This document shows positions 1-62,868 of a DNA stretch of 62,868 nt, one piece after another (position 1 is the first letter of the stretch; the number at the start of each line of letters is the position of its first letter). The position numbers were made by a program, and so were the translations under genes. Origin of the DNA: an uncultured Alphaproteobacteria bacterium (GTDB taxonomy: Bacteria; Pseudomonadota; Alphaproteobacteria; HIMB59; GCA-002718135); the NCBI GenBank assembly GCA_902600225.1, contig CACKIH010000006.1, forward strand, positions 1-62,868. The letters run 5' to 3'. Under the pieces are notes generated by a model. The model was not told the origin of the DNA. It worked only from the letters and a program-made list of their open reading frames with translations, and made no database searches.

Positions 1-1
1 T

Positions 2-676
2 ATCAGATGGAGATATTCTCACTATCATCATCATACTTATACTCAATTTAATGATCCTGTAGATTTTGAAATACATGTAAAAAAACCAACTGATTTAATT
101 GTGTTTTTCTCACATTACATTCCATTCTCTGGTTTTATTTTCTTTAAAAATTCTCTTCAATGGGAAACTATAAAACATGCATTTGGTGTAACTACTGACG
201 TAATGAAAGTTTGTATTCCTGAAAACGAAAGATGGAAATGTAGATTATCAGCTTGGAGTCATCTTTCTATTTGGATAATAAGTATAGCCTTTTCAGTTTA
301 CTTTCAAAGTTGGCTTCCAGTTCTATATGTTTTATTGCCTAATTTTTATGGAAAGACCCTTGTCATGCTTATGGGTCTCACTCAACACGCAGGACTTAGA
401 GAAGATAAAAGAGACCATAGATATACAACCAGAACAGTGTATTTAAATCCAGTTTTAAGTTTTTTATATTGGCATATGGAATATCATGTTGAACACCATA
501 TGTTCCCTCAAGTTCCCTCACATAATTTACCTAAACTGCATGCTATGATTAAAGATCAACTACCACCTGCCAGAAAAGGTCTTCTTGGGGCTTATAAAGA
601 AATTATCCCAGCACTCATAAAACAAGCAAAAAATCCTGACTATCAAATTCCATTATCTGTTCCAAGCAACGCTTAG
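2..676 (+). CDS. Membrane fatty acid desaturase/hydroxylase family protein (5' end cut by window)
   Basis: The frame is open from the left window edge, so this is the C-terminal ~224 residues of a longer protein. The first visible residues hold a second histidine box (HYHHHTYT) and residues near 485-510 nt encode the third box (EYHVEHHMFP). Together these mark the membrane di-iron FA_desaturase superfamily, whose members desaturate or hydroxylate acyl chains or small molecules using O2 and electrons from a ferredoxin. Two hydrophobic stretches lie between the boxes. It is clearly a paralogue of the complete gene at 3133-4149, sharing the TQHAGL, DHR..TRT and HNL..H segments. The next gene, a ferredoxin reductase, starts 5 bp downstream, so an operon is likely. 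The family is certain; the substrate is unknown. Confidence 0.85.
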   Translation: MRWRYSHYHHHTYTQFNDPVDFEIHVKKPTDLIVFFSHYIPFSGFIFFKNSLQWETIKHAFGVTTDVMKVCIPENERWKCRLSAWSHLSIWIISIAFSVYFQSWLPVLYVLLPNFYGKTLVMLMGLTQHAGLREDKRDHRYTTRTVYLNPVLSFLYWHMEYHVEHHMFPQVPSHNLPKLHAMIKDQLPPARKGLLGAYKEIIPALIKQAKNPDYQIPLSVPSNA

Positions 677-681
677 ACTTA

Positions 682-1911
682 GTGAAAAATAATATTATAA
701 TTTTAGGCGGTGGTCAAGCTGGTATCTATGCTGCTAGAGAGATTAGGCAAAATGATTCAAAATCAAATATTAAAATTATAGGTGAAGAAAATTTATTACC
801 ATACGAAAGACCTCCTCTATCTAAAGATTTTTTGCTAGATAAAAAAAATGAAGAAGATCTTTATTTTCATTCTAGCGACGTATTAAAAAATGAAAATATA
901 GAATTTGAAAATGTATCAATTTCTAAAGTTGATTTTGAAAATAAAAAACTTTTTGCAGATAATGATGATGTTTACTCTTATGATAGTTTGCTTATTTCAA
1001 CAGGTTCTGAAAATAAAAAACTTAGTTTAGATAATAATTTAAAGAATGATGTTTATTATCTAAGAAATTTAGAAGAAGCCAAAAAAATTAAAGAAATAGT
1101 TTCAAATAAAAATAAAATAACAATTATTGGTGGTGGTTTTATTGGTTTAGAAATTGCCTCGTCTTTATCTCAGCTTCAAAAGAAAGTAATTGTTATCGAA
1201 ATTGGTAATCAACTTATGGGAAGAATTATACCCAAACAAATTGCTGATTTAGTTCAAAATACTCATTTAGAGCATGGAAATGAAATAATATTAAATAAAC
1301 AGATAGAAAAAATAACTAAAAAAAATGGCATTTATGAAATTTTATTAAATGATAATTCTTTAATAAAAACAGATTTTTTAATTGCAGGTATAGGCTCAAC
1401 CCCTGCTGTAAAGTTATTTGAAAATACAAATTTAAAGCTTGATAATGGTATATTAACTAATCAATTTTGTGAAACTTCTATTAAAGATGTTTATGCAGCT
1501 GGTGATGTATCTAATTTTTATCATCCATTATATGAAAGAAATATGAGACTCGAGTCTTATCAACATGCACAAAATCATGGAATATGTGCTGGAAAAAATA
1601 TTGCTGGAGTAAAAACAGAATATACATCAATTCCTTGGATGTGGTCTGATCAATTTAATTTAAATCTTCAACTGACTGGTATTTGTAATGATTATGATGA
1701 AATCATTGAAAGAGGGAATGATATTAATAGTGGTGTAATTTATTTTTTTCTAAAAAATAAAATAATAAGAGGTGCATGTGGTCTAGGAATTGCAGGAAAA
1801 ATTGGTCGTGACATTAGAATAACTTCTAAATTAAGTGAGAAAAATACCATTGTAGATAAACAAATTCTTTCAGATCAAAATCAAAAATTAAATAAACTTA
1901 TACAAAAATAA
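682..1911 (+). CDS. FAD-dependent ferredoxin/rubredoxin reductase-type oxidoreductase
   Basis: A 409-residue pyridine nucleotide-disulfide oxidoreductase-fold protein. The FAD-binding GGGQAG motif is at residues 9-14, the NAD(P)H-binding GGGFIG at about 150-155, and the second FAD motif (VYAAGDVS) at about 270-277. A Reductase_C-type C-terminal domain follows. No redox-active CxxC is seen, which fits the ferredoxin reductase class (as in Rieske dioxygenase or AlkT/CamA-type systems) rather than disulfide reductases. The start is GTG. It lies 5 bp after a desaturase and is followed by a Rieske ferredoxin. The inferred role is to pass electrons from NAD(P)H through that ferredoxin to the flanking membrane di-iron enzymes. 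Confidence 0.85.
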   Translation: MKNNIIILGGGQAGIYAAREIRQNDSKSNIKIIGEENLLPYERPPLSKDFLLDKKNEEDLYFHSSDVLKNENIEFENVSISKVDFENKKLFADNDDVYSYDSLLISTGSENKKLSLDNNLKNDVYYLRNLEEAKKIKEIVSNKNKITIIGGGFIGLEIASSLSQLQKKVIVIEIGNQLMGRIIPKQIADLVQNTHLEHGNEIILNKQIEKITKKNGIYEILLNDNSLIKTDFLIAGIGSTPAVKLFENTNLKLDNGILTNQFCETSIKDVYAAGDVSNFYHPLYERNMRLESYQHAQNHGICAGKNIAGVKTEYTSIPWMWSDQFNLNLQLTGICNDYDEIIERGNDINSGVIYFFLKNKIIRGACGLGIAGKIGRDIRITSKLSEKNTIVDKQILSDQNQKLNKLIQK

Positions 1912-1963
1912 CATTTTAATTATTTTGTATTTATTTTCAAAAAATAGATATTATATACAATTT

Positions 1964-2281
1964 ATGTCTGAAGAAAATTGGATTGAAGTAGGTTCTACCG
2001 ATAGCATTGAAGAAGAAGATCTCATCAGATTTGATCATCAAGATAAAACTTTTTGTGTGTATAAGCTAACAGATGGTTTTTATGCTACTGATGGAATTTG
2101 TACACACGAGGCGGTACATCTTGAAGATGGTTTGGTTATGGATGATGAAATTGAATGTCCAATGCACCAGGGAATTTTTAATATTAAATCCGGAGAAGCT
2201 TTAAGCCCACCAGCGTGTGAGGATTTAAAAACATATCCAGTTAAAGTTGATAATGACAAAATTTTCATTAAGATAGATTAA
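1964..2281 (+). CDS. Rieske [2Fe-2S] ferredoxin
   Basis: A small soluble protein of 105 residues carrying the Rieske signature: Cys46-x-His48 and Cys65-x-x-His68 (CTH ... CPMH). The size matches bacterial Rieske-type ferredoxins of oxygenase systems. I chose the ATG at 1964 because the protein then begins just before the family's usual first strand. An in-frame TTG at 1925 would add 13 unconvincing residues. No transmembrane anchor is seen, so it is not a bc1-type Rieske subunit. Directly behind the reductase gene, it is the probable one-electron shuttle between that flavoprotein and the desaturase/hydroxylase paralogues on either side. Confidence 0.85.
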   Translation: MSEENWIEVGSTDSIEEEDLIRFDHQDKTFCVYKLTDGFYATDGICTHEAVHLEDGLVMDDEIECPMHQGIFNIKSGEALSPPACEDLKTYPVKVDNDKIFIKID

Positions 2282-2301
2282 ATAATTTTTTTGGAGATTT
2301 T

Positions 2302-3129
2302 ATGAGCAGAAAAAAACTTACAGTTTATGATTATTTGCAATGCAAAGGCAAAAGACAACTAAGTGTTATGTTTGTGCATAATGCTGATGAAGCTGCTGCA
2401 GCTGAAGAGGCAGGCATTGACATGATTTGTACTTCTCATGATGCTCCACAATTTGGTATTTACAATTCTTTTGATGAGCTTAAGCGAATTCGCGAGGCTG
2501 CACCAACTTGTTTCATGCAATCCGGAGGTGCTGTAAGAGTAGCTTCTGAATACGAAGCAATGAAACTATCACACAAGTATTTAGATATTGGTGCAGATGT
2601 TATCTATGGCGGTAATTGGAGTTATAAATGGATTAGAGCATTAAGAGATGAGTATGTTCCAATTAACAGTCATGTCGGATTGGTTCCAGGAAATGCTACT
2701 TGGATTGGCGGATTTGTTGCACAAGGTAAAACTGCTGATAAGGCTATCAGAATTTTAGAACATACGCTTGAGTTACAAGAAGCGGGAGCTATTGGAGTTG
2801 AGCTTGAGGTAGTTCCTCCAAAAGTTGCAGAAGTTATTACCAAAAAAGTTGATATCATGACTCTCTCAATGGGAAGTGGTTCGGGATGTGATGGGCAGTA
2901 TTTATTTGCTAATGATGTTCTTGGATATACTCAAGGAAAAATTCCAAGACATGCGCGAATTTATAGAGATTTTAAAAAAGAATTTTCAAAATTACAAGCT
3001 GAAAGAGTAAGTGCATTCAAAGAGTTTCACGATGATACGGTAAACAAAAAATTTAATGATCCTAAAATCACAGTTAATATTGATGAAAGTGAATTTGAAA
3101 AATTTTTAAATCTTTCAGAAAAATTTTGA
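2302..3129 (+). CDS. Divergent PanB (ketopantoate hydroxymethyltransferase)-like protein
   Basis: A 275-residue PanB-superfamily (PEP mutase/isocitrate lyase fold) protein. Similarity is clearest in SHVGLVPG (123-130), GGFVAQGKT (136-144), the LEVVP segment with the presumed catalytic Glu169, and the GSGSGCDGQ...LGYTQGKIP stretch (191-215). Aligned by eye to E. coli PanB, the two magnesium-binding aspartates (the GDS motif, and the Asp of the ADLPF segment) fall on Ser/His at 44-46 and on Gly near 75. Normal ketopantoate synthesis is therefore doubtful. It may be an aldolase, lyase or hydroxymethyltransferase for another substrate. A GGAG ribosome-binding site lies 6 bp before the ATG. It sits inside the oxygenase-like cluster, 20 bp after the ferredoxin and 3 bp before the second desaturase. 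Confidence 0.75.
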   Translation: MSRKKLTVYDYLQCKGKRQLSVMFVHNADEAAAAEEAGIDMICTSHDAPQFGIYNSFDELKRIREAAPTCFMQSGGAVRVASEYEAMKLSHKYLDIGADVIYGGNWSYKWIRALRDEYVPINSHVGLVPGNATWIGGFVAQGKTADKAIRILEHTLELQEAGAIGVELEVVPPKVAEVITKKVDIMTLSMGSGSGCDGQYLFANDVLGYTQGKIPRHARIYRDFKKEFSKLQAERVSAFKEFHDDTVNKKFNDPKITVNIDESEFEKFLNLSEKF

Positions 3130-3132
3130 TTA

Positions 3133-4149
3133 ATGTTTGCGGGCGAAGTTGATTTAGAAACTTGGTATAAACCAAAAATAGATAAGAAAAATTTAAAGGA
3201 ACTTTCTAAGAGATCGGATACAAAAGGTTTATTAGATATATCGATATTTATTGTTGCTCTAATATCAAGTGGATATCTGTGTATTCTAAGTTGGGGTAAT
3301 TTATGGTCAATACCTGCTCTTTTGCTTTATGGAAATATTTTCTATTGTAAAATCATAAGCATTCAGCATGAAACAAATCACGAAACATATTTTAAAACAA
3401 GAGCTTTAAATAAATTTTTTTATCATGTAACTTCTTTACTCGGTGGTTTTGAAGCAGTTAGATGGAAGTGGAGTCATTTTCATCACCATACCTACACTAT
3501 ATTTACACATGAGGAGGTGTACGATTACGAAAATAATAGTCCGAAACCAACAGAACCTATTAGATTTCTTTTAAATTTTTTACCTCTTGGTCCAATAATT
3601 AATATCCAAAAAATAAGACATTTTACACATTTTGAAATTATTAAACATTCATTTGGAATAATTACTCCTGTTGTAAAGGTTACTGTACCTGAAAAGGAGA
3701 TAAAAAAAATTATTAATAGTTCCAGACTATATTTAGCTTTTTGGTTACTTGTAATTTTATCCTCAGTTTTGCTACAATCGTGGTTACCAATAATAATGAT
3801 AATTTTACCTCCATTTTATGGAAATACTGTATTAATGATTTGTGGCATGACTCAACATGCTGGACTAGCCGATAATATTAAAGATCATAGAAAAAGTACA
3901 AGAACTGTTATTATGAATCCCTTTTTCAGTTTTTTATATTCAAATATGGAGTATCATATAGAACACCACATTTTCCCAAAAATACCATGCCATAATTTAA
4001 AAAAATTTCATAAAATAGTAAAAAATCAAATGCCAGAACCTCATAATGGAATAATTTCTGCTTATAGATCAATAATCCCAGCAATATTTAAGCAATCTAA
4101 AGATAAAAATTATTTTATTCATGTGAAGGTTCCAGATACGACAATTTAG
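3133..4149 (+). CDS. Membrane fatty acid desaturase/hydroxylase family protein (complete paralogue)
   Basis: A 338-residue integral membrane di-iron enzyme. The three histidine boxes are His79-x3-His83 (HETNH), His115-x-His117-His118-His119 (HFHHH) and His275-x-x-His278-His279 (HIEHH). Hydrophobic segments near 45-75 and 200-240 place the boxes on one membrane face, as in FA_desaturase proteins. The reaction would be O2-dependent desaturation or hydroxylation. It is a close-enough relative of the truncated gene at the window start to be a duplication, and the two flank the reductase, Rieske ferredoxin and PanB-like genes. It starts 3 bp after the PanB-like stop, so it is co-transcribed. The substrate could be a lipid or a small polar osmolyte; sequence alone does not decide. 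Confidence 0.85.
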   Translation: MFAGEVDLETWYKPKIDKKNLKELSKRSDTKGLLDISIFIVALISSGYLCILSWGNLWSIPALLLYGNIFYCKIISIQHETNHETYFKTRALNKFFYHVTSLLGGFEAVRWKWSHFHHHTYTIFTHEEVYDYENNSPKPTEPIRFLLNFLPLGPIINIQKIRHFTHFEIIKHSFGIITPVVKVTVPEKEIKKIINSSRLYLAFWLLVILSSVLLQSWLPIIMIILPPFYGNTVLMICGMTQHAGLADNIKDHRKSTRTVIMNPFFSFLYSNMEYHIEHHIFPKIPCHNLKKFHKIVKNQMPEPHNGIISAYRSIIPAIFKQSKDKNYFIHVKVPDTTI

Positions 4150-4187
4150 TCTCTTTTTTTTTATTCAAAATATACTATAAATAAATC

Positions 4188-5192
4188 ATGGGAAATCAAC
4201 TAAATGATAATGATTTCGGTACTAGAGATAAAAGAGGTCATTGGAAACCTTTTGGTACAATAAGTATCAACCCACCTAGAGATATATTTTTTAACCCAAT
4301 AAAATTTTTAAAGTATTTTTTTAAATTCCCAGGAATTTTTTTTCCATGGACTTTCGTCTTTGCAGCGATAACAGTTGCTACATATCTTTTTTTGACTCCT
4401 TCTTTAGAAACAATGAAGACTTTTGAAATAGGATGGATATCCTATATATTCTTTAGAAATGCAGTTATTATTTTGCTTTGGACAGGCTTCTTTCATTTAA
4501 GACTGAAAACACAAGGAACTTCATTTAAATATAATCCACGACCTTTGGAAAAAAACAATTCAACATTTTTATTTAATGATCAGACTAAAGATAATTTATT
4601 CTATACTTTTTGTAGTGCTATTCCATTATGGACAGCATACGAAGTAATTACATTTTGGGCATTTGCAAATCAAATAATACCATATGTAAGTTGGGAGGCT
4701 TATCCAATATATTGTTGTTTTATGTTCTTTCTTGTTCCATTTATAAGAGACGCACATTTTTACTTAACTCATAGACTATTGCACTGGGCGCCACTTTATA
4801 AAATTGCTCATAAAGTTCATCACCGTAATACAAATACAGGTGCTTGGTCTGGTATGTCTATGCATCCAATAGAGCATCTATTATATTTTTCAGGTATTTT
4901 AGTGCATTGGATTATTCCTTCTCACCCTCTAGTTGCGATGTATCATGTTTTTCATGCTGGATTAGCACCTACACCTGGACATACAGGATATGAAAAGATG
5001 ACTTTCAAAAATGGTGTATCAATACCAACAGGTGATTATATGCACTATATACATCACAAATATTTCGAATGTAATTACTCAGGAGGTAACACTAGCTTTT
5101 TAGACAAACTAATGGGTACATTTCATGATGGATCTGAAGAAGCAACAAAAGAAGTAATGACTCGTATTAAAGACAAAGCGCATTATCTTTAA
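4188..5192 (+). CDS. Sterol desaturase/fatty acid hydroxylase superfamily membrane enzyme
   Basis: A 334-residue protein with about four hydrophobic segments (around 45-70, 85-105, 140-185 and 230-250). It has the histidine clusters of the FA_hydroxylase family: His190-x4-His195-x3-His199, His208-x-x-His211-His212 and the His-rich HYIHHK near 286-290. These bind a di-iron centre in sterol desaturases, C4-methyl oxidases, carotenoid hydroxylases and fatty acid hydroxylases. It is a different superfamily from the two neighbouring FA_desaturases but needs the same reductant type, so it could share the nearby ferredoxin and reductase. A TATACT-like -10 element lies 17 bp before the ATG with no Shine-Dalgarno, hinting at a short leader. 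Confidence 0.8.
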   Translation: MGNQLNDNDFGTRDKRGHWKPFGTISINPPRDIFFNPIKFLKYFFKFPGIFFPWTFVFAAITVATYLFLTPSLETMKTFEIGWISYIFFRNAVIILLWTGFFHLRLKTQGTSFKYNPRPLEKNNSTFLFNDQTKDNLFYTFCSAIPLWTAYEVITFWAFANQIIPYVSWEAYPIYCCFMFFLVPFIRDAHFYLTHRLLHWAPLYKIAHKVHHRNTNTGAWSGMSMHPIEHLLYFSGILVHWIIPSHPLVAMYHVFHAGLAPTPGHTGYEKMTFKNGVSIPTGDYMHYIHHKYFECNYSGGNTSFLDKLMGTFHDGSEEATKEVMTRIKDKAHYL

Positions 5193-5224
5193 TCTTATCT
5201 TCATAAATTTTAAATTTTATTATA

Positions 5225-6112
5225 TTGATCTTTAACGTGAGTAAGGTTGAATTATATAAAGATGTAAAAAATAGTTTAGGCGAAGGTATAACTTGGTCTG
5301 CAATTAATCAAAGTTTATTTTGGCTTGATATAAAACCAAAAACACTTTTATTCAGAATAAATTTACAAAGTGAAAGATTAGAAACTTTTGAATTACCTGA
5401 ATTTGTAACAGCATCATCAATAATTTCAAACAGTGAAATTGCTTTAGTTTCAAACAACGGAGTAAACAAATTTAATTTTCAAACCAAAAAATATGAAATA
5501 ATAAAAGAGGTAGAAGAAAATATTTTAACTAATAGATCAAACGACGGTGCATCCGATGCAAAGGGAAGATTTTGGTTCGGTACAATGCAAAATAATATTA
5601 ATCAGGATGGAAGCGCAAAGACTTTAACTACTAAATCTGGAACTTTATATTGTTTATCAGAAAATAAATTAAACATAGTTGAAACAAATCTTGGTATACC
5701 TAATACATTTGTTTGGAGTCCAGATAATACAAAATTTTATTTTGCTGACTCAACTGAAGGATCATTACTTGAATACAAATTTAATCTAGATAAAGGCAGT
5801 TTATCAGATAAAAAAATTTTATTTGATTTTGATAGAGGAGCTCCAGATGGTTCAACAATTGATAGTGATGGTTTTATTTGGAATTGTCGTTGGGGTGGAT
5901 CATGTATAGTGAGAATTGACCCTAAAGGAAGAGTTGATCAAATTTATGAGCTACCAGTAGAAAATGTCACTAATTGTGTTTTTGGTGGTACTGATCTTAA
6001 GACATTATTCATTACTACTGCTAATAATTCTGGTAAAAATCAATATGATGGCGGTTTATTCGCATTAAATGTAAATGTACCAGGAGTTGAAGATTATAAA
6101 TTTAAAATTTGA
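5225..6112 (+). CDS. SMP-30/gluconolactonase family sugar lactonase
   Basis: A 295-residue six-bladed beta-propeller protein of the SMP-30/LRE family. Typical family points are present: LGEG with the metal-binding Glu20 near the N terminus, NDG near residue 106, PNTF...SPDNTKFYFADS near 160-180, and PDGS near 206 with the metal Asp. These proteins hydrolyse sugar lactones to sugar acids, and the next gene encodes a sugar-acid dehydratase, so lactone opening is the natural role. The start is uncertain: TTG at 5225 or GTG at 5237, both without a clear ribosome-binding site. No signal peptide, so cytoplasmic. Confidence 0.82.
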   Translation: MIFNVSKVELYKDVKNSLGEGITWSAINQSLFWLDIKPKTLLFRINLQSERLETFELPEFVTASSIISNSEIALVSNNGVNKFNFQTKKYEIIKEVEENILTNRSNDGASDAKGRFWFGTMQNNINQDGSAKTLTTKSGTLYCLSENKLNIVETNLGIPNTFVWSPDNTKFYFADSTEGSLLEYKFNLDKGSLSDKKILFDFDRGAPDGSTIDSDGFIWNCRWGGSCIVRIDPKGRVDQIYELPVENVTNCVFGGTDLKTLFITTANNSGKNQYDGGLFALNVNVPGVEDYKFKI

Positions 6113-6144
6113 TTTTTTACTCTAATTAGCTAAAACTTTTATTC

Positions 6145-7878
6145 ATGAATAAAATAAATAAATTTAGATCCTCTAATTGGTTTAATTCTAAATCACATAG
6201 AAGAGATACTTTTATCCATAGAGGATGGATGCGAAATCAAGGTCATCCCAATCACTTATTTGATGGACGTCCTGTAATTGGAATTTGTAATACTTGGTCA
6301 GAACTGACACCATGTAATGGCCATTTTAGAGAAATAGCAGAATCAGTTAAGAAAGGAGTATATGAGGCAGGAGGTTTTCCTCTTGAATTCCCAGTCTTTT
6401 CGGCAAGTGAATCTAGTCTTAGACCTACCGCAATGTTATTTAGAAACTTGGCAAGTATGGATGTAGAAGAATCGATAAGAGGCAATCCTATTGATGGAGT
6501 CGTACTTCTAATGGGTTGTGATAAAACAACACCTTCATTAATGATGGGAGCAGCAAGTGTTGATCTTCCTACAATAGGAGTCTCAGGTGGTCCAATGCTA
6601 AACGGTTATCATCAAGGAGAAAGAGTAGGCTCTGGAACCGGGGTATGGAAACTTGATGCTGAATTAAATGCAGGTGTAATTACAGAACAAGATTTAATAA
6701 ATGCAGAAATTTCTATGAGTAGATCAAAGGGTAATTGTATGACAATGGGTACAGCATCAACAATGGGCTCTATGGTAGAAGCTTTAGGAATGTCTCTTCC
6801 TGGAAATGCTGCAATACCTGCAGTTGATTCAAGAAGATATGTATTGGCTCATATGTCAGGAAAAAGAATTGTAGAGATGGTTAAAGAAAATATAACTATG
6901 TCGAAAATAGTAACAAAAAAATCATTTGAAAATGCAATAAAGGTTAACGGCGCAATAGGTGGCTCAACTAATGCTGTTATACATTTAACAGCTATTGCAG
7001 GAAGAATGGAAATAGATTTACATTTAGAAGATTGGGACAAATGTGGTGATGGTATTCCAACATTAGTAAATCTTCAACCTTCTGGAAAATATTTAATGGA
7101 AGATTTTTATTATGCAGGTGGTGTTCCTGTTGTAATAAAAAGATTACTTGAAAAAAAATTATTAGAAGAAAATGCAATGACTGTAAATGGAAAAAGTATT
7201 GGTGAAAATAATAAAGATGCTAAATGTTCGAATAATGACGTTATAAAAGAATTTGATAATCCATTAACAAAAAATGGAGGCATTAAAATTCTCAAAGGAA
7301 ACATTGCGCCAAATGGTGCAATCATTAAACCATCTGCTGCATCACCAGAATTAATGAAACATACAGGAAAAGCAGTTGTATTTGAAAGCGTTGAAGAATT
7401 TCATGAAAAAATTGATAATCCAAATTTAGAATTAGATGAAAACTCTATATTAGTTTTGAAAAATTGTGGACCAAAAGGTTATCCAGGTATGGCAGAAGTT
7501 GGAAACATGCGTCTTCCACAAAAACTTTTAAAGAAAGGTGTTAGGGATATGATTAGGATATCTGATGCTAGAATGAGTGGAACAGCATATGGAACAGTAA
7601 TCCTACATACTGCCCCTGAGGCAGCTGTAAAAGGCCCTTTAGCAGCCGTCCAAAATGGTGATCTAATAGAAATAGATGTCAATCAAGGTTCTATGAACTT
7701 AAAAGTTGACGAAGTAACGATTAAGAAACGTTTAGATAATTATAATCCAATTTTACCTGAAATTTCTGGAGGTTATCAAAAGATGTATATAGATCATGTT
7801 ATGCAAGCTGACAAAGGTGCAGATCTTGATTTTCTAATTGGTAAAAGAGGTGCAGAGGTAAAAAGACATAGTCATTAA
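6145..7878 (+). CDS. Sugar-acid dehydratase, IlvD/Edd family (L-arabinonate dehydratase-like)
   Basis: A 577-residue IlvD/Edd dehydratase. Three likely iron-sulfur cysteines are seen in GICNTWSE (~48), LMGCDKTTPS (~125) and GNCMTMGTAST (~198). The N-terminal RGWMRNQG...FDGRPVIGICNTWSELTPC and DVEESIRGNPIDGVV segments match the pentonate (L-arabinonate/D-fuconate-type) branch better than dihydroxy-acid dehydratase of branched amino acid synthesis. The reaction would be pentonate to 2-keto-3-deoxypentonate. Preceded by a lactonase (32 bp gap), it forms the lactone-to-ketoacid part of an oxidative sugar pathway. The exact sugar is not determined, and no matching KDG aldolase or ketodeoxypentonate dehydratase is visible nearby. 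Confidence 0.85.
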   Translation: MNKINKFRSSNWFNSKSHRRDTFIHRGWMRNQGHPNHLFDGRPVIGICNTWSELTPCNGHFREIAESVKKGVYEAGGFPLEFPVFSASESSLRPTAMLFRNLASMDVEESIRGNPIDGVVLLMGCDKTTPSLMMGAASVDLPTIGVSGGPMLNGYHQGERVGSGTGVWKLDAELNAGVITEQDLINAEISMSRSKGNCMTMGTASTMGSMVEALGMSLPGNAAIPAVDSRRYVLAHMSGKRIVEMVKENITMSKIVTKKSFENAIKVNGAIGGSTNAVIHLTAIAGRMEIDLHLEDWDKCGDGIPTLVNLQPSGKYLMEDFYYAGGVPVVIKRLLEKKLLEENAMTVNGKSIGENNKDAKCSNNDVIKEFDNPLTKNGGIKILKGNIAPNGAIIKPSAASPELMKHTGKAVVFESVEEFHEKIDNPNLELDENSILVLKNCGPKGYPGMAEVGNMRLPQKLLKKGVRDMIRISDARMSGTAYGTVILHTAPEAAVKGPLAAVQNGDLIEIDVNQGSMNLKVDEVTIKKRLDNYNPILPEISGGYQKMYIDHVMQADKGADLDFLIGKRGAEVKRHSH

Positions 7879-7908
7879 TTTTAAAAAATTATAAAGATCA
7901 GTTGTAAA

Positions 7909-8952
7909 ATGAACAGTAATTTTAATCCACTATCAGCTGAAGAATTAGTTTCAAGAATAAATAAAATTCCAAGAATTCGTTTAGCACAACTACCAACTGC
8001 TCTTGAATATGCCCCTAATATTTCTAAAGAGTTAAATATAAATCTATACATAAAAAGAGATGATTGCACAGCTCTAGCTTTTGGAGGGAACAAAACAAGA
8101 CATCTAGAATTTATAATGGCTAAAACTTTATCTGGAGAGTATGATTGTATTTTAACTGGAGCTGCCTCTCAATCAAATTTTTGTCGTCAAGCAGTAGCTG
8201 CAGCAAATAAATTAAATCTAGATAGTTATTTAGTATTGATGCATGGAATAAAAGGTAAATTAATGCAAGGTAATTTTTTATTGTATAATATTTTAGGAGC
8301 AAACGTTGAGGTAGTTGATGGAGAAAATTTAGAAGAAATACCAAAACATCTTTATAGAAAATATAGTCAGTTAATAAAAGAGGGTCGAAAACCTTTACTG
8401 ATATACGGTGGATTTGGTAAAGAAGATACAACACTTGCTGGAATTAGTTATGCAAATGCTATGGCTGAAATTGATTTGCAAATGAAAGAACAAAATTTTA
8501 TGGCAGATCATTTATTTGTTACGGCTGCTAATATGACACAAGCAGGCTGTGAGTTAGGAGCTAAAATATTAAATTGGCCAACTCGTATCCAAGGCATTTC
8601 ACCTGTTTATTGGGAAATGAATATTAAAAAAGATATTGCTAGGATTTGTAATGAAGGAGCTAAGCTACTTGATGTAAATATAAAATTTAATCATGAAATG
8701 ATCAATCATGACAATACTTATGTAGGTGAAAAGTATGGTGCTACTACAAAAGCAGGAATAGAAGCTATGAAGCTTTTAGCAAATAAAGAGTCTATAATTT
8801 TAGATCCAGTTTATACCTCGAAAGGTTTTGCTGCTCTTATTGATTATGTTCAAAAAGGTATTATTAAAAAAGGAGATAATGTAATTTTTATATATACAGG
8901 TGGGAGTCCAGCTGTATTTGCATATAATGAAGATATAAATAATCCAAAATAG
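7909..8952 (+). CDS. PLP-dependent D-cysteine desulfhydrase/ACC deaminase family protein
   Basis: A 347-residue fold-type II PLP enzyme. The PLP lysine is Lys62 in FGGNKTRHLEF. The phosphate and substrate loop GAASQSNFCRQ (~84-94) and the C-terminal TGGSPAVFAYN follow D-cysteine desulfhydrase (DcyD) and L-cysteate sulfo-lyase (CuyA). Members eliminate sulfide, sulfite or ammonia from a small amino acid, giving pyruvate. In a marine organism, cysteate or D-cysteine are the first substrates to test; 1-aminocyclopropane-1-carboxylate is less likely. The usual QSNH is QSNFC here. It starts 30 bp after the dehydratase on the same strand and is the last gene before a strand switch. Confidence 0.8.
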   Translation: MNSNFNPLSAEELVSRINKIPRIRLAQLPTALEYAPNISKELNINLYIKRDDCTALAFGGNKTRHLEFIMAKTLSGEYDCILTGAASQSNFCRQAVAAANKLNLDSYLVLMHGIKGKLMQGNFLLYNILGANVEVVDGENLEEIPKHLYRKYSQLIKEGRKPLLIYGGFGKEDTTLAGISYANAMAEIDLQMKEQNFMADHLFVTAANMTQAGCELGAKILNWPTRIQGISPVYWEMNIKKDIARICNEGAKLLDVNIKFNHEMINHDNTYVGEKYGATTKAGIEAMKLLANKESIILDPVYTSKGFAALIDYVQKGIIKKGDNVIFIYTGGSPAVFAYNEDINNPK

Positions 8953-8999
8953 TTATTTGGAGAATAAAAAAAAATCTAGAATTAATTTATTTTTATAAT

Positions 9000-10370
9000 T
9001 TAAATATCAAAAATTTTACCTGGGTTTAAAATATTATTTGGGTCAAAACTTTTCTTAATTAATTTCATTAAAGGAATATTATCTGGGTGTTGCCTTAATA
9101 AATATTCTTTTTTTTGAAGACCTATTCCGTGTTCCCCTGTTATTGTTCCATCCATTTTTAGGGCTTGATCAATTAATTTATCACTAAACTTCCTTATATA
9201 TTTATATTCATTATCTTTGTTAGGATCATAGACAATAGTTACATGAAAATTTCCATCACCTACGTGACCAACCATAGGAGCTTTTAGCCCAGTACCTTGA
9301 AGTTCATTTTCTGCAAATTTAATACACTCAACAATATTTGAAATAGGTACACAAACATCAGTAGCGTAAACTCTTATATTATCCCCTTGTGCTTTAACTG
9401 AATAATAAACGTTATGTCTCGCTTTCCAAATTTTATTTCTTTCCTCCGTGTTTGCTGCCCATTTAAAATCACTACCATTATTATTTTTAGAAATCTCTTC
9501 AACTACATTAATAGATTCTTTATTTGAAATTTCACTTCCATGAAATTCATAAAAAAGTGTCGGTAAACTTTCTAGATTCTCTAGTTTTGAATACTTTATA
9601 CTAATGTCCATCTGATCTTTATTTAACAACTCTACTCTAGCAATTGGTACACCGTATTGGATAATTTCTTGAGCAGTTAAAACAGCTGAGTCAAGATCTG
9701 GAAATTGACATACAGCGCTCATTATACTTTCAGGTATAGGTGATAATCTAAGGTGAACCTCAGTGATTATTCCTAGTGTACCTTCAGAACCAACAAAAAG
9801 ATTGGTCAAATTATATCCTGCAGAAGTTTTTTTTGCTCTTGTACCCGTTTTTATTATATCGCCATTCGCTAAAACTACAGTTAGACCTAGAACAGTTGTT
9901 TTCATTGTTCCGTATCTTACAGCCATTGTTCCTGATGCTGAACAAGCAGTCATACCACCTAAAGATGCATTCGCACCAGGATCAATAGGAAAGAATACCC
10001 CTTTATCTTTAAGTGTTTCATTAAGTTGTTCACGAGATACATTGGCTTCAACTCTACAATCAAAATCTTGCTCATTGATAGAAATTATTTTATTAAAATT
10101 TTCCATTGAAATTGTAAAACCTTCTTCATTGCCTACTACATGACCTTCTAGTGATGTTCCTGTTCCATAGGCAGTCACTGGTACCTTGAATTCATTACAA
10201 ATTTTTAGTATTTTTGAAAGCTCCTCATTATTTTTTGGAAATAAAACTGCTCTGGGTAAGATAGGATCATAGGCATCTTCACCTTTAGCGTGATTATTTC
10301 TAACACTTTCTGAAAATGATATTCTTTCTTGTAAAATCTCTTTCAAATTGTCTAATAATCCTCTATCCAT
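9000..10370 (-). CDS. FAD-linked 2-hydroxyacid dehydrogenase (D-lactate/glycolate oxidase family)
   Basis: A 456-residue protein with an N-terminal FAD_binding_4 domain (about 35-215) and a C-terminal FAD-oxidase_C domain. Motifs include YGTGTSLEGH, GGMTACSASGTMAVRYGTM, FVGSEGTLGI, GHVGDGNFHV (likely metal/substrate histidines) and TGEHGIG. This layout is that of D-lactate dehydrogenase (cytochrome), GlcD and D-2-hydroxyglutarate dehydrogenase; the GTGTSLEGH form is closest to the LDHD/Dld type. It oxidises a D-2-hydroxyacid to a 2-oxoacid and feeds electrons to the respiratory chain. It is divergent from the DpkA-like gene across a 33 bp gap containing a short palindrome. Confidence 0.82.
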   Translation of the reverse strand: MDRGLLDNLKEILQERISFSESVRNNHAKGEDAYDPILPRAVLFPKNNEELSKILKICNEFKVPVTAYGTGTSLEGHVVGNEEGFTISMENFNKIISINEQDFDCRVEANVSREQLNETLKDKGVFFPIDPGANASLGGMTACSASGTMAVRYGTMKTTVLGLTVVLANGDIIKTGTRAKKTSAGYNLTNLFVGSEGTLGIITEVHLRLSPIPESIMSAVCQFPDLDSAVLTAQEIIQYGVPIARVELLNKDQMDISIKYSKLENLESLPTLFYEFHGSEISNKESINVVEEISKNNNGSDFKWAANTEERNKIWKARHNVYYSVKAQGDNIRVYATDVCVPISNIVECIKFAENELQGTGLKAPMVGHVGDGNFHVTIVYDPNKDNEYKYIRKFSDKLIDQALKMDGTITGEHGIGLQKKEYLLRQHPDNIPLMKLIKKSFDPNNILNPGKIFDI

Positions 10371-10373
10371 TCA

Positions 10374-10386
10374 CTAATAATATTAG
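10374..10386. promoter_or_regulatory. Short palindrome in divergent intergenic gap, possible operator
   Basis: The 13 bp CTAATAATATTAG is a perfect 6-1-6 inverted repeat. It lies in the 33 bp gap between the FAD dehydrogenase (minus) and the DpkA-like reductase (plus), where both promoters must lie. The position suits an operator shared by the two genes, but the sequence is pure A/T apart from its ends and could arise by chance in such DNA. Confidence 0.25.
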
Positions 10387-10403
10387 ATATTTTAGAAAAG
10401 TAA

Positions 10404-11402
10404 ATGAATACAATTCCTTTAAAATTAGAAAAAATATATGAATTAGCTTATCAAGTACTTACAAAACATGGGTGTGATCATTTAAATGCTGATTGTGTTG
10501 CTACAACGGTAACTCATGCAGAGAGAGATGGAAGTGTTTCTCATGGTTTATTTAGGATTCCAGGTTATATAGCTTCTTTAAAAAGTAAAAAAGTAAATGC
10601 TGTTTCTCGACCTACAAGTAATTATCTTACACAAAATGCTATTCGTGTTGATGGGGATTATGGTTTTGCTCCAGTAGGAATAAAAGTTGGGTTACCTGAA
10701 TTAATAAAAACTTCAAATAAACATGGAGTTGGTGTGTTAACAATTGCTAATACACATCACTTTGCTGCTTTGTGGCATGAGACTGAAGCACTGGCAGAAA
10801 ATAATTTAATTGGTATTGCCTGTACGGCATACAAACCAAGTGTAGCACCAGCTGGTGCAAAAAAACCATTATTTGGAACTAATCCAATTTCATTTGCATG
10901 GCCTAGAAAAAATAATACTCCTGTCGTTTATGACATGGCAACTTCAACAATGGCTATGGGTGAGGTTCAGGTTGCAGCTAGAGATGGTCACAAGGTGCCA
11001 TTGGGAACAGGATTAAATAAAGATGGTGAAAAAACTGATGATCCAAATCAAATAGCAAATGGAGGAGTGCTTTTGACTTTTGGTGATTATAAGGGTTCTG
11101 CTATAGCTATGATGATTGAATTACTAGCTGCAGGTCTAGTTGGAGATTTATTTAGTTTTGAGGCAAAAGAAGAGGATAATAACGATGGAGGACCAGCACG
11201 AGGAGGTGAGTTTATTATGGCTTTATCTCCTGAGCTTATTGCAGGAAAAAATTGGAATGAACATGCTGAAAAATTTTTTGAACAAATGACATCCTTAGAC
11301 GGCGTGCGGTTACCTGGTCAAAGAAGACATACTAATAGAGAAGATAAAGGTCCAAGACATATCAATACCGAGCTCATAGAAAAAATAAAGAGTCTAATCT
11401 AA
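10404..11402 (+). CDS. Ldh_2 family reductase, DpkA-like (piperideine/pyrroline-2-carboxylate reductase)
   Basis: A 332-residue malate/L-lactate dehydrogenase-2 family NAD(P)H oxidoreductase. The segments ERDGSVSHGLFRIPGY (~47-62), THHFAALW (~115-122), KPLFGTNPISFAWPR and GDYKGSAIAMMIELLAAGLVG match, from memory, the Pseudomonas delta1-piperideine-2-carboxylate/delta1-pyrroline-2-carboxylate reductase (DpkA) better than malate or ureidoglycolate dehydrogenases. Such enzymes reduce cyclic imines formed from D-lysine, D-proline or hydroxyproline to L-pipecolate or L-proline. No Shine-Dalgarno is apparent. The next gene starts 7 bp downstream. The family is sure; the imine substrate is inferred. 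Confidence 0.78.
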   Translation: MNTIPLKLEKIYELAYQVLTKHGCDHLNADCVATTVTHAERDGSVSHGLFRIPGYIASLKSKKVNAVSRPTSNYLTQNAIRVDGDYGFAPVGIKVGLPELIKTSNKHGVGVLTIANTHHFAALWHETEALAENNLIGIACTAYKPSVAPAGAKKPLFGTNPISFAWPRKNNTPVVYDMATSTMAMGEVQVAARDGHKVPLGTGLNKDGEKTDDPNQIANGGVLLTFGDYKGSAIAMMIELLAAGLVGDLFSFEAKEEDNNDGGPARGGEFIMALSPELIAGKNWNEHAEKFFEQMTSLDGVRLPGQRRHTNREDKGPRHINTELIEKIKSLI

Positions 11403-11409
11403 TCCATTT

Positions 11410-12603
11410 ATGGATAACATAAGATTAGATTTTCAAAAACATATTGATGCTGGAAGGTGTAATGGTGCTGAATGGATAATAAATCACAAAAATAATACTT
11501 ATCATGAGGTAATTGGATATAATGATCTAGTTAAAAATAATAAACTTAATAAAAATTCATATTACAGAATTTGGTCCATGACTAAACCAATTGTTTGTTT
11601 TGCGGCGATGCAACTAATAGAAAAAAATTTTTTATCTCTTGATGATACTATAGATAAATATTTACCAAATTTTAAAAATCTAAAAAAACTTAAATTATTA
11701 ACTAGCAAGTTAGACGATACTATTAAAGTAGATAACAGCCCTACAGTAAGACAACTTTTACAGCATACAGCAGGCTTTACATACAATAGTAGTAATAATT
11801 TTTTAGCTGAAGCTTATGAAGAAAAGAAGTTATTTCACTCATCTTCTAGAAGCTTAGAAGAGGAAATTGAAAGTATTTCTGGGTTGCCACTACTTTATGA
11901 ACCAGGATCAGAATGGCATTATTCTATTTCTATAGATATTTTAGCTAGAATTCTAGAAGTTGTAACAAAAGATAAGTTATTAAATATTTTAAAAGAAAAT
12001 ATATTTTATCCACTAGAAATGAATGAAACAAATTTTTTTATTAGCGAAGATAAAAATAAAAATTTAGTTGAAACTTTTGAATATAATAGCGTTAATTCAA
12101 AGTTAACTGACTTAACTTTGGGTACAAGAAAACTAATTTTATATGGATATCCTGCAAATAATGAAAATTACTGTAGAGGTGGACATGGTTTATTTTCAAC
12201 TGCTGCGGATTATATTAAATTTGCTACCATGCTTATTAATGGAAAAGATAAAAATGCTAAACCACTTGTAAATATGGAAACTCTTCAATCTATGCGTTGT
12301 AATTCATTAGATAGAAACTTATTGCCCATCGAAATAACATCAACAAATACAATTAAAGATCAAAATTATGAAAATGATTTAGATGGATATGGATGGGGCC
12401 TAGGATTTAGAGTTTTGATGAATAATACACCACAAAACAAATTTGGTGTCATGGGTGAATTTGGTTGGTCAGGATACGCCGCTACATATTTCTTAGTTGA
12501 TCCAATTAATGATTTATCTGCAGTCTTAATGATGCAAATTTTAGATGCTGAGAAAAATATTAAAAAAGACTTTTATAATAATATTTTCAAAAATATAAAA
12601 TGA
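11410..12603 (+). CDS. Serine hydrolase, class C beta-lactamase-like family
   Basis: A 397-residue protein with the serine beta-lactamase/DD-peptidase fold. The Ser-x-x-Lys catalytic motif is at Ser56-Met-Thr-Lys59 (WSMTKP), a tyrosine motif near Tyr171 (HYSIS), GGHGLFSTAADY near 255-266 and GWSGYAATYF near 353. No signal peptide is visible, so it probably works in the cytoplasm as an esterase, amidase or peptidase rather than as a resistance enzyme. It overlaps the EamA transporter gene by 4 bp (ATGA), which suggests translational coupling and a shared substrate. Confidence 0.78.
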   Translation: MDNIRLDFQKHIDAGRCNGAEWIINHKNNTYHEVIGYNDLVKNNKLNKNSYYRIWSMTKPIVCFAAMQLIEKNFLSLDDTIDKYLPNFKNLKKLKLLTSKLDDTIKVDNSPTVRQLLQHTAGFTYNSSNNFLAEAYEEKKLFHSSSRSLEEEIESISGLPLLYEPGSEWHYSISIDILARILEVVTKDKLLNILKENIFYPLEMNETNFFISEDKNKNLVETFEYNSVNSKLTDLTLGTRKLILYGYPANNENYCRGGHGLFSTAADYIKFATMLINGKDKNAKPLVNMETLQSMRCNSLDRNLLPIEITSTNTIKDQNYENDLDGYGWGLGFRVLMNNTPQNKFGVMGEFGWSGYAATYFLVDPINDLSAVLMMQILDAEKNIKKDFYNNIFKNIK

Positions 12604-13460
12604 ATAACAAATCAAACCCATATACCTATGGAATCATTTTAATACTTTTAACCTATTTATCTTTTGGTATCTTAGACACAATTCAAAAAACAGCGGTTCA
12701 GTATCATTCAGTTTTTGTGCTATTATTTGTAAAATATACTTTTTGTCTTATTTTTTCTTTTTTTATTGCAAAAAAAAATAATGTAAAAAAATATTATCTA
12801 TCAAATAATTATAAGATACAAATTACTAGGTGTGTCCTATCTGTTTGTGAGGCTTGTTTTTTTGTATTATCATTTAGGTATTTAGCTCTTGCAGATGCAC
12901 ACACAATTGGATCATTATCACCAGTATTAGTTGTCTTTTTTTCTTATCTAATTTTAAAAGAAAAAATCAATTTAGCTACTTGGGTAGCAATTGGAATTAG
13001 TTTTTTTGGCGTTCTTCTCATTATGCGCCCTGGCTTAACAATATTTAATCCGTACCTTGTTATTCCCTTACTTGCAGCTTTTTTCTACTCACTGTTTCAA
13101 ATAGCAACAAGATTAAATGCTCAGTATGATGATAACGAGACAATGCTATTCTATAACGGTCTTATAGGTGTCATAATAACTTCCATATTATCACTATTTT
13201 TTTGGCAACCTCTTCATTCATTTTCTTTTATATTCTTTATATTTTTAGGCTTCTTTTTTTGTATGGGTTTATTTTTACAAATTAAGGCATTAAGTATCAC
13301 TCCTGCAAGTGTATTAGCACCCTATAATTATACAATAATAGTTTGGGCAATATTTTTTGGTCTAATTGTATATAAAGAAATACCAGATATATTTACAATT
13401 ATTGGAGCAATTATTATTGTTGCATCTGGTGTATTTATATTTAGGTATTCTTATAAGTAA
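12600..13460 (+). CDS. EamA/DMT-superfamily membrane transporter
   Basis: A 286-residue, very hydrophobic protein with about ten membrane segments arranged as two EamA repeats. The first repeat ends in LADAHTIGSLSPVLVVFFSYLILKEK and the second in LAPYNYTIIVWAIFFGLIVYKE, the usual EamA fold ends. Members of this drug/metabolite transporter superfamily mostly export amino acids, nucleosides or other small metabolites. The start codon overlaps the hydrolase stop (ATGA). The substrate is unknown. It is the only transporter in the accessory half of the window. Confidence 0.82.
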   Translation: MNNKSNPYTYGIILILLTYLSFGILDTIQKTAVQYHSVFVLLFVKYTFCLIFSFFIAKKNNVKKYYLSNNYKIQITRCVLSVCEACFFVLSFRYLALADAHTIGSLSPVLVVFFSYLILKEKINLATWVAIGISFFGVLLIMRPGLTIFNPYLVIPLLAAFFYSLFQIATRLNAQYDDNETMLFYNGLIGVIITSILSLFFWQPLHSFSFIFFIFLGFFFCMGLFLQIKALSITPASVLAPYNYTIIVWAIFFGLIVYKEIPDIFTIIGAIIIVASGVFIFRYSYK

Positions 13461-13509
13461 CCCTAATTTTCTTTGTATGATTTAAAATATTAATGTTATA
13501 AATTTCATA

Positions 13510-14994
13510 ATGTTTATTGGAATAGATCTTGGTACTTCTTCAATTAAAATGATTTTAATTGATCAAAACCAAAAAATTCTTGCTACAGCCACTTCAAGTC
13601 TCACAGTACAATCTCCAAAAGATGGTTTTAGTGAGCAAAATCCACAAGAATGGATTGACTCGACAATGAAATGTTTTGAAGCTTTGAAGCTAAAAAAACC
13701 AAATGAGTTTTCGCAAACCGTTTCTCTTGGCATATCAGGACATATGCATGGAGCTACTTTAATTGATAAGGATGGAAATGTTATTAGACCATGTATTCTT
13801 TGGAATGATACTAGATCACATCAAGAGTGTGAAGAATTTGAAAAACAAAACTTTGATGTACGATCAATCTCAGGAAATATCACTATGCCTGGTTTTACTG
13901 CTCCAAAAATAAATTGGATTAAAAACAATGAAATAGATAATTTTCGAAAAATTTTCAAAGTTTTATTACCAAAAGATTATTTAAGATTTATTCTTACTGG
14001 TGAATTTTTTTCTGAAATGTCAGATGCATCTGGCACATTATGGTTAGACATAAAACATAGGAAATGGTCTAATAAACTTTTATCATGCTCGTTTTTAGAA
14101 GAAAAACATATGCCCAATCTTGTGGAAGGCAATGAGCTTACAGGTTATTTAAAAAAAGAGTTAAAAGATAAATTTAATTTTAATAATAATGTTAAAGTTG
14201 TTGGTGGAGCGGGTGATAATGCAGCTGCAGCAACTGGTATGGGCATAACAAATAAAAACCAGTCATTTATATCTCTTGGTACTTCAGGAGTTTTTTTTAC
14301 ACCTACTGAGAGTTTTTTAAGTAATACTGGAGATGCAGTACATTCATTTTGTCATTGTTTACCTAACAAATGGCATTTGATGTCAGTTATGTTAAGTGCA
14401 AGTAATTGTTTGGATTGGATCTGTGCTGTTACAAACACTTCAATTGCAGAAACACTTAATAATGTAGAAAAATTTTATTCAGATGAAGATACTATAAATA
14501 ATTCTTCCTTCTTTTTACCCTATCTCTCGGGAGAGAGGACTCCTCATAATGATCCACATATTAGAGGATCATTTCACTCTATTAAAACAACAACAAATGC
14601 AACAGATTTACAGTATGCAGTAATTGAGGGTATTAGTTTTGGTATATTAGATGGCGTAAATTCTATTTTAAAAGTTAACAATAACTTTGATACCATATAC
14701 ATGGTCGGAGGAGGTTCAAAAAGTTCATTCTGGATTGAATTGCTTGCATCACTATTAAATAGAAAATTAAGTGTTTGTGATCAAAGTGAATTTGGTGCGG
14801 CACTTGGTGTTGCAAGATTAGCAATGTTTCAGGATGATACAATCTATAATAAAGAAAAAATTGTTAGTGAAATAAAAATAAGTAAAATTTATGAACCGAA
14901 GAAACATAATATGGATATTTTGTTACGAAGATATGCTATTTGGAAAGATTTATACAACAGTAACAAAAAAATTGCTCAAAATTTGAATTTTTAA
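13510..14994 (+). CDS. xylB: Xylulokinase-like FGGY carbohydrate kinase
   Basis: A 494-residue FGGY kinase. It begins with the phosphate loop GIDLGTSSIK (3-12), followed by GISGHMHGATL (~75), with the Met-His-Gly typical of xylulokinases, PCILWNDTRS (~96), GGAGDNAAAATG (~230) holding the catalytic Asp, and GERTPHNDP (~340). It phosphorylates D-xylulose to D-xylulose 5-phosphate for the pentose phosphate pathway. Its convergent neighbours encode a mannitol/arabinitol-family dehydrogenase and a xylitol-type dehydrogenase, both of which can yield D-xylulose, so the pathway fits. Its last 4 bp overlap the dehydrogenase 3' end. Confidence 0.87.
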   Translation: MFIGIDLGTSSIKMILIDQNQKILATATSSLTVQSPKDGFSEQNPQEWIDSTMKCFEALKLKKPNEFSQTVSLGISGHMHGATLIDKDGNVIRPCILWNDTRSHQECEEFEKQNFDVRSISGNITMPGFTAPKINWIKNNEIDNFRKIFKVLLPKDYLRFILTGEFFSEMSDASGTLWLDIKHRKWSNKLLSCSFLEEKHMPNLVEGNELTGYLKKELKDKFNFNNNVKVVGGAGDNAAAATGMGITNKNQSFISLGTSGVFFTPTESFLSNTGDAVHSFCHCLPNKWHLMSVMLSASNCLDWICAVTNTSIAETLNNVEKFYSDEDTINNSSFFLPYLSGERTPHNDPHIRGSFHSIKTTTNATDLQYAVIEGISFGILDGVNSILKVNNNFDTIYMVGGGSKSSFWIELLASLLNRKLSVCDQSEFGAALGVARLAMFQDDTIYNKEKIVSEIKISKIYEPKKHNMDILLRRYAIWKDLYNSNKKIAQNLNF

Positions 14995-16397
14995 TAAATA
15001 TCCTTTAAAAAATTTATTTTTTTTTCTAAAATTTCAGAAAACAAAGAAAATTGTTTTGGTGTGTTCCCCCATAGTTCTACACAATTTGTAAATTCAACAA
15101 TTTTATTTTCTTCTAGATAATATTTGATCCATTCCCAACTTGGTTCATAGTATTCAAAACTTAATTTTTTATCTTTAATTTTTAACATAAAAACATACCA
15201 ACTTGCAATTGCATCAATACAATTTTCAGGAATAATATTTTTTTCAAAGCAATTATGTATAGTTGGCAATATAAATATAGGAAATTTACCTACACCATCC
15301 ATTGCAATTCTTTCTAATTTATCAGCAATATTTTTATTTTTAAATCTTTCATAAATTGTGATCATATATTCTTCTAAATCAAAGGGTTTATGAACAAGCG
15401 CTGGTAATATTTCCTTTTGTTGAATTTCAAAGAAAAATTGTTCTAAATTTTTATCTGATATTGCTTCATCATAAGTTGTATAACCTTTTAGTGCTCCAAA
15501 ATAACTTAATGCTAAGTGAGCTCCATTTAGAATTCTAATCTTAGCTTCTTCATAGGGAAATACATCCTTAACAAACTTCACACCAACATCTTCAAGCTTT
15601 GGTCTTTCATTTATAAAGTTATCCTCTACTATCCATTGAATAAAGGGTTCAGCTATCACACCACAATTTTCCTTCAAATTAAATTTTTCCATTATATCAG
15701 ATTTTAAAAATTCTGGTGTTCTAGGAGTAATTCGATCAACAACACAAGAGGGAAAACTGACATTTTCTTCTATCCATTCTAAAAGTTCAAATTCTTTAGA
15801 TGCTGATAAATATTGTTTTAAACAGTCTTGTAACATTTTTCCATTTTCTCTAATATTATCACAGCATAGCAATGTGATTTTTTTATTTATAGATAGCATT
15901 CTTTTTTTTAAAGCTGCCATAAGAAAAGAGTAAATTATATTGTTTTCTTTTCCTTGAATATTATTCTTAATAAGTTCTAAATTTAGATTTAATTTATTTT
16001 TTTCATTAATATAGTAACCGCTTTCGGTAATTGTCATTGTAACTAATTTTATATCTGGATTTGAAAGAATACCCTCAGCTTCATCTTTATCCTTACTCCA
16101 GTCTATTAATTTTATAATCGAATTGATATCTTTATATTTTTCGTCTCCTGAAGTAGAAATTGTTTTCAGGATATATTTCCCTTTTCTTAATTTTAGATTT
16201 TCAAAATTTTTGCTATCTTCTTTTCTTAAATTAATTCCACATATTCCCCAATTAATATTATTAGATGTATTAAGATATTCATCTATGTAGTTTGCTTGAT
16301 GAGCTCTATGAAAATTTCCTACACCAAGATGAACAATACCTGTTTTACAATTTTCTCTATTAAAAGATGAAATAGTTAGTTCACCTCTATTCATCAA
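14991..16397 (-). CDS. Mannitol dehydrogenase family polyol dehydrogenase (D-arabinitol 4-dehydrogenase-like)
   Basis: A 468-residue long-chain polyol dehydrogenase. The N-terminal GIVHLGVGNFHRAHQANYID (~20-39) is the NAD-binding glycine motif of the mannitol dehydrogenase family. The catalytic Lys...Asn...His set lies in EEAKIRILNGAHLAL (~285-295). The family oxidises mannitol, D-arabinitol, fructuronate or tagaturonate. Beside a xylulokinase, D-arabinitol to D-xylulose is the best guess; mannitol to fructose or a uronate reaction cannot be excluded. It overlaps the upstream xylitol-type dehydrogenase by 11 bp, so the two are one minus-strand operon. Confidence 0.82.
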   Translation of the reverse strand: MMNRGELTISSFNRENCKTGIVHLGVGNFHRAHQANYIDEYLNTSNNINWGICGINLRKEDSKNFENLKLRKGKYILKTISTSGDEKYKDINSIIKLIDWSKDKDEAEGILSNPDIKLVTMTITESGYYINEKNKLNLNLELIKNNIQGKENNIIYSFLMAALKKRMLSINKKITLLCCDNIRENGKMLQDCLKQYLSASKEFELLEWIEENVSFPSCVVDRITPRTPEFLKSDIMEKFNLKENCGVIAEPFIQWIVEDNFINERPKLEDVGVKFVKDVFPYEEAKIRILNGAHLALSYFGALKGYTTYDEAISDKNLEQFFFEIQQKEILPALVHKPFDLEEYMITIYERFKNKNIADKLERIAMDGVGKFPIFILPTIHNCFEKNIIPENCIDAIASWYVFMLKIKDKKLSFEYYEPSWEWIKYYLEENKIVEFTNCVELWGNTPKQFSLFSEILEKKINFLKDIY

Positions 16398-17424
16398 TTT
16401 TTATTTGAAGCTTTACATCGGCGGGTCTATGTTCTGCTGCTCGTAAAAATGCTTCAACACTTTCTTCAAATTTAAAGGTATGTGTAATCATCGGCTTAAC
16501 ATTTATTTTTCCTCGTTCAAGTAGTCTTATTGATGGTTCATATTGATGTGAATACCTATGCACAGTTTGAAACTCAAGACCTTTAGAAAATAGTATAGCC
16601 CAATTCATTGGTACTGGTTCAGCATTATTTCCAATTAAGACAACATGTGCGCCAGGTGAACAGCAAGTAAAAATAGCTTCATATGCTTTTACTGCTCCGC
16701 TACATTCAAAAAACCTATCAACTCCCCATCCATTAGTTTCATCCATAATTTTTGTTTCTAAATTTTCTTTGGATATATCTATGGGAATAAGATCAGGATA
16801 ATAATCACACATTTTTAATTTTTCACTTAAAATGTCAGCAATATAAACTTTTGCACATCCTCCAGCTAAAGCGGCAAGGGCTGTAACCAATCCAATTGGC
16901 CCACATCCCATTACTAATCCAATTTGACCAGGTTTTATTTTTGCTTTTGTTACTCCTTGCATACCTACTGCTAAAGGCTCAACCATTGCTCCTTCAGCAT
17001 AAGAGAGATTGTCTGGTATTTTAAAAACCATATCACTTGGAAATACAACCTCAGGTGTTAAACAACCATGAATAGGTGGTGTAGCCCAAAATTTTACTTT
17101 TTGATCATAATTATAAATACCAAGTTTATATTCTTTTGTACTTTTACTAACAATCTGAGGTTCAACACAAACTCTGTCACCCACTTTTAAATCTTTTACA
17201 TTTGTACCTACTTCGATAATTGTTCCTGAGCCTTCATGTCCCAAAACCATTGGTGCATTAACATGCCATTGCCCAATTTTTCCATGTTTATAATAGTGAA
17301 TATCTGAACCACATATACCAACAGTATGCATATTGATTTTTACATCATTTGAACCAACCTTGTTTGGTAAATCTATATCTCTTAAATTCAATTCAAGTTT
17401 TTTTTCTAAAACTAATGCTTTCAT
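16387..17424 (-). CDS. Zinc-dependent polyol (xylitol/sorbitol-type) dehydrogenase
   Basis: A 345-residue medium-chain dehydrogenase. Catalytic zinc ligands are Cys38 (GICGSD), His63-Glu64 (GHEGSG) and the Glu of VEPLAVG (~148). The Rossmann motif is near 170-180 (GCGPIGLVT). The four-cysteine structural zinc lobe of classical alcohol dehydrogenases is missing: the corresponding stretch EPQIVSKSTKEYKLGIYN contains no Cys. The FWATPPIHGCL segment recalls bacterial xylitol dehydrogenases. The likely reaction is xylitol (or another pentitol) to D-xylulose with NAD+. First gene of the minus-strand pair; its start faces an SDR gene across 86 bp. Confidence 0.85.
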   Translation of the reverse strand: MKALVLEKKLELNLRDIDLPNKVGSNDVKINMHTVGICGSDIHYYKHGKIGQWHVNAPMVLGHEGSGTIIEVGTNVKDLKVGDRVCVEPQIVSKSTKEYKLGIYNYDQKVKFWATPPIHGCLTPEVVFPSDMVFKIPDNLSYAEGAMVEPLAVGMQGVTKAKIKPGQIGLVMGCGPIGLVTALAALAGGCAKVYIADILSEKLKMCDYYPDLIPIDISKENLETKIMDETNGWGVDRFFECSGAVKAYEAIFTCCSPGAHVVLIGNNAEPVPMNWAILFSKGLEFQTVHRYSHQYEPSIRLLERGKINVKPMITHTFKFEESVEAFLRAAEHRPADVKLQIKIDE

Positions 17425-17510
17425 GTTTGTTAATAAATAGCATATTTTTAAATATAAATTATTATAATTTTTAATGAAATTTCTACTTTGTTAACATATT
17501 GTATGTATTG

Positions 17511-18275
17511 ATGATTTTTGATCATTTTAAATTAACTAATAAAGTTGCTATTGTAACAGGTGGAACAAGAGGAATTGGTCTATCTATTGCACACGCTCTT
17601 GGAGAGGCTGGCGCAAAGATAATTATCACTAGTAGAACAGATAAATATTCTGGACTCAAAAGTCTTAAAGATGCAAATTATGATGTTTCTTTCTTACAAG
17701 GTGATATTACTGATCCTAATCAGCCTCAAAAAATTATAAATTTTGTTTTAGAAAAATATAATTCAATTGATATCTTAGTTAACAATGCTGGTGTTGCTCA
17801 ACATGGTACCATGGAAGAATTTGATGATAAATTATTAGATAAAATTATGAATACAAATGTTGATTCTGTTTTTAGGATGTGTCGTTCTGTTTTACCACAA
17901 ATGAAAAAACAAGGTGAAGGAGTGATTTTAAACATAGGTTCAATATCTGGATTAGTATCAAATATTCCTCAACCTCAAGTGGCTTATAATGCATCAAAAG
18001 CTGCTGTACATATGTTAACAAAAAGTTTAGCAAGTGATTTTGCTGAAAACAATATCCGTGTGAATGCTATTGCACCTGGTTATATCGACACAGAAATGAC
18101 TAAATTAAATAAAGAAGATGAACATTGGTATGAAACATGGAATAACATGACACCCCTTAAAAGAATGGGTAAGCCAAGTGAAATTGCATCTGCAGCACTT
18201 TTTTTATGTAGCCCTGCTTCAAGTTACATTACAGGTGAAGTATTAGTTGTAGACGGCGGATATACACTTAGATAA
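17511..18275 (+). CDS. Short-chain dehydrogenase/reductase (sugar/polyol SDR)
   Basis: A classical SDR of 254 residues: TGGTRGIG cofactor motif at 16-23, NNAGVAQHG (~92), catalytic Ser in GSISGL (~145), Tyr-x3-Lys in YNASK (~158-162) and the C-terminal SSYITGEVLVVDGGYTLR. It resembles gluconate 5-dehydrogenase, D-threitol and arabinitol dehydrogenase SDRs; the context favours a polyol or sugar acid. I chose ATG at 17511; an in-frame TTG at 17499 adds four residues. It is divergent from the xylitol-type dehydrogenase and may share its promoter region. Confidence 0.83.
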   Translation: MIFDHFKLTNKVAIVTGGTRGIGLSIAHALGEAGAKIIITSRTDKYSGLKSLKDANYDVSFLQGDITDPNQPQKIINFVLEKYNSIDILVNNAGVAQHGTMEEFDDKLLDKIMNTNVDSVFRMCRSVLPQMKKQGEGVILNIGSISGLVSNIPQPQVAYNASKAAVHMLTKSLASDFAENNIRVNAIAPGYIDTEMTKLNKEDEHWYETWNNMTPLKRMGKPSEIASAALFLCSPASSYITGEVLVVDGGYTLR

Positions 18276-18280
18276 ATTCA

Positions 18281-18844
18281 CTATTCTTTAAAAAGAAAAA
18301 TATTTGCTTTTATTTTTATTTCATCTTTAAGAATTGATGTATTTTTCCAATTACCAGTGCCAATATTAAACTCATTCCTAGAAAAAAATATCTCGCTTTT
18401 TACTTGAACCAACTCGCTAGCCAATTTTATAATTTCAATATCAATAGGGATATTTTGACTTTTACCTTTTATTGTTAATTCACCTATTAAATTAATTTTA
18501 TTATCTTCATAATTAAAGTTAAAATTATTTGTATCAATAAGACCTAAAGGATATTTTTTAGCATCAAAAAAAACTTCACTAAGAACTAAATCTTTATATC
18601 GTTTGTAATTTATATCTAAACTATCAATTCTAACATTTATAAGAGCTTTATTATTATTTTGATTTGAAAAATCTAAGGAAACAAAACCATCAAATTCATT
18701 AAATTTACCGATAACATTTTTCGTAAGCAAAACTGGAACTTCAAATTCTATACTAGAAATATTTTTATCAATAGTCCATAAATCATTAGCTGCAATCTGC
18801 TTACAATACAGAAATATAAAAAATAAACTAAATATAACTTTCAA
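18281..18844 (-). CDS. YceI family periplasmic lipid-binding protein
   Basis: A 187-residue protein with an N-terminal signal peptide (MKVIFSLFFIFLYCKQIAA, probable cleavage after Ala19). A YceI-type lipocalin-like beta-barrel follows: WTIDKNISSIEF, GKFNEFDGFVSLD, INVRIDSLDI, LVLSEVFFDAKKYP and GELTIKGKSQNIPIDIEI. YceI proteins bind polyisoprenoid or amphiphilic molecules in the periplasm; the physiological role is unclear. Its start lies inside the rnhA 3' end (17 bp overlap), making it the tail of the ispH-thrB-rnhA operon. It ends 5 bp from the convergent SDR. Confidence 0.82.
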   Translation of the reverse strand: MKVIFSLFFIFLYCKQIAANDLWTIDKNISSIEFEVPVLLTKNVIGKFNEFDGFVSLDFSNQNNNKALINVRIDSLDINYKRYKDLVLSEVFFDAKKYPLGLIDTNNFNFNYEDNKINLIGELTIKGKSQNIPIDIEIIKLASELVQVKSEIFFSRNEFNIGTGNWKNTSILKDEIKIKANIFLFKE

Positions 18845-19256
18845 TATATTTCCTTGCTAGTTCATCAGCTTTCTCATTAAATTCAAAACCAGCGTGTCCT
18901 TTAATCCATTTCCATGTTACATTATGTTTATTAATTAGATTATCTAATTGCATCCATAATTCTTTATTTTTAACTATTTTTTTTGTTGAAGTTTTCCATC
19001 CATTTTTTTTCCAATTTGTAATCCATGATTCAATACCATCCTTTACATATTTGCTATCGGTATAAATGATTAATTCTTTTTTTATCTCAAAATACTCCAG
19101 TGCTTTTATTGCTGCTGTAAGTTCCATTTTATTATTAGTTGTGTGTTGATCACCACCATTTAATAAAATTTCTTTATTATTATCTAATATCACGACACCC
19201 CATCCACCTATACCAGGATTCCCAGAACATGCGCCATCTGTATAAATATTAATCAT
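18828..19256 (-). CDS. rnhA: Ribonuclease HI
   Basis: A 142-residue RNase HI that cleaves the RNA strand of RNA-DNA hybrids, removing primers and R-loops. Catalytic residues are visible: Asp7 in YTDGACSGNPG, Glu in NNKMELTAAI (~44), Asp in IYTDSKYV (~66) and Asp in NEKADELAR (~130). Its length is normal. Its start touches the thrB stop (1 bp shared) in the typical alphaproteobacterial order ispH-thrB-rnhA. A second RNase H (rnhB, type II) lies at 46025-46639. Confidence 0.93.
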   Translation of the reverse strand: MINIYTDGACSGNPGIGGWGVVILDNNKEILLNGGDQHTTNNKMELTAAIKALEYFEIKKELIIYTDSKYVKDGIESWITNWKKNGWKTSTKKIVKNKELWMQLDNLINKHNVTWKWIKGHAGFEFNEKADELARKYIESYI

Positions 19257-20206
19257 TATTCAAAAATATCATTTTGTTGATGCCATCTTAAAATATTTAA
19301 ATATTCAAATGGATCTTTTTTAACAACTACTGCATCAGGAGGATGAAAAATATAATCGTGCACTCTCGTGCATAATATTCTAACAGCAGCAGCCCTTAAT
19401 AAAATATTTAATGATTTCTTTTCAATGTCACTTAATTCTCTCAACTTTTGATATTCCCCAAGAATTATCAAGCAGTTCTCTTTGTTAAAGTATTGTCCAT
19501 TTTCACTAAAACACCAATCATTAATAACTATGGCTAAATCATAAATATAAAAATAATAACATGCAAAATAGAAATCTATTACTCCAGAAATTTTTTCATC
19601 TTTAAAAAAAATATTATCTCTAAACAAATCAGCATGTATGACACCACAAGGAATATTTGTTGGCCAATAATTTTCTAAATAGTCTATTTCATTTTTTAAC
19701 AAATACATTGTTTCACTGAACTTTTCGGATTTATTATTAAGGCACTTTTTGTAAATTTCTTTCCAATCCTGTAGATCTAAACTATTAGGTCTTTTTTCAT
19801 CAAAATTTATTGTAAGATTGTGTAAATCAGCAACCATTTTTCCAACTTCTCTACACATTTCAGAGTTAGGTTCTTCAATACTTTTACCTTCTAGAAAAGA
19901 TATTATTACAGCGGTTTTATTTTTTATTCTTTTTAAAATTTTTCCATTTTTATCTGAGATAGCTTTTGGACATTTAAAATTATTTTTATTTAAAAAGTTT
20001 TTTAAATTTATAAAAAAAGGTAATTCTTGCTCAGTTACTCTTTTTTCAAAAATTGTTAAAATATATGGTTGATTATTACAAAAAATTTTAAAATTTGAGT
20101 TCTCTATCCCATCTACAATTTCTTCAAAGCTGTCTAAATTTCCAATTGAGTATTCAGAAATAAAGTTTTCAATATCTTCTTTAAGTAATTTAGTAAAGAC
20201 TGCCAT
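19256..20206 (-). CDS. thrB: Homoserine kinase (ThrB, APH-fold type)
   Basis: A 316-residue aminoglycoside phosphotransferase-fold kinase of the alphaproteobacterial ThrB type, unrelated to the GHMP ThrB of enterobacteria. It opens with MAVFTKLLKEDIENFISEY. The APH catalytic loop is GVIHADLFRDNIFF (~193-206) and the metal Asp is in GVIDFYFA. It phosphorylates homoserine on the threonine pathway. Flanked by ispH (3 bp gap) and rnhA (1 bp overlap), a conserved trio in alphaproteobacteria, which supports the call over other APH kinases. Confidence 0.87.
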   Translation of the reverse strand: MAVFTKLLKEDIENFISEYSIGNLDSFEEIVDGIENSNFKIFCNNQPYILTIFEKRVTEQELPFFINLKNFLNKNNFKCPKAISDKNGKILKRIKNKTAVIISFLEGKSIEEPNSEMCREVGKMVADLHNLTINFDEKRPNSLDLQDWKEIYKKCLNNKSEKFSETMYLLKNEIDYLENYWPTNIPCGVIHADLFRDNIFFKDEKISGVIDFYFACYYFYIYDLAIVINDWCFSENGQYFNKENCLIILGEYQKLRELSDIEKKSLNILLRAAAVRILCTRVHDYIFHPPDAVVVKKDPFEYLNILRWHQQNDIFE

Positions 20207-20209
20207 CTT

Positions 20210-21151
20210 CTATACGTTTAGTTTTTGTGGCACTTTAAAAAATACATCTTCTTTTTGGTAAGATCCTTCATTTATATGTATTTCAAAATTTCTTTTCAAA
20301 TTTTCAAGAAGTTTTTTAACAAGTACTTCTGGAGATGATGCACTTGCTGTTATTCCTATATTTTCAGATTCTTGAAATATATTTAAATTTAAGGAATCAA
20401 CATCTTCTACTAAAATAGCTTTTTTTGATCCATAATTTTTTGCTACTTCAACTAATCTTAGGGAATTTGATGAGTTACTTGCACCAATTACTAAAAAATA
20501 ATCACATTGATTTGCTATCTTTTTAACCGCTTCCTGTCTATTTGTTGTAGCATAACAAATATCATTTTTTTTTGGTTCTATGACATTACTAAAATGTAAT
20601 TTTATCTCTTTTATTATATCTTTTGTATCATCTACTGATAGTGTTGTCTGAGTAACATATGCAATCTCATCATTTTGGTTTAAAGGCAATTTTTTTACAT
20701 CTTCAACTTTTTCTACTAAATGAATTTTTTTATCTGTTTGACCCATAGTTCCAATAACTTCAGGATGATTTCTATGACCAATTAAAATTACTGGCAGATT
20801 TTTTTTATCAAAATTTTCAACTTCTTTATGGATTTTGCTAACAAGCGGACATGTTGCATCATAATATACTAAATTTAAACTTAATGCTTCCTCTGGGACT
20901 GCCTTTGGAACACCATGTGCAGAAAAGATAACTGGCCTACTTCTATCTTCAATCTCATTTAATTCTTCTACAAAAATAGCTCCCTGTGATTTGAGATTTT
21001 CAACAACAAATTTATTATGCACTATTTCATGACGAACGTATACGGGCGCTCCATATTTTTTAAGAGCACCCTTTACCATTTCTATAGCCCTATCTACACC
21101 TGCACAAAATCCCCGAGGTCCTGCAAGAAATATATTAAGTTTTTTTGTCAT
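20210..21151 (-). CDS. ispH: 4-hydroxy-3-methylbut-2-enyl diphosphate reductase
   Basis: A 313-residue IspH (LytB), the last enzyme of the MEP isoprenoid pathway, making IPP and DMAPP. The three iron-sulfur cysteines are Cys16 (PRGFCAGVDRAI), one near 100 (DATCPLVSKIH) and one near 199 (DICYATTNRQEAV). HEIVHN near 41 and the Ser/Asn motif SNSSNS near 226 also match. It heads the ispH-thrB-rnhA-yceI operon. ispE of the same pathway is at 50963-51799. Confidence 0.95.
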   Translation of the reverse strand: MTKKLNIFLAGPRGFCAGVDRAIEMVKGALKKYGAPVYVRHEIVHNKFVVENLKSQGAIFVEELNEIEDRSRPVIFSAHGVPKAVPEEALSLNLVYYDATCPLVSKIHKEVENFDKKNLPVILIGHRNHPEVIGTMGQTDKKIHLVEKVEDVKKLPLNQNDEIAYVTQTTLSVDDTKDIIKEIKLHFSNVIEPKKNDICYATTNRQEAVKKIANQCDYFLVIGASNSSNSLRLVEVAKNYGSKKAILVEDVDSLNLNIFQESENIGITASASSPEVLVKKLLENLKRNFEIHINEGSYQKEDVFFKVPQKLNV

Positions 21152-21211
21152 CTAAATTTGTTACCATTAATTTTGGTTACTTAATAATACTATAGATTTT
21201 GAAAATCTTTT

Positions 21212-21231
21212 AATATTAAATTATTAATATT
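21212..21231. repeat. AT-only inverted repeat between the ATP synthase and ispH operons
   Basis: AATATTAA-ATTA-TTAATATT is a perfect 8 bp stem with a 4-base loop. Just to its left, around 21195-21209, AGATTT-TGA-AAATCT forms a second small hairpin. Both are in the 112 bp gap after atpF and before ispH, where the long dciA-dsbA-smc-atp transcript should end and the ispH promoter should start. All-A/U stems are weak terminators, so this is only a candidate. Nothing else was recognised in the gap. Confidence 0.3.
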
Positions 21232-21263
21232 GTAAGTAGATTTTGGAATAACTAAATTTACTA

Positions 21264-21749
21264 CTAGTTCTTTAGAACAGAATTAAATTCAGTGATAGAT
21301 TCTTCAATTAAAGCAGATTTTTTATCCTTACTGAGATTTTGAAGTAGAATATTTCTAGTAGCCTCTATTGCAACACTTGAAATATAACTTTTGATAGAAT
21401 TATTAGTATCTCGAACTAATTGTTCAATTTTATTTTCTGCCAATATTTTTCTCTTGTCAATTTGATCACTTAATTTAGAGGCGGATATATCTTTCAATTC
21501 AGCGATTCTTTTCTCAGATTCTAACTTTAGATTTTGTATTTCCTTTTCTACCTTAGTTTCTCTTTCTTTTAATTCATTCAAAGCTTTTTGAGCCTCATTT
21601 TTTAAATTCTCAACTTCATCTATTTTATTTTTTATATCTTTTATTTGTGCATCTAGACTAGATGTAAGAATTTTTCTTACCGGATTAAAAATAGCTGCAA
21701 TAAATAAAATAAAAGATACCGCTACCCAAAATTGTGGATCAGAAAACAT
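21264..21749 (-). CDS. atpF: ATP synthase F0 subunit b
   Basis: A 161-residue peripheral-stalk subunit with one N-terminal membrane helix (about 6-24, WVAVSFILFIAAIF) followed by a long charged coiled coil rich in Glu/Lys. It holds F1 against rotation. It overlaps the b' gene by 1 bp and closes the F0 operon (atpI-atpB-atpE-atpF'-atpF). The F1 genes are not in the window; separate F0 and F1 operons are normal in alphaproteobacteria. The b versus b' assignment rests on gene order and the short FSDPQFWVA start. Confidence 0.88.
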   Translation of the reverse strand: MFSDPQFWVAVSFILFIAAIFNPVRKILTSSLDAQIKDIKNKIDEVENLKNEAQKALNELKERETKVEKEIQNLKLESEKRIAELKDISASKLSDQIDKRKILAENKIEQLVRDTNNSIKSYISSVAIEATRNILLQNLSKDKKSALIEESITEFNSVLKN

Positions 21750-22240
21750 TAATTAAAACTACCTTTATGTGTTTCAATAACTTTATTAATTTCATTGTCT
21801 GACAATTCTATATCTGTAATTTTTCCAACGGTCAGTTTTGTAATATTAGCTATTTCATTGTTAATATTTTTCATTTGATCATCTTTACTTTTTAAAATTT
21901 CTTTTTCTGCATCAGAAACTTTTTTTTCTAAATCTTTATCAAGTGAAGAAAGTTGAGAAGAAACATCTTCTTGTAAAGCATTGATTGTTTCTTTAATTTT
22001 CTCATCTGTTTCTAGTTTAGCCCTATTGATTTGATCATTAATTTTTTTTTCAATTTCCATTGCTTGTTCTTGAAGCTCTTTTGCTGAAGATAAATTCTCA
22101 TCTATTTTATTTTGTCTTTTCTCTAAAACTGTAGCTATTCTTGGAAGAGATACTCTCCATAAAAACACAAATAGAAAAGCAAAGAATACAGCTAACCAAA
22201 AGAGCTGTGATACAAAAAACTCTGGATTTAATTGAGGCAT
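21749..22240 (-). CDS. ATP synthase F0 subunit b'
   Basis: A 163-residue second b-type stalk subunit, as in alphaproteobacteria and cyanobacteria, which use a b/b' heterodimer. It starts MPQLNPEFFVSQLFWLAVFF, with a membrane helix at about 8-30, then RVSLPRIATVLEKRQNKID, the conserved switch into the coiled coil. It sits between atpE (17 bp gap) and atpF (1 bp overlap). Confidence 0.88.
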   Translation of the reverse strand: MPQLNPEFFVSQLFWLAVFFAFLFVFLWRVSLPRIATVLEKRQNKIDENLSSAKELQEQAMEIEKKINDQINRAKLETDEKIKETINALQEDVSSQLSSLDKDLEKKVSDAEKEILKSKDDQMKNINNEIANITKLTVGKITDIELSDNEINKVIETHKGSFN

Positions 22241-22257
22241 TAATTAATTATTGCGTT

Positions 22258-22482
22258 CTATCCAAACAAAATAACTAACGCTATAACTAGTGCGAAAAGT
22301 GCAATCGCTTCAACTAATGCAAAACCTAACATTGTCATTGTAAAAACCTCACCTCTCGCTGCTGGATTTCTTCCAACTGCTTGAATAAATGATGAGAAAA
22401 TATTCCCAATTCCAATACCTGATCCAATAACACCGATAACGGCTAGACCCGCTCCGATTACTTTTGCTGCTTCAATTTCCAT
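22258..22482 (-). CDS. atpE: ATP synthase F0 subunit c
   Basis: A 74-residue proteolipid hairpin of two membrane helices joined by the polar loop RNPAARGE. The proton-binding carboxylate is the Glu in FALVEAIALF (~58). The glycine-rich first helix (GAGLAVIGVIGSGIGIG) allows tight ring packing. No sodium-ligand signature was noted, so proton specificity is likely. A strong AGGAGG ribosome-binding site precedes it, the best in the operon, fitting the need for many c subunits per complex. Confidence 0.95.
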   Translation of the reverse strand: MEIEAAKVIGAGLAVIGVIGSGIGIGNIFSSFIQAVGRNPAARGEVFTMTMLGFALVEAIALFALVIALVILFG

Positions 22483-22486
22483 AAGT

Positions 22487-22492
22487 CCTCCT
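22487..22492 (-). promoter_or_regulatory. Strong Shine-Dalgarno site for atpE
   Basis: On the minus strand AGGAGG lies 4 bases before the atpE ATG (AGGAGGACTTATG). Most genes in this window have no recognisable site, so this one stands out. It probably raises c-subunit synthesis relative to a, b and b', which are needed in one copy each against about ten c subunits. Confidence 0.75.
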
Positions 22493-22500
22493 ATTTTAAA

Positions 22501-23235
22501 TTAATGTAAATGATAAGCATCGTTAATATATAAACACGTCAGTATTGCAAACACATATGCTTGCAAAAACGCAATTAAAATTTCTAATCCAGTTAAAGCT
22601 ACAATAAAAGCTAAAGGAAAAACTCCTGTAAAAAATGGCATGGAAACAACAAAGCCCGCGAATACTTTTAGTAGTGTGTGACCAGCCAGCATGTTTGCAA
22701 ATAATCTAACTGATAAACTTATAGGTCTTGATAAATAAGAAATTACCTCAATAGGAATAAGCAGTGGATGCATGTAAAATGGTACACCTGGTATGTAAAA
22801 GAAAGTAAAAAATTTAATACCATGGTTGATAAATCCAAGAATAGTTACACCAATAAATACAACTGCTGCTAAAGCAAATGTAACAATAATATGACTAGTG
22901 AAAGTAAATTGGTATGGTATCATACCAACCATATTTCCAATTAACACAAACATGAATAAAGAGAAAACAAATGGGAAATATTTTTTTCCATTATCTCCTA
23001 CTGTATCAGACAGAAGCTGAGCGATAAAATTATACATCAATTCTGAAATAAGCTGCATCCTAGAAGGGATGATTGATCTTGTATTCACTGTTAAAGTTAA
23101 AAAAAGAGTAATTACTAAAACAGTAATCAGCATAGCAAAAGATGAATTTGTAAATGAAATATTATAGCCACCAAGTTCAATATTAGATATTGGATCTATT
23201 TCGAACTGTTTTAGTGGACTGTCTTTTGCGGCCAT
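22501..23235 (-). CDS. atpB: ATP synthase F0 subunit a
   Basis: A 244-residue proton-channel subunit with about five to six membrane segments. The essential arginine is in ISLSVRLFANMLAGHTLL (~175) and the conserved C-terminal helix AFLQAYVFAILTCLYINDAYHLH closes the protein. With the c ring it forms the proton path. The N-terminal SPLKQFEIDPI start is typical of alphaproteobacteria. It lies between atpI (21 bp gap) and atpE (18 bp gap). Confidence 0.95.
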   Translation of the reverse strand: MAAKDSPLKQFEIDPISNIELGGYNISFTNSSFAMLITVLVITLFLTLTVNTRSIIPSRMQLISELMYNFIAQLLSDTVGDNGKKYFPFVFSLFMFVLIGNMVGMIPYQFTFTSHIIVTFALAAVVFIGVTILGFINHGIKFFTFFYIPGVPFYMHPLLIPIEVISYLSRPISLSVRLFANMLAGHTLLKVFAGFVVSMPFFTGVFPLAFIVALTGLEILIAFLQAYVFAILTCLYINDAYHLH

Positions 23236-23256
23236 AATTGTTATTGAATATTAAAA

Positions 23257-23544
23257 TTACCTTTGCTTTTCAATGCGACGCATTACACGATAAACGTTCA
23301 AAAATCCAGCTAATGCGCCAAATATGAAGAAAATAATTAACCCTATTGGTTTAGTATTAAAGTAATTATCCACAATAAGCCCAATTCCTACTCCAACTAC
23401 TAGTGCAGCTATAATTTCTGTACTAATTTTAAAACCAAATCCAGCACCACTTTCTTTTTTTTTAATATTAGGTTCTTTATTTTGATTATCTAAATTATCA
23501 ATTTTTTTACCTAATTCTTCTAAATTTTTATTATTATAATTCAT
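23257..23544 (-). CDS. atpI: AtpI-like F0 assembly protein
   Basis: A 95-residue protein. A charged N-terminal half carries Lys/Glu/Asn runs, then two membrane helices (around 43-60 and 67-85) with the family's VGVGIGLIVDNYFNT and FGALAGFLNVYRVM. AtpI helps assemble the c ring and is poorly conserved. Its first 11 bp overlap the end of smc, so SMC and F0 genes share a transcript here. Assignment rests on topology and position before atpB. Confidence 0.85.
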   Translation of the reverse strand: MNYNNKNLEELGKKIDNLDNQNKEPNIKKKESGAGFGFKISTEIIAALVVGVGIGLIVDNYFNTKPIGLIIFFIFGALAGFLNVYRVMRRIEKQR

Positions 23545-26182
23545 TTGTAGTATCTTGCTCTTTTATCTCAATTGCTTTTTCAAGATCAACAGAAACTAAT
23601 TGTGATACACCTTTCTCAGGCATGGTAACACCAAATAATCTATTTACTCTTGCCATTGTCATTCTATGATGAGTTATAACTAAGAATTTTGTTGAAGAAG
23701 TTTTAGCTATTTCCTCTACTAATGAACAAAATCTATCAACATTAGTATCATCTAATGGTGCATCAACCTCATCGAGTACACAAATTGGGGCTGGGTTTGA
23801 TAAAAATACAGCAAATAATAATGATAATGCTGTAAGAGCTTGTTCTCCACCAGAAAGTAAATTTAGATTTTGTAATTTTTTTCCAGGGGGGCTAGCAAAA
23901 ATTTCTAAACCAGCCTGAAGAGGATCTGATTCATCTGTAAATTTCAGATAAGCTTTGCCACCACCAAACAACCTGGTAAATAATTTTTGAAAATTTTCAT
24001 TAACTATTCCATATGCCGCAAGTAAACGCTGTCTACCTTCCGTATTAAGTGAATCAATTGCTTCTCTTAGTTTTGCAATTGCACTTAAAAGGTCACTTTG
24101 ATCTTTCTTTATTGTATTTACTTTTTCTTCTAAATCTTTGGATTCTTGTTCTGCAAGAAGATTAACACCACCTAAACGTTCTTGCTCAGCAATTAGTCTT
24201 TCTAATTTTTTTTCTAAATTATCAGTCTCGCCTAAAATTTTATTTGGATCTATTTCGCCAATATTGTAAAGTTCTTCTAGCTCTATACTCAATCTTTCTT
24301 TTACCTGAGTTGATAATAATTTAATTGCTTCATTAATCGTATTAATTTGACCTTCAGTTCTAATTCTCTCTTCTCTTAGTTCATTTAATTTAATTTCTTC
24401 TAATTTTAATTTCTTATTGATCTCATTAGAATTTTGTTCAGTTTGACGAAGCTGCTCGGCTATTTGCTCATAAGAACTCTTATTTTCATCAATCAACTTT
24501 TGTATTTTTAATTTTTCACTTGATACATCTTCAGGAACGGATTGGAGATTAGATAATTCACTAATTAATGTATTTTGTCTTGAATTTAGTTCTTCTATTC
24601 TTTGATTTGCTTTTGTAGAAATATCATTCCATTGTTTTTCCTCTGCACTTAATTGTTTTATTCGTCTATTTTTTAATTGCTCTAGTATTGCTTTAGTTGA
24701 ATTATTTTGTTTCCCTTTGGATACGTATCCGTCCCATCTCCAAATTTCTCCTAGTTTACTTACTAATATCTGTCCTGGTTTTAAGTTTTTCTGAACTTCT
24801 AAAACATTTTCTTTATTTTCTATTAAACCAACAAACTCTAATTTCTTTTTCAAATTATCCGGTGCTTTGATAAGAGAGGAAAATTTAGTAATTTCTGAAT
24901 TAAACGAAGAATCTTCTAAATCTAATTTTCTCCAAAAAATACTTTGTTCTTCATCGATAGATGCAATTAATTCATCTGAAAAAACTGCAGCAATTGCTTG
25001 TTCAAGACCATCTTCAAAGTCTAGATAATCAATAATTGGGTTATTATTTTTTTTATTAGAAACATTTTCATTATTTAGATTATCATCAGTTTGAATAAAA
25101 AGATCACCTTGTTGTTTTAAAAGTATTGATTTTTCTTCTTGTACTCTTTCAAGATTTTGTTTTGCATCTTCAAATAAAAATTTTTCTCTATCAATGTCAT
25201 TTTTAATTTGTTCTATACGGACTTTTGTTTCGTCTACTGCAATATTCGCTCTTTCAATTTCTTTTTCTTGGTTTTCTAAACTAATGGAATATTTTTGCAG
25301 TTCAGCTGCAACCTTACTTTCTTGGAGTCTTAGGTTTGGAAGACTTTCTTGAACTTTTTCAAATTCGACATTTATTTGTGCAACAACTTGTGTTTGATCA
25401 TTTACAATATTTGTCTCAGATTGAATTTTTTCATTAGCATTTTTTAATTTATCTTTTTCATTAATCCATTTTTTATAAAATAATCTTGCTCTTGCTTTTG
25501 TAATATCTTTTTGAATATACTTATATCTTTCAGCTTGTTTTGATTGTTTCTTTAATATTGTAAGTTGTTCGTCTTGTGCTTTTAATACGTCTTTTACACG
25601 CTCCAAATTATTTTCAGTAGCATTTAATCGTAATTCAGCTTCGTGTCGTCTTGAATGCAGACCTGTAATTCCAGCAGCTTCTTCGAGTAATGTTCTTCTT
25701 TGCTCTGGCTTAGCAGCGATTATAGCACCAACTCTACCTTGACTAACCATTGAGGTTGATCTAGCTCCAGTAGCAGCATCAGCAAATAATAATTGAACAT
25801 CTTTTAACCGGACCTCTTTTCCGTTTACTCTATATTCGGATCCCTCACCTCGCCATATTCTTCTGGTGACTTCAATAGTATCACTTTCATTAAAAATACT
25901 AGGTGCTTTTCTTGCTTTATTATCTAAATCTATTGAAACCTCTGCAATATCCCATGCTGGTCTATCATCTGTACCATTAAAGATTACATCATCTAATTCG
26001 CTTCCTCTCATTTGTTTTGGAGAAAGTTCACCCATAACGAATCTAAAAGCTTCAACAAGATTGGATTTACCACATCCATTTGGTCCCACAATGCCTGTCA
26101 AACCATTTTCAATCAAAATTTCTGTTGGTTCAACAAAAGACTTAAAGCCTTTGACTTTAAGGGTCCTAAAATTAATCATCAA
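23534..26182 (-). CDS. smc: Chromosome partition protein SMC, short form
   Basis: An 882-residue SMC ATPase. Walker A is GPNGCGKS (33-40). Coiled coil runs from about 170 to 370 and again from about 510 to 700, flanking a hinge (~380-500, containing DFEDGLEQAIAAVFSDELIAS). The C-terminal head has the signature LSGGEQ near 780 and Walker B VLDEVDAPLDD. SMC dimers organise and segregate the chromosome. Typical bacterial SMCs are about 1150-1200 residues, so both coiled-coil arms are shortened by roughly a quarter; heads and hinge look complete. It follows dsbA without a gap and overlaps atpI by 11 bp. No ScpA/ScpB genes are in the window. Confidence 0.93.
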   Translation of the reverse strand: MMINFRTLKVKGFKSFVEPTEILIENGLTGIVGPNGCGKSNLVEAFRFVMGELSPKQMRGSELDDVIFNGTDDRPAWDIAEVSIDLDNKARKAPSIFNESDTIEVTRRIWRGEGSEYRVNGKEVRLKDVQLLFADAATGARSTSMVSQGRVGAIIAAKPEQRRTLLEEAAGITGLHSRRHEAELRLNATENNLERVKDVLKAQDEQLTILKKQSKQAERYKYIQKDITKARARLFYKKWINEKDKLKNANEKIQSETNIVNDQTQVVAQINVEFEKVQESLPNLRLQESKVAAELQKYSISLENQEKEIERANIAVDETKVRIEQIKNDIDREKFLFEDAKQNLERVQEEKSILLKQQGDLFIQTDDNLNNENVSNKKNNNPIIDYLDFEDGLEQAIAAVFSDELIASIDEEQSIFWRKLDLEDSSFNSEITKFSSLIKAPDNLKKKLEFVGLIENKENVLEVQKNLKPGQILVSKLGEIWRWDGYVSKGKQNNSTKAILEQLKNRRIKQLSAEEKQWNDISTKANQRIEELNSRQNTLISELSNLQSVPEDVSSEKLKIQKLIDENKSSYEQIAEQLRQTEQNSNEINKKLKLEEIKLNELREERIRTEGQINTINEAIKLLSTQVKERLSIELEELYNIGEIDPNKILGETDNLEKKLERLIAEQERLGGVNLLAEQESKDLEEKVNTIKKDQSDLLSAIAKLREAIDSLNTEGRQRLLAAYGIVNENFQKLFTRLFGGGKAYLKFTDESDPLQAGLEIFASPPGKKLQNLNLLSGGEQALTALSLLFAVFLSNPAPICVLDEVDAPLDDTNVDRFCSLVEEIAKTSSTKFLVITHHRMTMARVNRLFGVTMPEKGVSQLVSVDLEKAIEIKEQDTTNEL

Positions 26183-26794
26183 CTATTGTGATAATATTTT
26201 ATCGATGATTTGTCTAAACTCTTTTATGTTTTTATTCCCGGAATAAAGTACTCCGTTAATAATAAATGAAGGGGTAGAACCTATTTTATATTCTCTCTGA
26301 GCTTCCATTACACCTTCAAGTAACTGATTCTCTAATTCAACATTACTTAAACATGCATCAAAATCCTCTTGTTGCATACCACCACTTTGCATTATTTTGT
26401 ATAACTCGGATTTTGTTTTTGAATGATCTCTATTAACCCAATTATTTTGGAGTTTGTAAAGGCCATTCATGTAATCATATCTTACATCTTCTGGGACGCA
26501 TCTTAAAATCATGCTTCCAGCAAGTGCTGGATAATTAAATGGGAAATCACGAAAAATAAACTTAACTTTACCAGTATCAATAAATTCTTTTTTTAATTCT
26601 TCTAGAGTATCATTATGAAAATCTGCACAGTGACTACAAGACATTGAGGCATATTCTATAATTGTGATTGGAGCATTGTCTTCCCCAATATAAAAATCAT
26701 TATCTTTAACATCTAGTATTGAGTTTTCAGCTGCTTTGGCATTAATAAAAAGTAGTGATAGTATAATAGAAATAAATAAAATTTTAATTTTCAT
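26183..26794 (-). CDS. DsbA-family periplasmic thiol-disulfide oxidoreductase
   Basis: A 203-residue thioredoxin-fold protein with a signal peptide (LFISIILSLLFINAKA, cut near residue 21). The active site is Cys-Ser-His-Cys in ASMSCSHCADFH (~52-55). The cis-proline loop is in GSTPSFIINGV (~170). It belongs to the Thioredoxin_4/DsbA group usually placed between DUF721 and smc in alphaproteobacteria. It likely forms or shuffles disulfides in exported proteins, possibly including the cysteine-rich secreted protein at 62057. It abuts smc and overlaps the upstream gene by 1 bp. Confidence 0.87.
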   Translation of the reverse strand: MKIKILFISIILSLLFINAKAAENSILDVKDNDFYIGEDNAPITIIEYASMSCSHCADFHNDTLEELKKEFIDTGKVKFIFRDFPFNYPALAGSMILRCVPEDVRYDYMNGLYKLQNNWVNRDHSKTKSELYKIMQSGGMQQEDFDACLSNVELENQLLEGVMEAQREYKIGSTPSFIINGVLYSGNKNIKEFRQIIDKILSQ

Positions 26795-27309
26795 TATTTG
26801 TCCTCAGTTGTAATTTTATTACCTAAATTTAATAGCGATTTTTTTAAATCGGAATTTTGAAATTCTTTAACGTTTTGCTTAACAAATTCTATGTCATGTT
26901 TATCTATTTGTTTTTTCTTACTTCGTTTCATATGAGTATATTTAGGTATGTAATTTTGATGAATTCTCAAGTCTATTATAGCTTTATAGCCAAAATAAGT
27001 ATTAATTTTTTCAATTATAGTGTCCTTAAAGTGTTGAAATTCAATGGCTGCGGCTGGGGCAACACTCACATTTAGATAATTTTTATATACTGTCTCACCT
27101 ACATCGTTTTCAAAATCACGCACCCTTGAAACATTTAATGGCTCTGAATATTCTTTAAAATAACTACCAGCAATTTCAGGCCATTTGGAGTTAATTATAA
27201 ATTCTGTACGATTATATTTAGAGGAAAATTTTCTATTAACTTTCCTTAGAGTATCGCCAATAGATTGTGGAACAAATGTTCTTTTTTGCTTTATATTTTT
27301 TTTGTCCAT
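26794..27309 (-). CDS. DUF721 (DciA-like) domain protein
   Basis: A basic protein of 171 residues with a DUF721 core: IGDTLRKVNRKFSSKYNRTEFIINSKWPEIAG, then LNVSVAPAAAIEFQHFKDTIIEKINTYFGYKAI. DciA-type DUF721 proteins load or assist the replicative helicase in bacteria lacking DnaC; whether this alphaproteobacterial branch does so is inference. I chose the ATG at 27309. A longer frame to 27390 adds 27 residues that overlap the mutY start and look non-coding. Order mutY (divergent), DUF721, dsbA, smc is conserved in the class. Confidence 0.8.
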   Translation of the reverse strand: MDKKNIKQKRTFVPQSIGDTLRKVNRKFSSKYNRTEFIINSKWPEIAGSYFKEYSEPLNVSRVRDFENDVGETVYKNYLNVSVAPAAAIEFQHFKDTIIEKINTYFGYKAIIDLRIHQNYIPKYTHMKRSKKKQIDKHDIEFVKQNVKEFQNSDLKKSLLNLGNKITTEDK

Positions 27310-27348
27310 ATGAATAAATAATTTATAGTACCTAAATATGAAAGCAAT

Positions 27349-28398
27349 ATGTTTAAACACGAAACACAAGTAATAAAGTTTTTGCTTCAATGGTATTCTG
27401 TGAATGCTAGAAATTTACCGTGGCGGAAGAAAAATACTCTAAATTTACCTGATCCATACTTTGTGTTTGTTAGTGAGTATATGCTCCAACAAACAACAGT
27501 AAATACCGTAAAAAATAAATTTAATGATTTTATTTTAAAATGGCCTTCACTAAATAAATTAGCGCAAACTTCAGAACCACATATTTTAAAGTTCTGGTCA
27601 GGCCTTGGTTATTATTCAAGAGCCAGAAATTTATTAAAGTCTGCAAAAATAATTAAAAAAAATTTTAAAAATAACATACCAAAAACTTATGACGATCTCA
27701 TCCAACTTCCTGGTATTGGAGATTACACTGCAAAAGCAATTCTTGGAATAGGATATAATAAATCAGTAATGCCACTTGATGCTAATATTGAGAGAATTTT
27801 GGTTAGGTTACATGCTATCGATAAACCAATTAGTAAAGTCAAAAATAAACTTAAAGATTTGGGAAAAAAATTCATCTCAGATAAATATTCTTCAAACTTA
27901 ATTCAGTCTTTCATGGATTACGGATCAGAGATCTGCCTTCCACGAAACCCTAAATGTAATATTTGTGGAATTAATAAATTTTGCCAATCATATAAAAAGA
28001 ATTTACAGCAAAAAATTCCTTTTAAACAAAAAAAGAAAAGTAATAAGCCAATAAAGTACACAAGAGCTTACGTAATTGTGAATGAAAAGAATGAAATTCT
28101 AGTACGAAGTAGACCAAATAAAGGAATGTTGGCCTCTATGCTTGAAGTACCAAATGATGTCTGGGTTAAAAATAAAAAATTGCTAACTACTGATCAAGAC
28201 ATACAAAAAATAAAAACAAAATTACAATCTAAAGGTTCATTTGAATATTCATTTAGTCATTTTGATTTAGAAACAGAAATTTTTTATGGAAATGTTAAAA
28301 AAGCAAAACTATCAAAAAGTAATTGGATAAAGAAATCATCTTATTCTAGTTCTAGAATGCCAACTGTTATGAAAAAAATAGTAGATATAGCAGTATAA
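27349..28398 (+). CDS. mutY: Adenine DNA glycosylase MutY
   Basis: A 349-residue base-excision repair enzyme removing adenine opposite 8-oxoguanine. The catalytic Glu is in SEYMLQQTTV (~44), the helix-hairpin-helix in LPGIGDYTAKAI (~120-131) and the catalytic Asp in MPLDANIERI (~144). A [4Fe-4S] loop is formed by Cys196, Cys203, Cys206 and Cys212. The C-terminal NUDIX-like domain (~235-349) checks the 8-oxoG partner. It is divergent from the DUF721 gene over 39 bp and ends 1 bp from the convergent purQ. Confidence 0.94.
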   Translation: MFKHETQVIKFLLQWYSVNARNLPWRKKNTLNLPDPYFVFVSEYMLQQTTVNTVKNKFNDFILKWPSLNKLAQTSEPHILKFWSGLGYYSRARNLLKSAKIIKKNFKNNIPKTYDDLIQLPGIGDYTAKAILGIGYNKSVMPLDANIERILVRLHAIDKPISKVKNKLKDLGKKFISDKYSSNLIQSFMDYGSEICLPRNPKCNICGINKFCQSYKKNLQQKIPFKQKKKSNKPIKYTRAYVIVNEKNEILVRSRPNKGMLASMLEVPNDVWVKNKKLLTTDQDIQKIKTKLQSKGSFEYSFSHFDLETEIFYGNVKKAKLSKSNWIKKSSYSSSRMPTVMKKIVDIAV

Positions 28399-28399
28399 T

Positions 28400-29164
28400 T
28401 TATGCAAAGAATTTTTTTGCGTTCATAAAAATTTTATACCCATCACCGAATTTTTTAGAAGTATTGTTTTGCCAATTAGGAACATGATAATGATAAAATG
28501 CTCTTTCTGGGTGAGGCATCATTGCAAGAACATTCCCATTTTGATTTGTTAACGCAGCTATATCATCTTTAGATCCATTAGGATTAAAGGGAAACTGACC
28601 TTTTGCTAATTTTTTATGGTTATTAATGTATTGTAAGCCAATAAGGTTATTAGCTTTGATACTTTTAAGTAGATTAATAGGTATCATGAATTGTCCTTCT
28701 TGATGGGCGACAGGCAAGTTCAAGATACTAATATTTTTTAACCATGGTGATTTATTATTATTTACTTTTACATCAACCCATCGACACTCATAGCTCCCAG
28801 ATTTATTTTCAATCATTGCAACTTCTGGATCTTTTTTATTTAGGCTTGGAACTAACCCAAGATTAATTAATATCTGGCATCCATTACAAATGCCTATAAT
28901 TAATTTATCTTTTAATGAAAAATCTATTAGCTGATCATACAAATTGGTCAGAATTTTTTTTGCCATTGCATTTCCTGAACCTGTATCATCGCCATACGAA
29001 AAACCACCAGGTATAGCGAATACTTGATAGTTATTAAGTTGTTTAGGATTTTGTATTAGATCATTAATATGAACAATTTTTCCTTTAAAGCCTACTACTT
29101 CAAATGCATGTAGTGTTTCATTTTCACAATTAATACCATAACCTGATAAGACAAGTACGTTCAT
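28400..29164 (-). CDS. purQ: FGAM synthase glutaminase subunit PurQ
   Basis: A 254-residue class I glutamine amidotransferase supplying ammonia to PurL. The nucleophile Cys is in GICNGCQILINLGL (~92-97) and the His/Glu pair in MMPHPERAFY (~225). It opens with the usual VLVLSGYGINCENET. It is slightly longer than the ~225 residues of most PurQ. Its start overlaps the purL stop by 4 bp, implying translational coupling so the two subunits are made together. Confidence 0.93.
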   Translation of the reverse strand: MNVLVLSGYGINCENETLHAFEVVGFKGKIVHINDLIQNPKQLNNYQVFAIPGGFSYGDDTGSGNAMAKKILTNLYDQLIDFSLKDKLIIGICNGCQILINLGLVPSLNKKDPEVAMIENKSGSYECRWVDVKVNNNKSPWLKNISILNLPVAHQEGQFMIPINLLKSIKANNLIGLQYINNHKKLAKGQFPFNPNGSKDDIAALTNQNGNVLAMMPHPERAFYHYHVPNWQNNTSKKFGDGYKIFMNAKKFFA

Positions 29165-32091
29165 AACCCTTTAATATTTTGTTTGTATGACATAGCAAAA
29201 TCTGAAATTTTACTTCTAATAATTTTTTTGTTATCTTTAAACTCAACTACATCTGAGCCCGTACATTTGCCAATAATTGTATAATCAGAACCTTTAAATA
29301 TTTTTTTAAAATTGACTAACTTATTTTTTTTCATGGAAACAAGAATTCTACTTTGTGTTTCAGAAAATAAAAATTGGTCAACTGAGATTTTATTTTTTAG
29401 TTTTAAATCAATGGTTAAACCTTTCTTTGAAGCAATTGCCATCTTGGTAACTGCAATTCCAATTCCACCCAAATCTATTCCAATTGCAGAATTTATAATT
29501 CCTAGTTTATTAGCTTTTTCAAAATTTCTATATGTGCAAAGTGCATCATTGCTATTTACAACTGGATTTTTTGATTTTTCATAACCTACAATTTTGGAAT
29601 AAACACTATCCTGTAATTCATTACGGGTATTTCCTAAAACTAAAAGTATATCACCTTCATCGGGTGTCATTTTTGTTAAGTGTGAAATTTTATCGACTAC
29701 TCCAATAGAAGAAATCAGCAATGTTGGAGGTATTGAAATTTTTACTGATTTTCCAGTTTTATCAAAACCTTTGAAATCATTAAACATACTATCTTTTCCT
29801 GAAATAAAAGGTGTTTGGTAAGCAACTGCATAATCATAACAAGCTTTTGCTGCTTCTTTCAATTGATATAAGCGATCAGGTTCATCTGAGCTGCACCAAC
29901 AAAAGTTATCAAGAATTGCAATTTTTTTTGAGTTGGCACCACTTACAATTAAATTTTTATATGCTGTATCAATAGAGCACCCAGCCATATCATAAGGATT
30001 TGTTTCGGCGTACTGAGGATATGCAGCTTGAGAAAGAGCTATTGATTTTTCATCATCAAATAGAGGTTTAATAGCAGTAGCATTTCCAAAAATTCTGCCT
30101 TCGCCTTGTAATGGTTTTATAATAGAGGTAGCTTGTACTTCGTGATCATATTGCGTGGCTATAAATTCTTTTGATACAATATTTGGACTAGAGAGAAGTT
30201 TATGTAGCTTATCTATCAAAGAACTTTTCTTAATTATTTTTTTCTTTTCTTTTTTAATTTTTGGAAAAGATGTTTTTAAATTTAATTTTGGATAACCTTC
30301 ATGAAGAAATTCCATATCTAAATTGAGAATTTCAGTCTTGTTGTATTTTACTATGGCTTTATCTTTTTTAATAAACTTACCAATTATTGTTGCTTCCACA
30401 CCTCTTGCATTAAATCTCTTTATAACTTTTTTTACGTTCGCTGGAGGTACTGCTAGTGTCATTCTTTCTTGTGATTCAGAAACCCAAATCTCCCAAGGAT
30501 ATAATCCATTATATTTGAGAGGAACTTTTTCAAGATTAACTATAAAACCACCACTCTCTTTTGCCATTTCTCCTATTGACGATGATAATCCTCCTGCTCC
30601 ATTATCAGTTATACTTGAGTAAAGATTTTCATCTCGCAATTCTCTAATGATGACATCAGACATTTTCTTCTGTGTTATTGGATCACCAATTTGTACGGCA
30701 GAGACTGGACTATTAGGATCTAATTCTTCTGATGAAAATGTTGCACCGTGAATACCATCTTTTCCTACTCTACCTCCAGCCATTAGTATAATATCTCCTG
30801 GATTAGCTTTTTTCTTATGTGATAATTTTCCTTTTATTTTTTTTGGAATAATCCCAACTGTTCCACAAAACACAAGAGGCTTTCCTGCAAACCGATCATC
30901 AAAATACACATTACCTTGAGGGGTAGGGATACCTGAACAATTTCCTCCAACTCTAACACCACTGATAATACCTTTAGCAATAAAATTTGCTGGAAGCATT
31001 GGATCCTTATTATTTTTTTGACGATACAATTGATATTTCTTATTCGGGTCTGCTAAATAATATGCATAAGTATTCGCTATAGGTTTTGCCCCTTTGCCAA
31101 ATCCAAGACAATCCCTATTAACACCAACAATTCCAGTGATTGCACCACCAAATGGATCTAAGGCTGAAGGAGTATTATGTGTTTCAACTTTATGACAAAT
31201 AATCCAATCTTTATTAAATTCTATTCCACCAGCATTATCCGTAAAAAGAGAAACACAAAAATTATCTTTTCTTAATTGAATAATTTTTTCAGTAGCGCCT
31301 TTAATGTATTTTTTAAATATACCTTCTTGAATATCATCAATCTTAGCTGAAAATATTTTGTGTTTACAGTGCTCGGACCACGTCTGTGCTAATGTTTCAA
31401 TTTCTACATCTGTTGGTTTACGTTTTATAGTGGAAAAATAATCTCTTATGACTTTTAAAGATTCTAGATCTAAGCCAAGTGTTCCTCTTCTAGATTTATC
31501 ATTTTCTTCAATACCAAGTTTACCAATAAGACTGAGTTGATGATCAGAAATATCTAAATTAATTTCTTTTTTACTATATTTTTTTTTCGGTAATTTTACC
31601 TTTTCTATTTTGAACTGATTTTTTTTAAAATTATTTAAATATTGTTTAAATGGATAAATCTTAATTGTTTGAATTAAGGGATTTGCTTCATTTTTAGATA
31701 TTTTGGTAATATCTTCTTTTCTTCCTTTTATTAAAATAATTTTTGTTGAACCAAGTTCAAAGCTTTTAGAACTACTTTTAAGATTATCTTTGATTATCTC
31801 TTTTACAGTTGTAGCAATATTATCAGTTACACCTGGTAAAAATTTTATTTCTACAACCCAGTTAAAATTACTATAACTAGATAAAACCTTTTTTACATTT
31901 TTTTTTGTTAATATTGTTTGAGAAACATCATTGGAAATAAGTTTACTTATTTTAGTAAACTTTTGATCATCAAGATTTCTCGAAAAGAAATATCCATCTA
32001 TAATTTTGATGGATTTATTATTGTGTTCTTTTTGTAGTGAACTTTCTTTCCCTGTCTTCTCAATGGAGAGAATTTGAATTGTATTTGTCAT
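29161..32091 (-). CDS. purL: FGAM synthase, PurS-PurL fusion
   Basis: A 976-residue protein, about 240 longer than the small PurL of most alphaproteobacteria. Residues ~1-165 look like two PurS-like beta-alpha-beta units (the second is clearest: WVVEIKFLPGVTDNIATTVKEII at ~79-101, ending TIKIYPF). The PurL core follows, with WSEHCKHKIF (~240), KVETHNTPSALDPFGGAITGIVG (~300), ATP-site repeats and SGKDSMF near 765. It converts FGAR to FGAM with ammonia from PurQ. A separate purS is not seen nearby, consistent with a fusion. It is divergent from purM across 73 bp holding paired GANTC sites. Confidence 0.9.
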   Translation of the reverse strand: MTNTIQILSIEKTGKESSLQKEHNNKSIKIIDGYFFSRNLDDQKFTKISKLISNDVSQTILTKKNVKKVLSSYSNFNWVVEIKFLPGVTDNIATTVKEIIKDNLKSSSKSFELGSTKIILIKGRKEDITKISKNEANPLIQTIKIYPFKQYLNNFKKNQFKIEKVKLPKKKYSKKEINLDISDHQLSLIGKLGIEENDKSRRGTLGLDLESLKVIRDYFSTIKRKPTDVEIETLAQTWSEHCKHKIFSAKIDDIQEGIFKKYIKGATEKIIQLRKDNFCVSLFTDNAGGIEFNKDWIICHKVETHNTPSALDPFGGAITGIVGVNRDCLGFGKGAKPIANTYAYYLADPNKKYQLYRQKNNKDPMLPANFIAKGIISGVRVGGNCSGIPTPQGNVYFDDRFAGKPLVFCGTVGIIPKKIKGKLSHKKKANPGDIILMAGGRVGKDGIHGATFSSEELDPNSPVSAVQIGDPITQKKMSDVIIRELRDENLYSSITDNGAGGLSSSIGEMAKESGGFIVNLEKVPLKYNGLYPWEIWVSESQERMTLAVPPANVKKVIKRFNARGVEATIIGKFIKKDKAIVKYNKTEILNLDMEFLHEGYPKLNLKTSFPKIKKEKKKIIKKSSLIDKLHKLLSSPNIVSKEFIATQYDHEVQATSIIKPLQGEGRIFGNATAIKPLFDDEKSIALSQAAYPQYAETNPYDMAGCSIDTAYKNLIVSGANSKKIAILDNFCWCSSDEPDRLYQLKEAAKACYDYAVAYQTPFISGKDSMFNDFKGFDKTGKSVKISIPPTLLISSIGVVDKISHLTKMTPDEGDILLVLGNTRNELQDSVYSKIVGYEKSKNPVVNSNDALCTYRNFEKANKLGIINSAIGIDLGGIGIAVTKMAIASKKGLTIDLKLKNKISVDQFLFSETQSRILVSMKKNKLVNFKKIFKGSDYTIIGKCTGSDVVEFKDNKKIIRSKISDFAMSYKQNIKGL

Positions 32092-32098
32092 TATGAGT

Positions 32099-32148
32099 AC
32101 GAATCAACTTAATTTACTATATTAATAGTTTACTCGTTAACGATTCGT
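32099..32148. promoter_or_regulatory. Inverted GANTC-containing sites in the purL/purM divergent promoter
   Basis: ACGAATC (32099-32105) and GATTCGT (32142-32148) are a perfect 7 bp inverted repeat 36 bp apart, each containing a GANTC site. They occupy both ends of the 73 bp gap between the divergently transcribed purL and purM. They could be operator halves for a purine regulator, or sites whose CcrM methylation state affects expression. No known PurR box was recognised. Confidence 0.4.
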
Positions 32149-32164
32149 TTAAAACTAATTAAAT

Positions 32165-33199
32165 ATGACAACATATAAAGAAGCAGGTGTTGATATAGAA
32201 AATACAGATGCCCTTGTTGAAGATATTTCTGAGCTAAGCAAATCAACAAACAGAAACGGAAATTTTGATAAAATTGGCGGATTTGGTGGTATTTTTGATC
32301 TTAAAAATTGTGGATATGAAGATCCTTTATTGGTCTCTGGCACAGATGGCATAGGGACAAAAATATTACTAGGGATTGAAACTGACATTTTAGATGGTTT
32401 GGGTCATGATCTCGTTGGTATGTGCCTTAATGATATTCTTTGCCATGGGGCAGAGCCATTATTTTTTTTAGATTACTATGCTTCTTCCAAGATTGATAAA
32501 AATTCTTTTTTAAAAATTATGAAAAGCATCACTGAAGCTTGTAAGATAAATAATTGTTCTCTTATTGGTGGTGAAACAGCAGAGATGCCTGGGCTCTATA
32601 AAAAAGATGATTTTGATTTTGCTGGATTTTGTGTTGGTGCAGTGGAGAGAAAAAAAATTTTACCTAAAAGAGATATCATGAAAGAAGATGATCTTCTATA
32701 TGGGATTAGATCTTCGGGTTTTCACTCAAATGGATATTCTCTCATTAGAAAGGTTTTAAAAGATAAAAATATAGATCTACAAAAAAAAACAGAATTTAAA
32801 TCATCTTACGAAACAAATGCAGCAGCCTTAATGGCTCCAACAAAATTATATTTTCCTTTTTTAAAAAAAATTTTAACAAGAAATCTTATCAACGGTATTT
32901 CGCATATTACAGGTGGAGGTATTGTTGGTAATGCACCAAGAATGCTATCTGAAAATTTATCAGCAAGGATTGATAAAAAATTTATTTGTGATGATGAAAT
33001 TTTCCAATGGTTTCAAAGTTTAGCTAACATTTCAGACGAAGAAATGTTGAAGACCTTTAATTGTGGATTAGGTTTGATTATGACTATTTCAAAAAATAAT
33101 TACAAAGAATTTGAACAATTAATAAAAGATGAAAATTTAGATATTTTTGAAATTGGGAAAATAGAAGTTAACAAATCATCAAGGTGCATAATTAGTTGA
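32165..33199 (+). CDS. purM: AIR synthetase PurM
   Basis: A 344-residue phosphoribosylformylglycinamidine cyclo-ligase. Family marks: YKEAGVDIENTDALVEDI, GTDGIGTKILL (~59-69), GHDLVGMCLNDILCHGAEPLFFLDYYA (~80-106), SLIGGETAEMPGLY and the C-terminal GGGIVGNAPRML. It makes AIR from FGAM with ATP. The stop overlaps the purN TTG start (TTGA), so the pair is coupled. It leads the plus-strand purM-purN-purF-purD-purC run. Confidence 0.95.
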   Translation: MTTYKEAGVDIENTDALVEDISELSKSTNRNGNFDKIGGFGGIFDLKNCGYEDPLLVSGTDGIGTKILLGIETDILDGLGHDLVGMCLNDILCHGAEPLFFLDYYASSKIDKNSFLKIMKSITEACKINNCSLIGGETAEMPGLYKKDDFDFAGFCVGAVERKKILPKRDIMKEDDLLYGIRSSGFHSNGYSLIRKVLKDKNIDLQKKTEFKSSYETNAAALMAPTKLYFPFLKKILTRNLINGISHITGGGIVGNAPRMLSENLSARIDKKFICDDEIFQWFQSLANISDEEMLKTFNCGLGLIMTISKNNYKEFEQLIKDENLDIFEIGKIEVNKSSRCIIS

Positions 33200-33765
33200 A
33201 AAAATTACAAGTTGCTATTTTCATATCGGGAAGAGGTTCCAATTTAGAATCACTAATACAATCATCATTGAAAAAACAAAGTTTAGTAGAGGTTCAATTA
33301 GTCGTCTCTAATAACTCCAAAGCAAAAGGTTTAACTATTGCCAAAAAAAATAAAATTTCATTCATACATTTTATTCCAAGAAAAAATTTCGAAAACAAAG
33401 TCATGAAGTATCTAAAAAATATAGATATCATTTGTTTGGCTGGTTTTATGCAAGTTTTAGACTCAAAATTTGTCAGGCAGTGGCGATCGCGATTAATCAA
33501 TATTCATCCATCTTATCTTCCAGATTTCAAAGGCTTAAATGCTCAGGATCAGGCCATAAAGGCTAAAGCAAGCTATTCTGGTTGTAGTGTTCATTACGTT
33601 AGCGCTAAAATTGACTCTGGAAAGATTATATTGCAAAAAAAAGTAAAGATTTTGAAGAAAGATAATACCGAATCACTCTCAAAGAAAATATTGATAGAAG
33701 AGCATAAGGTTTATCCAAGAGCATTACAGATGGTTGCAAAAACACTTTTAACAAGACAACAGTAA
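33196..33765 (+). CDS. purN: GAR transformylase PurN
   Basis: A 189-residue folate-dependent GAR formyltransferase. Phosphate loop SGRGSNLESLIQ (~11-22), catalytic Asn and His in NIHPSYLPDFKG (~103-114) and catalytic Asp in SAKIDSGKIIL (~141). The start is TTG, overlapping the purM stop by 4 bp; no ATG gives a better start. It transfers formyl from 10-formyl-THF to GAR. purF follows after 1 bp. Confidence 0.92.
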   Translation: MKKLQVAIFISGRGSNLESLIQSSLKKQSLVEVQLVVSNNSKAKGLTIAKKNKISFIHFIPRKNFENKVMKYLKNIDIICLAGFMQVLDSKFVRQWRSRLINIHPSYLPDFKGLNAQDQAIKAKASYSGCSVHYVSAKIDSGKIILQKKVKILKKDNTESLSKKILIEEHKVYPRALQMVAKTLLTRQQ

Positions 33766-33766
33766 G

Positions 33767-35254
33767 ATGAAAAATCGACAAAATTTCTTAAAAAAATTCG
33801 AGGTAAGGCAATCTCATGTTCCCAGATTTAATGAGGAGTGTGGTGTTTTTGGAATAAGTGGAACCAAAGATGCTGCAGCCTTAACAGCTCTTGGTTTGCA
33901 TGCGTTGCAACATCGTGGTCAAGAAGGTTGTGGAATTGTAAGTTATGATGGCAACTCCTATCACTCAGAAAGAAAATTTGGATTGGTTGGCGATAATTTT
34001 ACGAAGAAACACTCATTAGATAAGTTAAAGGGAAAAATTGCGATAGGACACAATCGCTATTCAACAACAGGTGGTGAAACAATAAGGAATATACAACCTT
34101 TTTATGCCGACCTTCATGGTGGAGCTATTAGTATTGCTCATAATGGTAATTTAACTAATGCACTTCTTTTAAGAGAGCAAATGGTACGTGAAGGAGCAAT
34201 ATTTCAAACAACATCAGATACCGAAACAATTGTTCAACTTGTAGCTCGTTCAAAAAAGAAAGATATTTTAAATAAAATTATTGATGCTTTAATGCAAATT
34301 CAAGGAGGTTATGCTTTATCAATTATTGCTAATGGTACGTTGATTGGTGCAAGAGATCCATTAGGTATTCGCCCACTTGTTTTAGGTAAATTTAAAAATG
34401 CATTTATCCTTGCCTCTGAAACTTGTGCTTTAGATATTATAGGTGCAAAATTTATCCGTGAAATTGAAAATGGAGAAGTTGTAGTTATTAAAGATAATAA
34501 GGTTGAAAGTAGAAGACCTTTTCCAAAAAAACAAATCAAACCATGTGTATTTGAATATATTTATTTTTCGCGGCCAGATAGTATTTTAAAAAATAAAACC
34601 GCCTATGAATATAGAAAAAATTTAGGTACTTACTTAGCAAAAGAAACCGATATAAAACCTGATGTAGTCGTACCAGTTCCAGACTCTGGTGTTCCTGCTG
34701 CTCTTGGTTTTAGTCAAGAGTCTGGTATTCCTTTTGAATTAGGATTAATACGAAATCATTATGTGGGTAGGACATTTATTGAGCCAACTCAGCAAATTAG
34801 AAGTTTAGGTGTAAAGTTAAAACTAAATCCTAACCAAAGTTCTATTAAAAAAAAGAAAGTTGTTTTAATTGACGATTCATTAGTTCGAGGAACTACATCC
34901 ACAAAGATAATAAAAATGCTTTATGATTTTGGCGCAAAAGAAGTCCATATGCGTATTGCTTCACCTGCAATTAAATATCCAGATTTTTACGGTGTAGATA
35001 CTCCAACCCAAGAAGAATTATTGGCTGCAAACAAAAATTTAGAGGAAATGCGTAAATATATTGGAGCTAAATCATTAAAATTTTTATCATTAGATGGCCT
35101 GTATCAAGCTCTTGGTTATGATGAGAGAGATAATGATAATCCTCAATTTACTGATCATTATTTTACAGGAGAGTACCCAGTCAGACCTTTAGATTACTTG
35201 AATGACGAAAGCTTAAAAAAACTATCATTTTTAAGTCTTGCTTCAAATAACTAA
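33767..35254 (+). CDS. purF: Amidophosphoribosyltransferase PurF
   Basis: A 495-residue first enzyme of purine synthesis (PRPP plus glutamine to phosphoribosylamine). A propeptide of about 24 residues precedes the nucleophile Cys in CGVFGISG, which would be exposed by processing. The glutaminase part has HRGQEGCGI and GHNRYSTTG. The PRPP loop VVLIDDSLVRGTTS is near 365-378. The stop codon lies inside a terminator-like hairpin before purD. Feedback control by nucleotides is known for the family; nothing in the sequence argues against it here. Confidence 0.95.
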   Translation: MKNRQNFLKKFEVRQSHVPRFNEECGVFGISGTKDAAALTALGLHALQHRGQEGCGIVSYDGNSYHSERKFGLVGDNFTKKHSLDKLKGKIAIGHNRYSTTGGETIRNIQPFYADLHGGAISIAHNGNLTNALLLREQMVREGAIFQTTSDTETIVQLVARSKKKDILNKIIDALMQIQGGYALSIIANGTLIGARDPLGIRPLVLGKFKNAFILASETCALDIIGAKFIREIENGEVVVIKDNKVESRRPFPKKQIKPCVFEYIYFSRPDSILKNKTAYEYRKNLGTYLAKETDIKPDVVVPVPDSGVPAALGFSQESGIPFELGLIRNHYVGRTFIEPTQQIRSLGVKLKLNPNQSSIKKKKVVLIDDSLVRGTTSTKIIKMLYDFGAKEVHMRIASPAIKYPDFYGVDTPTQEELLAANKNLEEMRKYIGAKSLKFLSLDGLYQALGYDERDNDNPQFTDHYFTGEYPVRPLDYLNDESLKKLSFLSLASNN

Positions 35255-35273
35255 TTAATGAGTTATTTTTTTT
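35245..35273 (+). terminator. Terminator-like hairpin between purF and purD
   Basis: AAATAACT (35245-35252), an 8-base loop, and AGTTATTT (35261-35268) make an 8 bp stem running into an eight-T tract (35266-35273). The hairpin overlaps the purF stop codon, and its T tract ends 1 bp before the purD ATG, where a ribosome-binding site would be. It may end part of the transcripts, or hide the purD start. The stem has only one G:C-type pair per arm, so strength is modest. Confidence 0.45.
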
Positions 35274-35274
35274 C

Positions 35275-36552
35275 ATGAACGTTCTTGTCATTGGTAATGG
35301 TGGAAGAGAGCACGCATTATGTTATGGCATAAAACAATCTCCTAATTGTTCTAATTTATATTGTATTCCTGGAAGTGATAGTATCAGTGAGATTGCTTCT
35401 TCGATTTTTATAGATGTTAATGATCATGATGCTATTCTTCAATTTTGTCTAGAAAATAAAATTGATCTCGTGGTGATAGGTCCAGAACTACCTTTAACTA
35501 AAGGATTATCCAACCTTTTAATGAACAACTCTATTTTAGTCTTTGGCCCTGATCAGATGGGAGCTGAGCTAGAAAAATCAAAAAAGTTTACAAAAGATAT
35601 TTGTAAAAAATTACATATAGCAACAGCCGCTTATGACGTATATGACAACTATGATGATGCCTTGAATTTTTGTCAAAACCAATCCTATCCTCTTGTTATT
35701 AAAGCTGATGGTTTAGCAGCAGGAAAAGGAGTTATTATTTGTCAAACAATGGAAAACGCAAAAGATGCACTGATTAAATGTTTTAAAGATAATTCTTTTG
35801 GTGATGCTGGTTCAGTTGTTGTTATTGAAGAATTTTTAGTTGGAGAAGAGGTAAGTTTATTTTCACTTGTTGATAAAAATGGATTTGTGTTGCCACTCAC
35901 AACAGCACAAGATCATAAAAAAATCTTAGAAGGAGAAAAAGGGTTAAACACTGGTGGTATGGGAGCCTACACACCTGTTCCTTCTATTTCATCAAATAAA
36001 ATGAATGAATTATCCAAAACATTTGTTGAGCCTATTGTTCAACATCTTGCTGAACAGGGCATCAATTATCAAGGAATGTTTTATGCAGGATTAATTCTAA
36101 CAGATAAGGGTCCAAATTTACTCGAAATTAACGTTCGTTTCGGTGATCCGGAAACACAAGCAATTATTCCTCTATTAGAAACAGATTTATTAGAGCTCCT
36201 TCATGCATCAGCGGTAGGCACCTTAAATGAAATAAAAAAAATTAAGTGGAAAAATGATTATGCCATGACAGTAGTAATGGCTGCTCATGGTTATCCAGAG
36301 GAATATAAAAAATTAACACCAATTAATAATTTGGAAAATCTTACTTTAACATCAGATGACTATCTATTTCATGCAGGAACAATGTGTAAAGAAAACAAAT
36401 GGCTATCTAATGGTGGGCGCGTCTTAAATATCTCTAATACGGGTAAAGATTTAAAAACTATTAGAGAAAATATTCACAATATAATCAATCAAATTAATTG
36501 GGCTGAAGGGTATTATCGAAAAGATATTGGTTGGAGATATATTGATGAGTAA
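35275..36552 (+). CDS. purD: GAR synthetase PurD
   Basis: A 425-residue ATP-grasp ligase joining phosphoribosylamine and glycine. It opens MNVLVIGNGGREHALCYGI (family N terminus), with GPELPLTKGLSN (~78-90), KADGLAAGKGVIIC (~142-155), GLNTGGMGAYTPVP and NVRFGDPETQ (~286-295). No Shine-Dalgarno: the leader is a T tract belonging to the upstream hairpin. Its end overlaps the purC start by 8 bp. Confidence 0.95.
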   Translation: MNVLVIGNGGREHALCYGIKQSPNCSNLYCIPGSDSISEIASSIFIDVNDHDAILQFCLENKIDLVVIGPELPLTKGLSNLLMNNSILVFGPDQMGAELEKSKKFTKDICKKLHIATAAYDVYDNYDDALNFCQNQSYPLVIKADGLAAGKGVIICQTMENAKDALIKCFKDNSFGDAGSVVVIEEFLVGEEVSLFSLVDKNGFVLPLTTAQDHKKILEGEKGLNTGGMGAYTPVPSISSNKMNELSKTFVEPIVQHLAEQGINYQGMFYAGLILTDKGPNLLEINVRFGDPETQAIIPLLETDLLELLHASAVGTLNEIKKIKWKNDYAMTVVMAAHGYPEEYKKLTPINNLENLTLTSDDYLFHAGTMCKENKWLSNGGRVLNISNTGKDLKTIRENIHNIINQINWAEGYYRKDIGWRYIDE

Positions 36553-37447
36553 TTCTTTTTTAGTTGAAGGAAAAACAAAAATTATTGAGAAAACAAATGA
36601 TCAAAATATCATTCGAATTGTAACAAAAGATTTTTTAACAGGTGGGGATGCAGCGAAGAAAGAGGAAATTAAAGATATTGGAATACAAAAGACAAAACAA
36701 ACAAGTAATGTGTTTAGTATGTTAACCAAGGCAGGTATTGCAACATCATTTATTGAACAAGATTCGCCAAATAGTCTTTTAAGTTACAACTGTAATATGC
36801 TTCCTTTAGAATTTGTAGTTAGACGCTATGCATGGGGAAGTTATTTAAGTAGAAACACTCAATTTGAAAAAGATAAAAGCAATCCTCATCAATTTGAAAA
36901 CTTAGTTTGGGAAATATTTCATAAACAAGCAGTTGTTATCCCTCCTCATGTTGCAGAACCTGTTCAAATGGATGAGAGTGAAGCGAGAAGACAATTTTTA
37001 AAAGATGGAAAATGGGAAGATGGTGTATTTACGGATCCTTTTGTTAAAACTGGAGAAGAATGGGAGTTATTTTCTGCCAAACAACCTATAACAAGCAAAA
37101 GCTTGATGAAAACCAAAAAATTATTGTCTGATCAAGAATTAGAAATAGCTATTAATAAAATTATTCTTCCAAGTTTTGAGCTTATTGAAGACAAATGGAA
37201 AAATATTAAGACAATTGATGGTCCTATACATTTAGTCGATATTAAGTTTGAGCTTGGTTTTAAAGTATCAGATAATTCGTTAGTTTTATCTGATGTCGTT
37301 GATAATGATAGTTGGCGAATATGGCCTGGAGGAGATCCCAATAAACAATTAGATAAGCAATCTTTTCGTGAAGGAGAAGATTTAGTAAATGTTGCTAATA
37401 AATATCAATTGGTAACACAACTAACTGATCAATTTAATTTAAGTTAA
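36545..37447 (+). CDS. purC: SAICAR synthetase PurC, long form
   Basis: A 300-residue SAICAR synthase. FLVEGKTKIIEKT (~4-16) is the ATP-binding start, then PLEFVVRRYAWGSYL (~90-104) and HLVDIKFELGF with SWRIWPGGDP near the C terminus. Most bacterial PurC are about 240 residues; this has an insertion around 105-165 like the ~300-residue type. I chose ATG at 36545, inside the purD end; an earlier in-frame start at 36527 is less likely. It ends 4 bp from the convergent purK. Confidence 0.9.
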   Translation: MSNSFLVEGKTKIIEKTNDQNIIRIVTKDFLTGGDAAKKEEIKDIGIQKTKQTSNVFSMLTKAGIATSFIEQDSPNSLLSYNCNMLPLEFVVRRYAWGSYLSRNTQFEKDKSNPHQFENLVWEIFHKQAVVIPPHVAEPVQMDESEARRQFLKDGKWEDGVFTDPFVKTGEEWELFSAKQPITSKSLMKTKKLLSDQELEIAINKIILPSFELIEDKWKNIKTIDGPIHLVDIKFELGFKVSDNSLVLSDVVDNDSWRIWPGGDPNKQLDKQSFREGEDLVNVANKYQLVTQLTDQFNLS

Positions 37448-37451
37448 TAAT

Positions 37452-38495
37452 TTATTTTTCAATAATCGTTATATGACCCATTTTTCTTTTATGTTTAATT
37501 TCTGTTTTTAAATAGTCATAAAAAAATTCATTATCCTTAAATGTTTTATTTCGATACGGCGTTATATCATCACCAATTAAATTAATCATTTTGGCATTAT
37601 ACAATTTTTTTGTTTCAATTTTTTCTAAGCCACAAACTGCTCGTACATGATTTTCAAATTGACTAATATTATGAGAGTTCATTGTTAGATGTCCAGAATT
37701 ATGAACACGAGGAGCAATTTCGTTAGCATATAAATTATCATCAGTATCAATAAAAAATTCTACACATAACGTTCCAATATAATCTAGTTTTTCTACAACG
37801 TGTTTTGCCCACTCAATTGATTTTATTTGTATGTCATCAGAGATATCACTTGGTATTGTTGAATATTTTAAAATTTGTTCTTCATGAACATTCTCAATAG
37901 GATCATAGATCTCATAACTATTTTGATTATAACGAGTAATGACGACTGAAATTTCTTTTTTAAGATGAATGAGTTTTTCTAAAATATATTCTTTTGTAAA
38001 ATCAATTTCTTTCGTAATATCATCTACAGTGTTTAATTTATACTGACCTTTACCATCGTATCCTAACGTTGTGGTTTTTAACAAACCAGGAAGCAAGTGT
38101 ACATTTTGACTCAAATCCTTTTCATTTTTGACAGTTACATATTTTGTTGTAGTTATATTATTATCATTGAGAAATTTTTTTTCTGTTTCTCGGTGTTGAA
38201 TGAGTCGATTAATTTCTGGTTTAGGTAAAACTTGTTTCTTTTCATTAATCTTTTTTAGTATTGTGAAGGGAATATTTTCAAATTCATATGTAACAAGATC
38301 AACTGCATTAATAAAATTATTTATCGTTGTATCATCATCATACTGACCAAAAATAAATTTAGTCGCAAAGTGTTTCCCAGGTGCATCAGGATCATCACTT
38401 AATATGACGGTTTGTATATCTATTTTTTTTGCAGCATCTGCTAAAAGACTTCCTAATTGTCCACCACCGATAATGCCAAGTGTGGGTGTATTCAT
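37452..38495 (-). CDS. purK: N5-carboxyaminoimidazole ribonucleotide synthase PurK
   Basis: A 347-residue ATP-grasp enzyme that carboxylates AIR using ATP and bicarbonate. Family marks: TLGIIGGGQLGSLLADAAK (5-23), LKTTTLGYDGKGQYKL (~130-145) and ANEIAPRVHNSGHLTMNS (~253-270). It lies 3 bp after purE and probably shares a minus-strand transcript guaB-purE-purK. Confidence 0.94.
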   Translation of the reverse strand: MNTPTLGIIGGGQLGSLLADAAKKIDIQTVILSDDPDAPGKHFATKFIFGQYDDDTTINNFINAVDLVTYEFENIPFTILKKINEKKQVLPKPEINRLIQHRETEKKFLNDNNITTTKYVTVKNEKDLSQNVHLLPGLLKTTTLGYDGKGQYKLNTVDDITKEIDFTKEYILEKLIHLKKEISVVITRYNQNSYEIYDPIENVHEEQILKYSTIPSDISDDIQIKSIEWAKHVVEKLDYIGTLCVEFFIDTDDNLYANEIAPRVHNSGHLTMNSHNISQFENHVRAVCGLEKIETKKLYNAKMINLIGDDITPYRNKTFKDNEFFYDYLKTEIKHKRKMGHITIIEK

Positions 38496-38498
38496 GAC

Positions 38499-38990
38499 TT
38501 ATGGTTTTTGTTTAACAGCTTTTGATTGTTTACTTCGATAATTTTTTAGATTTTTCTTAATCTCTTTATTCGTAAGAGCAATAATGGACGCTGCATATAA
38601 ACCGGCATTTATTGCGCCGTCCTCACCGATTGCTACACTGCCAACAGGGATACCTTTTGGCATTTGTACTATTGATAACAAACTATCTAATCCTTTTAAT
38701 TTACGACTTTCTACTGGTACGCCAATTACAGGTATAGTTGTCAACGATGCAATCATTCCTGGTAAATGCGCAGAGCCTCCTGCACCGGCAATAATGACAG
38801 AAATATTATTGTCTTCCGCTGCTTTGGCAAATTTAAACATTCTCTCTGGTGTACGGTGTGCAGAAACAATTTTGGTTTCAAATTTAACTTTCAGTAATCT
38901 TAAAATTTTTTCACAATTTTTCATGGTAGCATAATCAGACTTGCTACCCATCACAATTGCTACCTTATGTTTTGTTGAATCTGAGGTCAT
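38499..38990 (-). CDS. purE: N5-CAIR mutase PurE
   Basis: A 163-residue class I PurE. The family core is [14 protein letters not shown] (~10-23), [14 protein letters not shown] (~43-56), with the catalytic His, and [12 protein letters not shown] (~68-79). It moves the carboxyl group of N5-CAIR to C4, the step after PurK. The presence of PurK next door shows the two-step route. Confidence 0.95.
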
Positions 38991-39032
38991 TTTTGTTTTA
39001 TTGTATCAATTCAATGATGATTCGATACATTA

Positions 39033-40139
39033 TTACATAATGACATCGTGGACATTACTTTCGCGGGCTCCTGCTTTTGAAATAAAGACAAATTTACAAT
39101 TCCCTTGCATTTTTTTTATCGTTTTATGACCAGTGTACCCCATAGAAGATCTTAAGCCACCAACAAGTTGATACGCTACATCTTCTATTTTACCTTTGTA
39201 TGGAACCATCCCTTCCACACCTTCTGCCACTAATTTTTTAGCATTCTTTGTTTCTTCTTGCGAGTATCGATCAAAAGAACCCTTTTGCATTGCTCCTACT
39301 GAACCCATACCTCTATAGGATTTAAATTTTTTACCTTTAATCGTTAATAATTTTCCTGGTGATTCTTCAGTGCCAGCAAATAAAGACCCTATCATGCAAG
39401 CACTTGCACCACCTGCTATAGCTTTTGCAATATCACCTGATGTTTTTATTCCTCCATCTGCAATCACAGGAATTTTAAATTTTTTGGCAACTTGAAATGT
39501 TTCCATTACAGCAGAGAGTTGAGGAATACCAACACCAGTCACAACCCTTGTTGTACAAATTGATCCTGGTCCAATACCTACTTTAATAGCATCTACACCA
39601 GCACTAATTAAATCTGATGCAGCTTTTTTTGTAGCAATGTTTCCAACTATGAGAGGTGTTTTCTTTAAAACTTTTTTTGCTTTTTCAATAAACTGTAAAG
39701 TTGTTTTCGTATGTGCATGAGCAACATCAATAAAGACTATATCAACACCAAATTTTAATAATTCTAATAGTCGTAAGTACGCATTATTTTCAACACCAAT
39801 TGCAGCGCCCACCGCAATCTTTCCATTAGAATTAATTACAGCATTTTGAAATTTTTTAGCGTTAACTTTAAAGCTATGAACTTTTTTTACTTCGCTTGCT
39901 TGTTTATCAATTGGCATATTACGGTGAATAACACCTAGACCACCATGTAGTGCGAGATTGATTGCCATTTTATTCTCTGTTACGGTATCCATAGCAGCGG
40001 AGAGTATGGGAATATGTAATTTGACTTTTCCAATGGTAATCGATGTATCTACATCCTTTGGTTTGATCTCCGAATACGCTGGTGAGAGCAGAACATCATC
40101 AAAAGTAACGGAATAATTGGTATTTATCTGGTAGGCCAT
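39033..40139 (-). CDS. guaB: IMP dehydrogenase lacking CBS (Bateman) domains
   Basis: A 368-residue IMPDH making XMP from IMP, the first step to GMP. The catalytic Cys195 is in [17 protein letters not shown]. The Arg-Tyr pair of the mobile flap is in GSFDRYSQE, followed by [11 protein letters not shown] and [12 protein letters not shown]. These separate it from GMP reductase. The usual ~120-residue CBS pair is absent: [16 protein letters not shown] (~72-87) runs almost straight into [10 protein letters not shown] (~107-116). The enzyme thus cannot sense ATP/GTP through a Bateman module. ATG at 40139 preferred to a TTG 9 bp upstream. Confidence 0.92.
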
Positions 40140-40179
40140 TTCCAACAATATTTATTTTGTTTCGATTTGTAAATAAATA

Positions 40180-40201
40180 GTTCAAATAATACTTTTTGAA
40201 C
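40180..40201 (-). terminator. Possible weak terminator hairpin before guaB
   Basis: GTTCAAA and TTTGAAC form a perfect 7 bp inverted repeat with an 8-base loop. Read on the minus strand it is followed by TATTTATTT. It lies in the 71 bp gap between the GNAT-like gene and guaB, so it may end the former or lie in the guaB leader. Confidence 0.35.
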
Positions 40202-40210
40202 CCCTACGTC

Positions 40211-40690
40211 TTAAATTTTATATTCAAAGTTCTGCGTTGTAGGGTTAATCTTAATTAATCTGGCACCATTACGAATATGATAGTGTGTAGCAACTGGAGT
40301 TAAAGGCGAAATAGTAATGATGCTTTCAAATTGCTCTTTTGATTTAATATATTTTTGCAATTCTTTCATAATTTTTTTCCCTGCCCCTTTTTTAAAAGAC
40401 CATAACGTATAGGCAATTGGAATAGTTGCTTGATCTTCTTCGACGCTCATTAAATCCATTTCTTTAATGGTTGCAGGTATTTCATTCGTAAAAGCAAAGC
40501 AGGCAATACCCTCGATATCATCTTTATATTTGAGGCCAAAAATTTTTCTTCCTTTTGATGTACGAAAATCATTATCCAGTTCTGGGCGCACCGGATCATC
40601 AGATGGATTAACACCATCTAGTTCAACTAGCTCAGTTTTTTTGATCCAACTAAAAAAATCAAACTCGTATTTGTATCTGCCAATTTTCAT
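40211..40690 (-). CDS. Uncharacterised protein, possible GNAT-like fold
   Basis: A 159-residue soluble protein I do not recognise firmly. The middle (GRKIFGLKYKDDIEGIACFAFTNE) and the end (a stretch with FKKGAGKKIMKELQKYI, then ITISPLTPVATHYHIRNGARLIKI) look like the strand-loop-helix and C-terminal strands of GNAT acetyltransferases, where the Gly-x-Gly loop would hold acetyl-CoA. The N-terminal third is highly charged. It faces the MATE gene across 119 bp, and guaB lies downstream on the same strand. No substrate is suggested. Confidence 0.55.
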   Translation of the reverse strand: MKIGRYKYEFDFFSWIKKTELVELDGVNPSDDPVRPELDNDFRTSKGRKIFGLKYKDDIEGIACFAFTNEIPATIKEMDLMSVEEDQATIPIAYTLWSFKKGAGKKIMKELQKYIKSKEQFESIITISPLTPVATHYHIRNGARLIKINPTTQNFEYKI

Positions 40691-40809
40691 TTAAAGTATG
40701 TAATGCTTTATAAGATTTGATAAATAAAGATAGTGAATATTTTGATAAGAAAGTAGACTTAATTACTTATTATCAATTTTTACTACTATAAATTCTTGCT
40801 ACACTTAAA

Positions 40810-42126
40810 ATGCCTTCAAAATCATCCATTCAAAATATTTTTAAATTATCTATCCCTATTTTCTTTGCAAATTTAGTCATTCCTTTTGTGGCTATCGTTG
40901 ATACGGGTTTAATGGGTAATCTTGATAATGCTAGTTACTTAGTTGCAAGCAGTATTGCGGCAAGTGTCTTTTCCATTCTTTTTGGGAGTTTTGGTTTTTT
41001 ACGATCAGGTACCGTTGGAATGATTGCTCAAGCAGATGGATCTAAAGATTATGAAGAAATCATAAATATTTTTTTACGTAATATTGCTTTTGTTATAATT
41101 ATTTCCCTCTTATTAGTTATTCTTCAAACATACATATATAATATTTCCTTATCAATTTTTGAATTATCACAAGAAACAAAACTTTATTTTAAAGATTATT
41201 TTACCCTTCGTATTTACTCATCTTTTGGTGAGCTTACAATTTTTGTAATTACAGGATTATTTATTGGTTTACAAAAAACAAAAACATCCAGTCTCATTGT
41301 AGGGTTTTATTCTCTTGCAAATATAATTTTAAGTTTAGTTTTTGTTTTATATTTTAATTTAAATGTTTTAGGTGTTGCCTTAGGCACACTTGTAGCCTCA
41401 ACGTTAACAACAATAATCTTTTTATTCTATACATTCTATGACCTGAGCATGATGACCAAACTAGAATTTAATTCAAAAAAAATTTTTAATCTCAGTAAAG
41501 TAAAAAATATTTTTAATATTAATCTTAATATATTTATTCGATCTCTTCTTCTTGCTTTTGCCTTTTTATATTTTACTTATCTTGGTAATTCTATCAGTGA
41601 AGAAACAGTAGCGGCAAATACCATTTTGCTAAATTTTATTATGTTATCCGCTTATGTTCTTGATGCCTATGCCTTCTCTACAGAAGGTATTGTTGGATAT
41701 TCTATTGGATCAAAAAATAAAAAATTATTAAGAGATGTCATAAAAAATTCCTTTATCTTAAGTACAGCAACTGGCTTTGTAATATGTGTAATCTTTTTCT
41801 TTAGTAAAAATTATTTCATTATTACAATGACAGATTTACCTGATATTCGAGAGATCAGTTTTTCATTCTCCTACTGGGTAATCATCATTCCTTTTGCAGC
41901 TTCTTTTTGTTTTCAATTTGATGGTATCTTTGTTGGTGCTTCGCAAACAAAAGAACTACGAAATGCCATGATAGTCTCGGTTGCCATTTATATTGTTATC
42001 TCTTTCTTTTTAATAGCAAGTTTTGGGAATACAGGATTATGGATATCTCTTTGCCTTTTCTTTATCGCAAGAGCGCTCACTTTATTTGTCTATATGCCTA
42101 GAATTTATGGCCGTATTCAAGAATAA
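40810..42126 (+). CDS. MATE family transporter (DinF-like)
   Basis: A 438-residue membrane protein with about twelve hydrophobic segments in two MatE halves. It starts IQNIFKLSIPIFFANLVIPFVAIVDTGLMGN, the usual MATE opening with the Pro/Asp positions of helix 1, and carries ATTGFVICV and FQFDGIFVGASQT in the second half. It exports organic cations or metabolites driven by a sodium or proton gradient. The DinF branch is the closest by eye. Upstream 119 bp gap has no recognised motif beyond AT-rich promoter-like DNA. Confidence 0.87.
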   Translation: MPSKSSIQNIFKLSIPIFFANLVIPFVAIVDTGLMGNLDNASYLVASSIAASVFSILFGSFGFLRSGTVGMIAQADGSKDYEEIINIFLRNIAFVIIISLLLVILQTYIYNISLSIFELSQETKLYFKDYFTLRIYSSFGELTIFVITGLFIGLQKTKTSSLIVGFYSLANIILSLVFVLYFNLNVLGVALGTLVASTLTTIIFLFYTFYDLSMMTKLEFNSKKIFNLSKVKNIFNINLNIFIRSLLLAFAFLYFTYLGNSISEETVAANTILLNFIMLSAYVLDAYAFSTEGIVGYSIGSKNKKLLRDVIKNSFILSTATGFVICVIFFFSKNYFIITMTDLPDIREISFSFSYWVIIIPFAASFCFQFDGIFVGASQTKELRNAMIVSVAIYIVISFFLIASFGNTGLWISLCLFFIARALTLFVYMPRIYGRIQE

Positions 42127-42172
42127 ATCTATAAAATTAAAAAAAAATACTTAAAAAGACACATAATTATAC

Positions 42173-42198
42173 AAATAGGTCGGCCACCAGCCCTATTT
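42173..42198 (+). terminator. Hairpin between MATE and autotransporter genes
   Basis: AAATAG pairs with CTATTT and an inner GGC with GCC, giving a bulged stem around a CACCA-type loop. TTTAAAATAAAA follows. In the 107 bp gap it lies 46 bp after the MATE stop and 36 bp before the autotransporter ATG. The site is unusually GC-rich for this genome. It may end MATE transcripts or fold in the leader of the autotransporter mRNA. Confidence 0.4.
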
Positions 42199-42233
42199 TA
42201 AAATAAAAAAGGCCAAACATTATTAAAAGTTTT

Positions 42234-44696
42234 ATGTTTGTAAGTTCGGTCAAAATAAAAAAATATTTAATCTATCTTTTTCTATTTTTAATCTTCAATT
42301 GTATTTTTACTAGCACTCTTAAAGCAGAAAATAATACAACACATACAGTTGATTACGGTGTCACTACAGGTACATTAAATTATATAAGAGGTATAACATT
42401 CAGTGATGATGGTAAAAAAATGTTTCTACCGGGATCGTCACCCAAAAACAAAATAGTTCAATTTAATTTGAACCCTGGTTTTGATTTATCAACAGCAAGC
42501 GAGTCAGCAGTTGAAATTGATAAAGATGACAGGAATCAAATATCAGCTCCTTATTCTATTAGATTTAATAACGATGGTAGCAAAATGTTTTTTGTTCAAT
42601 TAAATGGTGAATTAGTTGAATTTTCTCTTGGGACAAACTTTGATATTACATCGGCGAGCGCTGAAGATAGTAGTGATACTAAAGATGAAGAATTAACTAA
42701 TGGTACTTCTACTGGCTTTGCATTTAATAGAGATGGTACCAAATTATTTGTAGTTGATGATGATAATAGTAATAATGATGATGAGATTGATCAATACGTC
42801 TTAACAACTGGATTTGATATTAGCACGATGAGTTATGATCGAAGCATAAATATTTCCGATAACACATCAACTCCAAGATCATTGATATTTTCGTATGATG
42901 GAACAACAATGTTTATTATAGATGGATCAACTAGTATAGATGAATACGTCTTAACAACGGGTTATGATATTACTACAGCAAAATATGTTGATAGTATCAC
43001 ACCTGGAATTCATCAAGCTTGGGGCATTGAATTAAATAGGTTTAAAAGTACTGATAATGGAAGAAAATTGTTTATTGCTCAAAATACCGGAAATAAAGTA
43101 AGAGAATATTTATTACCTGCATCCTATAATTTAACATTACCTACTCTAAGTTCTACAGTGCCAGCAGATAACGCTACGGGTGTTTCAATAGATGCTAATA
43201 TAGTTCTAACCTTTAGTGAGCCGATGGATGTAGAAAGTGGTAATATAGAAATTTATAAAACATCTGATAATTCTCTTGTTGAAACAATAGATGTCACAAG
43301 TAGTCAAGTAACTGGTACTGGGACAACCGCGATAACAATTAATCCCAGCTCAGATTTTGAATATAATGTTGAATATTATGTATTAATTGATGCTACAGCT
43401 TTTGATGATGGAAGCGATGCTTCTTATGCTGGTATAACGTCAACAACAGCTCTAAGTTTTACTGTCAGTGATGATAGGTTGGATCCAACAACAATTAAAG
43501 ATGTTATAGGTTCCATAGATGCACAAAGTGAATTAGCAAAAAACTATATTAGTCAGTCTATTGATACTGTCTCAAATCGTTTACGATTTTTAAGACAAAA
43601 TAGATTGAGTGATACTTTATCTAGCCAAGGTTTGCAGATAGATCTTGGCAATACAATTCTCACCTCATTAGCAAATGATAATATAGAAAAAAATACCAAT
43701 TCCATCATGCCGAATAATTGGTCTGCATGGACATCCGGATCAACTTATCTATCAAAAATTGGTGATAGTACAAATTCATCATCACAAGAAACTGAAGGGC
43801 AAGCAGTAGCATTAGGATTTGATAAAAAATTAAGTGGCAGTGATTTTCTTGGTTTTGCTATTCAATATGGTCAGAGTGATACGGATATTGGAACAAATGG
43901 AACAAGTATTGATAGTGAAAATATGAATTTCTCTATTTACCGAACAAGGCCACTTGATAATAATAATTTTATCGAAACACTATTAGGCATAGGGTTAATA
44001 GAAAGTGATTTAAAAAGAGTCCATAATTCTAGTGTATTAACTGGTACGCGGGATGGAATACAAATATTTGGTTCTATCAATTACGGTAAAACAATTGATA
44101 GAGGTGATTTTAATATAACACCAATTGGACGTCTTGATTTAGGTTACACTAAACTTGATGACTATAAAGAGACTGGAATAAACGCTTTGTATTATGCAAG
44201 TCAGATAATAGAGAGTGGATTAGCCTCATTTGGTTTTGAAGTTAGTGATAATATTCAGTTTAATGAAAATAAATTTCAACCATTTGGATCACTGAAATTT
44301 ATTACTGATTTTAGTAACAAATCTCATGCCAAGATCAATTATGTAACAGACACTTCAACACTTTATACTTATACGCAAGAAGCTAATTCAGATCATTTAA
44401 TTAGCTCCATGATTGGATTGACATATACCGCTGGAGATTATTTAAATATTAACTCCAGTTATAGTAGAGTTCAAGGTAACAGGAGTGAAAGAAGAGATAC
44501 TATAGACTTTGCTATTAACTTTATTTCAAATCGTGAGACACAATATAGTCTGTCATTAGCCGGTGATGAAAATGAAGAGGTTAAACTTGGTATATCAAAA
44601 AATATATATGGTTTTGATGTAGGGTTTAATGCCAGTGAGTCTATCAGTGCTAATCCAAATCAAGAAGCGGAATTAATGCTGACGTACAATTTTTAA
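42234..44696 (+). CDS. Autotransporter with beta-propeller and Ig-like passenger
   Basis: An 820-residue surface protein. A signal peptide with a long basic front (to LKA near 31) is followed by about five propeller-like repeats (~35-300), each with a D/N-DG(T/S)K-(L/M)F core and ending in (V/E)Y.L.T.(F/Y)DI. A Big_5/SbsA Ig-like domain follows (~302-405: STVPADNATGVSIDANIVLTFSEPM). After an alpha-helical linker a C-terminal beta-barrel begins near WSAWTSGS (~495) and ends with the outer-membrane signature TYNF. The design is type Va secretion. No protease motif is seen in the passenger, so adhesion or binding is more likely. Ends 5 bp from the convergent ccrM. Confidence 0.82.
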   Translation: MFVSSVKIKKYLIYLFLFLIFNCIFTSTLKAENNTTHTVDYGVTTGTLNYIRGITFSDDGKKMFLPGSSPKNKIVQFNLNPGFDLSTASESAVEIDKDDRNQISAPYSIRFNNDGSKMFFVQLNGELVEFSLGTNFDITSASAEDSSDTKDEELTNGTSTGFAFNRDGTKLFVVDDDNSNNDDEIDQYVLTTGFDISTMSYDRSINISDNTSTPRSLIFSYDGTTMFIIDGSTSIDEYVLTTGYDITTAKYVDSITPGIHQAWGIELNRFKSTDNGRKLFIAQNTGNKVREYLLPASYNLTLPTLSSTVPADNATGVSIDANIVLTFSEPMDVESGNIEIYKTSDNSLVETIDVTSSQVTGTGTTAITINPSSDFEYNVEYYVLIDATAFDDGSDASYAGITSTTALSFTVSDDRLDPTTIKDVIGSIDAQSELAKNYISQSIDTVSNRLRFLRQNRLSDTLSSQGLQIDLGNTILTSLANDNIEKNTNSIMPNNWSAWTSGSTYLSKIGDSTNSSSQETEGQAVALGFDKKLSGSDFLGFAIQYGQSDTDIGTNGTSIDSENMNFSIYRTRPLDNNNFIETLLGIGLIESDLKRVHNSSVLTGTRDGIQIFGSINYGKTIDRGDFNITPIGRLDLGYTKLDDYKETGINALYYASQIIESGLASFGFEVSDNIQFNENKFQPFGSLKFITDFSNKSHAKINYVTDTSTLYTYTQEANSDHLISSMIGLTYTAGDYLNINSSYSRVQGNRSERRDTIDFAINFISNRETQYSLSLAGDENEEVKLGISKNIYGFDVGFNASESISANPNQEAELMLTYNF
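42793..42958 (+). repeat. Near-identical 16 bp direct repeat inside the autotransporter propeller
   Basis: AATACGTCTTAACAAC occurs at 42793-42808 and again at 42943-42958, exactly 150 bp apart, followed in both by similar bases encoding (G)-(F/Y)-DI. The 50-codon period equals one propeller blade, so it records recent duplication or gene conversion between blades. Confidence 0.7.
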
Positions 44697-44701
44697 ATAT
44701 A

Positions 44702-45772
44702 CTAATTCAATTTATCTTTTCTGTAATTAGATCGTATATCATCTAGTAGGATTGATTTAGACTTATCTTTTACATGCCAAAAATCCCATCCATTACAACT
44801 TGGCAATCCTTGTATTTTTGCTCCCATTTGATGAATGGATCCTGTTAAATCTTTTATTTTAAGTGTTCCATCAATACTAACCGTTGCTTTAAAGCGTTCT
44901 TTTTTATCTGTTAATACGGCACCAGGTGGAATAATTCCTTGTTCGACTAGTTCGCCAAATGGAACTTTTGGTAATTCTTTTCTACTTTTAGCAATAGTGA
45001 CAACATCTTCTTTTAATACTTTTGTATTCTTTAATCGTTCTTTTGAAAGTTTAACGTAATCTTTATCTTTTTCTATGCCAATAAAGTTACGTTGTAATTT
45101 TTTTGCAACAACCGCAGTTGTTCCACTTCCTAAAAATGGATCAAGAACAAGATCACCTTTGTTTGTTGAAGCTAATAGAATTCGGTAGAGGAGAGCTTCT
45201 GGTTTTTGTGTTGGGTGCGATCGTTGATTGTTATCTTTACGTAATCGTTCTTTGCCTGAACAAATAGGAATATACCAGTCACTACGCATTTGTTTTCCTT
45301 CATTTAGTTCTTTGAGATTTTGATAGTTGAATGTGTATTTTGCTTCTCTTGATGTTGTGCACCATAACAGTGTTTCATGCGCATTTGTGAAACGTGTACC
45401 ACGAAAATTTGGCATGGGATTTGTTTTATGCCAAATAATATCATTTAAAATCCATAGACCTTCATCCTGAATTATTGAACCTACACGTAAAATATTATGA
45501 TAACTTCCTATCACCCAAAGTGCTCCACCTTTTTTTAACACTCTTTTACATTCACTAAGCCACGCATAAGTAAATTGATCATATTCTTTATACGTACTAA
45601 ATTTATCCCAATCTTGTGTAACAGCTTCGACGGTTGTTTGATCAGGTCTGTATAAGGTATCTTTTAATTGAAGATTGTAAGGTGGGTCAGCAAAAATAAG
45701 ATCAACAGAATGATCTTTTAGTTTTTTCATTTCCTTAATGGAGTCACCCAAAATAATTTGATTTTTCTTCAT
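44702..45772 (-). CDS. ccrM: CcrM-type adenine-N6 DNA methyltransferase (GANTC)
   Basis: A 356-residue beta-class methyltransferase. The catalytic DPPYNLQL motif is near the N terminus (~31-38), the SAM-binding FLGSGTT is at ~219-225, and a C-terminal RAMA-like domain (~270-350, with GIIPPGAVL and ATVSIDGTLKIKDLTGSIHQ) matches CcrM. In Caulobacter and relatives it methylates GANTC late in the cell cycle and influences transcription. It is an orphan enzyme: no restriction gene is adjacent. Three GANTC sites lie in its own upstream region, suggesting self-control. Confidence 0.9.
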   Translation of the reverse strand: MKKNQIILGDSIKEMKKLKDHSVDLIFADPPYNLQLKDTLYRPDQTTVEAVTQDWDKFSTYKEYDQFTYAWLSECKRVLKKGGALWVIGSYHNILRVGSIIQDEGLWILNDIIWHKTNPMPNFRGTRFTNAHETLLWCTTSREAKYTFNYQNLKELNEGKQMRSDWYIPICSGKERLRKDNNQRSHPTQKPEALLYRILLASTNKGDLVLDPFLGSGTTAVVAKKLQRNFIGIEKDKDYVKLSKERLKNTKVLKEDVVTIAKSRKELPKVPFGELVEQGIIPPGAVLTDKKERFKATVSIDGTLKIKDLTGSIHQMGAKIQGLPSCNGWDFWHVKDKSKSILLDDIRSNYRKDKLN

Positions 45773-45784
45773 AATTGATAAAAA

Positions 45785-45838
45785 GAATCTTTAAGCAGAT
45801 ATGGAATCAGGTCAATTGAGTTATCAACAGGGGGAATC
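45785..45838. promoter_or_regulatory. Cluster of three GANTC sites upstream of ccrM, with a DnaA-box-like element
   Basis: GAATC occurs at 45785-45789, 45804-45808 and 45834-45838, all within 66 bp of the ccrM start. TTATCAACA at 45821-45829 differs by one base from the DnaA box consensus TTATNCACA, and TTATACATA at 45869-45877 also differs by one. In Caulobacter, methylation of GANTC in the ccrM promoter and cell-cycle regulators limit ccrM expression to late S phase; the same logic is inferred here. Confidence 0.55.
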
Positions 45839-45876
45839 TTTAGGTAGGGATAACCTTAAATTTTGGCCTTATACAT

Positions 45877-45900
45877 AAAAAAAGGGGTCCGTAGACCCCT
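45877..45900 (-). terminator. Rho-independent terminator for the rnhB operon
   Basis: On the minus strand AGGGGTC-TACG-GACCCCT forms a 7 bp GC-rich stem running into a T7 tract. This is the clearest intrinsic terminator in the window. It lies about 125 bp after the rnhB stop and so ends the minus-strand udg-slt-moaB-rnhB transcript before ccrM. Confidence 0.8.
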
Positions 45901-45924
45901 AGAATAGTTCATCAAATGGGAGGA

Positions 45925-45969
45925 ATGATGAAATCTGATTTATATTTAGTATTTGTCGCATCTTTTTGA
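45925..45969 (+). other. Possible 14-codon mini-ORF with strong ribosome-binding site
   Basis: GGGAGG (45918-45923) precedes an ATG by 1 base and a second in-frame ATG at 45928 by 4 bases. The frame reads MMKSDLYLVFVASF and stops at 45967-45969. The Shine-Dalgarno is better than that of nearly all real genes here. No promoter or homologue was recognised, and no plus-strand gene follows, so it may be chance. Confidence 0.25.
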
Positions 45970-45992
45970 AGCATAATAAAATAATATTTGTT

Positions 45993-46007
45993 ATGCAATA
46001 TTTGCAT
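45993..46007 (-). repeat. Small hairpin directly after rnhB
   Basis: ATGCAA-TAT-TTGCAT is a perfect 6 bp stem 17 bp after the rnhB stop codon (read on the minus strand). A further inverted pair GCATAA (45971-45976) / TTATGC (45991-45996) overlaps it. With the downstream terminator these give rnhB a structured 3' untranslated region. The rest of the 252 bp gap (45773-46024) holds the GANTC cluster and mini-ORF listed separately. Confidence 0.35.
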
Positions 46008-46024
46008 GGATAAATTTAAGTAAT

Positions 46025-46639
46025 TTATTTTTTTAATATGGATTTAATTGGTTCAAAAGATTTTCGGTGAAAATTAGTTATCCCATGTTTATGTATTGCA
46101 TCAATATGTTTTTGAGTTCCGTATCCTGCATTTTTTTTCCAATCATAAACTTTAAATTTAGCATCAAGTATACTCATTAGTCGATCACGGTGAACTTTTG
46201 CAATAATAGATGCGCTTGCAATAGATATAGATTTTTTATCACCACCTATAATAGATTTTTCATTTTGATAATGTAATGAAAAGTTTCCATCAATAATAAT
46301 ATGGGGATTTTCAAAATTAAATTTATCTATTACTCTTTTCATCGATAATTTTGTTGCTTCTAAAATGTTAATAGTATCGATTTCTTCTACACTCGCATAA
46401 CCTAAGTAATATTGAAGTTTTTTTTCTTTTTGTAATTTTTTAAAAAATATAAATAATTTTTCTCTTTGTTTTGCCGTATGTTTTTTTGAATCAGTTATGG
46501 GTATTTCTGATTCTAAATCATCATAATTAGAAAAATAACATCCACAACTGACTACTGGACCTGCTAATGGGCCTCTGCCAACTTCATCTAAACCAATTAC
46601 AGGTCCATCAATTGATTTCTCTATAGAAAAATCAGTCAC
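46025..46639 (-). CDS. rnhB: Ribonuclease HII
   Basis: A 204-residue RNase HII that removes ribonucleotides from DNA. Catalytic Asp18-Glu19 are in GLDEVGRGPLAGPVV, another Asp in IIDGNFSL (~117) and the last in SIIAKVHRDRLM (~144). Last gene of a minus-strand operon after moaB (1 bp overlap), followed by a good terminator. In many alphaproteobacteria rnhB lies beside ccrM, as here. Confidence 0.95.
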   Translation of the reverse strand: MTDFSIEKSIDGPVIGLDEVGRGPLAGPVVSCGCYFSNYDDLESEIPITDSKKHTAKQREKLFIFFKKLQKEKKLQYYLGYASVEEIDTINILEATKLSMKRVIDKFNFENPHIIIDGNFSLHYQNEKSIIGGDKKSISIASASIIAKVHRDRLMSILDAKFKVYDWKKNAGYGTQKHIDAIHKHGITNFHRKSFEPIKSILKK

Positions 46640-47166
46640 TATTTTTCATTTAATCTTGGCATGATTTCAACAAAATTACAGGGCTTATGCCTAATGTCTA
46701 ATTGATATTGTAAAATTTCATCCCAACCGTCCTTGCATGCACCAGTTGATCCAGGTAAACAAAAAACATAGGTACTATTTATTAAAGCTGCGACTGCACG
46801 TGATTGAATAGCCGATGTACCAATTTTTTCAAAACTAACTTGTCGAAATAATTCCCCAAATCCATCAATATGTTTACTAGCAATTTCATTAACAGCTTCT
46901 GGTGTTGTATCTCTTCCTGTTAACCCAGTACCACCAGTTGTAATAATGCAATCAATTTCTTCTTCTTTTGACATTGCATCTAACGTATCTTTTATTTGAG
47001 AAACATCATCTGCTATAATTGTACGTTTAATCATTGTATGTCCAGCATCAGTAATGCGCTTTTCTAATGTATCTCCAGATGTATCATTCTCTTTAGTCCT
47101 TGAATCTGAAATTGTGATAACAGCTATGTTTATGGGAACAAAATCTATAGAAGTATCAATTGGCAT
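46639..47166 (-). CDS. moaB: Molybdenum cofactor biosynthesis protein MoaB
   Basis: A 175-residue MoaB/Mog-fold protein. The core is NIAVITISDSRTKENDTSGDTLEKRI (~13-38) and IITTGGTGLTGRDTTPEAV (~75-93), with PGSTGACKDGW near the C terminus. The family adenylates molybdopterin for metal insertion; alphaproteobacterial MoaB is commonly linked to DNA-repair genes such as uracil-DNA glycosylase, as in this operon. No other moa genes are in the window. Confidence 0.9.
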   Translation of the reverse strand: MPIDTSIDFVPINIAVITISDSRTKENDTSGDTLEKRITDAGHTMIKRTIIADDVSQIKDTLDAMSKEEEIDCIITTGGTGLTGRDTTPEAVNEIASKHIDGFGELFRQVSFEKIGTSAIQSRAVAALINSTYVFCLPGSTGACKDGWDEILQYQLDIRHKPCNFVEIMPRLNEK

Positions 47167-47172
47167 AACCTA

Positions 47173-48915
47173 TTAATAGAGTGGATCATTTCCATTTGCC
47201 AGCATTTTTAAGGAACGCATTTCCTTATTATTTTTATTTTGGTAAATCCAATATTTAGTTAAAATCTTTTCAATGAACCACCGTGTTTCTCTTGACGGAA
47301 TACTTTCCATAAAAAATAGTGAGTCTTCCATATAGTTTGTTTCATTTTTCCATTTTTGTAAATTCCCTGGACCACCATTGTAAGCTGCTGCTAAAAATAT
47401 AAGATTTCTTGAAACTTGTTCTAGATCAAGAAGATAAGTAAGGTATTCTTGCCCAACCTCTAAATTTATCTCTGGATTTTTAAGAATATTACTATTGCTT
47501 CTTTTTACGTCTTTACTTTTGGTAATAAATTTTGCTGTCGAAGGTAAGACCTGCATTAAACCTATGGCACCGTCTTTACTTTTTGCTTTTATATTAAACA
47601 TAGATTCTTGATGCATAAAGGCATGCAGTAATTCTTTTTCTAATTTGAAACCATCTCTTGGTTTCCAGATACTTGTTGGGTAGTAGAGATAGGTTGGAAC
47701 ATCTATTCCAAAATTTTCGAGCTTATTAACAATTTTTAATTGTGTATAGGCAAGATCAAAATTTTCAGCAATTTGAATAGACTCCTTTGCTATTTCTCTA
47801 TTTAAAATGGAATTAATATGAACAATTTCTTTCTCTAATTCGTCGGCAAATCCAACTTGTATCAATGTCTGTATTCTTTTTCCTGCTGGTATATTTAAAA
47901 TAGTGCTATTATTTTTATTAAGATCAGTATGCTCAACCCATTCTATTTTTTTATCGACGCCCAAGATTTCAAGTGCAAGCATTCCATAAAAACTATTTGG
48001 ATTATTTGATGCTCTTTTTAACCAAAAATTAATATCATCATAGCGACCAAGTTTTGCATATGATCTAGCTGTCCAAAAACTACCTGATGTTTGATGCCAC
48101 GCATCATCTTTTAAACTAATAGAAAAAAGAGAAAAATATTTTGCAGCATCTTCATACTTTTCTAATCTCCAAGAACATAGACCAGCGGTCCAAGCTGCAT
48201 ACGGGACATATTTTGCTGAATTAACAAGAGCTTCAGAAGCATATTGAATTGCTAAATCATTTTTATTTGCTAAGAAATATCCTTTGGCAATTAATTCCTT
48301 TTGTTGATCTATTTCAACTTGATCTAATAATAGATCTACATCTCTTTGGTTTAATAGTTGTACTGCCCCAGTTGGCCATCCTTTATTGACTCTTGATTTG
48401 ATTCCATTAATTAATTTTCTTTTCTCAGCTTTTTGACTGTTTGATAGTTTTTTGGAACTTTTATATTTACTAGTTTTTTTACTTGTTACCTGCTCTGATT
48501 CTATACCAATAGGATAAGAGGGTTTTGTTGGACTTTTATAACCAGCTGGCATTCGTCTAATAGCTAATTTATAAATTTGTTTAGCTTGAGGATGATCATT
48601 ATATTTTTTAAGCCAATAATATAATTCTAAATACTTTGATCGATAACAATTAGGATGCAAAAATTTCTGAGCATATATATGCCCAAGCAAAGATTTATTT
48701 TTAATTTTTAAAATAAAATTATTTGCACTTTTCCATTTGCATATTTCTTGAAATTTGTAAGCTTGTTGATAATTATATACATCTTCATCACTTAGAACTT
48801 TTGATGAAAATATATTATCGTATTTGATAACAATATCTTGCTGATACGCAAAGATTTGTTTTGAAAAAATTACAAAGAAAAAAAAACAAATAATGAAAAA
48901 TTTTTTGTTATTCAT
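47173..48915 (-). CDS. Soluble lytic murein transglycosylase
   Basis: A 580-residue periplasmic enzyme: signal peptide (IICFFFFVIFSKQIFA), a long alpha-helical superhelix (~30-400), then the SLT catalytic domain. The catalytic Glu is in HAFMHQESMFNIKAKS (~438), followed by GAIGLMQVLPSTAKFI and AAYNGGPGNLQKW. It cuts peptidoglycan to 1,6-anhydro ends for cell-wall turnover. Layout equals Slt70. It overlaps the upstream glycosylase gene by 8 bp. Confidence 0.9.
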   Translation of the reverse strand: MNNKKFFIICFFFFVIFSKQIFAYQQDIVIKYDNIFSSKVLSDEDVYNYQQAYKFQEICKWKSANNFILKIKNKSLLGHIYAQKFLHPNCYRSKYLELYYWLKKYNDHPQAKQIYKLAIRRMPAGYKSPTKPSYPIGIESEQVTSKKTSKYKSSKKLSNSQKAEKRKLINGIKSRVNKGWPTGAVQLLNQRDVDLLLDQVEIDQQKELIAKGYFLANKNDLAIQYASEALVNSAKYVPYAAWTAGLCSWRLEKYEDAAKYFSLFSISLKDDAWHQTSGSFWTARSYAKLGRYDDINFWLKRASNNPNSFYGMLALEILGVDKKIEWVEHTDLNKNNSTILNIPAGKRIQTLIQVGFADELEKEIVHINSILNREIAKESIQIAENFDLAYTQLKIVNKLENFGIDVPTYLYYPTSIWKPRDGFKLEKELLHAFMHQESMFNIKAKSKDGAIGLMQVLPSTAKFITKSKDVKRSNSNILKNPEINLEVGQEYLTYLLDLEQVSRNLIFLAAAYNGGPGNLQKWKNETNYMEDSLFFMESIPSRETRWFIEKILTKYWIYQNKNNKEMRSLKMLANGNDPLY

Positions 48916-49615
48916 TTTTCAATTTTTCTTGTAACATTTGTAAATCTTCCCAAGAATGTTTTTTATACTGAGGAGATCGAAGTAAAAAAGCAGGATGATA
49001 GGACGCTATTGTAGGAATACCTTGTTCTAAATTAAGCGATTTGTATTCATGCCATTTGCCTCTGAGTTTTCCAAGCGCAAGAGGTGTTGATAAAATAGCT
49101 TTTGCTGCAACTCCGCCTAATAGGAAGATAAATTTAGGTTTAATAATATCAATTTGTCTTTGCAAAAAGGGTAAATATTCTAAAATTTCATTATCATTAG
49201 GCGTTCTATTATCAGGTGGTCTCCAATTAACTACATTAGTAATATAAACGTCTTCTCTTTTTAAATTAATGGCCAAAAGCATTTTATTTAAAAGTTGTCC
49301 TGCTTTTCCAACAAATGGAATTCCTTGTTGATCCTCATCTCTACCTGGCGCTTCACCAATTAACATTACTTTTGCGTTTAAGTTACCATCATAAACTACT
49401 AATTTTGTTGCCGTTTTTTGAAGAGAAGATTTATGGTTCTGTAAATCTTTTATAACTTCATCAATTTGAGTTTTTTTATCCCCAGTATCTTTGTTAAAAC
49501 CAGACTGCTCTAATTTTTTCTCATCTTCAAACCAGTTTCTAGGAGAATCCTGAAGAAAGTAGTTTACCCCAGAATTAATTATAAATTCTAAATTTTTTTT
49601 ATTTGATTGATTCAT
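48908..49615 (-). CDS. Family 4-like uracil-DNA glycosylase without cysteines
   Basis: A 235-residue UdgA-type glycosylase: motif 1 GEAPGRDEDQQGIPFVGKAG (87-106), NVVNWRPPDNRTP (127-139) and motif 2 SYHPAFLLRSP near 208. Family 4 enzymes normally hold a [4Fe-4S] cluster on four cysteines; this protein has none. The usual positions read Asn60/Ser63, Trp131 and Tyr147. Trp at the third site is, from memory, common in alphaproteobacteria. Removal of uracil from DNA is still likely, given intact catalytic motifs. First gene of the operon; divergent from the TPR gene over 47 bp. Confidence 0.85.
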   Translation of the reverse strand: MNQSNKKNLEFIINSGVNYFLQDSPRNWFEDEKKLEQSGFNKDTGDKKTQIDEVIKDLQNHKSSLQKTATKLVVYDGNLNAKVMLIGEAPGRDEDQQGIPFVGKAGQLLNKMLLAINLKREDVYITNVVNWRPPDNRTPNDNEILEYLPFLQRQIDIIKPKFIFLLGGVAAKAILSTPLALGKLRGKWHEYKSLNLEQGIPTIASYHPAFLLRSPQYKKHSWEDLQMLQEKLKNE

Positions 49616-49662
49616 GGAAAATTACAATTATCTATTCATAGTGTAACTCTACTATTTTTGAA

Positions 49663-50973
49663 ATGATTAATTTAATTAAAAAACTACAAATTATCTCAAT
49701 TATTTTAATAATTAACTCCAGTTCTTTTGCATTAACTAGTTCATCTTTTCTAATTTCTCAATCAGCTTATGAAAATTATGATTATAGCTCGTCTCTTCTT
49801 AATTTTGATATAGATGAAGTAAATCTATCAGAAGATAGTCTTCTGGATAAAGCTATCGCAGCTATAATTACCGAAGATATAGATTTAGCATCAAAAATTG
49901 CCAAAAATATTTTGACCCAAGATAAAAACAATGCTGAAGCTCTCATAATTACAGCTGCATCATTCTATAAAGAAGAAAAATTTAATAAAATTATCGAGCT
50001 TAGAAAAAATTTAGAACAACCCAGTGAAGTACTAGAATTTATTTTTTTTTCAAATAATACACTTAAAAATGTTGATACTATAAGTAGGGCACTTGTTGAG
50101 ATTGTATCTTCTTCTTATTCGAATAATGAACAAAGACGTTTAAATTATAATTTTTTGTTATTTTATATATCTCTTGCAAAAATTATTGATACTGAAAATG
50201 ATAGAGCAATCATAATAAAAGCTGAGTTATTTGATCAGGTTGGCCAACATCAAGTTGCAGTAGATATATACAAACAAGTAAATAAAAAAAATATTTTTTA
50301 TCTTGATGCACAAAACAATCTTGCTAGGCATTACTTGTTTAATAGTTCTTATGAAGAAGCGGAAGTTCAAATCAAATCTATAGTTGAAAATAATAATAAT
50401 AATTATTCACTTAAACGTGTCCTTGCTGATTTTTATCGCTACAATAAAAAGTTTGACCTAGCATTAAAAATTTATGATGAAATGATTAAAGAAAATCAAG
50501 ATGATCTTTGGAATATATATTACATGAGAGGTATTTGTTATGAAAGAAAAGATAACTGGGAACTCGCAGAAAAAGATTTTTTAAAATCATTAGAACTGCA
50601 ACCAGGTACACCAAATGTATTAAATTATCTTGCATATGGTTGGGTTGAAAGAGATATCAAACTAGATCGTTCGTTAAAAATGTTAGAGGAAGCATATAAA
50701 GCCAACCCTGATAGTTTTTATATTATAGATAGTTTAGCTTGGGCTCATTTTAAAAAAAATAATCTCTCAGAAGCGGCAAGGTTAATGGAAAAGGTAATAG
50801 ATATTGCGCCTGGTGAAGCAATATCTCTAGATCATCTCGGAGATATCTATTATGCTATGAATAGAAAAAGAGAAGCAATTCATTTTTGGCAACAAGCACT
50901 AGAATTGGCTGAACCAGAAGATGAAATAACTGAAGATGTTCAAAGCAAATTAGATAATATTAATGCTGGATAA
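49663..50973 (+). CDS. Exported TPR-repeat protein
   Basis: A 436-residue protein with a signal peptide (IISIILIINSSSFA, cut near 23). It is almost wholly tetratricopeptide helices, best seen at ~245-435 (DLWNIYYMRGICYERKDNWELAEKD, PNVLNYLAYGWVERD, SFYIIDSLAWAHFKKNN, SLDHLGDIYYAMNRKREA). Such proteins precede ispE in many alphaproteobacteria and act as periplasmic scaffolds of unknown partner. It overlaps ispE by 11 bp. Confidence 0.82.
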   Translation: MINLIKKLQIISIILIINSSSFALTSSSFLISQSAYENYDYSSSLLNFDIDEVNLSEDSLLDKAIAAIITEDIDLASKIAKNILTQDKNNAEALIITAASFYKEEKFNKIIELRKNLEQPSEVLEFIFFSNNTLKNVDTISRALVEIVSSSYSNNEQRRLNYNFLLFYISLAKIIDTENDRAIIIKAELFDQVGQHQVAVDIYKQVNKKNIFYLDAQNNLARHYLFNSSYEEAEVQIKSIVENNNNNYSLKRVLADFYRYNKKFDLALKIYDEMIKENQDDLWNIYYMRGICYERKDNWELAEKDFLKSLELQPGTPNVLNYLAYGWVERDIKLDRSLKMLEEAYKANPDSFYIIDSLAWAHFKKNNLSEAARLMEKVIDIAPGEAISLDHLGDIYYAMNRKREAIHFWQQALELAEPEDEITEDVQSKLDNINAG

Positions 50974-51799
50974 AATAATTGAAAAATCACCTGCAAAAAT
51001 TAATTTATTTCTAAAAATTATCAATAAACGGGAGGACGGGTTTCATAATATTCGTACAGGTATTACTTTTATTGACCTCTACGATGAAGTAATAGTTAAG
51101 CCTCATAACAAATTTGAAGTAGAGTATGTAGGCCCTTTTGCACCAAACAAAAAAACATTTGATGACTGTATTATAAAAAAACTTTTCACTTATTTAAACA
51201 TAGATGCACCAAAACTTTTTTTTACTATATCGAAGAATTTCCCTTATCAAGCTGGATTAGGTTCTGCTTCGTCAAATGCTGCGACTGTAATTAAAATTCT
51301 AGAAAACTTAGAATTAATAGTGAAAAAAAATATACTTGAATATGTTGATCTTGGTGCTGATATTCCAATTTTCTTACATCAAAGAGATGCTTTAATACGA
51401 GGTAAAGGAGAATTAATCTCAAATATTCTATATCCAAAATATTATTTCTTAATTATTAAACCAACCTTTACATGCTCAACTAAATTAATGTATGATTCAT
51501 TTCAGCAATCTGATTATGATTTTAATGTAGATTTAGATTTAGAAGAAATAAATGATCAAGATTCAGGTAATGATTTTGAAAAATTACTTAAAAAAACAGA
51601 ACCTGAATTTTCAAAAATTATGAATTATTTAAATAATTTAGAAGATGTAATATTTTCTAGACTTACAGGAAGTGGATCTTGTATCTTTAGTGTATTTCAA
51701 AATAAAACTGAGGCTGAAAAAGCCCAAATACAATTTAACAAGGATTTTCCTAAATTATGGTCGCATTTAGCTGAGAATAATAAGCTAAATTTATTTTAA
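50963..51799 (+). CDS. ispE: 4-diphosphocytidyl-2-C-methyl-D-erythritol kinase
   Basis: A 278-residue GHMP kinase of the MEP isoprenoid pathway. SPAKINLFLKI (~9-19) gives the catalytic Lys, the ATP loop is YQAGLGSASSNAA (~94-106), LGADIPIFLH (~131-140) holds the catalytic Asp, and LTGSGSCIF (~235) is the third GHMP motif. The ATG at 50963 overlaps the TPR gene; its end overlaps the convergent glycosyltransferase by 4 bp. Confidence 0.92.
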   Translation: MLDKIIEKSPAKINLFLKIINKREDGFHNIRTGITFIDLYDEVIVKPHNKFEVEYVGPFAPNKKTFDDCIIKKLFTYLNIDAPKLFFTISKNFPYQAGLGSASSNAATVIKILENLELIVKKNILEYVDLGADIPIFLHQRDALIRGKGELISNILYPKYYFLIIKPTFTCSTKLMYDSFQQSDYDFNVDLDLEEINDQDSGNDFEKLLKKTEPEFSKIMNYLNNLEDVIFSRLTGSGSCIFSVFQNKTEAEKAQIQFNKDFPKLWSHLAENNKLNLF

Positions 51800-53568
51800 A
51801 TATTTTTAAAATTACCATTTTTTTTTAAGATATCAGATAATTTCAATTCAACTTCAAAAAATAGCTTTTCCCAATTATGATTTTCTGTTTGCCTTAAAAT
51901 TTTAACAGATTCATACCATAATGATTTTTCATTTATATTTCGCCAATACCAATGTGGATATTTTTGAACTAATAGCCAAGTAGGAACACCCAATGCTCCT
52001 GCTAAATGAACAATGGAAGTATCTGAAGTTATAATTAAATCTAAGTTTTTCATTATCCCAGCTGTGTCCATAAACTTTGCATCTATGTCTAACTCATTAT
52101 CAAAATTAATAATTTTATTTTTTTTTGAAAAATCTTTAATTTGATCTAAACCATCATTTTTTTGCAAACTAATGAGTTGTAAATTCTTCATTTTTGATAT
52201 TTTTTGAAAATTATTTAATCTAAATGATCTTCCTTCATCAAGACTAGTCCCTTCTTTTCCTTGCCAGGCAATGCCAATATTAAATTTACTTTTATCAATC
52301 CTATTTTCCCATTTTTCAATCCATTGATGATCAATATTTATGTATGAAACTTTCTTTTGAATATTTAATTCATCTACTTCAAAAATTTTTAATAAATCAC
52401 CTAGTGAATATATATAATTAAAATTATCCTTTAAAACTGGCTCACTAGTCAAATGAATTTCTTTATTAAAATTTTTAAACAATACTTTAAGAGATTTTGG
52501 TATTTGAAAAACTACTTTAGCATTATAATTTAAAAGTAATAAAACGTATCTACTTAATAGTATAGTGTCCCCAAGACCCTGATCACAAGTGATAAGTATT
52601 TTCTTATCTTTAATATTCTTAATATCTAAGTTAAGATAATTATTTTTTGCATACTTCCCATTTTGTCTCCATTTATATAAATTTAAACCTTCTTTATAAT
52701 TTCCTGTTTCTAATAAACAAATAGACTTATTGTACAGAATTTGTGAATTTTTAGGCTCAATAATTAATGCTTGATCAAAACATTTTATAGCATCATCAAA
52801 AAAGCCTTGTCTTTTTTTTAGTAAACCAAGGTTGCTAAACGCGTTACTATAATTTTTATTTAAACTAATAGCTAAATTATAATTTTTTTCTGCTTCAGTG
52901 TAATTAAACATTTTTTGCTGACTTACTCCTAATGAGTTAAAGAAGAAGTAATTAGTATTATTTTCTTCAATAGCTTTTTTCAGATATTTGATAGATAAAC
53001 TATAATTATTTATTTTTTGATATATCAATCCTAAATTATAGAATACATCTGCTAAACTTTTTTTTCTATTGATTAGATTTTTAAAAACTTCTATTGCTTT
53101 ATCATAATTCTTTAGTTCAGAATGAATTATTCCATAAATAAGTTCTACATCTTCAAATTTAATTTCTTTAGAAATAAATTCACTTAAAATCTTTTCTGCA
53201 CTTATATATTTTTTTTGTTTAAAATAATTTAATGCTAAATTATATTTTACTGATTTATTTTTTGGATCAATCAAAAGAAATTTTTCTAAAAAAAAATTAC
53301 CATTCTCATAATCTTTGTTAATAGAATAAGATACACCTAAAATATTAAGTATTTGTTTATCGTTTTCTATTTTTTTTGAAGTATAAAGTTTAAGCCCGTA
53401 TTTAATTGCATCTATATAATTTTGTATTCTAAAACTTGATATTGTTAATATTTTTAAAATTTTCTCATCATATTGATTCTTGTTTAATTTTATTGCTAGA
53501 CTGTAAGATTCTTTAAAATTTGAATTATTAAATTCATTAATTATTTTTTTATACAGCTCTAGGTTCAT
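51796..53568 (-). CDS. TPR-glycosyltransferase (GT9/OGT-like) fusion
   Basis: A 590-residue cytoplasmic protein. Residues ~1-300 are about eight TPR units (for example YFFFNSLGVSQQKMFNYTEAEKNY and AFSNLGLLKKRQGFFDDAIKCFDQAL). Residues ~310-590 are a GT-B glycosyltransferase-like domain with ITCDQGLGDTILLSRY (~329), FNIGIAWQGK (~435) and the nucleotide-sugar end TSDTSIVHLAGALGVPTWLL (~512-531). It probably glycosylates a protein or surface carbohydrate; the acceptor is unknown. It overlaps the ligase gene by 4 bp. Confidence 0.8.
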   Translation of the reverse strand: MNLELYKKIINEFNNSNFKESYSLAIKLNKNQYDEKILKILTISSFRIQNYIDAIKYGLKLYTSKKIENDKQILNILGVSYSINKDYENGNFFLEKFLLIDPKNKSVKYNLALNYFKQKKYISAEKILSEFISKEIKFEDVELIYGIIHSELKNYDKAIEVFKNLINRKKSLADVFYNLGLIYQKINNYSLSIKYLKKAIEENNTNYFFFNSLGVSQQKMFNYTEAEKNYNLAISLNKNYSNAFSNLGLLKKRQGFFDDAIKCFDQALIIEPKNSQILYNKSICLLETGNYKEGLNLYKWRQNGKYAKNNYLNLDIKNIKDKKILITCDQGLGDTILLSRYVLLLLNYNAKVVFQIPKSLKVLFKNFNKEIHLTSEPVLKDNFNYIYSLGDLLKIFEVDELNIQKKVSYINIDHQWIEKWENRIDKSKFNIGIAWQGKEGTSLDEGRSFRLNNFQKISKMKNLQLISLQKNDGLDQIKDFSKKNKIINFDNELDIDAKFMDTAGIMKNLDLIITSDTSIVHLAGALGVPTWLLVQKYPHWYWRNINEKSLWYESVKILRQTENHNWEKLFFEVELKLSDILKKNGNFKNI

Positions 53569-55133
53569 TCTATTTTAAATTCTTTTTTAAATTGTTCTAT
53601 ATTTATAACGTCATTAACCAATTTATCCCATCTAATACGATGAATTCTGGGAAAACGCATGGCGACACCTGATTTATGTCTACTGCTGGGGAAGACATCG
53701 TCAAAGGCTACTTCTAAAATAATTTCTTTTTTTACTTCTCTTACAGGACCAAATTTATTGGTAGTATTATTTCTAATAAATTTATCTAAAACTAATAGTT
53801 CTTTATCCGTGTAACCGGAATAGGCTTTTCCTATAGGAACTAATTCATTTTCTTTCCAAACACCAAACGTAAAATCTGAATAATATGATGATCTTTTACC
53901 ATGTCCTCGTTGAGCATACATTAAAATAGCATCAACTAGTTTTGGATTTTTTTTCCATTTGTACCAATACCCCTTTTTTCTTCCTGGCAGATATTCACTA
54001 TTTTTAAGTTTAATCATTACACCTTCATTTAAATCATCATGAACATTATTTTTATATTTTGTTAATTCTTTCCAAGTTTTGAATTTTATAATTAATGACA
54101 AATCAATTTGATTAGTTTTATTTTCTTTTTGAAATTTTTCTAAATATTTTCTTCTTTCGTAAAGAAATAATTTTCTAAGATCTTTTCCTTTATAAAAAAG
54201 AATATCATAAGCTCGGATGAAAACAGGAAACCTTTCTTGAAGATCTTTTGATGCCTTTTTTCTGTTTAACCTTTGTTGTAGATCATTAAAGCTGGAGGGT
54301 TTAAAGTTTCTTCCCACAAGTAATTCTCCGTCAATGACCGCATCACCTTTAGTTTTTTCAATTATTTCTGGGAATGCAGATGATATATTATCACCTGTTC
54401 TTGAGTATAGTGATACAGTTTTTGATGAAACCATTAATTGAACCCTAATTCCATCCCATTTATATTCCGCTTGAAATTCACTAGCATTCAGTCTTTTAAA
54501 ATCTTTTTCCTCATCAATAGGATTAGCAAGCATCATAGGGTGAAATAATTTTTTAAAATCTATTTTTGGTTTTGATGTTTCATTTCTTAACCATTGAAAT
54601 AAATTTTTGTATGGAAATTCTAGACCATGCCAAATTTCTTCAATCTCATTTACAGATTTGTTATACAGATCAGCTAGAGCAGTTTTTACTAATCTTTCAG
54701 AGACTCCAATTCGCAATCCACCTGTGCAAATTTTAATTAAAGTCCATCTTTCGTTATTAGATAGTTCGCTCAAAACTTTACTAAACTCTATATTAATTTC
54801 AGACTTTTTAATTTTTTTTACATTTTCTATTAAGGTAGATAAATTTTGTGATTTACCTTCTTTATTTGTTGGCCAAATTAATGATATTTTTTCTGCTAAA
54901 TCCCCAACATAGTCATATGAGTAATCAAATAAATGTTGATCTACTTGTTCATAGACAAGTTCTTTGAGTTTAGATGCTTTAATAAATTGAAATGAAAGTT
55001 GGTCAGATAAAATTGCAAGTGCATATGCACGGTTGATATCAAGTATTTTAAAATAATCTTGAAGTAATTTAATTTTAGTATTTCGACTTGGTGTTAAAAT
55101 CAAATTGTGAAGTAAGGAAGAAAATTTTTTCAT
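53565..55133 (-). CDS. ATP-dependent DNA ligase of the Lhr/Exo/MPE repair cluster
   Basis: A 522-residue ATP-dependent ligase. The adenylated lysine is Lys225 in EYKWDGIRVQ. An N-terminal DNA-binding helical domain (~1-200) precedes the nucleotidyltransferase core (AVIDGELLVG, EGVMIKLKNSEY) and the OB domain. The C-terminal RFPRIHRIRWDK is typical of these bacterial ligases. It is separate from the replicative NAD ligase LigA. The four genes ligase, exonuclease, Lhr-Core and metallophosphoesterase form a described repair cluster (Ejaz and Shuman). It overlaps the exonuclease by 4 bp. Confidence 0.9.
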   Translation of the reverse strand: MKKFSSLLHNLILTPSRNTKIKLLQDYFKILDINRAYALAILSDQLSFQFIKASKLKELVYEQVDQHLFDYSYDYVGDLAEKISLIWPTNKEGKSQNLSTLIENVKKIKKSEINIEFSKVLSELSNNERWTLIKICTGGLRIGVSERLVKTALADLYNKSVNEIEEIWHGLEFPYKNLFQWLRNETSKPKIDFKKLFHPMMLANPIDEEKDFKRLNASEFQAEYKWDGIRVQLMVSSKTVSLYSRTGDNISSAFPEIIEKTKGDAVIDGELLVGRNFKPSSFNDLQQRLNRKKASKDLQERFPVFIRAYDILFYKGKDLRKLFLYERRKYLEKFQKENKTNQIDLSLIIKFKTWKELTKYKNNVHDDLNEGVMIKLKNSEYLPGRKKGYWYKWKKNPKLVDAILMYAQRGHGKRSSYYSDFTFGVWKENELVPIGKAYSGYTDKELLVLDKFIRNNTTNKFGPVREVKKEIILEVAFDDVFPSSRHKSGVAMRFPRIHRIRWDKLVNDVINIEQFKKEFKIE

Positions 55134-56119
55134 TCTATTTCCTCATCACTTCTTCCTTGGATAGAAAGAGGCTTTGAAACAAGATTTTGTTTCTTACAAT
55201 AATAAACTAATGCATCTTCCTGACCATGCGTAATAAGAATATTTTTCGCTTTTGATTTTTTAATTGTATCTAGTAATTCATTCCAATCACTATGATCACT
55301 AATAACTAGAGGTAATTCAATACCTTGTTGTTTTGCTCTTTGCTTAACTGTCATCCATCCACTTGCCATGCAAATAATAGGATTAGGAAATCTTCTTGAC
55401 CAACGATCCTTTAATGCTGAAGGAGGGGCAATAATTATTTTACCCTCATAAAAGCTTTTATTCTTTGAAGAAACTTTTTCAAACTTTCCAATATTAATTT
55501 TTTCTTTTGAATAATATTGGCATAACTTTTCTAGAGAGCCATGAATATAAATTGTCTCATTATATTTCTGCTGTCGTAAAAGATTCATTACTCTTTGTGC
55601 TTTGCCAAGTGCATACGCACCAACAATATGACAATTATATTTATTTATTTTTACGGATCGTATGAGTTTTTGAATTTCATCTTTGGGATCTGGATGTTGA
55701 AATATGGGTAATCCAAATGTTGCTTCGGTAATTAAAGTATCACATTTAATCAGTTTGAAATTTTTACATGTTTCGTCTTTTCCTACTTTATAATCACCTG
55801 TGATAACTAAACGATGATTATTTTTTTCAATTAAAACTTGAGCACTCCCCAAAATATGTCCTGCAGGGTAAAGAGTAAAATCATAGTTTTTTATTGAATA
55901 TTTTTGCCCGTATCGAAGAGGAGTAAATTTCTTCGCACATTTATCTCCGTAGCGAATTTTCATTATGTCTATTGTCTGCCTAGTCGCAATAACATGATCA
56001 TGTCCAAATCTGGCATGATCTGCGTGACCATGCGTAATAATTGCTGTTTTTTTCGGCAATATTGGATCTATATGTACATTTATATCTTTGATAAATAACT
56101 GATGATTAATAAAATCCAT
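55130..56119 (-). CDS. Ligase-associated MBL-fold DNA exonuclease
   Basis: A 329-residue beta-lactamase/beta-CASP-fold nuclease (SNM1/Artemis relative). The metal motif is HGHADH in IITHGHADHARFGH (~29-42), followed by LYPAGHILGSAQV (~78-90), ITGDYKVGKDE (~100) and SDHSDWNEL (~274). In the Pseudomonas cluster the homologue is a manganese-dependent DNA nuclease. Its ATG at 56119 directly abuts the ATG of the divergent helicase, so the two promoters must lie in each other's coding DNA. It is coupled to the ligase. Confidence 0.88.
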   Translation of the reverse strand: MDFINHQLFIKDINVHIDPILPKKTAIITHGHADHARFGHDHVIATRQTIDIMKIRYGDKCAKKFTPLRYGQKYSIKNYDFTLYPAGHILGSAQVLIEKNNHRLVITGDYKVGKDETCKNFKLIKCDTLITEATFGLPIFQHPDPKDEIQKLIRSVKINKYNCHIVGAYALGKAQRVMNLLRQQKYNETIYIHGSLEKLCQYYSKEKINIGKFEKVSSKNKSFYEGKIIIAPPSALKDRWSRRFPNPIICMASGWMTVKQRAKQQGIELPLVISDHSDWNELLDTIKKSKAKNILITHGQEDALVYYCKKQNLVSKPLSIQGRSDEEIE

Positions 56120-58552
56120 ATGAATATAAATAAATCGAATCCCTTAACATTACACCCCCTAACTAAGTGGATGAAGAAAAAAAAATGGTCTTGGTTTCCA
56201 CATCAAATTGAAACATTCCAGCATGTTCGAAGCGGATCTGATGTTGTTGTATTTGCTCCAACTGGTGCTGGCAAAACTTTAACAGGATTTATTAATCCAA
56301 TAGATGATTTAATTAAATCTAAAAAATATAAAGGTCTTCATACGCTTTATATTTCTCCATTAAAATCTCTTGCAAACGATATTGTGAGAAATTTAGAGAA
56401 ACCTATTAAAGAGCTTGATTTAAATATTTCATTTCAAGTAAGAACAGGGGACACAACACCATATAAAAAACAAAAACAAAAACAAAAACCTCCTAATATC
56501 CTTATTACAACTCCAGAGTCACTTGCATTATTAAATTCGTATGAGAATGCGAAAGAATTTTTTCACAATCTAAAATATATAATAATTGATGAGATACACA
56601 CTTTTTTGGATAATAAGAGAGCTGATCTTCTAAGTTTAAATATTGAAAGATTACAAACTTTCTCTCCAAATTTACAACGAATAGGTTTGTCAGCAACTCT
56701 CAAGAATAAACTAGACGCAAAAAGATGGCTTTGCCGCAAAAAACCAAAAATAATTTCTTATGAAAATTCAGTTTTACCTAAGATTAAAATTCTAGAATCA
56801 AAAGAACGTATCCCTTGGTCTGGTCATATGGCTACGTATTCTATTAATGAAATCTATAAAGAAATAATTAAATCAAAATTAACTATTATTTTTGTTAATA
56901 CGAGGGCGCAAGCCGAATATATGTTTAAAAACTTATGGCTAATTAATAAGAAAAAATTAAAAATTGCTGTTCACCATGGTTCATTAGAAAAAAACTTACG
57001 TTTAAAAGTAGAAAATAATCTTAGCAAAGGATTAGTTGACTGTGTTGTTGCGACCTCTTCTTTAGAACTCGGATTAGATTATGGAGATGTAGAAAAAATT
57101 ATTCAAGTTGGAGCACCTAAAGGAATTAATAGATTATTACAGCGTGTAGGAAGATCAAATCATAATTTAAATACACCTTCAAAAGCAATTTTAGTACCCA
57201 CTAATCGTTTTGAATTTATCGAAGCAAAAGCTGCTATTGAAGAAATAAAAAAAAATAACTTAGATAAAATAGATTTAAAAGAAGGAAGTTTTGATGTTGT
57301 AGCGCAACATATTTTTGCAACAGCTTGTGCGGGGCAATTTGATATTAATGATCTCTACAAAGAAATTATCAAAGCATATCCATACAAAAAATTAAAACTT
57401 AATGACTTTAAACAATTGATTAATCTCATACAAGATGGCGGATATGTTTTAAAAAATTATGATCAATTTAAGAGAATTTTCCAATTGAGAGAAAATAAAA
57501 ATATTTATAAGCTAGTAAATAGAAGAGAAACACGAAAATACCGCATGAATGTTGGAACAATAATTGAAAATCCGATGTTAAAAATAAAACTTGGAACAAA
57601 AACGTTAGGGAATATAGAAGAAGTTTTTATTCAAAATCTTTCTCAAGGTGATTCATTTATATTTGCTGGTCAAATACTAGAATTTCAATCAATGAAAAAT
57701 AATTTAGTACAAGTTAAAAGAAGTAAATCATTAATTTCAAAAATTCCATCATACTCTGGAGGCAGAATGCCATTATCAACAAATTTGGCTAACTCAGTTA
57801 GAGTTTTATTGGCAAAAAGTAATATGTGGGATTTTTATCCAGAGCAAATTACTGAATGGTTAAAAAGACAAAAAAATATATCTAAAATTCCTAAAAAAGA
57901 TGAATATCTAGTAGAACAATTCCCCCGAAAAAAAAATTTTTACACTGTTATCTATACTTTTGCAGGATGGCATGCCAATCAAACACTAGGATTTTTATTG
58001 CTTAGAGGCTTTAAGGAATTTAACTATAAACCTCTAGGTTTTGTCGCAAATGATTATGCAATTGTTTTATGGTCTTTAAAAGAAGTTAAAGAAATTAAAA
58101 CAATTCTAAATTTAGATTTGTTAGATAAACATTTAGATAATTATCTTGAAGAAACTTCAATAGTCAAAAGATTGTTTAGAGATAATGCAATTATATCCTG
58201 TTTAATAGAAAGAAGGTTACCAGGGATGGAAAAAACTGGAAAGCAAGTTTTATTTAGTTCTGATCTAATTTATACAGTTCTCAAAAAAAATGAACCTGAT
58301 CATATTCTTCTAAAATCATCATATGAAGACGCAAAAAAGAATATGATTGATTATGATAGACTTAGAGAAATCTTAAAAAAAATTGATAAAAAAATTATAT
58401 TAAAAAAACTCACAAGTATCTCACCATTGGCTGTTCCAATTATTCTTGAAATAAATAGAGAAAATTTATCAAAAAAGGAAACTGATGAATATATTTTAGA
58501 GGATTTAGAAAATGAAATATTAAAAGAGGCTAATGTACTATCAATTAATTAA
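56120..58552 (+). CDS. Lhr-Core DNA helicase, ligase-associated
   Basis: An ~810-residue superfamily 2 helicase. Walker A is APTGAGKTL (~49-57), the DEIH box lies at ~158-161, SATL at ~195, and motif VI in QRVGRSNHNLNTPS. A winged helix and the Lhr domain 4 follow, with SGGRMPLSTNLA and FAGWHANQTLGFLLLRG. Lhr-Core unwinds 3'-tailed DNA, favouring RNA:DNA duplexes in characterised homologues. The start is uncertain: ATG at 56120 abuts the exonuclease ATG (CATATG), while ATG at 56102 would overlap it by 18 bp. It overlaps the phosphoesterase gene by 20 bp. Confidence 0.88.
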   Translation: MNINKSNPLTLHPLTKWMKKKKWSWFPHQIETFQHVRSGSDVVVFAPTGAGKTLTGFINPIDDLIKSKKYKGLHTLYISPLKSLANDIVRNLEKPIKELDLNISFQVRTGDTTPYKKQKQKQKPPNILITTPESLALLNSYENAKEFFHNLKYIIIDEIHTFLDNKRADLLSLNIERLQTFSPNLQRIGLSATLKNKLDAKRWLCRKKPKIISYENSVLPKIKILESKERIPWSGHMATYSINEIYKEIIKSKLTIIFVNTRAQAEYMFKNLWLINKKKLKIAVHHGSLEKNLRLKVENNLSKGLVDCVVATSSLELGLDYGDVEKIIQVGAPKGINRLLQRVGRSNHNLNTPSKAILVPTNRFEFIEAKAAIEEIKKNNLDKIDLKEGSFDVVAQHIFATACAGQFDINDLYKEIIKAYPYKKLKLNDFKQLINLIQDGGYVLKNYDQFKRIFQLRENKNIYKLVNRRETRKYRMNVGTIIENPMLKIKLGTKTLGNIEEVFIQNLSQGDSFIFAGQILEFQSMKNNLVQVKRSKSLISKIPSYSGGRMPLSTNLANSVRVLLAKSNMWDFYPEQITEWLKRQKNISKIPKKDEYLVEQFPRKKNFYTVIYTFAGWHANQTLGFLLLRGFKEFNYKPLGFVANDYAIVLWSLKEVKEIKTILNLDLLDKHLDNYLEETSIVKRLFRDNAIISCLIERRLPGMEKTGKQVLFSSDLIYTVLKKNEPDHILLKSSYEDAKKNMIDYDRLREILKKIDKKIILKKLTSISPLAVPIILEINRENLSKKETDEYILEDLENEILKEANVLSIN

Positions 58553-59186
58553 TTTTGGTAATGAAGAATTTCATGCTTACCCAGATAAATCTCTTTATTG
58601 GAAAAGACTAAATACTTTGATCGTATCAGATTTACATATAGGAAAATCTATTAGTTATGCAAAGAATAAACAATTCTTACCTCCGTATGATACAAAAGAA
58701 ATATTAAATAAAATTTTTGTTAGTTTAGATAAGATTAAACCAAGTAATTTAATTATAGTTGGTGATTTATTACATGATGTTTTTTCAACATTGAGTTTAA
58801 AAGATCAAGATCATAAAAATCTTAGTCAATATATGAAAAATACTGATTTCATATGGATCAAGGGTAATCATGATAAAAATATACAAATTGAAGGTTTTAA
58901 AAATTTTACAAATTACAAAATTGATAAATTATTATTTACACACATACCTATCGAAACATCTTTATTTCAAATTTGTGGTCACTATCATCCTAAAGTAAAA
59001 ATTTCACACAGAGGAAAAACTATTTTTAAAACATGTTTTATACATAATGAAAAAATATTTATTTTACCCAGTTTTGGAATTTTAACGGGTGGATTGGATA
59101 TACATTCTAAACAAATAAGTGATGTATTAGGTAAGAATAATTTGAGTATTTATCCTGTGGGACAGGACAAAGTTTATAAATTATAA
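58533..59186 (+). CDS. Ligase-associated metallophosphoesterase
   Basis: A 217-residue calcineurin-like phosphoesterase. The dinuclear metal motifs are DLHIG (~33-37), GDLLHD (~77-82), GNHD (~113-116), THIPIE (~136) and GHYHP (~149-153). It is the PdeM/MPE member of the four-gene repair cluster, Mre11-like in fold. It starts inside the helicase end (20 bp overlap) and its last 13 bp overlap a convergent membrane-protein gene. Confidence 0.87.
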   Translation: MYYQLINFGNEEFHAYPDKSLYWKRLNTLIVSDLHIGKSISYAKNKQFLPPYDTKEILNKIFVSLDKIKPSNLIIVGDLLHDVFSTLSLKDQDHKNLSQYMKNTDFIWIKGNHDKNIQIEGFKNFTNYKIDKLLFTHIPIETSLFQICGHYHPKVKISHRGKTIFKTCFIHNEKIFILPSFGILTGGLDIHSKQISDVLGKNNLSIYPVGQDKVYKL

Positions 59187-59602
59187 TTAAGGTAGTTATT
59201 AATTACGATCCCAATTAGAATTACAAAATTCAATACAAATAATAAAACTGAAAGCAAATGCATATATTTAAAACTTGAAGATGCTTTTTTATTGCCTTCT
59301 AATTCTTTATCTCTAAAATTATTAATTTTGGGTGTTAAATAATTTCTATTAATAATAAAACTTACAGCCACTACTATTAATAAAATAGAATTTAAAATAT
59401 TTCCTGAAATATAACTTAGGATTAAAGATAAAAAAGTTATTATAAACCCAAATAAAAACATTCGAGGAAAAATTATTCTTAAAAATTTACTGCTGACATT
59501 AGTACTCAATGTGGCAAAGACTGAGGGCGAGACAACAGCCATAAAGAAAATCATCGACCCTATAAGGATTGTTACAAAAAAATTAAGAGTATAAATTATC
59601 AT
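59174..59602 (-). CDS. DUF4149/TMEM205-like membrane protein
   Basis: A 142-residue protein with four membrane helices (about 5-28, 43-64, 67-85 and 115-137). The pattern GSMIFFMAVVSPSVFATL, with a late SSFKYMHLLSVLLFVLN, resembles the DUF4149/TMEM205 family of unknown function. No catalytic residues stand out. It is transcribed after the TPR gene but separated by a strong hairpin 8 bp before its ATG. Confidence 0.6.
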   Translation of the reverse strand: MIIYTLNFFVTILIGSMIFFMAVVSPSVFATLSTNVSSKFLRIIFPRMFLFGFIITFLSLILSYISGNILNSILLIVVAVSFIINRNYLTPKINNFRDKELEGNKKASSSFKYMHLLSVLLFVLNFVILIGIVINNYLNYNL

Positions 59603-59609
59603 TAGTTAA

Positions 59610-59634
59610 AATTGCTCTTTTATAAAGAGCAATT
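59610..59634 (-). terminator. Perfect 11 bp hairpin between the TPR gene and DUF4149-like gene
   Basis: AATTGCTCTTT-TAT-AAAGAGCAATT is a perfect 11 bp stem with a 3-base loop. It is 7 bp after the TPR stop and 7 bp before the next start codon. On the minus strand only TT and then AAC follow, so as a terminator its tail is weak; it could instead control translation of the downstream gene or protect the 3' end. Confidence 0.5.
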
Positions 59635-59641
59635 GTTATAT

Positions 59642-60109
59642 TTATGAATTATCAATTGCTGTTTTTAATTTTCTATATTCCATAGAATTAGTTCCAGCTA
59701 TTGTTTCTAATTTTAATAACATTTCGTTAGCTTTATTCATATTACCAAGAGTGATGTATAGTTCTCCAAGATATTCGTGTACACCTAAATGTTCTGGATT
59801 TGCATCTAAAGCAATTCTATATGCTTCAAAGGCCTTATCTAGATTTGGCTCACTGTGTTTTCTATAACTAAAACCTAGTAGGTTATATACATCAGCTTTT
59901 TTTTCACCAAGATCTTTACGCTTAGCAATTTTTTCAAGCAATTTAATAGATTTATCAAATTTCTTGTAATAAACTAATTCGTAAGCTTTATCGTATAACT
60001 TTGTAACTTGTTCACTAGCTGAAATGCTTGTTTCACTATCATCGTAGCTGGTACCAGCGGCGAATGAAGTGGAACTTATAAATAGTAATGTAAGTAATAT
60101 TCTAATCAT
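59642..60109 (-). CDS. Small exported TPR protein
   Basis: A 155-residue protein with a signal peptide (MIRILLTLLFISSTSFAAG, cleavage near 18). About three TPR units follow (KLYDKAYELVYYKKFDKSIKLLEKI, YNLLGFSYRKHSEPNLDKAFEAY, VHEYLGELYITLGNMNKANEML). A longer frame begins 24 bp upstream, but the ATG at 60109 gives the natural signal peptide. It is probably a periplasmic protein-binding scaffold, 57 bp after the DUF4396 gene; the gap has two small AT palindromes. Confidence 0.75.
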   Translation of the reverse strand: MIRILLTLLFISSTSFAAGTSYDDSETSISASEQVTKLYDKAYELVYYKKFDKSIKLLEKIAKRKDLGEKKADVYNLLGFSYRKHSEPNLDKAFEAYRIALDANPEHLGVHEYLGELYITLGNMNKANEMLLKLETIAGTNSMEYRKLKTAIDNS

Positions 60110-60166
60110 GGGATGAAAATATGTGCAATTCAACCAATTTCAATATTCATTTATGAATTAATTTAA

Positions 60167-60625
60167 TTAATGGCAGGCAATATTATATTTTTTTAATCTG
60201 TAATAATTATATGGCCACGGTGTTAGAAAGCCTGCAAGAAGCATTATAGGTATTACCCACCATACAAGTTTAGGGCCACCCATAATGATCCAGTCAACTG
60301 CATTCATTGCTATTTCCATAGACACCATTGAAATTAAACTCATTCCTATGGCTGTTTTAAAAGCTTTGCTGATAATCATTTGTCTTGATAAAACGACAGT
60401 CTCTAAAATGATGCTAGTAATAATACCATTAATGATTGCTAAGATCATAATATAAAGAGTAGGCCAAGGAATACCAGTTAATTGAAAATAGAGTATGGTT
60501 CCAAAATCGCCAATACTACATCCTAGCAAACACCAAGCAGTATTTTTAGCACTTCTTCTCCATGTATGTTTACATTTCCAGTGAAAACGAGGAGCTGGTT
60601 TTCTTAATGTTTCAGCAACAGACAT
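60167..60625 (-). CDS. DUF4396 family membrane protein
   Basis: A 152-residue membrane protein with about four helices. Marks of DUF4396 recalled from the family: CLLGCSIGDFG (~32-42), IINGIITSIILETVVL (~64-79), TAIGMSLISMVSMEIAMNAVDW (~91-112) and the end PWPYNYYRLKKYNIACH. Conserved Cys/His/Met residues in the helices suggest metal binding, copper or heme being possible, but this is unproven. It is 4 bp after the FG-GAP/ASPIC gene on the same strand. Confidence 0.7.
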   Translation of the reverse strand: MSVAETLRKPAPRFHWKCKHTWRRSAKNTAWCLLGCSIGDFGTILYFQLTGIPWPTLYIMILAIINGIITSIILETVVLSRQMIISKAFKTAIGMSLISMVSMEIAMNAVDWIIMGGPKLVWWVIPIMLLAGFLTPWPYNYYRLKKYNIACH

Positions 60626-60629
60626 TAAA

Positions 60630-62045
60630 TTATATTCCTTGTTTAAATTCGAATGAATTATTTATATCATTAATTTCATAACTATCAACTGTACCATTCG
60701 TCCATTTGATTGATACATTTTTAATTACTTCACCTTCACGTAAACCATAATGTGCTACTGGTTCCATTTGACATAAATATCCTGAACCAGCATCAATAGT
60801 CTTGGCATGATTTCTTAAATTTGTATGTAACGTAACTGTTGCACCTCTAGCTGGGGCACCAAAGGTGTTTAGAGGTTTAATTCTAATATAATTTCTATTT
60901 GATATATTTGCTTTAAATAGACTGAGTGGTTGAGCACCAGATTCACCATGAGAGATAAGTAATTCTAAAATTCCATCTCCATCAATATCAGCTACAGCTG
61001 CACCCGTTCCTAGACCTCGTGCTTCAAGTGCTTCGCCTAATTTGATTTCTTCTAAATTCCCTTCATCAAGGATACGGAAGAGTTTATTTGGTTGACCTAT
61101 GTTATTTAAAAAAATTTCATCATAACCATCATTATCAAAATCAGCCGATATAACTGTACGTATTCTACTTGGCGATCTAAATTCCAATGAAGACATATCA
61201 AGAAAAGATTCTTTTTGTTTTACAAAAATACGATGATAACCTTCCCAATTACTTGTTATAATATCAAGTTCTCCTCTGTATAAAAAGTCAGTTAATGCTG
61301 TTCCTCGACCATTTTGAAAAGTATCTTGGACATTCTTTTCAATCGCAATATCACTAAAACTACCATTTGAGTTTTTATATAAAAAATTTGGACCCCTCTC
61401 ATTAGCTGCAAATATATCCATATTATCAGAGACTATATGTCCTGAGATAACAGCTCTTCCTCCAGTTATTTGATCAATTCCAAGCATTGGAGCTAAATCT
61501 TCAACTTCATTATCTTCAATTTCATAAAATCTAGTAGGACCTCCATAATTAGCAACATATATGCCGTATTTTCCAGATCCATTTCTGTCTACACAAACAA
61601 CAGATCTGCCTGCGGTTAAATTTAAATTTTCCAAATTTTTTTCTAACTCAAAATAATCAAATATGTTGTTATTGTTGTCCAGTAATCTATCAGAGTATTT
61701 TTTTTCGCCACTATAAGTGTCAGTATTTAAGAAGTAAATTTCTTCAAAACCATCCTGATCTATATCGCAAGCCGATACACCAATAGTATTTCTATCTTTA
61801 TCGATGAAGAGAGGATCTTGAATTGTATTAATTAGTTTTCCATTTTTATAACTAAGAGCCAGATTAGAATATCCAAAGCCAGCAACAATAAATTCAAAGC
61901 TTCCATCTTTATCAAAGTCAGTTACTGATACTCCATAGCTTAATCTATCGTCATTTTTTTCAATTATTTCTGAAATATTAGAGAAAAATTCTGCTTTAGC
62001 CATACTGGATATTAATAATATAAAAATAAAAACTAACTTACTCAT
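60630..62045 (-). CDS. Secreted FG-GAP/VCBS propeller with ASPIC/UnbV domain (CRTAC1-like)
   Basis: A 471-residue exported protein. The signal peptide (MSKLVFIFILLISSMAKA) is followed by at least five calcium-binding FG-GAP repeats (DFDKDGSFEF, DIDQDGFEEI, DRNGSGKYG, DFDNDGYDEI, DIDGDGILEL). A C-terminal ASPIC/UnbV domain carries RIKPLNTFGAPARGATVTL and MEPVAHYGLREGEVIKNVSIKWTNG. The fold is shared with animal cartilage acidic protein 1. Function in bacteria is unclear: surface binding is likely. I chose ATG at 62045; a TTG 15 bp upstream would overlap the previous gene's stop. Confidence 0.82.
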   Translation of the reverse strand: MSKLVFIFILLISSMAKAEFFSNISEIIEKNDDRLSYGVSVTDFDKDGSFEFIVAGFGYSNLALSYKNGKLINTIQDPLFIDKDRNTIGVSACDIDQDGFEEIYFLNTDTYSGEKKYSDRLLDNNNNIFDYFELEKNLENLNLTAGRSVVCVDRNGSGKYGIYVANYGGPTRFYEIEDNEVEDLAPMLGIDQITGGRAVISGHIVSDNMDIFAANERGPNFLYKNSNGSFSDIAIEKNVQDTFQNGRGTALTDFLYRGELDIITSNWEGYHRIFVKQKESFLDMSSLEFRSPSRIRTVISADFDNDGYDEIFLNNIGQPNKLFRILDEGNLEEIKLGEALEARGLGTGAAVADIDGDGILELLISHGESGAQPLSLFKANISNRNYIRIKPLNTFGAPARGATVTLHTNLRNHAKTIDAGSGYLCQMEPVAHYGLREGEVIKNVSIKWTNGTVDSYEINDINNSFEFKQGI

Positions 62046-62056
62046 TTCAAGTATTA

Positions 62057-62746
62057 TCAATTTGCCAATCTAATAAAAATGTCACCCATACCAAAATTTA
62101 GCTCTTCAAGAGGCATACTATTTCGGGCTTCACACATAGGTCCAGTTATTTGATCATTTTTTATATAATCTATATCGTAAGCATCACATTTTTTTGCATT
62201 ATGTAATAAGCCAATAACTAGTTTATTATCTACTGAGTAAGTATATTCTCTATTTAGCTCATTACCTTCACAAAAATAATTACGATTAACAAGTTCAGGA
62301 AAATCATTTTTATCACAAGGGTTATCAATAACAATTGCGTAAATATCTTTTGATTGATCTTTAAAATTAATGTTTATTTTTTTTGTTTTTGAGTATTTCA
62401 TCACATCACATAAACATGGCCAACAACATTTATAGTATTGACCACAAATTTTTTCATCATTTTCTAAATTAATAAGTAAAATCTCATCTGGTTGAGTATC
62501 AGGAGGAATTAAAGAGCCTGAAACAGCACAATATAATTTGTTAAATTGCAAAAATTCTTCGTATTCTAAATTTTGGTCTAAAATATATTTAAAAAATCTT
62601 GGTCCAGCAGCATTTCTGTTTCCATCTGGAAAAATAGCTGACCAATCATTAACAAGTCTCTCGTATATTTTTTCTGTATTCGCATTAACCTGAGTTATTG
62701 ATGAAAAAATTAATAGGCACGAAATTATTATAAGTAATTTTTGCAT
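62057..62746 (-). CDS. Cysteine-rich secreted protein of unknown function
   Basis: A 229-residue protein with a signal peptide (LLIIISCLLIFSSITQVNA, cut near 22). I do not recognise the family. Its most distinctive part is CGQYYKCCWPCLCDVMKY near 100-117, six cysteines in 14 residues with a central CCWPC, which suggests a metal site or a redox/disulfide knot. Other cysteines lie near 74, 143, 159, 188 and 204. It leads the minus-strand set with the CRTAC1-like and DUF4396 genes (11 bp before the next ATG), so they probably act together in the envelope. Confidence 0.7.
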   Translation of the reverse strand: MQKLLIIISCLLIFSSITQVNANTEKIYERLVNDWSAIFPDGNRNAAGPRFFKYILDQNLEYEEFLQFNKLYCAVSGSLIPPDTQPDEILLINLENDEKICGQYYKCCWPCLCDVMKYSKTKKININFKDQSKDIYAIVIDNPCDKNDFPELVNRNYFCEGNELNREYTYSVDNKLVIGLLHNAKKCDAYDIDYIKNDQITGPMCEARNSMPLEELNFGMGDIFIRLAN

Positions 62747-62789
62747 AGAAATTAAATAGGTTTAGCTTTACAAATGTAAATCCCTTGTT

Positions 62790-62810
62790 TTGAATCAATC
62801 TTGAATCAAT
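62790..62810. promoter_or_regulatory. Tandem 10 bp direct repeat carrying two GANTC sites
   Basis: TTGAATCAAT occurs twice with a 1-base spacer, a period of 11 bp or one helix turn. Each copy holds GAATC (62792-62796 and 62803-62807). It lies 44 bp upstream of the Cys-rich gene start on the minus strand. A plus-strand frame opens at ATG 62811 and runs off the window (MDHFFYFLLLFMVMSHLKN), so the repeat may sit between divergent genes. Nothing else is recognised in the last 122 bp. Confidence 0.4.
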
Positions 62811-62868
62811 ATGGATCACTTTTTTTACTTTTTGCTGCTATTTATGGTAATGTCGCACTTGAAGAATT

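Follow-up and report, generated by a model that had tools for sequence, protein, structure and literature searches.

A candidate MocDEF-type O-demethylation operon with a PanB-like gene in an uncultured HIMB59 alphaproteobacterium

The genes that open a 62,868-nt stretch of DNA from an uncultured alphaproteobacterium of the HIMB59 lineage (hereafter the window) are best read as a MocDEF-type operon for the oxidative O-demethylation of a methylated sugar or cyclitol, in which a shared electron-carrier pair would supply the oxygenases and a PanB-like protein would pass the removed carbon to tetrahydrofolate (THF). We assign this reading as a whole a probability of roughly 0.6. Its parts differ in strength: A polar sugar or cyclitol is very likely as the substrate class, O-demethylation is the probable reaction, and the chances are about even that the PanB-like protein is the one-carbon carrier to THF. 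The model builds on observed protein families, gene order, copy numbers, co-occurrence, histidine boxes, a predicted fold, and missing PanB residues.

Gene content and conservation of the block

Eight consecutive genes on the forward strand make up the block and its immediate downstream neighbors.

2..676, + strand: MocD-like membrane di-iron oxygenase a, C-terminal 224 aa (PF00487, 86.5 bits; cut-off 29.7)
682..1911, + strand: MocF-like NADH:ferredoxin reductase, GTG start (Pyr_redox_2, 203.8 bits; Reductase_C, 45.0 bits)
1964..2281, + strand: MocE-family Rieske [2Fe-2S] ferredoxin, 105 aa, ATG at 1964 (PF00355, 60.0 bits; boxes CTHE and CPMH)
2302..3129, + strand: PanB-like protein, 275 aa (Pantoate_transf PF02548, 129.6 bits; cut-off 28.7)
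3133..4149, + strand: MocD-like membrane di-iron oxygenase b, 338 aa (PF00487, 117.9 bits)
4188..5192, + strand: FA_hydroxylase/sterol-desaturase-type membrane di-iron protein, a third oxygenase candidate (PF04116, 71.2 bits; cut-off 31)
5225..6112, + strand: SMP-30/gluconolactonase-like lactonase, downstream sugar catabolism (PF08450, 234 bits)
6145..7878, + strand: IlvD/Edd-family sugar-acid dehydratase, downstream sugar catabolism (PRK06131, 906.8 bits; cut-off 539)

Because the window is contig C6 from its first base, the 5′ part of MocD a is missing at the contig edge. Gaps from MocD a through the PF04116 gene are 5, 52, 20, 3, and 38 bases. Against the L-arabinonate dehydratase model, the dehydratase scores 832.5 bits, below the cut-off of 882. 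The ORF list and profile matches agree with the initial annotation on the ORFs it named, their families, and their close spacing, and on a multicomponent oxygenase whose own reductase and Rieske ferredoxin adjoin membrane di-iron proteins. It described two di-iron enzymes within 2–5192, leaving the third candidate, at 4188–5192, undescribed.

Read as a pathway, electrons would flow from NADH to MocF, then to MocE, and on to a membrane di-iron oxygenase. MocD a and b, perhaps together with the PF04116 protein, would hydroxylate an O-methyl group (R-O-CH3 + O2 + NADH → R-O-CH2OH). The PanB-like protein would transfer the hydroxymethyl carbon, or formaldehyde released from it, to THF, yielding R-OH and 5,10-methylene-THF; the latter would be oxidized via the THF route, and the freed sugar would enter the neighboring lactonase and dehydratase reactions.

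Other marine alphaproteobacterial genomes were named at the outset as the place to look for the same five-gene order, and it was found in all 14 of the close relatives selected (L066–L079, among 40 neighborhoods hand-picked from the hit table with long contigs favored), with PanB-like proteins 97–99% identical and MocE 98–100% identical. The layout is therefore not a chance arrangement. Thirteen of these relatives have a stretch that extends far enough, and in every one of them the PF04116 gene comes after MocD b. To the left of the MocD a orthologue, the 14 relatives carry a divergent sugar ABC transporter, and the initial concern that a Rieske oxygenase might lie just left of the window can be set aside. 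The set varies in more distant relatives: Two loci (L102, L103) pair the PanB-like gene with MocD without local MocE or MocF, and one (L080) pairs it with PF04116 without MocD at the locus. Labels at these loci derive from blastp against our own labeled set, which misses small or overlapping ORFs.

Membrane oxygenases and their electron supply

MocD b carries the histidine boxes HETNH, HFHHH, and HIEHH; the C-terminal part of MocD a has HYHHH and HVEHH, box 1 lying beyond the contig edge. Among MocD-like proteins 290 aa or longer, 91/91 match all three box patterns. Both window proteins belong to the FA_desaturase family, as initially annotated, but to call them duplicated is misleading: They share 47% identity over 221 residues, the first is truncated, and they fall into different old clades of a quick tree that has SH-aLRT support only and a single, very distant outgroup row on a very long branch. 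With these qualifications, the tree rules out a recent duplication, and it clusters the MocD-like proteins with MocDs from rhizobial inositol loci. The predicted MocD b model matches AlkB (8f6t) at Z 10.7 and human stearoyl-CoA desaturase at Z 4.9. The top fold matches of the MocD model (Z 18.8 and 18.3) are chains of two Ycf2/Orf2971-FtsHi motor complexes, and a PDB sequence search with MocD gave no match at E up to 1.

The window MocE scores 135.4 bits against the MocE family model TIGR02377, 0.75 bits short of the cut-off of 136.15 (R. pisi MocE, for comparison, 179.3 bits), and MocF scores 300.9 bits against the HcaD model, under its cut-off of 450. No Reductase_C reductase besides MocF was found in the window's own genome, which is 75% complete and may thus lack further reductases. 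The same incomplete genome yields two PF00355 matches, both ~106 aa and one of them a canonical MocE, and no Rieske oxygenase catalytic alpha subunit was found in it, in line with the initial annotation. That a Rieske ferredoxin should occur without a Rieske oxygenase had been presented as an oddity; it has a published precedent in MocDEF, the "ferredoxin oxygenase complex" for the rhizopine 3-O-methyl-scyllo-inosamine (Bahar 1998, as cited in PMC10107442).

The absence extends to relatives in part. No Rieske ORF above 300 aa is listed for the 14 close-relative genomes. Across 20 examined genomes (that of the window plus 19 chosen at 81–96% completeness), 14 have no such ORF and 6 have Rieske-oxygenase-sized ORFs; three of these six (G002, G106, and G108) also carry MocF, and there MocE may serve other partners. 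In seven of the 20, the Rieske ORFs are limited to MocE and one of ~175 aa, which matches the bc1 subunit in size.

Oxygenases outnumber the electron carriers found. The window's genome encodes seven MocD-like proteins from several old clades and one distant PF00487 protein. Most of these oxygenases sit in sugar-uptake clusters; over all loci compared, relatives and rhizobia included, the contexts are sugar ABC transporters, Gfo/Idh/MocA, ThuA, IolD, and LacI regulators. One region of the window's genome, on contig C4, combines three MocDs with a true IolD (769.1 bits; cut-off 715). Across 110 family genomes, a Reductase_C reductase occurs in 71, exactly one in each, and in 71/71 a Rieske match of MocE size lies no more than 764 bases away. 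Genomes with the reductase average 5.6 PF00487 genes vs. 1.9 in the 39 without, a comparison that ignores relatedness and includes non-MocD proteins; six genomes without a detected reductase still carry 4–6 PF00487 genes.

This pattern makes it quite likely that one MocE–MocF pair feeds several oxygenases, including the five other MocD-like ones in the genome. The alternative, that those oxygenases draw on other carriers and the window pair serves only MocD a and b, is unlikely. It could appeal to a MocE-like variant that has four cysteines and lies ~9.6 kb from the first MocD on C4, to the incompleteness of the genome, or to carriers beyond the Rieske and Reductase_C types that the search covered, such as plant- or bacterial-type ferredoxins or reductases of other families. 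It sits poorly, however, with the single MocE-adjacent reductase in each of the 71 genomes, the roughly threefold excess of PF00487 genes where it is present (relatedness again ignored), and the seven examined genomes whose only other Rieske ORF is of bc1 size.

The PanB-like protein and the fate of the methyl carbon

The predicted model of the PanB-like protein (pLDDT 78.6) has the KPHMT fold: The best match is 3vav (Z 26.1 over 237 residues, 25% identity), and KPHMT entries occupy ranks 1–6 (Z 20.6–26.1), followed by an entry at 15.7. True PanB identity was nevertheless rejected. The protein scores 102.6 against TIGR00222 (cut-off 207.55) and 117.6 against PRK00311 (cut-off 272), both NCBIfam PanB models; the genome encodes a separate PanB on contig C2 (259.7 bits); and active-site residues are missing. 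Numbered after the 1m3u alignment, E. coli PanB residues D84, K112, and E114—which we take to form the metal/keto-acid site—have no counterpart in 78/78 PanB-like sequences (240–300 aa only, 14 of them chosen from the genome-contig set), whereas equivalents of H136 and E181, presumably catalytic residues with E181 as the base, are kept in 78/78. The D45 region aligned with gaps. Loss of the three residues argues against the carbon–carbon bond chemistry first suggested for this protein.

The gene keeps close company with oxygenases. It lies at most two genes from one in 50 of 54 cases, counting labeled ORFs and unlabeled ORFs above 180 aa; the other four have no labeled oxygenase that near. As a query, the protein matches 105/110 family genomes, a count that includes true PanB. 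The PanB-like alignment was too diverse for a genome scan, and MocE was used instead as the anchor for rhizobial loci. Among the best 80 of 551 such loci, all with rhizobial (Hyphomicrobiales) titles and mutually related, labeled MocD is present in 71, MocF in 66, the PanB-like gene in 52, a rhizopine-type SBP in 34, IolG in 29, and PurU in 9; MocE itself is labeled in only 74, and some loci are truncated. Rhizobium rosettiformans and Peteryoungia show the run mocD-mocE-mocF-panB′-iolG, and Aestuarium has mocD-mocE-panB′, without mocF there, upstream of a rhizopine-binding protein, an ABC transporter, iolG, iolC, iolD, and iolE. In Rhizobium sp. 11515TR, FolD/PurU adjoin the PanB-like gene. 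The early worry that homologues might never co-occur elsewhere thus falls away at rhizobial and other loci alike.

A literature search that included few subscription journals found nothing on a PanB-like gene with mocDEF and no description of PanB-like function. PMC5320631, in its accessible text, concerns serine hydroxymethyltransferase and MocR rather than a PanB-like protein or mocDEF. In P. putida J5, panB is reported to contribute to nicotine catabolism via ordinary pantothenate synthesis (PMC3891541); a gene named panB close to demethylation genes therefore need not mean one-carbon capture.

Two other fates of the carbon were weighed. Under the first, which we consider doubtful, MocDEF demethylates sugars with release of free formaldehyde, and the PanB-like protein has a different role, for instance condensing formaldehyde with a keto acid or hydroxymethylating the freed sugar acid. 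The PanB fold and the conserved H124 and E169 would suit such a role, and free formaldehyde may be tolerated at the 28 of 80 rhizobial MocE loci without a labeled PanB-like gene (some of them incomplete), where the protein is by the same token probably not essential to the chemistry. The missing counterparts of D84, K112, and E114 speak against it, and PurU and FolD neighbors in some rhizobia suggest a THF-bound carbon. The second, hydroxylation of a branched sugar at a C-methyl group or at a ring carbon followed by a PanB-like retro-aldol step that hands hydroxymethyl to THF (PanB in reverse), is improbable. It would draw on PanB being a hydroxymethyl transferase and on the run of the cluster into a lactonase and a sugar-acid dehydratase, but the related MocDEF pathway acts on an O-methyl ether according to the available accounts, the residues presumed to hold the keto acid are gone, and inositol-type genes are the neighbors elsewhere.

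Under the O-demethylation reading, carbon loaded on THF needs an outlet. PurU over cut-off occurs in 0/110 family genomes, and the THF route must therefore have another end point; Fhs, an enzyme able to drain formyl-THF, is present in 20/20 genomes tested. More tentatively, the PanB-like protein could be a new folate enzyme, a hydroxymethyl transferase that moves carbon to THF from the hemiacetal formed by a demethylase (di-iron or Fe/2OG PhyH-type) without any release of formaldehyde, combined with one reductase/Rieske hub driving up to seven oxygenases for different methylated sugars or cyclitols.

Substrate, precedents, and implications

The initial annotation proposed a lipid or a methylated or branched osmolyte as substrate; "methylated osmolyte" comes close, and the best fit is a methylated sugar or cyclitol. 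Lipids are unlikely substrates, and a set for lipid desaturation or hydroxylation with an electron chain of its own is highly improbable: The PF00487 and PF04116 family names and the low scores of MocD b against the lipid desaturase models NF052549 and NF052548 (37.4 bits for DesB, 25.2 bits for DesA) point that way, but the cut-offs of those models are 500 bits, the neighboring genes serve sugar/inositol uptake and the breakdown of sugar acids, and the tree, despite its distant outgroup, places the MocDs with those of rhizobial inositol loci.

The MocDEF-type set itself is known, and here it is varied by gene order, added genes, and many MocDs per electron pair. Rhizopine MocDEF of S. meliloti L5-30 and R. 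leguminosarum comprises the same three component families and is tied to inositol-type transport and catabolism; scyllo-inosamine induces the mocD promoter (PMC10107442). The window differs in its D-F-E order, its second MocD, and its PanB-like and PF04116 genes, and its genome in having seven MocDs per electron pair and no rhizopine uptake protein (NF052284) over cut-off among four C4/C19 binding proteins (best 100.6 bits; cut-off 420). Closer in content are the rhizobial mocD-mocE-mocF-"panB" clusters of R. johnstonii pRL11, R. etli IE4803, S. meliloti 1021 pSymB, and Peteryoungia, which have these four gene types side by side and encode PanB-like proteins ~39–47% identical to that of the window; they differ in D-E-F order, one MocD per cluster, and sometimes PurU/FolD or IolG. 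With ketopantoate hydroxymethyltransferase (PanB), the window family has the fold and the two retained residues in common and lacks the other three.

A root exudate raises R. mesoamericanum mocDEF homologues 1.5–2.1× and a mocB homologue operon 4–4.7×; the most concentrated compound in that exudate is pinitol (3-O-methyl-D-chiro-inositol), and the authors themselves propose rhizopine use (PMC5789663). Pinitol and ononitol, both methylated inositols, accumulate in legume nodules (PMC8730688). Oxidative sugar demethylation with a ferredoxin and a reductase is also known from marine Flavobacteriia acting on 6-O-methyl-galactose, where the oxygenase is a heme P450 rather than a membrane di-iron enzyme and formaldehyde is released free (PMC10033563). 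A known route for demethylation carbon is the purU-mabO-folD operon of pAO1, in which it is caught as methylene-THF and oxidized by FolD and PurU; that system uses an N-methylaminobutyrate oxidase, and the accessible part of its description includes neither a PanB-like protein nor MocDEF (PMC3891541).

Sugar methyl ethers are hard to digest, and this small-genome bacterium apparently invests seven oxygenases in them, supplied by one electron source, an economical arrangement. Should the PanB-like family transfer the removed carbon to folate, it would represent a new enzyme activity that occurs in many rhizobia as well, and the annotation "3-methyl-2-oxobutanoate hydroxymethyltransferase" on the PanB-like records met here would be corrected.

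A conserved oxygenase operon

The window starts at the first base of contig C6, in a genome of 1.25 Mb that is 75% complete, with the following genes.

Genes at the start of the window
2–676: FA_desaturase, MocD-like (membrane di-iron oxygenase), cut by the contig edge
682–1911: NADH:ferredoxin reductase, MocF-like
1964–2281: Rieske ferredoxin, MocE-type (ATG at 1964)
2302–3129: PanB-like protein
3133–4149: FA_desaturase, MocD-like
4188–5192: FA_hydroxylase (PF04116), a third membrane di-iron candidate
5225–6112: lactonase
6145–7878: sugar-acid dehydratase

ORF calling and family profile searches confirmed that the five ORFs named in the initial annotation are present and in their stated families. 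The parts of its proposed five-part oxygenase set are real, but it omitted the PF04116 gene inside the same interval. The order MocD–MocF–MocE–PanB-like–MocD, proposed there as a search in relatives, recurs in all 14 relatives (L066–L079) hand-chosen among the closest orthologues, and the PF04116 gene comes next in 13/13 whose stretch is long enough. Left of the first desaturase these relatives carry a divergent set of sugar ABC transporter genes encoding a binding protein, an ATPase, and a permease, and no Rieske ORF longer than 300 aa was listed for their 14 genomes; a Rieske oxygenase, envisaged earlier as a possible left-hand neighbor, is therefore not hidden just there in these relatives. 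More distant loci vary: Five (L083, L090, L091, L104, L105) have a second PanB-like gene behind the second MocD, two (L102, L103) have PanB-like and MocD genes with MocE and MocF missing at that place, and L080 has PanB-like genes and PF04116 without MocD. The window block is a real, conserved operon.

A D-cysteine-desulfhydrase-like gene (7909–8952) lies 3′ of the dehydratase, as in some relatives and not in others. A polyol cluster at 13510–17424 comprises, as labeled by eye, an FGGY-type kinase, a mannitol-type dehydrogenase, and a sorbitol-type zinc dehydrogenase, the two dehydrogenase genes overlapping by 11 bases.

Rhizobial kin and a probable shared electron supply

Against TIGR02377, the model of the MocE family, the window ferredoxin reaches 135.4 bits, just short of the 136.15 cut-off. 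PMC10107442, citing Bahar et al. 1998, describes MocDEF as the rhizopine "ferredoxin oxygenase complex"; a Rieske ferredoxin without a Rieske oxygenase, initially judged odd, is thus an already known combination. By tblastn, MocD relatives occur in 277 plasmid records, mostly from Rhizobium (146) and Sinorhizobium (85), and in seven named examples mocD, mocE, and a PanB-like gene form one run, in most with mocF.

Named runs containing mocD, mocE, and a PanB-like gene
R. johnstonii pRL11: with mocF
R. rosettiformans: with mocF and iolG; folD and purU nearby
Aestuarium: without mocF there; upstream of rhizopine-binding protein, ABC transporter, iolG, iolC, iolD, iolE
Sinorhizobium sp. B11: the three genes
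R. etli IE4803: with mocF; annotated "hydrocarbon oxygenase MocD-like"
Peteryoungia: with mocF, purU, and iolG
R. etli NXC12: without mocF there

Rhizobium sp. 11515TR has consecutive mocD, mocE, mocF, PanB-like, purU, and folD; the PanB-like gene is missing from mocD–mocE–mocF in Aminobacter and Rhizobium sp. Q54, and Paraburkholderia has mocD–mocE alone. Among the best 80 of 551 MocE loci, all with rhizobial titles, labeled neighbors were MocD (71/80), MocF (66/80), LacI-type regulator (62/80), PanB-like (52/80), rhizopine-type binding protein (34/80), IolG (29/80), TIM-barrel epimerase (28/80), and PurU (9/80). The PanB-like partner is also common in rhizobia.

At ~9001 in locus L197 (Rhizobiales bacterium isolate AFS049917), FA_hydroxylase-like, MocE, and MocF genes stand with sugar ABC genes and no labeled MocD, which suggests that PF04116 enzymes of the kind found at 4188–5192 can draw on MocEF too.

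The window's own genome encodes eight PF00487 proteins, of which seven are MocD-like, with mutual identities of 41–54%; in a tree with the distant eighth (contig C38) as outgroup, they represent several old clades common to the whole family. All three histidine-box patterns occur in each of the 91 MocD-like proteins with a length of 290 aa or more from family and plasmid loci. Against these seven oxygenases we found one Reductase_C reductase and one canonical MocE. Across the family, 71/110 genomes have the reductase, exactly one each, and in every case (71/71) a MocE-sized Rieske hit lies no more than 764 bases away on the same contig. PF00487 genes averaged 5.6 in these 71 versus 1.9 in the 39 without it, and 5.8 (n = 31) versus 2.0 (n = 13) at ≥80% completeness, both comparisons being uncorrected for kinship. 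From the Rieske and Reductase_C families searched, one MocE–MocF pair therefore probably serves several oxygenases. No Rieske ORF longer than 300 aa was found in 14/20 genomes examined; six have Rieske-oxygenase-sized ORFs, three of them with MocF too, and Rieske oxygenases may be additional clients of the pair in some relatives.

By eye, the C38 protein (L027:2392–3411, minus strand) is AlkB-like and adjoins a quinone-reductase-like gene. Near iolD on contig C4 (~22310–22630; L028:14311–14631, plus strand) lies a 106-aa MocE-like Rieske protein with Cys in place of both His ligands (CxC, CxxC), also present in six relatives (L206–L211), one from another genus; it may hold an all-cysteine [2Fe-2S] cluster or rubredoxin-like iron. 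The eighth hit (L212, genome G092) retains CxH/CxxH and represents a different protein.

The PanB-like partner

The predicted model (pLDDT 78.6) has the KPHMT fold (Z 26.1 over 237 residues versus 3vav; first non-KPHMT entry, Z 15.7). The protein falls below both PanB model cut-offs, and a separate PanB on contig C2 scores 259.7 bits. We aligned 78 PanB-like sequences to E. coli PanB (1m3u numbering) and the genome's own PanB, considering D84, K112, E114, H136, and E181, which are functional residues of PanB; the D45 region was not alignable. Counterparts of D84, K112, and E114 occur in 0/78, with Tyr at the E114 position in 77/78; H136 and E181 are retained in 78/78, and alignments A1 and A3 show a second, invariant Glu two residues ahead of E181.

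The family loci examined, 42 in all, contain 54 PanB-like genes; for 50 of these an oxygenase is no more than two genes away (MocD for 44, PhyH for 3, PF04116 for 3). At L095:9651–12575, where no MocD lies close by, the gene's neighbors are a PhyH-type Fe/2OG oxygenase and a family 4 glycosidase; L093 and L098 share this order, families having been checked in L095. The PanB-like family seems to go with oxygenases of various types, and the enzyme most likely handles the carbon that an oxygenase removes.

Transfer of that carbon to THF would be the simplest form; in pAO1, the purU-mabO-folD operon deals with an N-methyl group in a comparable way (PMC3891541). Three points argue against this reading of the enzyme: PurU exceeds its cut-off in 0/110 family genomes, no PanB-like gene was labeled in 28 of the 80 rhizobial MocE loci, and panB of P. 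putida J5 is reported to act in nicotine catabolism via pantothenate (PMC3891541). Fhs, though, could convert formyl-THF to formate and ATP; it occurs in 20/20 family genomes tested and exceeds its cut-off in 3/14 control genomes.

Substrate class and proposed route

Rhizopine is L-3-O-methyl-scyllo-inosamine (PMC3538637). According to PMC5789663, root exudate induced R. mesoamericanum mocDEF homologues 1.5–2.1x and a mocB homologue operon 4–4.7x; pinitol (3-O-methyl-D-chiro-inositol) was its most concentrated component, and the authors themselves suggested rhizopine. On contig C4, RbsB-type sugar transporters surround three MocD-like genes and one PanB-like gene, with an IolD (769.1 bits; cut-off 715) ~6.7 kb before the first of these; contig C19 has two further MocD-like genes, accompanied by ThuA, Gfo/Idh/MocA, and sugar transporter genes. 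The lactonase and sugar-acid dehydratase after the window set fit an aldose/aldonate rather than inositol. We infer methylated sugars or cyclitols as the substrate class. On C4, a MocD gene and a convergent PanB-like gene share their last four bases (L009:8220–8223).

We observed which parts are present, in what order and in how many copies, and how they are conserved, and from this we infer every reaction. Electrons would pass from NADH through MocF and MocE to MocD, whose di-iron site would activate O2 and turn a methyl ether into a hydroxymethyl ether; the PanB-like enzyme would hand the hydroxymethyl carbon to THF, the THF route would oxidize it, and the freed sugar would then be metabolized. 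The operon is probably a variant of the MocDEF kind, its new features being an electron hub that probably supplies several oxygenases, together with an uncharacterized PanB-like partner.
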